Virus record (IMG/VR): IMGVR_UViG_3300042452_000485
Coordinates: 1 to 29,056 of that record
DNA length: 29,056 bases
From: a virus
Reading direction: 5' to 3' (one strand)
In this document: positions 1-29,056 of the stretch, one piece after another
How the letters are laid out: every line of letters begins with the position of its first letter
Numbering within the stretch: position 1 is the stretch's first letter
Made by a program: the position numbers and the translations under genes
The notes under the pieces: generated by a model
What the model was told of the DNA's origin: nothing
What the model saw: the letters and a program-made list of their open reading frames with translations, nothing else
The model's database searches: none

Positions 1-1
1 T

Positions 2-376
2 GCAAGGGCGCTGGAAGAAGTGCAAGAGCAGTTCACCGCTGAATGCAGCATCTACATTGCAATGGACCACGAGCGCTTCGCCCGCGCCGCCGTCACCGCC
101 TATCTCGCAGAGGCTGGCGATGGGTGGATGCCGATAGAGACTGCGCCGAAGACAGACGCCACTACGATGCGCGCAATTCCATTTCTCGGATGGTGTCTCG
201 ACAGAACGTCGCCCATCGGGGGCGACATTCGCGTGATCTGGTGGGAGCCAACTATGCAGCGCGCTGACGAGACGCAACCAAGGGCGCGCTGGTATGGCGA
301 CCGCGATATGGAGGAGCACCCCATTTTGTGGCGTCCTCTCCCCGCCCCTCCAGCAGCACAGGAGCCCCGCCCATGA
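2..376 (+). CDS. DUF551-like phage protein, 5' partial
   Basis: The frame is open to the window edge, so the true start may lie outside; in-window options are a GTG at 20 and an ATG at 62. The visible product carries WMPIETAPKT in its middle and ends with LWRPLPAPP, the two conserved blocks of small DUF551-type phage proteins. Function is unknown for this family, which occurs in early or accessory regions of many prophages. The stop overlaps the next start as ATGA (373-376), making it the first visible gene of a tightly coupled early operon that leads to the integrase. Family assignment rests on these motifs alone. Confidence 0.65.
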   Translation, partial: ARALEEVQEQFTAECSIYIAMDHERFARAAVTAYLAEAGDGWMPIETAPKTDATTMRAIPFLGWCLDRTSPIGGDIRVIWWEPTMQRADETQPRARWYGDRDMEEHPILWRPLPAPPAAQEPRP

Positions 377-801
377 GCACGACGAGCCTTGCAGAATTGA
401 AAGAGCGGGTCGCTAAGGCGACGGGGCCGGATAGGGAATTGGATGGCCTGATTGAGCAGGCGTTGGGTATACTGCCCAGCGATGCGTACTGGAGCACCAG
501 CAACGTTTACGGCGATGTGGTAGCGCATTGGATCAGCGGCGGTTATGGCGCGTACAAGTATCATGAACCTGAAGCACTCACCGCCAGCCTAGACGCCGCC
601 ATCGCTCTGGTTGAGATGAAGCTGCCCGGCTGGGGCTGGTGTTGCGAGAAGACTTGCGCCGGATTGTGTCGCGCAGTCGTGTGGCATCCCTTGGCAAAAA
701 TGCACGATTGGCGGGCCAACGCACACACCCCCGCCCTCGCGCTTATCGCAGCCCTGCTTGAAGCACTTGAAGCCCGCAAAGCCTTGAGAATGTCGGCATG
801 A
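373..801 (+). CDS. Phage ABA sandwich domain protein
   Basis: The 142-residue product starts at ATG 373, which overlaps the upstream stop; the longer frame from 328 would run through the upstream gene and is not needed. Recognition comes from the second half: SLDAAIALVEMKLPGWGW, then an acidic-to-cysteine stretch (CCEKTCAGLC), then HTPALALIAALLEAL. This pattern is typical of the phage ABA sandwich domain, a small alpha/beta fold whose role is unknown. It overlaps the next gene by ATGA at 798-801, so translation is probably coupled. No catalytic residues are apparent. Confidence 0.65.
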   Translation: MSTTSLAELKERVAKATGPDRELDGLIEQALGILPSDAYWSTSNVYGDVVAHWISGGYGAYKYHEPEALTASLDAAIALVEMKLPGWGWCCEKTCAGLCRAVVWHPLAKMHDWRANAHTPALALIAALLEALEARKALRMSA

Positions 802-1112
802 GCACGACAGCTGAGATTATCGCAAAGCTTGAGGCCGAGGCATTCGACGCGGAAGAAACCGCGCGCGTGTGGGGATTTGAGTCTGACACTGCCCCGCCGC
901 TCCGCGACGCAGCCGCCCGGCTTGACGAGCTGGAGCGGGAGAATGCGAGGATGCGGGCCACCTTGCAGGACATAGACGCCGCCACGCCGACGCAAAGCTC
1001 TGTTGAAGCCTCTCGCGCGCACATCACGCCAGCGCAAGCCATGTGTCAGCAGGCGCTTGCCGACATTGGCGACATCGCCCGCGCAGCACTAGCGGGGAGC
1101 GGTGAGCCGTGA
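798..1112 (+). CDS. Small hypothetical protein with central coiled coil
   Basis: This 104-residue product is not recognised. It is acidic and helical, with a predicted coiled coil at about residues 35-60 (LDELERENARMRATLQDI) and a helical C-terminus rich in alanine. Start ATG 798 overlaps the previous stop and its own stop overlaps the next start as GTGA (1109-1112). The overlaps on both sides and a composition like its neighbours support it as a real gene. It probably belongs to the early or lysogeny operon; no function can be assigned. Confidence 0.6.
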   Translation: MSTTAEIIAKLEAEAFDAEETARVWGFESDTAPPLRDAAARLDELERENARMRATLQDIDAATPTQSSVEASRAHITPAQAMCQQALADIGDIARAALAGSGEP

Positions 1113-1330
1113 CACCGGCTGCTCTCAATCGCGAACAGGCTGCGGAGTATGTCGGGCTTTCGCCCAACAGCTTCGATGAGGCCGTTGCGTGCGGGAAGAT
1201 GCCGAAGCCGAGAACCTATGAGCCCGAAATCCGCCGCCTCGTCTGGCTCAGATCGGAGCTTGAAGACGGTCTTAACCGGCTGGGAACGCAAAGCGCCAAG
1301 TCTAGGCCCTACCAGGGCATCCAGATTTGA
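1109..1330 (+). CDS. AlpA/MerR-like helix-turn-helix protein, possible excisionase
   Basis: The 73-residue product opens with LNREQAAEYVGLSPNSFDEA, the winged-helix pattern of AlpA-type regulators and recombination directionality factors, followed by a basic wing (GKMPKPRTY) and RRLVWLRSELE, where these proteins usually end their DNA-binding domain. The start is GTG at 1109, overlapping the previous stop. Its stop overlaps the integrase TTG start, so the two are made together. That position fits a role in controlling excision or integration, but a purely transcriptional role is equally possible. Confidence 0.6.
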   Translation: MTPAALNREQAAEYVGLSPNSFDEAVACGKMPKPRTYEPEIRRLVWLRSELEDGLNRLGTQSAKSRPYQGIQI

Positions 1331-2406
1331 GCGCGCCAGCCATGATACTAGACCTGCCCTACACCTGCGAATATCCCAGCAGGCACGGCAAACTTCAGCG
1401 CTATGTGCGCCTGCCGGGCAAGCGCAAAATCCGCCTGCGGTCAGATCCCGTGCGCGATCGGCTCACCTTCATTGCGGAGTATAACAGCGCCGTAAACGGC
1501 CAGACGCCGCCCGCCAAGGGCTTTTCCCGCTCGCGCGAAGGGACGTTCGCCCACCTTGCCGAAGCCTATATGCGCTCGCCCGCGTTCACGAAGCTTGACA
1601 GGAGGTTAACGCAGCGCCCGCGCGAGCTGATATTGCTCAAGCTGATCGGGCAGATCGGAACGAAGCCCGCCGTGATCGATACGGCGACAATCCGCGAAGG
1701 CGTCAACCGCAGGAACTACGGCGCCGCCAAGGACTTCCTCGCGACCCTGCGAGCCGTTTACAAGTTCGGCATCGAGAATGAACTAGTGGACAAGAACCCG
1801 ACGCTGGGCGTCCCCCTGAAGCGCCCAGAGACAGACGGCTTCCATACGTGGACGGTCGAGGAATGCGCCGCCTATGAGGAACGCTGGCCCGTAGGCACGC
1901 AGGCACGCACCGCCTACGCAATCGGCCTGTACGCCGCCCAGAGGTCATCTGACGCGGTCCAGTTGGGCAAGCAGCATATCCAGGCTGACCGGCTCAGGTT
2001 CACGCAGCAGAAGAACCGCGCCAGCAAGCCGGTCTGGATCGACATCCCCATAGTCCCGCCGCTGGCCGAAGCGCTCGCCGGCTGGAAGGGAAAGAGCCTG
2101 ACCTTCCTAGAGACGGAGTATGGCCGCGCATTCACTCCAGACGGCTTCAGGAACCGTTTCCGCAAATGGTGCGACGATGCCAGCCTGCCCGCGCATTGCT
2201 CGTTCCACGGGCTCAGGAAGGCCGCCGCAACGCGAATGGTGGAGGCCGGGAAGACCCCGCACCAGATCATGGCCGTGCTGGGTCACAAGACGCACCAGCA
2301 GGCGGCTACTTATACCGCCAAGGCCGATCGCGCGATTCTGGCAGATGACGCGCTGGACGGTCTATACTCGGCGGACAGCAAACCGAAGGTCGCAGGGCAT
2401 GGTTAA
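1327..2406 (+). CDS. int: Tyrosine site-specific integrase
   Basis: A full-length 359-residue phage integrase that catalyses recombination between attP and attB. The N-terminal arm-binding segment (about 13-56) contains RHGKLQRYVRLPGKRKIRL; a core-binding helical domain follows (about 72-160). In the catalytic domain the active-site set is visible: R206 (AAQRSSDA), K229 (QKN), H294 and R297 (HGLRKAAATRM), H320 (LGHKTHQQ) and nucleophile Y329 (ATYTAKADR). The TTG start at 1327 overlaps the upstream stop as TTGA, matching the operon style; ATG 1342 is the alternative and would remove five residues. The 3' end overlaps the GIY-YIG gene by 8 bases. Confidence 0.93.
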   Translation: MSAPAMILDLPYTCEYPSRHGKLQRYVRLPGKRKIRLRSDPVRDRLTFIAEYNSAVNGQTPPAKGFSRSREGTFAHLAEAYMRSPAFTKLDRRLTQRPRELILLKLIGQIGTKPAVIDTATIREGVNRRNYGAAKDFLATLRAVYKFGIENELVDKNPTLGVPLKRPETDGFHTWTVEECAAYEERWPVGTQARTAYAIGLYAAQRSSDAVQLGKQHIQADRLRFTQQKNRASKPVWIDIPIVPPLAEALAGWKGKSLTFLETEYGRAFTPDGFRNRFRKWCDDASLPAHCSFHGLRKAAATRMVEAGKTPHQIMAVLGHKTHQQAATYTAKADRAILADDALDGLYSADSKPKVAGHG

Positions 2407-2947
2407 GTTTCGCTATCTCTCCGAAGAGGCAAACCGCCACGGCACGAAGTGCTGGTATGTGCGGATGCCGGGGCAGAAGAAACAGCGAATCTATCATCCG
2501 CGAGACAGTCAGGAATTTCACGATGCCTACTGGCGAGCGCGCAATCACATGGACGTAGACCGGCCGCCCACAAAGCTTCAAAAACCCCGGCGCGGCTTAG
2601 TGTATTTCGTACAGGGTGGAACACGGATGAAGGTTGGGTTCTCGGATAATTTCGTCCGGCGCTTGAAGGCGATACAAACGGGCTGCTCATACCCCGTCAT
2701 CGTCCGCCTCACGATCAAAGCTGACGAAAATCTTGAGCGCGCGATCCACGCAAAGTTCTGGCGAAGCCGCACCTGCGGTGAATGGTTCAAGATAACCGGG
2801 TCCCTGAATCGCTTTGTAGACGAGCTTGCGATCAACCCTGAAAAGGCTCTTGAACGACGACGTATTGCATGGGCTCCTGACGAAATTGTCCCCCCTAGAA
2901 ACGAGGGTCCCCCCTATAAAAAATTCGTAGGTATTTCAAATGCTTAG
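2399..2947 (+). CDS. GIY-YIG (T5orf172/Mug113-type) protein with integrase-like N-terminus
   Basis: The ATG at 2399 overlaps the integrase end; extension upstream of it only reads the integrase gene in another frame. In the 182-residue product, residues about 66-130 show the T5orf172/Mug113 branch of GIY-YIG: GLVYFVQGGTRMKVGFSDN, then RRLKAIQTG, then LERAIHAKFWRSRTCGEWF. This branch binds or cleaves DNA in other phages. Residues 1-48 resemble the integrase N-terminal arm: RHG, then YVRMPGQKKQR, then SQEFHDAYWRAR, parallel to the neighbour's RHG and YVRLPGKRK. The pairing suggests a shared DNA target. The 3' end carries two GTCCCCCCT repeats. Nuclease activity is not certain. Confidence 0.75.
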   Translation: MVKFRYLSEEANRHGTKCWYVRMPGQKKQRIYHPRDSQEFHDAYWRARNHMDVDRPPTKLQKPRRGLVYFVQGGTRMKVGFSDNFVRRLKAIQTGCSYPVIVRLTIKADENLERAIHAKFWRSRTCGEWFKITGSLNRFVDELAINPEKALERRRIAWAPDEIVPPRNEGPPYKKFVGISNA

Positions 2948-3079
2948 GGGTAGCAAATGAGCCGCTGGCAGTCCCTAGGGGAGACGGGATTCCTAGGCAA
3001 AACGGGAGGTTTTCGAGGGTCGATTGTCCCCCCTCACCGCAAGCGATTTCAAGGCGCTGCGGGGTCAATTGTCCCCCCT
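2885..3079 (+). repeat. Four direct copies of GTCCCCCCT
   Basis: Identical 9-base words lie at 2888-2896, 2907-2915, 3026-3034 and 3071-3079, all in the same orientation; three are extended to ATTGTCCCCCCT. The first two sit in the 3' end of the GIY-YIG gene and the others flank a non-coding stretch. Short iterated sites just downstream of an integrase are what arm-type integrase sites look like; repressor or replication-initiator sites are alternatives. Confidence 0.7.
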
Positions 3080-3092
3080 GAAAGGATTGAAA
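2948..3092. other. Non-coding repeat-rich region, candidate attP or operator
   Basis: No convincing gene is seen between the GIY-YIG stop and the next well-supported start at 3093. The stretch holds the CCTAGG direct repeats and two GTCCCCCCT copies. Its place directly downstream of the integrase gene and its repeat content suit an attachment site, but no core sequence or tRNA-like 3' end could be recognised, so this is inference. Confidence 0.25.
2974..3007 (+). repeat. Tandem direct repeat CCTAGG-N4-ACGGGA
   Basis: CCTAGG followed by four variable bases and ACGGGA occurs at 2974-2989 and again at 2992-3007, an 18-base period. CCTAGG is itself palindromic. The pair lies between the second and third GTCCCCCCT copies, so two different site types alternate here, as in att or operator regions where more than one protein binds. 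Confidence 0.6.
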
Positions 3093-3521
3093 ATGACTGA
3101 CGGGCCAAAGCTCAAGCAGGTTGAAATCCTGCCGCCACTTTTCCCCGTGGACTCGACCGCGAGGCGGGTGCTTGGGAAGGGTGTGGAGTGGGCGCCGGAC
3201 CTGAGGAGGCAACAATACTACCTGCGTAGCGAAATAGCGCCGCCACCGATGCGCAAGGTCGTCCCCGGAAACCTCGATCTAACAGGCCAGAGATTTGGTA
3301 GACTGGTCGTTCTCGGTTTGGGGGCTGTCAAAAACCAAAGGCTGAAATCTCCACCGCCAGCGTCATGGGTTGTCCGCTGTGATTGCGGTGCGTTTGAGGG
3401 GCGGACAGCGAAGGCGCTTCGGAAGCCAGGAAATCCTGACCGGCATATGTGCCTGCACTGTGGGTATGTGGAAATGTTGAAACAGAAAGCGCTTAAGAAT
3501 TGGAGGCCAGAAAATGAATAA
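3093..3521 (+). CDS. Phage zinc-ribbon-like protein
   Basis: The 142-residue product starts at ATG 3093, preceded by AAAGGA; a longer frame from 3024 would run through two GTCCCCCCT sites and is less likely. The C-terminal half has LDLTGQRFGRLVVLG, then WVVRCDCG (C96, C98), then MCLHCGY (C120, C123). This arrangement is typical of small phage proteins with a zinc-binding C-D-C-G element, often next to HNH or DNA-binding modules. A nucleic-acid-binding role is likely, but no nuclease residues are visible. It overlaps the 57-residue gene by 8 bases. Confidence 0.65.
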   Translation: MTDGPKLKQVEILPPLFPVDSTARRVLGKGVEWAPDLRRQQYYLRSEIAPPPMRKVVPGNLDLTGQRFGRLVVLGLGAVKNQRLKSPPPASWVVRCDCGAFEGRTAKALRKPGNPDRHMCLHCGYVEMLKQKALKNWRPENE

Positions 3522-3687
3522 GCAGAGCCTGTATATCGCCGCACGCGCGCTTGCGAGAAATCTTGACGGAGCGCAGCTAGACTGGGCTGATAGGGCAGCG
3601 GTGGCCTGCATCAAGGCGTATCTTCAAGCCGAGAGCCGACGCAAGCGCCAGCTTCAGAAGCCGACCGACGCTAACCCGGCTCCCTGA
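3514..3687 (+). CDS. 57-residue helical basic protein
   Basis: The ATG at 3514 is preceded by GGAGG at 3502-3506 and overlaps the previous stop, both good signs of translation. The product reads as a helix (LYIAARALARNLDGAQLDWA) followed by a basic tail (SRRKRQLQK) and a proline-containing end. It is not recognised. It is the last + strand gene, and its end overlaps the end of the convergent late operon by 17 bases, leaving no room for a separate terminator. Confidence 0.6.
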   Translation: MNKQSLYIAARALARNLDGAQLDWADRAAVACIKAYLQAESRRKRQLQKPTDANPAP

Positions 3688-3922
3688 CGTGTACGCGCAC
3701 CGCTGAACTCGGAACCCACCTAGAGCCCGCCTGAACGAAGCACGTATGGTCCCGCCACTCGTAAGCGAAGCCCGATCGATGCCACCGCGTATGGCAGTCC
3801 TGAGCCATCCCGGTGAGCCAGACCGCAGCCCCAACAGCCCCGGCGATCAGGACGCTGAGGAGCGCCAAGACCGCCGGGGATAGAGGTATCGCGATCCGCC
3901 TAGACGTTGAAGCGGCGCGCAA
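3671..3922 (-). CDS. Small single-pass membrane protein at the end of the late operon
   Basis: The 83-residue product has a basic N-terminus, one hydrophobic segment (about 15-38, AVLALLSVLIAGAVGAAVWL) and a C-terminal part with two cysteines (AQDCHTRW, HTCFVQAG) that would face the periplasm. The start is uncertain: the TTG at 3922 overlaps the upstream gene by 23 bases and lacks a clear ribosome site, and an internal start is possible. The position behind the spanins suggests an accessory lysis role, but no family is recognised. Confidence 0.5.
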   Translation of the reverse strand: MRAASTSRRIAIPLSPAVLALLSVLIAGAVGAAVWLTGMAQDCHTRWHRSGFAYEWRDHTCFVQAGSRWVPSSAVRVHVREPG

Positions 3923-4121
3923 AGTACGGCCAGGCCACGACGCCGACAGCGATCAGGATCAGCCAGTTCTTCAGGCCAGCGAGGAACGGAACCGGCTCAA
4001 AGTTCGGCAGAATGATGGACGTGACGGCGAGCGCGACGAGGATGCACCAGAGCAGAGCCCTGAGCTTGCGCCACATCAGCTTGGCGTCGATGTCCGGAAC
4101 AGAGATTTGAGTAGTCGCCAC
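3900..4121 (-). CDS. Two-pass small membrane protein, candidate holin
   Basis: This 73-residue product has two hydrophobic stretches (about 23-39 and 52-65, the latter NWLILIAVGVVAWPYFARR) and a short basic C-terminus. The start is GTG 4121, with GGAG nine bases upstream. Size, topology and a place next to the spanin genes fit a class II holin, the protein that opens the inner membrane at lysis. However, many phage lysis regions carry non-holin membrane proteins, and the neighbouring lysozyme has membrane segments of its own. Confidence 0.5.
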   Translation of the reverse strand: MATTQISVPDIDAKLMWRKLRALLWCILVALAVTSIILPNFEPVPFLAGLKNWLILIAVGVVAWPYFARRFNV

Positions 4122-4158
4122 GGCTTTAGTCTCCTTCAGAAATGCGCCGAAGCGCGGG

Positions 4159-4437
4159 TTAAACCTTGCAAATTGAAGCGTTGAAGCTGGCGGGACGCTT
4201 CTCCGGGCATTTGCACCAGAGGTCGGCGTTGTGGTCCCCGATCTGTTCAGCCGTCTCCAGTGTGAGAATGTCGGCTTGCGAAATCAGGATCGCCTTCCCG
4301 CTCGCGCAGGTCGCGTCCACGTAGATGGTCCGGTCAATCCCGGTAATTTTCGGCAGGGAGGCGGGCTCCGAGTCCGTCTGGCACGCGCTCAGCAAAGTCA
4401 TGGCTGCGCACAGCGTCACTTTGGCGGATGTATTCAT
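4159..4437 (-). CDS. Rz1-like outer-membrane spanin lipoprotein
   Basis: Starting at ATG 4437 with GGAG upstream, the 92-residue product has a lipoprotein signal with lipobox LLSAC; C19 is the lipidation site. The mature part contains ILTLETAEQIGDHNADLWC, which matches the pattern of Rz1-like phage lipoproteins with a D-LT-TA-QI-HN signature. Four further cysteines (C44, C75, C77, C90) suggest disulfides. The gene begins inside the Rz gene in another frame, the hallmark of overlapping Rz/Rz1 pairs. Together they would fuse inner and outer membranes at the last step of lysis. Confidence 0.75.
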   Translation of the reverse strand: MNTSAKVTLCAAMTLLSACQTDSEPASLPKITGIDRTIYVDATCASGKAILISQADILTLETAEQIGDHNADLWCKCPEKRPASFNASICKV

Positions 4438-4636
4438 GGCTGTTCTCCGTGATGGTGTTGACGATCGCGGCTTGCGCTTCAGCAGCGCGGGCTCGGTTGG
4501 CCTCACGCTCCTGACGCCTGACGCCGCTCTCGACGTTGTGTTTCCACGTCTTGTAGCCGACGAAGGCCAGCACAATGGCGATGAGGATCTGTGCGAATTG
4601 GTTGGTTGAAAGCCACTTCCAGAATGCGAGCAGCAT
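4334..4636 (-). CDS. Rz-like inner-membrane spanin
   Basis: The 100-residue product has an N-terminal transmembrane anchor (about 12-30, QFAQILIAIVLAFVGYKTW) followed by a charged helical segment likely to form a coiled coil (RRQEREANRARAAEAQAA). This is the standard i-spanin layout. ATG 4636 is preceded by GAGG at good spacing. It begins just after the lysozyme stop and shares 104 bases with the Rz1-like gene in another frame. The coil would span the periplasm and bind the Rz1-like lipoprotein. Confidence 0.75.
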   Translation of the reverse strand: MLLAFWKWLSTNQFAQILIAIVLAFVGYKTWKHNVESGVRRQEREANRARAAEAQAAIVNTITENSHEYIRQSDAVRSHDFAERVPDGLGARLPAENYRD

Positions 4637-4643
4637 GTGCGCC

Positions 4644-5906
4644 TCAATACATGGCCTGCGAAGCGGACTTCTCGCCTCGCTTCTTGATCTTCAGTCCAAG
4701 CTTGTCGATCATGAAGGCGAACACCCACAGGACGCCCGTGATTGCCATTGCGATCAGGGTGACCAGAATGGCCAGGTTGGTCGGAGACTTCATCATGTCG
4801 AGGATGCCCACGACGATGACCCCGCCGACGCCAGTGAGAGCCGTTCCGTTCGCCATGATGACGCGCGCGAACGTGCCGAACAGCATGAGCGCCGCGCCTA
4901 CGAAACGTTCGGTTTCCTCCATTGGCTTCAGGCCAGCAGTCGGATCGATCCGGTAGGGAACGTGTTCCGGCATCTTCGTATTGTCGCTGGGCGGCTTCGT
5001 GCCGACAGGCGCGGGAGGCTGCACCTTGGCCGGCACAGAAGCAGGAGCCGGTCGCGCTGGTGTCGGCTGGGGAGCCGGGACAGGTGGCGCGACCGGCGCC
5101 GCTTCCGAGGAACCACTCGCGGAAGTCTTGATGGCAGGCGCAGCCGGTGCGGGGCTTGGGGGGCGCACCGGCTGGCCCGCCTTGCCTGCCGCCTCCGCTT
5201 CGGAGGTCGGGGGCTCAGCTTTGACTGTGAGGTCTAGGACAGGTTGCTCAGGTGGGAGCGGGTAGCGTTGGGCGACGCTGAGGACGTCCTTGAAGGGCGT
5301 CTTGAACAGGACTTTGTCAGTGCCGACATCGTTCGGCGGGCGTTCGCGAACCAGGGCGACGGCTTCATCAGAGCAGGCAAGCGTGCCGTCATAGTTCATC
5401 CATTGGCAAGCCTCGAAATACCTCCGGCGCAGTAGTCCGCGAAGCGCCTGCTTGTGCTGGCCTGCGGTCGAATAAAGCCACATGCCGAACGCATCCGCGG
5501 CATCATCGAAACGGCTGGCGTTGACGTGGCGCAGCAACGTTGAGCCAGACAGCGCCTTGATGCCCACGTTGAACGAAAAACACACAAGCGCCGAAAACTG
5601 GTTGCTTGTGATAGGGACCGTGACCAGTTCGCGAACGGCAATCTCGTACTCGATGACCTGATCTGCCAGCAGCTCCAGCGCGTGCGCTTCATCGCGCAGC
5701 GTGTAGCCGGGAAGAAGCTCAGCGCCACCGAACCAACGCGTGCAGCCGTAGCCGATGGTAAGCTTGCCGCCCGGACAGATGTACGTTTCGAGCGCCGCGC
5801 CATTTGTCGAAAGCTTAACGGATTCCGGTCCCTTTTCGAACAGGGTAAGGCAATAGAGCCCGTGCCTGTTCAGCCTGTGATGCGCGTTCAACTTGCAGAC
5901 CCCCAC
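4644..5906 (-). CDS. GH24 phage lysozyme with C-terminal membrane domain
   Basis: The 420-residue endolysin-like product hydrolyses peptidoglycan glycan strands if active. Residues about 16-170 form a GH24 (T4/P21-type) lysozyme: LETYICPGGKLTIGYG with C44 and T50 at the canonical spacing, FSFNVGIKAL, and STLLRHVNASRF; RGLLRRRYFEA closes the domain. The usual catalytic Glu position is Asn35; Glu24 in LFEKG may serve if there is an insertion. A proline/alanine linker (about 245-305) leads to two or more hydrophobic segments (about 336-369 and 378-401) and a lysine-rich end. GH24 endolysins normally lack such a C-terminal membrane part. GTG 5906 overlaps the Hsp70 gene; TTG 5891 is an alternative start. 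Confidence 0.85.
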   Translation of the reverse strand: MGVCKLNAHHRLNRHGLYCLTLFEKGPESVKLSTNGAALETYICPGGKLTIGYGCTRWFGGAELLPGYTLRDEAHALELLADQVIEYEIAVRELVTVPITSNQFSALVCFSFNVGIKALSGSTLLRHVNASRFDDAADAFGMWLYSTAGQHKQALRGLLRRRYFEACQWMNYDGTLACSDEAVALVRERPPNDVGTDKVLFKTPFKDVLSVAQRYPLPPEQPVLDLTVKAEPPTSEAEAAGKAGQPVRPPSPAPAAPAIKTSASGSSEAAPVAPPVPAPQPTPARPAPASVPAKVQPPAPVGTKPPSDNTKMPEHVPYRIDPTAGLKPMEETERFVGAALMLFGTFARVIMANGTALTGVGGVIVVGILDMMKSPTNLAILVTLIAMAITGVLWVFAFMIDKLGLKIKKRGEKSASQAMY

Positions 5907-7408
5907 TCAACGTCACCGCACGTCCCGAACACTTCCCCACGCGCGTTCAGGCCGATGGTGAACTGCACACGCTCAGAGCGCGGATCGCCCGGTTCAATCG
6001 GAACATCGATCGCGTGCAGCAGGTCGCACGCTGAGGCGCGGTCATGGTCACCCGTCACGATGCGGACAGGGAGAACAGCCTGCCCCGGCTCACGGTTGGT
6101 CAGGGCAAAGATCAGCGGCGACGGGGTCGGGTATGTCGTGCCGCGGGGAATGACGACAGACGCGACGCCCTCGACCTTGTCATAGACCTCGACGGCAACG
6201 CTGTAGGACAGCACGTCTTGGATCGTCAGGTCGGACTTGCGCCCCTCGATCACCGCCGCACGGATCGCAGCGCCGAGAACAACGGCCACTTCCGGGTCAA
6301 TGTCCGTTTTTGCTTCCTGCCCGAAGATATCGCGCGCAAGGGCCTGCACCGCTGGCATACGCGTACCGCCGCCAACGAGGACGACGTCATTCAGATCCCG
6401 CGCCGAGAAATTCGGGTCTTTGCGCTTGGCTTCCGCAATCGCGACTTCGCACGCAGCCCGCATCCGCTTGAGAAGGTCTTGCGCCAGATGCTCCAACAAC
6501 GGACGGTCGATGATCTCGTCCATGTGCAGGACGACACCGCCAGGCGTGCGGTCAAAGTCCTTGATGCGGAACTCGGTCTTCTGCTTGCGGGAAAGCCGGA
6601 TCTTGGCTTGCTCGGCTTCCTGCAGCACAAGCGACATGGCGCTGTCGTCAACAGCCAAGTCTGTCTCGTGCTGCTTGGACCATTCGTTGACAATGTACCG
6701 GCCTAGAATGGCGTCCACATCGCTGCCGCCCGTGATGGAACTGCCGCCCGTGCCGAGAACCGTCACGAGCCCGTTGCCGGTCTGGATGATGCTGACGTCA
6801 GTCGTCCCGCCGCCCACGTCCAGCACCGCAATCCGGCGCACTTTCTTGAAGTCGAAGCCGTAAGCGAGTGCGGCTGCGGTTGGCTCGTCCATCAGCTCGA
6901 TATAGGCAAGGCCCGCCATCTGGCCTGCTTCCTCGACCGCCTTGCGCTGCGATGGCGTGAAAGTCGCCGGGACGCAGATCACCGCGCCGTCTGGACGCTC
7001 GCCTTTGAACTTTTCGGTTGCGGCATCCAATAACTTGCCGATGACCATGCTGCACAACTCAACCGGGCTATACGTATGGCCGTCCGGTCCTTGGTAATGC
7101 AGCATCCCATCGCCAGAGCCGACCGTCTGGTATCCGGTATCTTCGTCCGCGTGCCACATCTCGCCAAGGCGGCGCTTGAACAGGCGGAAGCAGTAGTCCC
7201 GATACCGCTTGCCGACCTCGATGCCGTCGATGCCTACGAAGATTTGGCTTTCATCGGGGCCGACTGCATCAGCCGGCGCAATGGTGACGACGGATGGCAT
7301 GAGCGCCTTGCCGTCTACGGGGATGACTTCGGGGCCGCGACCGTTCCAGCGCGAAATGCTGCTGTTCGTGGTCCCCATATCGATGCCGACTAAGCGAGAG
7401 AGTTTCAT
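5888..7408 (-). CDS. Hsp70-family (DnaK-like) ATPase lacking the lid domain
   Basis: A 506-residue cytoplasmic Hsp70 homologue. The nucleotide-binding domain is complete: phosphate-1 loop GIDMGTTNSSI (8-18), a Lys in FKRRLG (78), connect region ELMDEPTAAALAYG (171-184, E175), phosphate-2 loop VLDVGGGTTDVSI (195-207) and adenosine motif VVLVGGGTRMP (342-352). A short beta substrate-binding domain follows (about 395-495, ending VQFTIGLNARGEV); the helical lid found in roughly 640-residue DnaK is absent. The ATG start overlaps the stop of the membrane-protein gene (ATGA), so the two are co-translated. No J-domain HPD motif or GrpE-like gene is seen in the window. Phage Hsp70s are uncommon; its substrate is unknown. 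Confidence 0.9.
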   Translation of the reverse strand: MKLSRLVGIDMGTTNSSISRWNGRGPEVIPVDGKALMPSVVTIAPADAVGPDESQIFVGIDGIEVGKRYRDYCFRLFKRRLGEMWHADEDTGYQTVGSGDGMLHYQGPDGHTYSPVELCSMVIGKLLDAATEKFKGERPDGAVICVPATFTPSQRKAVEEAGQMAGLAYIELMDEPTAAALAYGFDFKKVRRIAVLDVGGGTTDVSIIQTGNGLVTVLGTGGSSITGGSDVDAILGRYIVNEWSKQHETDLAVDDSAMSLVLQEAEQAKIRLSRKQKTEFRIKDFDRTPGGVVLHMDEIIDRPLLEHLAQDLLKRMRAACEVAIAEAKRKDPNFSARDLNDVVLVGGGTRMPAVQALARDIFGQEAKTDIDPEVAVVLGAAIRAAVIEGRKSDLTIQDVLSYSVAVEVYDKVEGVASVVIPRGTTYPTPSPLIFALTNREPGQAVLPVRIVTGDHDRASACDLLHAIDVPIEPGDPRSERVQFTIGLNARGEVFGTCGDVEWGSAS

Positions 7409-8604
7409 TCTGCGGCCACCTTCGCTTGCATGGTGTCAAGGGTTGAGACAGGCCCGATGACAAGCAGGCGCTCGGTCTTCTCAGCCCGGCGATTGTGTTG
7501 TGCCGCCAGCCCGCCCTGACGCGCCGCGCGCTGCTGGTCTGTCAGTTCTGGTGCTGGGGATGGCTCAGGCTCTGGCGCAGCCGCTGGTGCGGGTTCTGGC
7601 TCCGGGGCTGCGATGGCAGCCGGGGGAGGCTCAATCGCGACAGGCGCAGGCGCTGGGGCCATAGCCGCACGCATCGCCGCGACTTCCTGCTGATGCCGAA
7701 GCTCTGCAAGCTCGTCCGTGCGCTCTCGATCGCGCTTGGCGTCGTTCGCGCTGATATCCGTGATGAGCGCCCAGAGGCTGAGAGAACGGGCGCCCTCAAG
7801 GACGCAAAGCATGATGATGAGCCAGAGCCATGCCCAGAAGGCAGCGTTGGCTGCGTCGGCTTGCTCGATCTGCAACAGGCGCTTGTCGCTGGTCGCTTGC
7901 AGGACGGGGCTGGCCTGCCCTGCCATGAGCCCGTCTTCCCGCGCCTTGAGGTTGGCAAGCTCCGCCTGGATAGCCTCGCCGCGCGCACGCATAGCGGATT
8001 CAGTCTTGTCCTGCCGGATGCCGTCCACACTGCCGAAATAGAGCCCTTGGGCCAGCAACAGGCTTTGAGCCTTGGAGATGCCCTCTGGCGACATGCTCGC
8101 CATGATCTGCTGCTCGGTCTTCAGTTCCGCGATCTGGACGCGGACGCGCTCAAGCTCTGCGCCGGTCCCGCTGATTGCTGCCTGCTGCGCCGTGCCGAGC
8201 GTTCCGGCTTCCTCGCCTGCAAGCGCCGCCTTGGCCTGAAGCGAGGCAGAGCTTTCCGCGAAGCGATCGGGCCAGACAACCTTCGCGCCGTTCTCGGCAT
8301 TGTGGACGCCCACGGCTGCGAGGCCCACGAAGATGAACGCGCCGGCCACCTTGCGCCAGAGCGTCGATGCGGTGAGCATCCGGATAAACGCAACGGTTGC
8401 CAGCAGCTCCGCGCCGAGAACGGCGAAGATCAGGCCCACGGTCGGAAGCGCAGACAGCCATGTCCACTTGGCAGTTGCAACGATGCCGGTAACGCTCAAG
8501 CTTGCGAGGCCCAGCGTGATGATGACCACCGCGAACAGCGCAAACTTGCGGGTCGCGTCGGCTTCGTTTTTGAACTCTAGGAACTTGTCGAGAAACTTGC
8601 CCAT
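7405..8604 (-). CDS. Four-pass membrane protein with coiled coil and peptidoglycan-binding-like segment
   Basis: The 399-residue product has three N-terminal membrane helices (about 21-45, 49-74, 84-103), a large soluble region (about 105-250), a fourth helix (about 254-275) and a proline/alanine-rich tail. With the N-terminus inside, the soluble region is periplasmic and the tail cytoplasmic. The periplasmic part begins as a coil and contains AQSLLLAQGLYFGSVDGIR followed by TESAMRARGEAI (172-215), matching the PG_binding_1 repeat pattern (LL--GxYxGxVDG--T--A). The tail ends near ERLLVIGPV, a hydrophobic peptide of the kind Hsp70s bind. It is not a recognised family; linkage between cell wall and the coupled Hsp70 is inference. 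Confidence 0.75.
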   Translation of the reverse strand: MGKFLDKFLEFKNEADATRKFALFAVVIITLGLASLSVTGIVATAKWTWLSALPTVGLIFAVLGAELLATVAFIRMLTASTLWRKVAGAFIFVGLAAVGVHNAENGAKVVWPDRFAESSASLQAKAALAGEEAGTLGTAQQAAISGTGAELERVRVQIAELKTEQQIMASMSPEGISKAQSLLLAQGLYFGSVDGIRQDKTESAMRARGEAIQAELANLKAREDGLMAGQASPVLQATSDKRLLQIEQADAANAAFWAWLWLIIMLCVLEGARSLSLWALITDISANDAKRDRERTDELAELRHQQEVAAMRAAMAPAPAPVAIEPPPAAIAAPEPEPAPAAAPEPEPSPAPELTDQQRAARQGGLAAQHNRRAEKTERLLVIGPVSTLDTMQAKVAAE

Positions 8605-8622
8605 GCCCAGCCCTCTATTGCG

Positions 8623-9054
8623 CTACATGCGCGCGGTTGTTTCCCAGAACACAAACAGCGCCCCGAAGATCGACAGCACAGCGCCGAGGATCAGGAACTG
8701 GAATTGCTGCCGGGTCTTCTTTGCTTCGTTCGCCGCGGCTTCCCGATCGCGTGCAAGCATCAGTTCGACTTGCGCAATCAGCGATACAGACTGCTGATCG
8801 TTCGCCGTGGTGAAGTGCTCACGAATGCCGTTCGTTGCTTCTCTCAATCCACTCTCCCACTCTCGCCGTAGTTCCTTGATATCCTCAGCGGAAACGGATC
8901 GCTCCAGCTCCTTGAGGAAGGTATCGAACGCCGCTTCAAAGCGTGTCCGCAGGACGGCAACGTCCCGCTCCACCGTGTTGATGCGATCGTTGCTCTTGAA
9001 CGCGTCGCGCTGACGCTCGATCTCGACCGTCTCGCGTAGAAGTAATTCCGTCAT
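8623..9054 (-). CDS. Coiled-coil protein with C-terminal membrane anchor
   Basis: The 143-residue product is almost entirely charged helix (RETVEIERQRDAFKSNDRI through ARDREAAANEAKKTRQQ) and ends in one hydrophobic segment (about 119-137, FLILGAVLSIFGALFVFW) with a five-residue tail. This is a tail-anchored topology, placing the coil in the cytoplasm. It resembles small phage membrane proteins of the late region but no named family is recognised. It lies 18 bases upstream of the four-pass membrane protein, so the two probably act together or at the same membrane. Confidence 0.65.
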   Translation of the reverse strand: MTELLLRETVEIERQRDAFKSNDRINTVERDVAVLRTRFEAAFDTFLKELERSVSAEDIKELRREWESGLREATNGIREHFTTANDQQSVSLIAQVELMLARDREAAANEAKKTRQQFQFLILGAVLSIFGALFVFWETTARM

Positions 9055-9078
9055 AAGCCGCCCAGCCCCTGCTCAAGT

Positions 9079-9774
9079 TCAGACCTCGCCGCGCCTCGTC
9101 AGAAGCCCCAACAGACGGTCGATCGATGCGCTTCGCGGATTGGCCACACCGGTTGCCTGGTGCTCCCGGTCCAGCCGTGCGCGCTCCACGTTGAGCTGTT
9201 CTGACAGGTGTTTGAGACGCAGCGCCGACAGCGTCTGCACCACAGCCACTGTCTCGGCTTCGTCTGCTTCGAAAGCGTCCAGCAGCATGTCGCCGGTAAT
9301 GTCGTCGCCTACTGGCCCGTAATCGCTCATCAGCGCGTCAGGCGCAGGCAGCAGCGGGGCCTCGGAGAATGCCGACCTGTCCCGTGCTTCCAGTTCTTCG
9401 ATCCGTTTCCGCAGCGCTTCGTTCTCTGCTGCGAGATCGATCACAGGCGCAGGCTCTGGCTCTGGCAGGGCTTCCGGAGCCGCTACGGAGACGAATTCGG
9501 CATCCGGCGTCACGCGATCGATTGTCGCCACGGTTGACCCGTCTGGACCCTTGGCTATGACGCGGTAGTTGATCTTGTCCCACAGAAACACGGGCGGGAA
9601 TGAGCCATCCGGCAGGGCTGCGACAACCGACCCATGCGAGAACTCACGCGCTGCGCTGCAATCCTCGCGCTTGTAGGCGTTGGCCGGCCACTTGTCTTTG
9701 TCCGCGTTGAAGAACTCCAGCCACGCGGCGGGAAACGGACACGTGACAGCGCCATCTGCGGCGAATGCAGGCAT
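9079..9774 (-). CDS. Hypothetical late protein with beta-rich N-terminus and coiled coil
   Basis: Not recognised. The 231-residue product has an N-terminal part with two cysteines (VTCPFPAAW, KREDCSAA) and a beta-like segment (INYRVIAKGPDGSTVATIDR) reminiscent of small domains in phage fibre proteins. A proline/glutamate linker leads to a coil (DLAAENEALRKRIEELEAR), followed by an acidic stretch and a second helical region (SEQLNVERARLDREHQ). It stands between the SGNH hydrolase and the membrane-protein block. It could be a virion appendage protein or a cytoplasmic partner of that block. Confidence 0.6.
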   Translation of the reverse strand: MPAFAADGAVTCPFPAAWLEFFNADKDKWPANAYKREDCSAAREFSHGSVVAALPDGSFPPVFLWDKINYRVIAKGPDGSTVATIDRVTPDAEFVSVAAPEALPEPEPAPVIDLAAENEALRKRIEELEARDRSAFSEAPLLPAPDALMSDYGPVGDDITGDMLLDAFEADEAETVAVVQTLSALRLKHLSEQLNVERARLDREHQATGVANPRSASIDRLLGLLTRRGEV

Positions 9775-9797
9775 GGGTTATCCTCTTGTGGAAAGCT

Positions 9798-10373
9798 TCA
9801 GGCGGCTTGGGCTTGAGCCGTTGCGCCTATGGTGTTGGCTATGAGCCAGCGGGCTATGAGGCGGTTGGCTTCTGAGGTCGGGTGGATGCAATCTATGCGT
9901 TGGCGTTCTGGCAAAAGACGTTGGCCGCTGACTGCAAGGATCGGATCAAGAAAACGCTCTCCAGCGAAAGCGCGCATTTCGGCGTTGCAACGCTCGAACA
10001 TGCAATCCCGATTTGCGTCTGATGGCTGTGGAGGAATACCGCAGACCCACCATTCACCCGTGACGCGCTCAATCATGCTCTTGAAGATGTTGACCGTGTC
10101 GCGGCACTTGATCGGGTAATCGTTGCGCACCATCCAGAAGATTGACGGGCGGTCATGCCATTGAGGGACTTGCTCAAACCAGTCCTGAAGCTGCTCCGAT
10201 GTGATGCCTGGAGCCGCGCAGCATTCTACCGCAACACCTTGCTCCTGCATTGCGCTCGGTATGCTGACGAGTGGCTTGTCTGAAACGACCGTATGAGGCG
10301 TTCGACACGATTGCGGGACTTCCCGTGTCGTTGGGAAACCTGCCAGCATTGATCCGCCATACAGAACCAGCAT
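9798..10373 (-). CDS. SGNH/GDSL-type hydrolase, probable tail-associated esterase
   Basis: The 191-residue product shows the SGNH signature: nucleophile Ser8 in VLYGGSMLAG, a possible oxyanion glycine near 56 (AAPGITSE), Asn84 in WMVRNDYP, and the Asp-x-x-His pair D161 and H164 in DCIHPTSEAN. Such enzymes cleave acyl or acetyl esters. Placed directly after the tailspike gene, it most likely removes acetyl groups from surface polysaccharide during adsorption, or modifies the receptor. The short length means only the core fold is present. Substrate is not determinable from sequence. Confidence 0.75.
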   Translation of the reverse strand: MLVLYGGSMLAGFPTTREVPQSCRTPHTVVSDKPLVSIPSAMQEQGVAVECCAAPGITSEQLQDWFEQVPQWHDRPSIFWMVRNDYPIKCRDTVNIFKSMIERVTGEWWVCGIPPQPSDANRDCMFERCNAEMRAFAGERFLDPILAVSGQRLLPERQRIDCIHPTSEANRLIARWLIANTIGATAQAQAA

Positions 10374-10405
10374 GGGCTGATTCTAATGCAAATTGGCTTA
10401 TAATC

Positions 10406-12235
10406 CTAGGTCAAAGTGATCCCCAGCGCGCCGGTCGTGTTGAACCGAAACAACCTACCCACACCAGTAATGCCCGTCGCCGCCGCAGCCTGATCCGCAT
10501 AGGATGCAACGTCAGCCAGAGCGAAGATGGTTTCGATGTTGTCGCAGCCGATAGCCGAGACGATCTCGTTGCTGGCGTCCGTGATTGTCGTCGCCTTGAC
10601 GTTCGTAAGCCGGATTTCGGTGCAAGCGTCCGTGACGAAGTTGAGCGTGTCCGATCGATGCCCGCCGATGATTTGCAGGCGTGGGCAGGTGCTGGACGCC
10701 TCACCCGTCGCAACGAAGTTGAACGTTGCGCCGCTGCCTGTGCCGCCCGTGACAGCGCAAGGCTCGGTCGGGAATGTCCAGTAATCGCCTGCGTTCGATA
10801 CCGTTACGCCAGTGACCGCGCCAACACTGACCGTTGAGACAGTAAGTGTTGCCGCCGTGTTTCGCGTACCGCCGACAATGGTCAGCACGTTGCCGACCGC
10901 GTAGCCCGTGCCACCTGCCGATACCGTCGCGCTTGCGATGTTGGCGGCATCCCAACCGCGGACATTGCCCTCGCACCCGATGAGCTGCACGTCTGCCGAG
11001 CGGAAGATAGAGATGTCCACATCGACGTTCGAGACGCCTTGAAAGCCCGTGACGACGCAGCCGTTAGACGCGGAATCAATCTCCAGGCCACGGATGGCGT
11101 TTGACGCCGCGTATCCGCCGAAGACCTTGCCGTCGATGCTGTCAAAGAAGTCCAGCCCGGATATGCCGTTGCTTGAGAACGTGCCGCCGTGCGTTTCGCA
11201 ACGATCCGCTCCGTTGTGTTGAAGGCCGTGGCCCAGCGTGTTCGAGTTGAACGTCCCGCCATAGCCTTTGCAGTCAGCGCTATCGATGATTGCGAGACCA
11301 GCACCGGCATAGGTCGTGGAGTTGCCCGTAGCGTTTACGCCGTGATATTCGTAACGATCCGAGCCTGTGCCGCTTGAGTCATCCACGACAGCGCCGTTCC
11401 GGAGGTTCGCCGTTAGCCTGGAACCGTTGTCTCGCGCGTCGGAGTGTCCGAGAAGCTGGTATCCATCGTAACAATTGTCGAACCAGCATTCATCAAAACG
11501 ACCATGCGAGCCCAGAATTGATGACATACCCGCGCCGACAGGCGACCCCGAAAATGTTCCGCGCCAGCCGGTCGCTTTGATTCTCCGCAGACTCCAGCGC
11601 TGGCACGCAGCTTCAAGACGGATGCCACCGTGGCCGCCGTCGCCAGTGTTGTTTGTGTGGTTTCCGTCCAGCGTCATATCTTCGTAGATCAAGTCGTCCT
11701 TGGCGCTTGCGTAAAAGATACGACCGTTGGTTTCGTTGGCCCGGATCAGAATAGTCGCAGCCTGCCCCGCGCCCGTCACGCGATTGGACCGCGTATGTAC
11801 GATCGTGTTGATGTACGCCGTACCCTCTGGAAGCTGGACCCAGTAGTTAGCGTCAAGCGCTGCCTGTAGGGCTGTGGTGTTGGCGGTAGCGTCCGAGTTG
11901 CCGCCGCCGACCTTGAAGCCGTAGGCCGTGGCGTTGATCGGATCGGCTTGGTTGCTCGCATCGTCGTTGGCGAAGTCGCGGGTGACGAGCGTTGCGCCTG
12001 CGCTGTCCTTGTAAACCAGCTTGACGATGACGCTGTCAGCAATCCAACGCTCCGGAAAGCGTCCCGCTGCGTCTGCCGTGATCTGATAGCCCGCCGTGGT
12101 CGTCAGCGCGCGATCGGAATAGACCGTCCGTTGCGTCGTGGTACCGGCGTCATAGACCTCGATGGTCCCGCCAGGTTCCAAAGCTCCGCTATCGTCCAGC
12201 AATGTGTGGACGAGCCCAAAGATCGATTTCGCCAT
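10406..12235 (-). CDS. Tailspike with right-handed beta-helix
   Basis: The 609-residue product opens with a virion-anchoring region (about 1-100) containing GGTIEVYDAGTTTQRTVYSD and ITADAAGRFPERWIAD, typical of fibre N-termini. From about residue 105 a pectate-lyase-like parallel beta-helix begins (TTALQAALDANYWVQLPEG), with repeating segments such as DGYQLLGHSDARDNG and ETHGGTFSSNGISGLDFF. A glycine-rich domain (about 434-512) interrupts the helix, which then resumes (RLQIIGGHRSDT). Tailspikes of this kind bind and often degrade capsule or O-antigen. Catalytic acids cannot be assigned by eye. The SGNH hydrolase downstream suits a shared polysaccharide target. Confidence 0.85.
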   Translation of the reverse strand: MAKSIFGLVHTLLDDSGALEPGGTIEVYDAGTTTQRTVYSDRALTTTAGYQITADAAGRFPERWIADSVIVKLVYKDSAGATLVTRDFANDDASNQADPINATAYGFKVGGGNSDATANTTALQAALDANYWVQLPEGTAYINTIVHTRSNRVTGAGQAATILIRANETNGRIFYASAKDDLIYEDMTLDGNHTNNTGDGGHGGIRLEAACQRWSLRRIKATGWRGTFSGSPVGAGMSSILGSHGRFDECWFDNCYDGYQLLGHSDARDNGSRLTANLRNGAVVDDSSGTGSDRYEYHGVNATGNSTTYAGAGLAIIDSADCKGYGGTFNSNTLGHGLQHNGADRCETHGGTFSSNGISGLDFFDSIDGKVFGGYAASNAIRGLEIDSASNGCVVTGFQGVSNVDVDISIFRSADVQLIGCEGNVRGWDAANIASATVSAGGTGYAVGNVLTIVGGTRNTAATLTVSTVSVGAVTGVTVSNAGDYWTFPTEPCAVTGGTGSGATFNFVATGEASSTCPRLQIIGGHRSDTLNFVTDACTEIRLTNVKATTITDASNEIVSAIGCDNIETIFALADVASYADQAAAATGITGVGRLFRFNTTGALGITLT

Positions 12236-12239
12236 GTGA

Positions 12240-12959
12240 TTATGCCGTCCAGACTACAGTCATTGAACCGGAAAGACCGGGGCTCGTAATTTCGTTCGTT
12301 CCGCTCGCGCGTTGGATTTCAAGGCGGATGTCGGATTGCGCGCTGTTGTTTGCGGGGATGAGGACCGCCGTCAGGGGCAGGTCCGTAAACGATGTCGTCC
12401 AGAACGGGCCAACCGTGTAGGGAACGCCGCCCTCGGAGTAGGTTTCTGCGGGGACGTAATCGACCGTGAATGTCCCGGAATCGAGCGTGTATTCCGTGCC
12501 GCCGCTGGTGATTTCTTCGATGATGCGCCAGTTACCTGCGAAGCTGACAGCCGCGCCGCCGTCATCGCTCAGGCCCCCGCTGATATACTGGTCCGTGTTG
12601 ACCGTGATGCTGTAGTCGCCGCCTGCTCCGCCCGGCGTCAGGGTCACTGTCGTGAGCACAACCCACGTTGCACCGCTGCTGGTCTTTGCCGAGAACACGC
12701 TCGCATTGCTTGTGCTGCCTGAGCTGCCAGCCGCCGCCGCTGCAACAGCCGCATCGCCCGCAATCCTTGCCGCATTGGCTGCATCAATCTGCGCTTGCAG
12801 CTCTGCCGCCCCGCTGATGATACCGCCAACGCTGTTGTCAGTTTCGGTCCCGGTGCGCAGCAGGAGCGCATTCCAGGCGTTGCGGAACCACTCTACCGGC
12901 GTCCCGTCATCGTTGGTAATCTTGAGCCCGACTTGCAGGAACGGGACGTTGTTGGTCAC
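12240..12959 (-). CDS. Fibre-like structural protein
   Basis: The 239-residue product starts with VPFLQVGLKITNDDGTPVEW, an opening seen in podophage tail or fibre proteins that follow the neck gene. A short alanine-rich helix (AQIDAANAARIAGDAAVAAA, about 55-75) gives a likely trimeric coil. The rest is beta-rich and glycine/serine/threonine-rich. It lies between the gp10-like neck protein and the tailspike, with a 4-base ATGA overlap upstream and four bases downstream. It may form an adaptor joining tailspike to tail hub. Confidence 0.6.
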   Translation of the reverse strand: MTNNVPFLQVGLKITNDDGTPVEWFRNAWNALLLRTGTETDNSVGGIISGAAELQAQIDAANAARIAGDAAVAAAAAGSSGSTSNASVFSAKTSSGATWVVLTTVTLTPGGAGGDYSITVNTDQYISGGLSDDGGAAVSFAGNWRIIEEITSGGTEYTLDSGTFTVDYVPAETYSEGGVPYTVGPFWTTSFTDLPLTAVLIPANNSAQSDIRLEIQRASGTNEITSPGLSGSMTVVWTA

Positions 12960-14497
12960 GAGCGCTGGCCTTCATTGATCCACGCGCCATAGAGCGTAAT
13001 GCCCACAGGGTCGGTCATGCGTATCGAGATGTTGGTCGCCTCGCCCGGTGACACCATGCCAAGGCCCCACATGACGGGCTTCTGGTAGCGTCCGTCCGCA
13101 CCGAGGGTGAGCGTGATTTCCGAGCGGGTGTCATCGCGGATCGTGCGACCGTCCGTTGAGACTTCCACCATGATGGTGGGGTTGGAGCCCTGCCCTGTCA
13201 GTGGGCGCCCGAAGGCTTGCAGGTCTACGCAGAGAGAGCCGATTGTCTCATAGTCCGAGAAGGACGGGCGAAGCGTGGCAAGGCGCTCAACCGTGTTCCC
13301 AGCGTCCGTGAATACGGTATTATCCAGCGTGTAGAGGACAGACCCGCCCTCATCGGCCAGCACGTTGTAGCCGTATGCGTTGGCGTGGAATTGCGGGAGG
13401 TAGGTGTCCTCCTCCCAATTCTGTTCGCGATGCCAGAAGCCTGTCGTCGTGTTGAGGACAAACGCCGCCTTGCCAGGAATGCGGACCTTGAAGAACTCGT
13501 TGGAGCCGTACTGGTAGGCCATGCAGGTGACGAGCGCGCGGTCGGCAGCAGAAAGGGCAATGAGGTCGTCTTCCATCTCGCCATTGCGCGGGAGCGGGTT
13601 GATGGAGAAGCCGTTCATCACATAGGGGGAGAGATTGCCCCCGATGATAAACATCTTGTCGCCCCTGACGGCGTAGGAATGCTTGGACAGGAAGCCGTCC
13701 GTCTCATCGATCGACTGGCCTGTGATATTGGCGAAGGGGAGCGCCGGGTTGGTAGATGCACGGATGATCTCGATCGAGGATGCGCCGCCTGCTATGATCT
13801 GGCCTGACAGGCGGACCATGCGCCTGATCTCATCAGGCCGCTGTTCCGCCGTGGCAAAGCCCAGCGCTTCCCACGCCGTCCCATCCAGCACGCCTGACCA
13901 GTAGTAAGTGTCTGCCCCGTCTTCTGAAGCGACAAGGCGCTGTGACAGCACAAGCAGGCTCGTGGCGTTAGGCGCGTCCACGTCCGCAACCTGCGTCAGT
14001 GCGGAGCCATTGTAGCGCCACGGCTTGTCCGCTCGTGCGACATAGAGATTGTCACGCAGGCCGGCAAAGACAGCATTGCCGCTGCCGCCGATTGCGCCGA
14101 TGGATGTTGCGACCCACGATGACGAGATGCTGTAGAGCGTTCCGCCTGCGACCACGAACAGCGCACCATTGCGCACGCCCGCCTCGCAGTAGATGCCCTG
14201 TATCTCCGCGCCGAGGTCTACACGCTGGACACGGCCCGGCGTTGGGACCAGAGCCGCCCGAACAGGCTTGCCCGTCTCCGCAGGAATGGGGACGGCGAAC
14301 ATGTTGAGCAGGCGCAGGGGCGCCATGCCGTACCGCTGGCGGCGGTCGGCCTGTGGAACGACTGGAATATACGGTATGTTCGGCCCCTGATTTGCTGAAG
14401 GGGTTGCTATGCTCGGATTGGTCGGACTGGGTCTGGTGCTCTGGGGCCTGTGGACAGGCTTAGGCGGCTGGCCGTTCCTGTTCACCGCAGTCGGCAT
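12956..14497 (-). CDS. P22 gp10-like packaged-DNA stabilisation (neck) protein
   Basis: The product resembles the gp10-type head-closure or hub proteins of P22-like podoviruses. RLLNMFAVPIPAETG followed by VPTPGR near the start corresponds to their conserved N-Y-E and PG blocks. A beta-propeller-like series follows (NGALFVVAGGTLYSI, IAGGASSIEIIRAS, KMFIIGGNLSPYVM). It plugs the portal after packaging. Standard starts are ATG 14497 or ATG 14326; the segment IPYIPVVPQADRRQRYG aligns in character with the family N-terminus and lies upstream of 14326, so 14497 is preferred. The first 36 residues are low-complexity and run antisense to a small + strand gene, so the exact start is doubtful. Confidence 0.78.
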   Translation of the reverse strand: MPTAVNRNGQPPKPVHRPQSTRPSPTNPSIATPSANQGPNIPYIPVVPQADRRQRYGMAPLRLLNMFAVPIPAETGKPVRAALVPTPGRVQRVDLGAEIQGIYCEAGVRNGALFVVAGGTLYSISSSWVATSIGAIGGSGNAVFAGLRDNLYVARADKPWRYNGSALTQVADVDAPNATSLLVLSQRLVASEDGADTYYWSGVLDGTAWEALGFATAEQRPDEIRRMVRLSGQIIAGGASSIEIIRASTNPALPFANITGQSIDETDGFLSKHSYAVRGDKMFIIGGNLSPYVMNGFSINPLPRNGEMEDDLIALSAADRALVTCMAYQYGSNEFFKVRIPGKAAFVLNTTTGFWHREQNWEEDTYLPQFHANAYGYNVLADEGGSVLYTLDNTVFTDAGNTVERLATLRPSFSDYETIGSLCVDLQAFGRPLTGQGSNPTIMVEVSTDGRTIRDDTRSEITLTLGADGRYQKPVMWGLGMVSPGEATNISIRMTDPVGITLYGAWINEGQRS

Positions 14498-14546
14498 CGT
14501 CCTGCTGGTCGCGGAAGACGAAAGACGGCGGCGCTCGCGGCTTTAG
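14409..14546 (+). CDS. Possible 45-residue membrane peptide
   Basis: The frame from ATG 14409 encodes a hydrophobic peptide (LVGLGLVLWGLW, then FLFTAVGIVLLVAE) ending in ERRRRSRL. GAAGGGG lies five bases upstream, a good ribosome site. Two membrane segments with a positive C-terminus are plausible. It runs antisense to the start of the gp10-like gene, which weakens the case, but that part of gp10 is low-complexity. If real, it belongs to the inverted insert together with the four-pass membrane protein. Confidence 0.35.
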   Translation: MLGLVGLGLVLWGLWTGLGGWPFLFTAVGIVLLVAEDERRRRSRL

Positions 14547-14643
14547 GCGAATACTTACGATTATCACGCACTTGTGATTTTGTGGCCTTGAATACTGGCA
14601 CGTTACACGCGCCGAGTAACCTTTCGCGCAACAGGCGAGGGCC

Positions 14644-14667
14644 TATACTTGAACTATCGAGGTTCAA
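14644..14667 (+). promoter_or_regulatory. Promoter -10-like TATACT overlapping an operator-like dyad
   Basis: TATACT (14644-14649) is one base from the consensus -10, and is followed by the perfect dyad TTGAAC-N7-GTTCAA (14649-14667) where transcription would begin. The corresponding -35 (CTTTCG region near 14621) is poor. A dyad over the start site suggests repression of the membrane-protein gene downstream. A second smaller dyad, ATCAC-N6-GTGAT, lies at about 14564-14579. Confidence 0.35.
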
Positions 14668-14692
14668 TACTTCGACGATATTTGACAATTAG

Positions 14693-14742
14693 CGGACCGC
14701 AGGGAGGCTAGACCCCTCACCTACGGTCCTAACGGGAAAGGA
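14693..14742 (+). promoter_or_regulatory. Structured leader upstream of the inverted membrane-protein gene
   Basis: GGACCG (14693-14698) pairs with CGGTCC (14724-14729), enclosing AGGG and CCCCT that can also pair. The ribosome site AAAGGA (14737-14742) follows directly, seven bases before ATG 14750, and sits between CGGG and CCCG. Translation may therefore depend on leader folding. Pairing was judged by eye only. Confidence 0.4.
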
Positions 14743-14749
14743 CCCCGCT

Positions 14750-15217
14750 ATGACGAAATATACTCAAGACCGTCCCTTTGAACAGCAAGCCTGCCTTGCT
14801 TTTGTTGGGCTCTCGGTCGTGACGGCCACCCTCGGCTTTTGGGCTAAGGGCTGGTTGCCTGGAATGCTCCTGACGGTCGCAATGGCCGTTATCGTGTTCC
14901 TCCTGTCGCGCGCTGTAGAGCGAGTGCAGGAAGCTTGGGAGACGAAGAACTGGTTTACCGCAGTCGTCGCCGGCACGCTCGCCCTCGGCTTCTGCTTCAT
15001 TGAGGCTGGCCTCAACCACATCGGGTTGGAACACCTCAATGCAGAGTACCGGATCGCACCGGAATGGGCTCTCTGGCCCGCCTGCTTCTTCATCTCCCTC
15101 GTGAATGTCTTTGCATCGTTCGGCTTTGCCCGCACCCTGCGAGACAATCGGATACAGGCTCCGATCACCAATCCGGCCCGCCAGCTTGCGGAACTCCGCT
15201 GGAAAAAGTCCGCCTAG
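14750..15217 (+). CDS. Four-pass membrane protein, probable moron
   Basis: The 155-residue product has four hydrophobic segments (about 14-31, 35-53, 67-88, 104-127) separated by short charged loops, including SRAVERVQEAWETKNW and a basic C-terminal tail. No family is recognised. It points against the late operon, has its own leader and ribosome site, and is followed at once by a rho-independent terminator. This is the arrangement of moron genes, often expressed from the prophage to alter the host envelope or block superinfection. That role is inference from layout; the sequence itself shows only an integral membrane protein. Confidence 0.8.
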   Translation: MTKYTQDRPFEQQACLAFVGLSVVTATLGFWAKGWLPGMLLTVAMAVIVFLLSRAVERVQEAWETKNWFTAVVAGTLALGFCFIEAGLNHIGLEHLNAEYRIAPEWALWPACFFISLVNVFASFGFARTLRDNRIQAPITNPARQLAELRWKKSA

Positions 15218-15222
15218 AACGA

Positions 15223-15253
15223 AGCCCCTGCCTTAGTTGGCGGGGGCTTTTTT
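15223..15253 (+). terminator. Rho-independent terminator of the inverted membrane-protein gene
   Basis: AGCCCCTGCC (15223-15232) and GGCGGGGGCT (15239-15248) form a 10-base-pair stem with one G-T pair and loop TTAGTT, followed by a T run to 15253. It begins six bases after the stop of the + strand gene. The stop codon of the convergent ejection protein lies within the loop, so it overlaps the end of that gene. Confidence 0.85.
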
Positions 15254-18184
15254 CTTGCGCATGTCCTCTTTCGGCATGGTCGCGCCTGCTGAAATCACGC
15301 CGAGCCCTGTCAGTCCACTCACACCAGCTAGAAGCTTGTTGAAGCCGGATTGTTCAGGACCGATCTCAATGTCGTCAAAAGCGGCACCAAGCTCTTCATA
15401 CTGCGCTTCGTGCCACTTCTCGATTTGAGCATCCAGACGCTCCTCAAGCTTGTACGCTTTATCGCTGATGATGCTTTCCTGCTTGTCGCGCCACGTATCC
15501 AGCTTAGCGCTTTCGCGATTGTACATGGCGTAAGCGTAGTCATCGGCGCGGTCTTTCAGGGTGTCTTCATCGTAGCGGCTGGCGTTCTTCGCCATGAAGT
15601 CCTTTTCCCATTGAGGCATCTTCGCCGCGATTTCCTGCTCTTTCGCTTTGTAGTTAGTCTGCAATTCTGCGAGCAGTTTTTCTTCGTATGCTTCCCGACG
15701 CGGCACGTTGGCTTGTAACAGTTCAACCCGTCGCTCATCGATCTGCTTTGCGAGGCGCGCATATTCTGCGTCTGCTTCCGCTTCGTTTGCGAACCTGCGT
15801 TCTGGAGGCTTTGAGCCTCCGAAGCCCGCCTGCTCTGGCCTGCGTGGGGCGCTTGTACCGAGGCCCGTTGATGTAGGGGATGCAGAGGCGGATGATGCGG
15901 GACCGCCGAGGCCGGTTGTGGGGGCTGCTGGGGTAGGACCGCCGCCCTTGGGCTTCTTGCCAGCGTAAATGCGGGCCAGGTTCTCCGGTGTTGCGCCTTC
16001 GAGCAACATCTGGCCCATGAGGTCGCGCTGGGCTTTGGTAAAGCTGCCGGACTTGGACATGGCCGCTAGGGCTGTCTGCATGGGGTTCGTACCCATGCGA
16101 ATGAGGTCCGCAGCCGTGGGGAGGATGCCTCCCGCGCCCATCTCGGCCTGAGACGTGACGGAACCAACGTTTGGGTTCATGCGCGAGGCGTTCTGCACTA
16201 TCGCCGCATCCGCTGCGAAGCGCGCCTGCATCTCGTCGGCTGGACCCTTGCCGAACACGCGCTCCAGCTTCTTGCGCGCGCCTGCGCTGGTCAAAGACGA
16301 AACAGCGCCGCCCGCGCCTTCGGTCTTGCCAACCATCGAACGGATAACGCCTGCTTGCAGCGCAGTCAGGGGCTGGCCTGTGACGCTCTCGGCAACGCGG
16401 GAGACGTCCTCTGCGGTGTAGCGCCCGCCGAGCAGGCCCTGCCCTTGCCGGAAAGCCGCATTCATCTTCGGCGCTTCTCCGCCTAGCTGGCGAGCGGCGG
16501 GATAGTCAGGCATCAGCTTGTCGAGTTCTTCCACCAGCGCGCTGCGGGTTTCTTCCAGCTTGCGCACACGGATATCGTCCAGCGTTGCACCAGAGGCGAG
16601 GAGCTGTTGTTCTTTGGCGTCAATGTCGCGCTTGACCAGATCCCAGTATTCAAAGTCGCCAACGGCTCGGCCTTCGGTTGCCTGTACCGTCTTGCGGTAA
16701 CCGTCCACCGCTTTGGTATGCGGCGCGAGCGCTTCAATCTCGCCCAACTGCTTCAGGCGCGGGCTGGTCAGGCTTCCTGCCGGGAATTGCACTTTCAGAG
16801 AGTTGTAAGCCGGGGTCGCCTGCTCACGGGCAAGCTCAACCATGCGGTCAACATCGCCAGCAATGGTCGCAGGTGACGCGCCGGTTGCGCCGCCGATGTC
16901 GCGCTCTAGGCGCCCTGCGCGGTTCTGGATCAAGTCTTCGCCGCGAGAACGCGCCGCCTCGCCTGTCGCACCTGGCAGACGCGAGATACCCGCAGTCGTG
17001 CTGACACCCTCTTGCGTCAGGTCGGCCACGGATGCGGGCTTGTCGCCAAACTTTGCGCGGGCAGCGTTAAGCGCGTCCTGCTCCGACTTGATGCCTCCTG
17101 AGACGAGCGCTTTGCGAACTGCACGCGATGCAACACGCTCGTCAAAGCCTGCACGGGCTGTCGGGCTCTGCGCCATGCGCGCCGCCGCACGGAAGCCACG
17201 GCTTGACGCCGCAGCAATTGCGCGGGGTCCGAATATGCCGATCGCCGCGCCGGTCGCCGCGCCACCGGGCAAGCCGCCGCTGTCTCCATCGCCGGGAGCG
17301 GCCATGGCTTCGCCAGTGCCGCCGAGCGTAGCGCCGACACCGCCGCCGACAATCCTATCCAGGTTGCGCCGCACGACACCGCGCCCGATGGGCTCAGGTG
17401 GGGCTGAGAAGGGCTTGGGGGCCTCGCTGGGTGGAGTGATGACGGGCTCGGGCTGCGCTGCCTTGGGCTTCATCACCTGCGGGGCGCGGGATGCCTGAAC
17501 AGCAGACTTTTCAAGATCGGCCTTATTGAGCGCAAGCGTGTTGCGGCCCGGCGTTGCCCTTCCTGTAACGCCGCGAAGCGTCATCGAGCCCGGAAGCATC
17601 TGCATGGCCGCGTAGCTGCCTTGGATGGACGCTTGCTGCGCGCCCTCGGCTGCCTTGCCCATGTCGCCTTCGATGAGGCCAGCGCCTGCCTGTTTCACGC
17701 CCTGATAGGCGCGTCCGAGGTCGTCTACGGGGCTGATGAAGTCCACAGCCTCAACAGCGCCGCGCACGGGGTCGCGCGTCGTGGTTTTTGCCCAGCCTTC
17801 CAGCGCATTTCCCGTCAGGCCCGCAATAGGAGCCTCAAGGCCGCGCATCACGTCCGTGAACACGTTTGGCTGCGAGGTGTCGCCGGTTAACGGCCCGACT
17901 ACCTGCTGGGGTTGCGCCCTTGGCTTGGAAAAGCCTCCCGTGCTCGCAGGCGCAAGCGGGTCAGGCACATAGCCCATCGCCTTCATGCGTTCGGCATTTG
18001 GCGGCTTGGCAATGAACGCTTCGTATCCGCCAGGAATGTTCGCCGCGGCTTCCTCGATAATGGCGTCAGTCTCGGAGCGAAGGGACGGGCCGGCAGGCGT
18101 GGCGCTCTGGCCTTCCGCCTCGGCGCGCTTGCGCTTCGCCTGCGCGATGGCAATCGCCCTCTGTTGTTCGATTGTGAGCGGCAT
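15233..18184 (-). CDS. Large internal virion (gp16-like ejection) protein
   Basis: The 983-residue product is the largest in the window. It opens with a charged helix (IEQQRAIAIAQAKRKRAEAE), has a glycine/alanine-rich central region that could insert into membranes (GGGVGATLGGTGEAMAAPG, then GGAATGAAIGIFGPRAIAAA), and ends with long charged helices (about 820-940). Position after two other internal-protein candidates and the overall style match the third ejection protein of P22-like phages, which enters the cell envelope ahead of the DNA. No lytic transglycosylase motif was noticed. Start ATG overlaps the previous stop by one base (TAATG). Confidence 0.65.
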   Translation of the reverse strand: MPLTIEQQRAIAIAQAKRKRAEAEGQSATPAGPSLRSETDAIIEEAAANIPGGYEAFIAKPPNAERMKAMGYVPDPLAPASTGGFSKPRAQPQQVVGPLTGDTSQPNVFTDVMRGLEAPIAGLTGNALEGWAKTTTRDPVRGAVEAVDFISPVDDLGRAYQGVKQAGAGLIEGDMGKAAEGAQQASIQGSYAAMQMLPGSMTLRGVTGRATPGRNTLALNKADLEKSAVQASRAPQVMKPKAAQPEPVITPPSEAPKPFSAPPEPIGRGVVRRNLDRIVGGGVGATLGGTGEAMAAPGDGDSGGLPGGAATGAAIGIFGPRAIAAASSRGFRAAARMAQSPTARAGFDERVASRAVRKALVSGGIKSEQDALNAARAKFGDKPASVADLTQEGVSTTAGISRLPGATGEAARSRGEDLIQNRAGRLERDIGGATGASPATIAGDVDRMVELAREQATPAYNSLKVQFPAGSLTSPRLKQLGEIEALAPHTKAVDGYRKTVQATEGRAVGDFEYWDLVKRDIDAKEQQLLASGATLDDIRVRKLEETRSALVEELDKLMPDYPAARQLGGEAPKMNAAFRQGQGLLGGRYTAEDVSRVAESVTGQPLTALQAGVIRSMVGKTEGAGGAVSSLTSAGARKKLERVFGKGPADEMQARFAADAAIVQNASRMNPNVGSVTSQAEMGAGGILPTAADLIRMGTNPMQTALAAMSKSGSFTKAQRDLMGQMLLEGATPENLARIYAGKKPKGGGPTPAAPTTGLGGPASSASASPTSTGLGTSAPRRPEQAGFGGSKPPERRFANEAEADAEYARLAKQIDERRVELLQANVPRREAYEEKLLAELQTNYKAKEQEIAAKMPQWEKDFMAKNASRYDEDTLKDRADDYAYAMYNRESAKLDTWRDKQESIISDKAYKLEERLDAQIEKWHEAQYEELGAAFDDIEIGPEQSGFNKLLAGVSGLTGLGVISAGATMPKEDMRKKKAPAN

Positions 18185-19602
18185 TACTGGAACAGCGCCT
18201 TCTGTTCGTCGCTCATGTATTTCCAGTCTTCGGGGTCAACGCCGTCAGGGATGCCCGATGCTGTATTCGTAGGCTTGGCAAGCAGGAACGGAACGCCCTC
18301 CCGCGTCCGTGTCGCAGCGGCCGCGGCTTCCGGAGGCGCTTGACGGCCCATCATCCCCTCAAGCTGCTGGCGTCGTCTTGCTTCCGCTTTGCGGCTGTCT
18401 GCGATGTCGTTTTCCAGAGCCGTCTTGTACCGCTGCAATTTCTCCTTAAAGTCTTTCGCAGCAATTCTCGCTTCCGTGTCGCTCATGGTGACGGTCATCA
18501 GGCGCGTTGCCGCAGCCGTCACGCGAGCGCCTTCAGCGTCTGACAGCGAGCCGCTTCCCTTCATGGCCTGGATCGAGTCAAGGAAGGCGCTGCCGCCCAA
18601 CTGGTCAAGAATAGCCATTCCGTCCGCACGATTTTGATCCCAAGCAGTGTTCCAGTTGAAGGCGTCATCCTTCTTGCCGGTCGGATTGATCATGTTGCCG
18701 TAAGTGGCTTCAAACTTGGCCTTGGCCTCTGGCGTGCTGTCGTCGGTGAACCGATTAACGAGCGCGAGGTTTTCGTTGATCGACGCGAGGCTGGACTTTC
18801 TAACCCTTTCTTTCTCGGTCAGTTCACGGTCCAGATCATCCAGCTTGAACTGGAAGTTCAGGGCCTGATTGGTTGTCAGGCTACCGGGAGCACCGGCGCC
18901 CGCCGCCTTGGGCGTTTCCGGCGCGCTTGCCATGAGCGAGCCGTCCGGATTGTACCGGCGCTGGCCCGGCGACAGGGTGAACGGCTCGGGAGGCTTGGGC
19001 ATAGCCTCGCGCTGCATTTCCAGCCGTTCCTTGACGCTCAGCGTCGCCAGCACGAAGTCGTCCAGTTCTTTATTTGTGATAAGTCCGTCAGCGCCTGCGC
19101 GCTCGATTTGCGCCATGACTTGCGGGTTGGCATAGGGCGAGTTTTGCAACGCCTTGATTGCCTCAGCCGCGCGGGTTTCAGGCGAGAACTGCTTCAAGCT
19201 CTCGGCAGTCTTAGCAAGGAAGTTCATGCCCTCGCCAAACTGTTCAACGTCCTCGGCTTTTGCGCTTTTGCCCCATTCATCGACCTTCATTATCAGGTCA
19301 GGGTCGGCATACTCTTCCGCTACTTTGCGGACGTTCTGCATACGCGTGAGCTGATCGGATGAACCTCCCAACGCTGTCGCAATGGCCTGTTGCTTTTTGC
19401 GTGCTTGGGCATCCTTCGCCAACTGCCCGAAGGCGTTAGCATCGTCCACCATCCCCTCGCTCATCAGCCCGGTGACGGCGCCCTCATAGTTGCCCATGCC
19501 ATAGGCTTCGGTAGCCTTGCGGCGAGCGTCGTCCTGACGCCGTGTCTTGGCCTGCGCCTGTCCGGCTTCTAGGCCCGTCTGGAATGCGCGGAACGTGCTC
19601 AT
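18184..19602 (-). CDS. Internal virion (gp20-like ejection) protein
   Basis: The 472-residue product is predominantly helical and charged. It begins with FRAFQTGLEAGQAQAKTRRQ and contains a repeat-like helical region (YGMGNYEGAVTGLMSEGM) and several coils (DLDRELTEKERVRKSSLA). A proline/alanine linker lies near 225-240. Gene order (second of three between the connector and the neck gene) and composition support a DNA-ejection protein of the gp20 type. Direct homology cannot be shown by eye. It overlaps the preceding gene by four bases. Confidence 0.6.
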   Translation of the reverse strand: MSTFRAFQTGLEAGQAQAKTRRQDDARRKATEAYGMGNYEGAVTGLMSEGMVDDANAFGQLAKDAQARKKQQAIATALGGSSDQLTRMQNVRKVAEEYADPDLIMKVDEWGKSAKAEDVEQFGEGMNFLAKTAESLKQFSPETRAAEAIKALQNSPYANPQVMAQIERAGADGLITNKELDDFVLATLSVKERLEMQREAMPKPPEPFTLSPGQRRYNPDGSLMASAPETPKAAGAGAPGSLTTNQALNFQFKLDDLDRELTEKERVRKSSLASINENLALVNRFTDDSTPEAKAKFEATYGNMINPTGKKDDAFNWNTAWDQNRADGMAILDQLGGSAFLDSIQAMKGSGSLSDAEGARVTAAATRLMTVTMSDTEARIAAKDFKEKLQRYKTALENDIADSRKAEARRRQQLEGMMGRQAPPEAAAAATRTREGVPFLLAKPTNTASGIPDGVDPEDWKYMSDEQKALFQ

Positions 19603-20618
19603 TTGATCCTCGACACGCTGGTTCCGCCGCCTGTGGATGTATTGCCGCCAGAGCCTCCGCTGGCATACGAACTCGGTTTCCGCGGCATATTGCCCATGCC
19701 CCAGCCGATCCAGCTTGCGAGGTCGCCTGCCGTGTTCGCCTGGTTCTGGCCCTTCATCATCGCAAGCTGAGCCGCGTTCTGCCCGCCCTGCTGCGTGATG
19801 TTGGCCGCGCGATCCGCGAATGCCTGCCCGCCAGAGGCGATGCCGGTGTCTGCCGAGTAGCCGCGCTCCGTCACGTCACCCAGCGCGCCAAAGTAGCCAC
19901 CGAAGTTGCGGAGCTTCGCTTCCTCGGAGACTTCCGCCATGCCACGCGCTGTGCGTCCTGACAGTGACGAGCCCTGAGCGCCGGCAGAGGCTATGAAGTT
20001 GTCTCGCGCCTGCTGGGCTTCCATCGTGCCAATCTTGCCCCAAGGGCTTGCCTCGAATGCGGCCCATGCCTGTTCCTGCGTCTCGGCAGGGGTCGCTGTG
20101 GGGTCTGGCGCTCCCTGCTGGCCCATGCCGCTTGTGGGGATGGCTCGCCCCTCGCCTGCAAAGTTCTGCGAATGCCAGCGGCCATACGCTGCCGGATCGC
20201 CGCCGAACTGTGCGGCCACCTGCGGCTTGGAAAACTCCGCTGCAAGATCGGGATTGTTGCGGACATAGGCTGCGAAGTCGGGCTGTGTTGAGCCCATCGC
20301 GCCGCTGTATTGCCCGCCGCCTGCCGGATTGTTGAGGCCAAGGAATGCGCTCTGGCGTCCACGCGCTGCATTGCCCTCGACCGCGTACTTGCTGAGAACG
20401 TCGCGCGCTTGGTCCCGGCTTTCACGCTGGAACTGAAGCGCCTGATTCTGCGATTGTGCCTGCACGTTCCCGGCGTTCTTGATCGCCTTGGCTTGGTTGT
20501 TGCCCGAAATGACAGACGCGCCTGCGCCTAACGCTGCACCGCCAAGGGCCGCCGCTGCGGCTGGACCGCCTACGGCTGCAACCGCAGAGCCGATCAATGC
20601 ACTGGTAACGGCAACCAT
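19599..20618 (-). CDS. Internal virion (gp7-like DNA transfer) protein
   Basis: The 339-residue product begins with a hydrophobic glycine/alanine segment (about 5-40, AVAAVGGPAAAAALGGAALG), then a glutamine-rich coil (QAQSQNQALQFQRESRDQAR). This is the usual form of P22 gp7-like DNA transfer proteins. A middle segment (FAAYVRNNPDLAAEF, later YGRWHSQNFAGEGR) has the aromatic, NPDL and G-EGR pattern seen in some surface and virion proteins. The C-terminus is serine/glycine-rich. It overlaps the GNAT gene stop by one base (TGATG). Confidence 0.65.
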   Translation of the reverse strand: MVAVTSALIGSAVAAVGGPAAAAALGGAALGAGASVISGNNQAKAIKNAGNVQAQSQNQALQFQRESRDQARDVLSKYAVEGNAARGRQSAFLGLNNPAGGGQYSGAMGSTQPDFAAYVRNNPDLAAEFSKPQVAAQFGGDPAAYGRWHSQNFAGEGRAIPTSGMGQQGAPDPTATPAETQEQAWAAFEASPWGKIGTMEAQQARDNFIASAGAQGSSLSGRTARGMAEVSEEAKLRNFGGYFGALGDVTERGYSADTGIASGGQAFADRAANITQQGGQNAAQLAMMKGQNQANTAGDLASWIGWGMGNMPRKPSSYASGGSGGNTSTGGGTSVSRIK

Positions 20619-21034
20619 CAGGCAGCCCTCATGAACGACAATTCAACTGGCGCGTATCCCGCGCGGTCATAGATCGGAGACACGTCACGCACGCCCATGA
20701 TCATGACCATGTTGACCACCTGCGCGCCCTTGGATGCGGCCCATGCCTCGAATGCTTTCATCAGGGAAAGCCCGTTCGATTCCGACCACCAGAACAGCTC
20801 GCTTGCGACAGTCACGCCCGGTGAGCACCACATCGGGGCCAGAATACCACCGATGACGCCCCGGTCATGGACGAGCAGCGCTGCTTCATCGCTTTCGATC
20901 ATCGATCGCAGCTTGGCTTCAACCGCGCCAAGGTCGCGCGGAAACTGGCTGGTCAGCGGATGATAGGACAGGAACTCAGCCGCATAGCCCATCAGGCGCG
21001 GCAGGTCGTCCAGCGTCGCCGGGCGAACGTTCAC
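20618..21034 (-). CDS. GNAT-family N-acetyltransferase
   Basis: This 138-residue protein has the GNAT outline: MNVRPATLDDLPRLMGYAAE at the start, a central strand with GVIGGILAP, and AFEAWAASKGAQVVNM followed by YDRAGYAPVELSF at the end, corresponding to the acetyl-CoA-fold C-terminal motif B. It transfers acetyl groups to an unknown acceptor. Similar proteins recur in the morphogenesis regions of podophages and siphophages, where they may modify virion or host proteins. The canonical Q/R-x-x-G-x-G/A loop is not obvious, so the cofactor site may be divergent. Confidence 0.75.
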   Translation of the reverse strand: MNVRPATLDDLPRLMGYAAEFLSYHPLTSQFPRDLGAVEAKLRSMIESDEAALLVHDRGVIGGILAPMWCSPGVTVASELFWWSESNGLSLMKAFEAWAASKGAQVVNMVMIMGVRDVSPIYDRAGYAPVELSFMRAA

Positions 21035-21213
21035 GAGAGGTCAGCGTAGCCCAGACGTTCGGCCTTCTTCGCGCGCGGGGCGGGCTCGTCGTCCTCAACC
21101 TTCTCGCGCTTCACGGCCTTCTTCGCAGGCTTGGCCGCGCTGATGCCGAGCTTGGTGCGCAGCGCCTTGCGCAAAACGCGGATCGAGTCGTCAGTGATTT
21201 TTGGCTTGCTCAT
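21031..21213 (-). CDS. Small lysine-rich protein
   Basis: ATG 21213 with GGAG upstream is preferred over GTG 21219. The 60-residue product is highly charged (KPAKKAVKREKVEDDE) and probably unstructured around its centre, with a helical start (DSIRVLRKALRTKLGI). It overlaps the GNAT gene by four bases. It is not recognised; a minor virion or nucleic-acid-associated role is possible. Confidence 0.55.
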   Translation of the reverse strand: MSKPKITDDSIRVLRKALRTKLGISAAKPAKKAVKREKVEDDEPAPRAKKAERLGYADLS

Positions 21214-21215
21214 GG

Positions 21216-21887
21216 TCACTCCGATGAAATGGCGAACCGGACGGAATAGCCCCGGTCGTAGCTCAGAAACTCGTTGAGATTGCTTCCACCCCGCTCCAGC
21301 GCCGCAGCGACGGGCGGCTTTTCGCCAAGCCCAAGGCTTTGACCCGTGCGACCGCCAACCAGGTCCATGAGCACGTCAAAGGCTTCCTGCGGCACGTCGA
21401 GAATGTCGGACGTGTTCACCACATCCTCAGGCACGCGCTCATAGGAGATGCGCAGCGTACCTGCTGCAATCGTCGCATCGGGAACGGGCCAGATGTAAAC
21501 CGTGGTGGATGTGCGCTGTCGATCAACCGCGAAGATGGTCGGGCGTCCCGTGCTGGTCTTGACGGGTATCCGCTCGTAATCGTCCATGTTCCACTGTTGG
21601 AGCTCCAGGTCATACCCGGCTGCGTTGCGGTAGTAGACGCGGTGGACGCGATCGGGACGCGGTGAGCATGTCACATAGGCTTGCGCTGCCACCATTGCCG
21701 GTGTCTGCGTTGCACGGCGCCACTCGCTCGGGCCTTGCGTCACCAGCAGCTTGAGCAGACCGTTGATATGGCTTCGCGCAATCGTCCACTGATAGGCCGA
21801 GGCAGTCTGGCCGTCTCCGAGGATCTGGACGCGCTTGAGCGCCTCATCCACGAACTCGCCTGCGGTGTAGGTCAGGCTTATGCTCAT
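21216..21887 (-). CDS. Head-tail connector (P22 gp4-like adaptor)
   Basis: The 223-residue product has the style of podophage head-tail adaptor (tail accessory) proteins: an N-terminal helical region (EFVDEALKRVQILGDGQT, SHINGLLKLLVTQGPSEW), then beta segments with RPDRVHRVYYRNAAGYDLEL, WNMDDYERIP and TSTGRPTIFAVDRQ, and IWPVPDATIAAGTLRISYER. It would attach below the portal and receive the neck protein. The position between structural genes and ejection proteins fits. It overlaps the upstream zinc-ribbon gene by four bases. Confidence 0.7.
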   Translation of the reverse strand: MSISLTYTAGEFVDEALKRVQILGDGQTASAYQWTIARSHINGLLKLLVTQGPSEWRRATQTPAMVAAQAYVTCSPRPDRVHRVYYRNAAGYDLELQQWNMDDYERIPVKTSTGRPTIFAVDRQRTSTTVYIWPVPDATIAAGTLRISYERVPEDVVNTSDILDVPQEAFDVLMDLVGGRTGQSLGLGEKPPVAAALERGGSNLNEFLSYDRGYSVRFAISSE

Positions 21888-22162
21888 GTCGGAGGCTCGT
21901 AGGTTGTCCCGTCACGGTAGGCGAACTCTAGGTCTGCGTCATCGGCTTCAGGCTGCGTGTCGGGACGCGCGCCCGGCAAAGGCGCACCCTCGCCGGGCTT
22001 TAGAACAGGCGTGGACAGGTGGACGGGTCGCGGGTCGTAACAGCCGTCACAGACCCTTGACGCGCTCCATTCCGTCCGAAGCTCATCCAGCCGGACCTTG
22101 GCATAGCATCGGTCACAGACCGCGTATGGCCTGCCCGGCTGGTATGAGCCCTTCCACGTCAT
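21884..22162 (-). CDS. Small zinc-ribbon phage protein
   Basis: The 92-residue product has CDRC (C16, C19) and CDGC (C38, C41) separated by VRLDELRTEW, followed by YDPRP. This two-knuckle pattern with an L-EW core and DPR-P ending is shared by small proteins in many phage head regions. It should bind one zinc ion. The C-terminal half is proline-rich and acidic. No enzymatic function is known; it may act in head or tail assembly. Both ends are close to structural genes. Confidence 0.7.
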   Translation of the reverse strand: MTWKGSYQPGRPYAVCDRCYAKVRLDELRTEWSASRVCDGCYDPRPVHLSTPVLKPGEGAPLPGARPDTQPEADDADLEFAYRDGTTYEPPT

Positions 22163-22172
22163 TAACTCGACC

Positions 22173-22553
22173 TTATTGAACGAAGTAAGTGAACGAGAAG
22201 GTGTAAGTTAGGTTATTTACATCGGTCGGCGCGATGAAGGAAAAGTTGGCGGTGCTTGGCGGGCCTAAGGCGCCAATGATGTGCACCGACCCGTTAGCAA
22301 TGCCCGCCGGCGCGGCGACGCCCCCAAGCTGACGACCGCCCGTAAACGTCGAGGCAATCGGAAGGCTCATCGTCATGGCTGTAGCGACGCTGGCGCTGGT
22401 CACGTCAATATCAACGCGGCCAGATACCGTCACCACGTTGCCAACGCGCATCCACTGACATTCAAATGCCGTGCTGGCTGCAATGTTGGTCGTGTTGCCA
22501 AGGGTCGGCGTGTATTTGCCGCTGCTGCCCGCATCGCCCTGAAGCTTGCCCAT
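22173..22553 (-). CDS. Small beta-rich structural protein
   Basis: The 126-residue product carries GKYTPTLGNTTNIAASTAFE, then MRVGNVVTVSGRVDID, then MSLPIASTF. This is a beta domain found at the ends of many phage fibre or surface proteins (Y-PT-L-N-TN plus G-VTVSG). Here it stands alone. It could be a decoration or tail-tip domain. Start and upstream stop overlap by one base (TGATG at 22553), implying coupling to the 206-residue gene. Confidence 0.65.
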   Translation of the reverse strand: MGKLQGDAGSSGKYTPTLGNTTNIAASTAFECQWMRVGNVVTVSGRVDIDVTSASVATAMTMSLPIASTFTGGRQLGGVAAPAGIANGSVHIIGALGPPSTANFSFIAPTDVNNLTYTFSFTYFVQ

Positions 22554-23173
22554 CAGGCTTCACCATAGACCATGAACAGACCGAGGGTCGCAGTAGACGA
22601 GTACGAGTTGGCCTTGATCCGAAACCCGGTGATCGGCTTGTCGAACGTGCTGATCTGGGAGGTTGTCGCAGACACAAGATCGGTGTCCGTCGAGTCCGAC
22701 CAGTCGAATGGCCCGTCCTCAGCCCGTGTCCGCATGGGCGAAAACGTCTGCTGCGCCGTGTAATTGATCGTGCCCGTAACGACAGTGCGAACCGACGCCT
22801 CGGAGTTGTACCAGTTGAACGGGATCGTCGGCGTCACGAACTCGTCCACCCATCCCAGATCAACCGTGTTGGCCCCGAGCGTCGCACTAATGGCGATCGA
22901 GGTCACGGTTCTGAAGTAGCCCGTGCTCTCGACCGTTGTTGCGTTCGGACCCGTCACAGCCTCAGTCTGCGTGACACCATCGGCATCCGTCCCCGTGAGG
23001 GTGAAGGTGATAGACGACAGGTTCGCAGCGCTGGTGATGTTGATCTGATGGGCAAGGCCATCGCCTGGGCCAGTGGTGAGCTGCGTCAAGGGCGAGGTTG
23101 CCCCCGTCGCATCGTTGACCAGCCCGTCCGTATCTTCAGCCGATGGAGAGTAAAGCTTGTACAGCGGGCGCAT
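22553..23173 (-). CDS. Structural protein of unknown role
   Basis: The 206-residue product is beta-rich, threonine/serine-rich and has few charged residues, as expected for a virion protein. Recognisable stretches are ITFTLTGTDADGVTQTEAVT and TVESTGYFRTVTSIAIS, resembling surface or head-decoration domains annotated only as structural in other phages. It lies four bases below the previous gene. No catalytic motif is seen. Confidence 0.6.
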   Translation of the reverse strand: MRPLYKLYSPSAEDTDGLVNDATGATSPLTQLTTGPGDGLAHQINITSAANLSSITFTLTGTDADGVTQTEAVTGPNATTVESTGYFRTVTSIAISATLGANTVDLGWVDEFVTPTIPFNWYNSEASVRTVVTGTINYTAQQTFSPMRTRAEDGPFDWSDSTDTDLVSATTSQISTFDKPITGFRIKANSYSSTATLGLFMVYGEA

Positions 23174-23177
23174 GGTA

Positions 23178-23894
23178 CTAGCGCTCCTTGCAAACGAAAA
23201 TGTAGTCCAAGCTCAAGACTTTCGCGACCGCTTCGCCGTTCTGGATGCCGAAGCTGATGGTCAAGTCTTCGTCGTCCGGCAGGTTGGTCGTCGCCAGCCG
23301 GGCGATGACAGTGTTGTCCTTGAAGAACTCCACCGCATCGACGCCGTTGTAGTAGAAGCCGAGGACGGCGTAGGTGTCAGCCGTCAGCGTTGAGGCTGCA
23401 ACCGACGTTGTCGATGTCGAGTTCTTGGTGACGTAGCAGTCCAGGTTCGCGTCGCCGTCGTCCTTCATCAGGTAGACGCCGTCCGTCACAGCCAGCGGGC
23501 TTGTGTCGATGATCTGCAAGCCGATGACGAAATCCGACTGCACGACTTCATCGATCTTCAGACGAGCTTTGAACCAGAGCTGCTTGCCCGCGGTGAACCG
23601 GAACGTTTCGATCGCAGTACCGGCGTCATCTCCAGACCATTGGAAAAAGTCGTTGTCGTTGTCGGCGGCATCGTTCGTGATGACGAGGATGCCGTTATCA
23701 GCATTGGCGACTGCCTCGGTCGCAGAACCAGCGCCGGCCTCGGTCGTGGTGATGATCCACTGGTCAGCTTCGAAGTTGTCGAAATCGTCGAACCAGACAT
23801 GCACAGCAGTCGGATCGGGGATCGGAAGCATCCGCATCGGGTTACCGGCTGCGACGTTCGTCAAGCCTTGGGAAAAACGGGTAGGAGTGGCCAC
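23178..23894 (-). CDS. Lectin-like structural protein, candidate capsid decoration
   Basis: The 238-residue product has the acidic/aromatic beta-sandwich look of concanavalin-like (LamG-type) phage virion proteins: VHVWFDDFDNFEADQWIITT at the start, KQLWFKARLKIDEV in the middle, and LSLDYIFVCKER at the end. The start is GTG 23894 with GAAAGG upstream inside a possible hairpin. Directly after the major capsid gene, it may decorate the head, though the fold also suits sugar binding. It is preceded by a pair of alternative hairpins. Confidence 0.6.
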   Translation of the reverse strand: MATPTRFSQGLTNVAAGNPMRMLPIPDPTAVHVWFDDFDNFEADQWIITTTEAGAGSATEAVANADNGILVITNDAADNDNDFFQWSGDDAGTAIETFRFTAGKQLWFKARLKIDEVVQSDFVIGLQIIDTSPLAVTDGVYLMKDDGDANLDCYVTKNSTSTTSVAASTLTADTYAVLGFYYNGVDAVEFFKDNTVIARLATTNLPDDEDLTISFGIQNGEAVAKVLSLDYIFVCKER

Positions 23895-23899
23895 TTGGG

Positions 23900-23942
23900 G
23901 CGCCTTTCATGATGAAGGCGCGCGGCTGTTACACCGCGCGCC
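23900..23942 (-). promoter_or_regulatory. Two mutually exclusive hairpins between capsid and next gene
   Basis: GGCGCGCGG (23917-23925) and CCGCGCGCC (23934-23942) form a 9-base-pair stem with an 8-base loop. GCGCCTT (23900-23906) and AAGGCGC (23915-23921) form a 7-base-pair stem that shares bases with the first. The GAAAGG ribosome site of the downstream gene (23905-23910) overlaps the second stem. There is no T run, so attenuation, RNA stability or translational control is more likely than termination. Confidence 0.5.
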
Positions 23943-23963
23943 CCGTAAGTGGATGTGAGGTAG

Positions 23964-24872
23964 TTAGGTGCCGGACGTGCCGCGAACGGAACGCCAATCA
24001 ACCCAGCCCGAAATATAACGCTCGGTGGCCTTCGCCTTGGCGTTCTCGGTGTCGAAGTCGTTGTCCTGGTCCATATCCAGCTTGCGGCGCTGGAGCGTGA
24101 CGAGGCCCTCGGGGACGTTGTCCACCATCAGGAACCACGCATTCGGGTCCGTCAGGTAGTCCCAGACCGAGTAGCCCTTGGAGAGCATACCGGACGAGCG
24201 AACAGCGTTGATGTCGTTGTTCGCCGTTCCCGACTGCTTCTCTGACTTCAGCAGCCGTTCAGCCACGAAGCCGAGTTGCGGCGGGACCACCAGTTCCTTC
24301 GCACGGAAATACATCTTCAGCCCGCGCGAGTTGGTCATCAGGCGGGTGTTGATCAGTTCGTCTTCCAGCGAGGCTTCCGACAGGTCGGCGTCCACGGTCG
24401 GCTTGTTGGCTTTGTTGCCGGCAAGCGTCGGGTGAGCCGTCGAACAGAGAGACGCGCCGTCGCCGCCAAGGAACGAGCCTGAGAAGGCGTTGTTGAAGTG
24501 CGCCGCGTGGACGATCTCTTTCGACTGGCCCATCGAGTAGGCCAGGTTGCGGGAGCGACGCGAGGCGCGGCTCTCGTACTGGTTGTCCTCGATCTCTTCG
24601 CGGGATGCCATCCATCCGAGGCCCCAGACCACGTTGGTGAGACGGGTCTTGTAGCCCTCGGCGTCGGCGTCGAAGCGGATCGCCTGGCCTTCGTTCTTGA
24701 TGTCCGGCAGGCCGAACGTGGTGGATTCCACGAACTCTTCATAAGCCTTGTCCGAGGACTTGTCTTCGAAGTAGCGCGTATACTGCTTCTCCATCGACTT
24801 GTAGGCTTTGCCGAAATGCGCCTTGATACCCGGCCACAGGTCCGCCGGGTGGAGTGCTCTGGTCATTGTCAT
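23964..24872 (-). CDS. Major capsid protein
   Basis: The 302-residue product is the main head protein. Recognisable elements are the start TRALHPADLWPGIKAHFGKA, SMEKQYTRYFEDKSSDKAYE with the acidic TFGLPDIKNEGQAI of the extended-arm region, the central SSTAHPTLAG-like segment (SLCSTAHPTLAGNKANKPTV), and a C-terminal segment DPNAWFLMVDNVPEGLVTL. This style is common to Mu/HK97-fold major head proteins of tailed phages. The ATG start has the strongest ribosome site of the operon (AAGGAGG). Gene order scaffold, accessory, capsid supports the call. Confidence 0.88.
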   Translation of the reverse strand: MTMTRALHPADLWPGIKAHFGKAYKSMEKQYTRYFEDKSSDKAYEEFVESTTFGLPDIKNEGQAIRFDADAEGYKTRLTNVVWGLGWMASREEIEDNQYESRASRRSRNLAYSMGQSKEIVHAAHFNNAFSGSFLGGDGASLCSTAHPTLAGNKANKPTVDADLSEASLEDELINTRLMTNSRGLKMYFRAKELVVPPQLGFVAERLLKSEKQSGTANNDINAVRSSGMLSKGYSVWDYLTDPNAWFLMVDNVPEGLVTLQRRKLDMDQDNDFDTENAKAKATERYISGWVDWRSVRGTSGT

Positions 24873-24881
24873 GTTTCAAGC

Positions 24882-24888
24882 CCTCCTT
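24882..24888 (-). promoter_or_regulatory. Strong ribosome site of the major capsid gene
   Basis: On the minus strand the sequence reads AAGGAGG nine bases before the ATG at 24872, a near-perfect anti-16S match. It overlaps the stop of the preceding gene. This fits very high production of capsid protein. Confidence 0.75.
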
Positions 24889-25468
24889 AAATGCCGGCCA
24901 CGGCAGCGAGACGCCGCGTGTGCAAGTTGATGGTGCAGAGGTATTTGGCATAAGCCGTCGCCTCTTCGTTATCGACGCGGGTCACGATGTCACGAACCGT
25001 CATCTGGAAGGTCGCGTCAGCAGCGATGCCGCTCGAATCGATCATCCATCCGGACTTTTTCGTGAACGTGCTGCCCGAGCCTGACACGAGGTTGATGTTC
25101 TGGCCGATGTTGGCCACCGCGATTGCGCCGCCAACTGCATCTTCCTGAAGTTCGAAGATGGCAGCCGGATCATCGCACACGATCGGGAAACGCAGCGTGG
25201 AAGCCGCGCCATATCCGAGCGAGACGATGCCGGGGGTGGGTTCGAAGCCGACAATGAAGCCGGTGAGCTGGTTGGTAGCGCCAGCCGTCGCAACTTCGAC
25301 GACCTGATGACCAGATCCACGAGCGCCGGTCACGACAACCGGGTCGCCAATGAACATGTTCGTCGCGTAGGAGGCCAGCGCCGTATAGGTGTTGACCTGT
25401 CCGCTCATGGGGGCGCCGAGCAAAGTGCCGACCGGACGCCCTCCCATTGCGGCGTTTGTGTTCGCCAT
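24887..25468 (-). CDS. Capsid-associated structural protein
   Basis: The 193-residue product lies immediately upstream of the capsid gene. Beta-rich segments GDPVVVTGARGSGHQVVEVA, LTGFIVGFEPTPG and a C-terminal region GIAADATFQMTVRDIV resemble the structural proteins found beside capsid genes in many alphaproteobacterial phages. These are probably head-stabilising or decoration proteins. The ATG has AGGA upstream at good spacing. The protein shows no protease or enzyme motif. Confidence 0.65.
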   Translation of the reverse strand: MANTNAAMGGRPVGTLLGAPMSGQVNTYTALASYATNMFIGDPVVVTGARGSGHQVVEVATAGATNQLTGFIVGFEPTPGIVSLGYGAASTLRFPIVCDDPAAIFELQEDAVGGAIAVANIGQNINLVSGSGSTFTKKSGWMIDSSGIAADATFQMTVRDIVTRVDNEEATAYAKYLCTINLHTRRLAAVAGI

Positions 25469-25485
25469 TGTTTAATCCTGTGGGG

Positions 25486-26019
25486 TTATGGGGTGTAGCT
25501 GCCTGCCGACTTGGTCGGGGTCGCAGCAGAAATCGTGTTGTTCAGAGCGTAGCTCTTGCCCGCATCGTCGGGGCTTTCCTGCGGGGCCTTTGCCGCACCG
25601 CGTTTGAGAGCCTTTTCCCGCTCCCGGTATTCAGCGACTTTGGCATCCTGGTCTTCATCGAACCAGGGCTTCCATTTCTTCATCAGCTTGGCGTTCATCG
25701 CCTTGCCTTCACGGGACATGCCCGCAAGTCTGGCCGTATCTAGGCCGTTCAGCTCGGTATCGGAGACAGGCTCCCATTCCCGCGCCATTAGCTGCTGGAT
25801 GTTGCCCAACTCATCGTTGGCCCAGCGGTATTGCCAATTCTGGTAGTCCAGTTCCGCGCCAGCAACCGTCAGGCGCTGGTCGTTGGAATGATCGTTGACG
25901 CCGCGCGCCTTGCGCTCTGCCCGGCGCTTCGCCAGCTCTGCGCTCGGTCCATCAGTGCGGGCGCGCAGGGGCTTGGCCCGAGCCTTGGGGGCTTCGGCGT
26001 TCACGGTTTCGTCGGTCAT
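25486..26019 (-). CDS. Hypothetical head-region protein
   Basis: The 177-residue product starts with a basic helical region (KARAKPLRARTDGPSAELAK, then KRRAERKARG) and has LDYQNWQYRWANDELGNIQQ in its centre, a tryptophan-rich helix also found in small proteins next to phage scaffolds. The C-terminus is serine/threonine-rich. It is located between scaffolding and capsid-associated genes. Its role may be in scaffold or head assembly; it is not assigned to a family. Confidence 0.6.
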   Translation of the reverse strand: MTDETVNAEAPKARAKPLRARTDGPSAELAKRRAERKARGVNDHSNDQRLTVAGAELDYQNWQYRWANDELGNIQQLMAREWEPVSDTELNGLDTARLAGMSREGKAMNAKLMKKWKPWFDEDQDAKVAEYREREKALKRGAAKAPQESPDDAGKSYALNNTISAATPTKSAGSYTP

Positions 26020-26021
26020 GT

Positions 26022-26888
26022 TCAGGATTCCAGTTTGATGCGTTGCTCGGCGTACTCTTCGAGGGAGCCGAACAGGCCCTCCTTCACGAAGCGTGCGCCA
26101 ATTTCACGTTGAGCAGCAGACAGGCGAGAAGCCGCGGAGACACCACCGCCCGCACCCTTGGAGCCGGATACCAGCACGGGAACGCGCTTTCCGTTCTTCG
26201 GCTTCTCCTCGGGCTCGTCGTCCATGTCCTCGTCCTCGTAGCGATCGGGGTAAGCCTTGCGCAGTGCCTTGTCGGCCTTCTCCAGCGCGTCTGCGAACGG
26301 GATGCCGCTGTCCACATAGTCCAGCATGACCCGCATCGCGTCCGGGTCGGCGTCGTCGTCCAAGATCCAGGCATGGCCTTCGTTGTAGAAGCGCTTCTGA
26401 ACCTGCGGATATGACGGGTTGAACGCCTCGATCCACTCTTCCTCATCCGTTTCGGGCTCGTCGTCCGCGTCCTCGACCTCTTCGGCTTGGGCAACCTTGG
26501 CGTCGCGCTCCTTGATGAGCTTCTTCTCGGTCGCCTCGTCGCCTTCCTTGATCGCCTTGCGGATGTACCAGTCGTACTCGCTGTGAAGCTCTGCGATTTC
26601 CTTCTCGCGCTGCTTGGCGGATTGCTCCTCCATGCGCTTGATGCGCTTCTCGGTGTCGCTGCGGAGCTTCTTAAGCTCCTTCTCGACGTTCTTTGCCCGT
26701 GTGCGCTGGGAGCGGATGAACTCTGCCGCAGAGGCAAAGCCACCCTCGGGAGGATCGCCCTTCCATTCCGTCTCGGGCTTCCAGCCCAGCTCGCGGGCGA
26801 CGGTTTCGAGGTCTTCGGCCTTGGCCTCGGGTGCAGGGGCGAGTTCGGCGCCCGCTACCGGGTCCGTTACTTCGATTTCCAATGTCAT
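26022..26888 (-). CDS. Phage scaffolding protein
   Basis: The 288-residue product has the features of phage scaffolds. LETVARELGWKPETEWKG followed by GGFASAAEFIR at the start is a common opening. A long charged coil follows (about 60-125), then an acidic region (EEVEDADDEPETDEEEW), and a helical C-terminus that would contact the capsid (about 255-285, SAAQREIGARFVKEGLFGSL). It directs procapsid assembly and is then released. It lies two genes upstream of the capsid gene, as expected. Confidence 0.82.
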   Translation of the reverse strand: MTLEIEVTDPVAGAELAPAPEAKAEDLETVARELGWKPETEWKGDPPEGGFASAAEFIRSQRTRAKNVEKELKKLRSDTEKRIKRMEEQSAKQREKEIAELHSEYDWYIRKAIKEGDEATEKKLIKERDAKVAQAEEVEDADDEPETDEEEWIEAFNPSYPQVQKRFYNEGHAWILDDDADPDAMRVMLDYVDSGIPFADALEKADKALRKAYPDRYEDEDMDDEPEEKPKNGKRVPVLVSGSKGAGGGVSAASRLSAAQREIGARFVKEGLFGSLEEYAEQRIKLES

Positions 26889-26893
26889 GGGTG

Positions 26894-27184
26894 CTAGTCC
26901 TTGGCCTTCAAGGCCGCTTCACGTTCACGACGCTGAGCGGCCCAACGGGAAACGCCCGGCCAGTCTTCCGGGTCCAGTTCTTCGGGCTGGTCAAGGTCGT
27001 GTGGGGTCGATCTCGAATGCAGCTTCCAGAGTGTGCTGTTGGCTGGCTGATGCCAATCGTACAGACTCACATCTACGGCCAACCGCGTCTCGGCCAACTT
27101 GTCAAAAGCGGCTAACGCTTCGCCTTCATCGTCCGTAAAGACAACGCCTAGCAACCCGACGCGCACTTCATATCGATGGCTCAT
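26894..27184 (-). CDS. Small hypothetical protein
   Basis: The 96-residue product has a beta-rich N-terminus (YEVRVGLLGVVFTDDEGEAL) and a charged tryptophan-containing C-terminus (PEDWPGVSRWAAQRREREAA). The start overlaps the co-chaperonin stop by four bases. It is not recognised. Its location between co-chaperonin and scaffold suggests a head-assembly context, but nothing in the sequence proves this. Confidence 0.6.
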   Translation of the reverse strand: MSHRYEVRVGLLGVVFTDDEGEALAAFDKLAETRLAVDVSLYDWHQPANSTLWKLHSRSTPHDLDQPEELDPEDWPGVSRWAAQRREREAALKAKD

Positions 27185-27576
27185 GCCGCCACCTTGGCGC
27201 TTTCCGCATCCGCCGTGCGAATGCCGACGATCTCCTTGTCCTTCATCACGCGATAGACACGGCCATCAGCGCCCACGAAGGACTTGCCGGCATAGCGTGC
27301 AAACATCACGCGCTCGCCAACCTTCGGGATTGCGTCAGGGTTCGGGAAGTCGTCCTCGTTGAATGCCAGCGGTGAGATGGCGACTAACAGCCCCTCATCC
27401 CCGCCCTCGTCTTCACGCTGGGCGCTGGTTTCGGGAACGAAGATACCCGAGGCCCGTTGCCGTTGGACGACACGCGGGAGCACGAGGCAGTTGAACTCAA
27501 GGGGTTTCATCCCCGGATTGGTTTCCTCAACCTTCGGAAGTTTCTCGAAGGTCAGGGTAGAGTGATGCAAGGACAT
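27181..27576 (-). CDS. GroES-like co-chaperonin (T4 gp31 type)
   Basis: The 131-residue product has a Cpn10-like core: MKPLEFNCLVLPRVVQRQ, then ASGIFVPE corresponding to the GroES mobile loop with its hydrophobic tripeptide, then GLLVAISP, then PKVGERVMFARYAGKS, and finally VYRVMKDKEIVGIR. These match the GroES order of first strand, loop, and paired G-x-V-F strands. It would cap host GroEL, as T4 gp31 does for the capsid protein. The N-terminus is extended by 22 residues; ATG 27576 has GAAAGGGA upstream and is preferred over ATG 27510. It overlaps the previous gene by 50 bases. Its place just upstream of scaffold and capsid fits a head-folding role. Confidence 0.8.
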   Translation of the reverse strand: MSLHHSTLTFEKLPKVEETNPGMKPLEFNCLVLPRVVQRQRASGIFVPETSAQREDEGGDEGLLVAISPLAFNEDDFPNPDAIPKVGERVMFARYAGKSFVGADGRVYRVMKDKEIVGIRTADAESAKVAA

Positions 27577-27802
27577 CTGTTCCCTTTCGATTGATCACGT
27601 CATCAAGCGTTCTTGCCTGAATCCTCAGTTGCCGGAGCTGGTCAGGTGGCGGGTCTGCTTCTGATTCCCATACCGCCCGCGTCCAGTCCGATTGCAGTTC
27701 CTTCTGTTCGCTCTGGAGCGATGCAAAAAATGCCTCCGTCATCGGAAGCGTTCGCCATGCCTGGAACTCTTCCAGCCAGTCTGCGCGCTGTTGTGGGGTC
27801 AT
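27527..27802 (-). CDS. Small hypothetical late protein
   Basis: The 91-residue product is helical and acidic (MTPQQRADWLEEFQAWRTLP, then SLQSEQKELQSDWTRAVWE). It overlaps the GSFxG repeat gene by four bases and the co-chaperonin by 50 bases in another frame. It is not recognised, though similar short tryptophan-rich helical proteins precede scaffold genes in other phages. No function can be assigned. Confidence 0.6.
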   Translation of the reverse strand: MTPQQRADWLEEFQAWRTLPMTEAFFASLQSEQKELQSDWTRAVWESEADPPPDQLRQLRIQARTLDDVINRKGTDVLASLYPDLRETSEG

Positions 27803-28248
27803 GCCGCTAACAGCAGGATCATGATATCTATTTCATCCTCATCTGTTCCGTTGCTCAGGTTGGCCGAGAACGATGACGAGCCGCGGAAGCTGCCTGAGAT
27901 TGACCCCGCTTCGGCCCGCGCGCGCTCCTCACGCTCAAGGCGTTCCTGCCGATCGCGCTGCCACCACGAGGCAACAGCCGAAATGGGCCAGGTCCGGCGA
28001 GCCCCATCCAGAACGTTGCGGAAATCCTGCGACGGCTTCGATCCGATCGCCGTAAGCGTTCCGCTGAATGTGCTTGTCCCGGCAAACGAGCCAGAGATTG
28101 ACCCCTCTGGCTGCTCAAGCGTTCCCGTCCATGATGACGAGCCCGCAAAGCTGCCAGACATAGCGTTGGGATCAACAGCAGTTTCCTGCCCGCCCATCGC
28201 TTTGAAGTAGAGTGCTTTCCAGTAGTCGGCTGAGAAGAAGTTGGCCAT
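27799..28248 (-). CDS. GSFxG-repeat structural protein
   Basis: The 149-residue product carries three copies of a short beta-like motif: SGSFAGSSSWTGTL (31-44), SGSFAGTSTFSGTL (52-65) and SGSFRGSSSFSANL (118-131). A basic coil (WWQRDRQERLEREERARA) lies between the second and third. The N-terminus is aromatic (NFFSADYWKALYF) and the C-terminus is hydrophobic (IDIMILLLAA). It overlaps both neighbours (TGATG upstream, ATGA downstream). The motif is shared with the next protein upstream, so both probably form a surface assembly of the head or neck. Confidence 0.65.
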   Translation of the reverse strand: MANFFSADYWKALYFKAMGGQETAVDPNAMSGSFAGSSSWTGTLEQPEGSISGSFAGTSTFSGTLTAIGSKPSQDFRNVLDGARRTWPISAVASWWQRDRQERLEREERARAEAGSISGSFRGSSSFSANLSNGTDEDEIDIMILLLAA

Positions 28249-29030
28249 CAGTCGAGGTCGTAGGTTATGGCGGTTCGATTGCCGTCCGTGTCCACCGTTG
28301 CTGTGATGCGATCCACACCATCAGCCACCGCATTGCGAATGGTGATGGTCGCTGTCCCCCCGCCGCTGATCTTGCCCGCCGTAGCCGCCGTCACCAGACG
28401 CAGCGCCTGCCTCAGCGTCATTCCCGTTTCAATGTCTTCTTCGTCCAGCAGGTAGCTTGAGAAGCCTGCCGCCTCCAGCGTCACGGGCGGCGCAAACGAG
28501 CCTGACAGAGAACCCGTCGCATACCGGACAGCCTCGAATGATGCCGACCCGGTAAACGTGGCCGTGATGTTTCCCTTTGCAACCGTCGCAGCGCCAAAGC
28601 TTGCGACACCTGAGAACGTACCCGACGCAGCCAGAGCCGCGATGACGTTGCCTGAGAACGCCGCAACGCCTGCGAACGTGCCTGAGCCAGAGACAACGAG
28701 CTGACCCGTCGCCGTGTAAGTTGCAGCCCCCGCAAACGTGCCTGCGATGTTCCGGCCTGCTGCGATCGAGGCCGTGAAGGTCGCGACCGCCCGGACTTCA
28801 TTGTGTGTCGCAATGCCGCCTGCCTTCTGCGGCAGCATCCAGCTTGAGGGCGCAACGTGGCCCACCGGGAAGCCGGACTTGTTCGAATAGCCCTCAGCCG
28901 TGAAGATATTCCGCCGTGAACCCGTGTCGTGATGCCGCGTCGTGGACGGGTAAGCGTTGTTGAGAGCCGTAGCCCCGAACGTGCGAACGCCTGACGAGGC
29001 AAAGCGATAGCCGTTCTGGAGAAGGGCCAT
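28248..29030 (-). CDS. Larger GSFxG-repeat protein with conserved phage C-terminal domain
   Basis: ATG 29030 overlaps the upstream stop as TAATG and has GGAGG upstream, so it is preferred over the track's farther start at 29048. The 260-residue product has an N-terminus ALLQNGYRFASSGVR, then several degenerate repeats (AGTFAGAATYTA, GSGTFAGVAAFSGN, ASGTFSGVASFGA, ITATFTGSASFEA, SGSFAPPVTLEA; about 90-190). The C-terminal domain MTLRQALRLVTAATAGKISG followed by DRITATVDTDGNRTAITYD is a recurrent phage domain of unknown role. It probably belongs to the head-neck region. Confidence 0.65.
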   Translation of the reverse strand: MALLQNGYRFASSGVRTFGATALNNAYPSTTRHHDTGSRRNIFTAEGYSNKSGFPVGHVAPSSWMLPQKAGGIATHNEVRAVATFTASIAAGRNIAGTFAGAATYTATGQLVVSGSGTFAGVAAFSGNVIAALAASGTFSGVASFGAATVAKGNITATFTGSASFEAVRYATGSLSGSFAPPVTLEAAGFSSYLLDEEDIETGMTLRQALRLVTAATAGKISGGGTATITIRNAVADGVDRITATVDTDGNRTAITYDLD

Positions 29031-29056
29031 TACCCTCCATAGCCCCAATCAAAGTC
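29030..29056 (-). CDS. C-terminal end of an upstream late gene (partial)
   Basis: The last eight codons read DFDWGYGG and end in TAA, which shares one base with the next start. Only this fragment is within the window, so the product cannot be identified. A terminase or portal-region gene is expected to the right in this gene order. Confidence 0.5.
   Translation of the reverse strand, partial: DFDWGYGG

Follow-up and report, generated by a model that had tools for sequence, protein, structure and literature searches.

A lidless phage Hsp70 and the membrane-protein tail that travels with it: a candidate chaperone-membrane switch in a lysis locus

Introduction

What does an Hsp70 without a lid do among the lysis genes of a phage, and on which protein does it act? 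The question is raised by IMG/VR virus contig IMGVR_UViG_3300042452_000485, whose 29,056 bases were analysed and are referred to here as the window. A preliminary description of this DNA had reported an Hsp70-family ATPase with an intact nucleotide-binding site, a beta substrate-binding domain and no lid. It regarded the protein as a stable part of a podovirus lysis block, suggested that it acts on a late protein, perhaps a membrane factor or one that times lysis, and proposed an HMM search, structure prediction and a neighborhood search as checks. Hsp70s are generally held to need J-proteins, plus a lid for tight binding.

Results and Discussion

Identity and active site of the Hsp70

The Hsp70 gene (5888..7408, minus strand) encodes 506 amino acids, of which residues 7-491 were spanned by a PF00012 match (E 2.1e-90). 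The closest PDB relatives were DnaK and mortalin, and the AF2 model (pLDDT 83.7, pTM 0.81) matched ATP-state DnaK structures (TM ~0.85-0.88) over the NBD and SBD-beta, so that the HMM and structural checks both bore out the family assignment. The protein consists of the NBD and most of SBD-beta, whose strands were visible in the model, with the canonical last strand missing.

The catalytic residues D8, K70, P143, E171 and T199 (DnaK numbering) were invariant in the phage Hsp70s, in keeping with the intact nucleotide-binding site described earlier, and these proteins are probably ATPase-competent, to judge by their sequences. Mean pN/pS was 0.26 among members of class A (one of the Hsp70 classes A-E treated below), indicating that the gene is not decaying. 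The DnaK linker positions L390 and L392 were not conserved, so coupling between the NBD and SBD could be weakened.

Several further readings of the Hsp70 were tried. An actin-like filament (MreB) reading of the ORF was rejected because its Pfam score fell far below that of HSP70; an interdomain clamp, K414-D326, was not retained, since D326 falls in a column that shifts between alignments; and a suspected frameshift in the Hsp70 of L092 was rejected, the ORF being intact. A charge swap, E167/R481, was present in class A Hsp70s with the exception of L024 and is suggestive only.

Absence of the lid and of the J-domain interface

The Hsp70 C-terminus aligned to approximately DnaK residue 497 and no residue lay beyond DnaK 502; the lid is therefore absent, as had been claimed. 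The number of residues past DnaK 502 was zero in classes A-D and 4-7 in class E and L105, compared with 76-155 in lidded controls. The lidded comparators (n=11) were DnaK, HscA and further Hsp70s from viral contigs, those of large phages included; among the controls, L106 and L107 encode lidded DnaKs close to a DnaJ-like gene. Every one of the 11 lidded rows retained R167 and N170, the residues that contact J-domains, and all 19 lidless rows had lost both. In DnaK, R167 touches the Asp of the HPD motif in J-domains (PMC8215388). When 30 Hsp70s were placed in a tree, every lidless row fell on one side of a single branch (support 100/99).

Canonical DnaK features were thus missing here: the lid, R167/N170 and the DnaJ/GrpE partners, the partners having been sought in the phage contigs only. 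Neither DnaJ nor GrpE was found in these contigs, which may be incomplete, although several reach 44-58 kb. From this sequence evidence the phage Hsp70 probably works independently of J-proteins. A match in Pseudomonas phage Y6 was rejected as a relative; it is a full-length, host-like DnaK with a GrpE-like gene upstream.

The Hsp70 follows a membrane protein across viral contigs

Directly upstream of the Hsp70 lies the gene for a membrane protein of 399 amino acids (MP; 7405..8604, minus strand), a candidate partner. The Hsp70 ATG start codon shares a 4-nt ATGA overlap with the MP gene, as previously described. Viral contigs scanned with MP alone as the query yielded 26 loci. The Hsp70 was found directly 3' of MP in 25 of the 25 contigs that extended far enough, while one contig (L039) ended inside MP. 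Adding the window, L056, L064, L067, L068, L092, L103 and L104 brought the set to 33 contigs, several of them near-duplicates. The Hsp70 also stood behind every MP tail recovered by tail searches, and among the viral contigs searched none carried MP or its tail without the Hsp70. Scans of genome contigs with MP and with the Hsp70 returned no bacterial or prophage relative, and the annotated phage collection contained none of MP either.

The view of the Hsp70 as a stable phage gene next to a four-pass membrane protein was upheld by the neighborhood search together with the pN/pS value. Relatives without the gene, inactivating substitutions and an unconserved neighborhood, which the preliminary description had named as grounds for abandoning that view, were looked for and none occurred.

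Architecture of the membrane protein

MP comprised a body of four predicted transmembrane (TM) segments with a long coiled-coil stretch (predicted periplasmic), followed by a linker rich in Pro and Glu and by a conserved C-terminal tail (predicted cytoplasmic); this topology was predicted from hydropathy and charge. Its predicted model was poor (pLDDT 60.5), and a structure search with this model gave no match. MP matched no holin family, and with four predicted TM segments it is 399 amino acids long and carries a large coiled-coil segment and a tail. No toxin-antitoxin family match was found in MP or its neighbors, MP contained no DnaJ domain, and MP tails lacked an LPPVK motif. A stretch at 7990..8091 (minus strand), SPEGISKAQSLLLAQGLYFGSVDGIRQDKTESAM, is peptidoglycan-binding-1-like on the strength of a weak PF01471 match in the homologue L056 only (E 0.028); the window MP had no PF01471 match.

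The tail occupies the last 46 residues (7408..7545, minus strand) and co-varies with Hsp70 class. The tail classes carried the following sequences: ERLLVIGP in class A, NRVLILAD in class B, ERLIVIPS in class C, AYIPVPSLVARD and similar in class D, and the acidic DDSIPIDEP in class E. ERLLVIGP (7450..7473, minus strand in the window), the hydrophobic core of the tail and a candidate Hsp70-binding peptide, was invariant in class A tails. Four of the five classes carried a hydrophobic patch of 4-5 residues near basic residues (e.g., ERLLVIG and NRVLILA), and in the window MP no other 5-mer of the cytoplasmic part was as hydrophobic as this patch. Both examples resemble NRLLLTG, a DnaK model peptide (PMC7083937), the resemblance being that of a short motif. 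Tail charge in classes A-D ranged from +2 to +9 and SBD charge from -6 to -10; in class E the tail charge was -4 and the SBD charge -1. The pN/pS of the tail was 0.20, against 0.43 for the preceding linker. The last MP residues, KVAAE (7408-7425, minus strand), overlap the Hsp70 ribosome-binding site AAGGTGG and are for that reason probably conserved at the DNA level.

Many MP relatives (among them L064, L025 and L027) shared another hydrophobic motif, P-[LI]-[VT]-L-V-[DE]-P, in the Pro-rich linker ahead of the tail; the window MP lacked it.

The tail is inherited with the Hsp70

The MP tail classes matched the Hsp70 classes, A-E. Across 23 loci, distance matrices for the tail and the Hsp70 correlated at r 0.97, compared with r 0.28 for the MP core and r 0.78 for the lysozyme catalytic domain. 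In two pairs of contigs (L103/L104 and L025/L064) Hsp70s that were 95-99% identical, with the same tail, were found on unrelated MP bodies. The DNA of L103 and L104 was ~90% identical up to the MP start, encoded unrelated bodies, and returned to ~90% identity at 46 codons short of the MP stop. L025 and L064 were near-identical before MP, unrelated through the bodies, and near-identical again from 58 codons before the stop. In both pairs the regained near-identity ran on through the Hsp70 and lysozyme. The third pair showed the reverse arrangement: L027 and L037 were ~94% identical until 51 codons before the MP stop, after which the tail, Hsp70 and lysozyme catalytic domain differed. DNA breakpoints therefore lay 46-58 codons before the MP stop in three of the three pairs compared, and when the MP of L064 was aligned with the MP profile (hhalign) only its last 69 residues aligned.

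Each of two MP body types occurred with both class B and class E Hsp70s. Together with the three breakpoints, this indicates that the tail follows the Hsp70 and not the MP body; as read from these sequences, the part of MP that stays with the Hsp70 is its final ~46-58 residues. Some of this co-inheritance is owed to linkage, the tail being encoded right beside the Hsp70 gene. Breakpoints that spare the last ~50 codons each time are hard to account for by simple linkage, though recombination might be focused in the repetitive DNA of the Pro-rich linker.

The lysis setting

Downstream of the Hsp70, a lysozyme gene (4644..5891, minus strand; PF00959, E 6.5e-30) encodes a protein with a Pro/Ala-rich linker and C-terminal TM segments. 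A TTG at 5891 gives a 4-nt overlap with the Hsp70 stop, as in most relatives, and a GTG at 5906 would give a 19-nt overlap; the TTG is probably the true start, and either codon agrees with the downstream overlap noted earlier. Next come an Rz-like inner-membrane spanin candidate (4334..4636, minus strand), recognized from sequence features, namely a single N-terminal TM segment and a charged segment, and an Rz1-like lipoprotein candidate with an LLSAC lipobox (4159..4437, minus strand; conserved at 46-56% in relatives), which overlaps Rz in another frame. Downstream of the spanin-like genes, a 73-aa protein with two TM segments (3900-4121, minus strand; 94% identical in L004) is a holin candidate.

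The PF00959 lysozyme followed by the overlapping Rz/Rz1-like pair confirms the predicted lysis setting of the Hsp70. The assignment to a podovirus fared less well and is plausible, head closure Hc3 and DNA-ejection PHROG matches having been found in the window. On the other side of MP, a 143-aa coiled-coil protein with one C-terminal TM segment (8623..9054, minus strand) has a similar protein at the same position in related operons.

Among relatives, the catalytic and TM halves of the lysozyme have been swapped independently. An apparent lack of the lysozyme catalytic Glu was considered and rejected; the FE motif is conserved and is followed by an insertion. In L002 an antisense HNH-like endonuclease ORF (L002:2948-3608) was inserted between the Hsp70 and lysozyme genes, and L016 and L040 had gaps of ~800 bp at this position.

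A proposed mechanism and its alternatives

Sequence comparisons suggest, as the probable reading, a two-protein system of dedicated partners. One is an Hsp70 that lacks a lid and is probably ATPase-competent and probably J-independent; the other is an inner-membrane protein whose C-terminal tail would serve as its built-in client or tether. The tail patch (ERLLVIG, NRVLILA, RLIVIPS and AYIPVPS types) would sit in the SBD-beta groove as a substrate or pseudo-substrate. Because the J-domain contacts are lost, the tail itself is proposed to trigger ATP hydrolysis in place of a J-protein. Binding without a lid would be quick and reversible, which would make the pair an ATP-dependent switch at the inner membrane. 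By holding or releasing MP, the Hsp70 might regulate the assembly or timing of late envelope disruption, a role suggested by the neighbors of the pair, a tail-anchored coiled-coil protein on one side and, on the other, a TM-anchored lysozyme followed by spanin-like genes. It is gene position that makes regulation of lysis or envelope disruption probable. The earlier proposal that the Hsp70 acts on a late membrane factor thus gains strength and a candidate, MP, through its tail; the part concerning lysis timing stays conjectural.

More tentatively, an Hsp70 freed of its lid and of J-protein dependence may be an ATP-driven switch for interchangeable four-pass membrane effectors, docking on each by way of a C-terminal tail that can be passed between them and timing the breach of the envelope. 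On this view the tail and Hsp70 would form a portable module, represented by two unrelated membrane bodies and no fewer than five tail/Hsp70 specificity classes, and would be a new class of phage machine; this fuller picture is possible and somewhat short of probable.

The co-inheritance might instead reflect physical linkage alone, with the Hsp70 a general phage chaperone that folds late virion or lysis proteins broadly and MP no specific partner. The overlapping genes are certainly linked, and some of these phages also carry a GroES-like gene. This explanation is unlikely, however, given that MP bodies were replaced in place while their last 46-58 codons stayed with the Hsp70, and that the equally adjacent lysozyme domain was exchanged more freely (in L021 and L022 the catalytic domain differs by 54%, the Hsp70 by 4%). 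A general chaperone would also be expected to need a J-protein, GrpE and the J-domain contacts; the contacts are lost, and neither partner was found in the phage contigs. Still less likely is chaperone addiction of a toxin-antidote kind, in which MP would be membrane-toxic and its tail would be the means by which the Hsp70 holds it inactive or soluble, in the manner of SecB-like chaperones and ChAD tails in TAC. A swappable C-terminal tail tied to a specific chaperone does recall ChAD (PMC6377645), but the pair is encoded among late lysis genes and not in a maintenance locus, and the idea partly overlaps with the two-protein system, in which a lytic membrane protein would be held in check.

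The conserved tail could also be a tag that host factors recognize, as for a client or for degradation, or could contact the lysozyme or the 143-aa protein, its link to the Hsp70 being indirect. The overlap of KVAAE with the Hsp70 ribosome-binding site, and hence conservation partly at the DNA level, fits this very improbable account; against it, the hydrophobic core that is conserved is encoded ahead of the ribosome-binding site, in a tail under constraint by pN/pS, and lysozyme types track the tail less closely than the Hsp70 does. Least probable is counter-defence or host takeover, by which the lidless Hsp70 would disturb host DnaK/DnaJ-dependent processes. One phage J-protein is known to act on host DnaK (PMC3486835), and counter-defence has been proposed as a function of phage chaperones (PMC12619734). 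Titration of DnaJ is nevertheless not expected from proteins that have lost the J-domain-binding residues in every member, and the late-operon position and coupling to MP would be left unexplained.

Comparison with known chaperone systems

The dedicated Hsp70-MP pair has partial counterparts. In RAC (Ssz1-Zuo1), Ssz1 is likewise a non-canonical Hsp70 without the SBD-alpha lid, and the Zuo1 LP-motif fills Ssz1 SBD-beta as a built-in pseudo-substrate, as proposed here for the tail (PMC7083937). Unlike the phage pair, RAC is eukaryotic and ribosome-bound, has a J-protein partner, and includes an Ssz1 without ATP hydrolysis; the phage pair, by its sequences, would have a membrane-protein partner, no J-protein that could be found, and intact catalytic residues. 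HscA is a specialised Hsp70 with one client, IscU, recognized through the short conserved peptide LPPVK, and does not bind NRLLLTG (PMC9596805). It retains the lid and R167/N170, has HscB as partner, and serves a soluble Fe-S scaffold. In SecB-TA/ChAD a C-terminal extension imposes dependence on one cognate, co-encoded chaperone (PMC6377645); there the chaperone is SecB-like and the client an antitoxin, in contrast to an Hsp70 and a membrane protein.

DnaK-type Hsp70s are also encoded by large phages (Lak phages, 484-735 kb phages and moraphages). Those of Lak-A2 and four 484-735 kb phages differ in being full-length, with the lid and J-domain contacts, and pairing with a membrane-protein tail is not reported in the available portions of the accounts of large-phage Hsp70s. 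A viral HSP70 survey of 2026 included a single tailed-phage sequence, a bacterial-like DnaK (PMC12978162), and for this reason the lidless clade seems undescribed in the literature searched. The Hsp70 and membrane-protein-tail combination was not found there either. The parts are of known kinds (an Hsp70, a dedicated client motif and phage lysis genes); their combination appears new, and tail co-inheritance points to a dedicated, previously undescribed chaperone-membrane switch. Here, a natural, conserved Hsp70 clade has lost the lid and J-domain contacts, kept its catalytic residues, and is apparently devoted to one membrane-bound peptide. Its matched tail-Hsp70 sets offer material from nature for studying how the Hsp70 groove evolves specificity, and the locus suggests ATP-dependent chaperone control over a phage lysis or envelope step.

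Other features of the window

A GroES-like co-chaperonin (27181-27576, minus strand; PF00166, E 1.1e-8) was encoded near the head genes, and this gene was present in 7 of 23 related contigs. An integrase (1327-2406, plus strand) lay on the same contig. Within the late operon, a 155-aa ORF with about four hydrophobic segments (14750-15217, plus strand; conserved at 36-39% in L003 and L004) ran on the opposite strand, beside a tRNA-Trp (15139-15235, minus strand).
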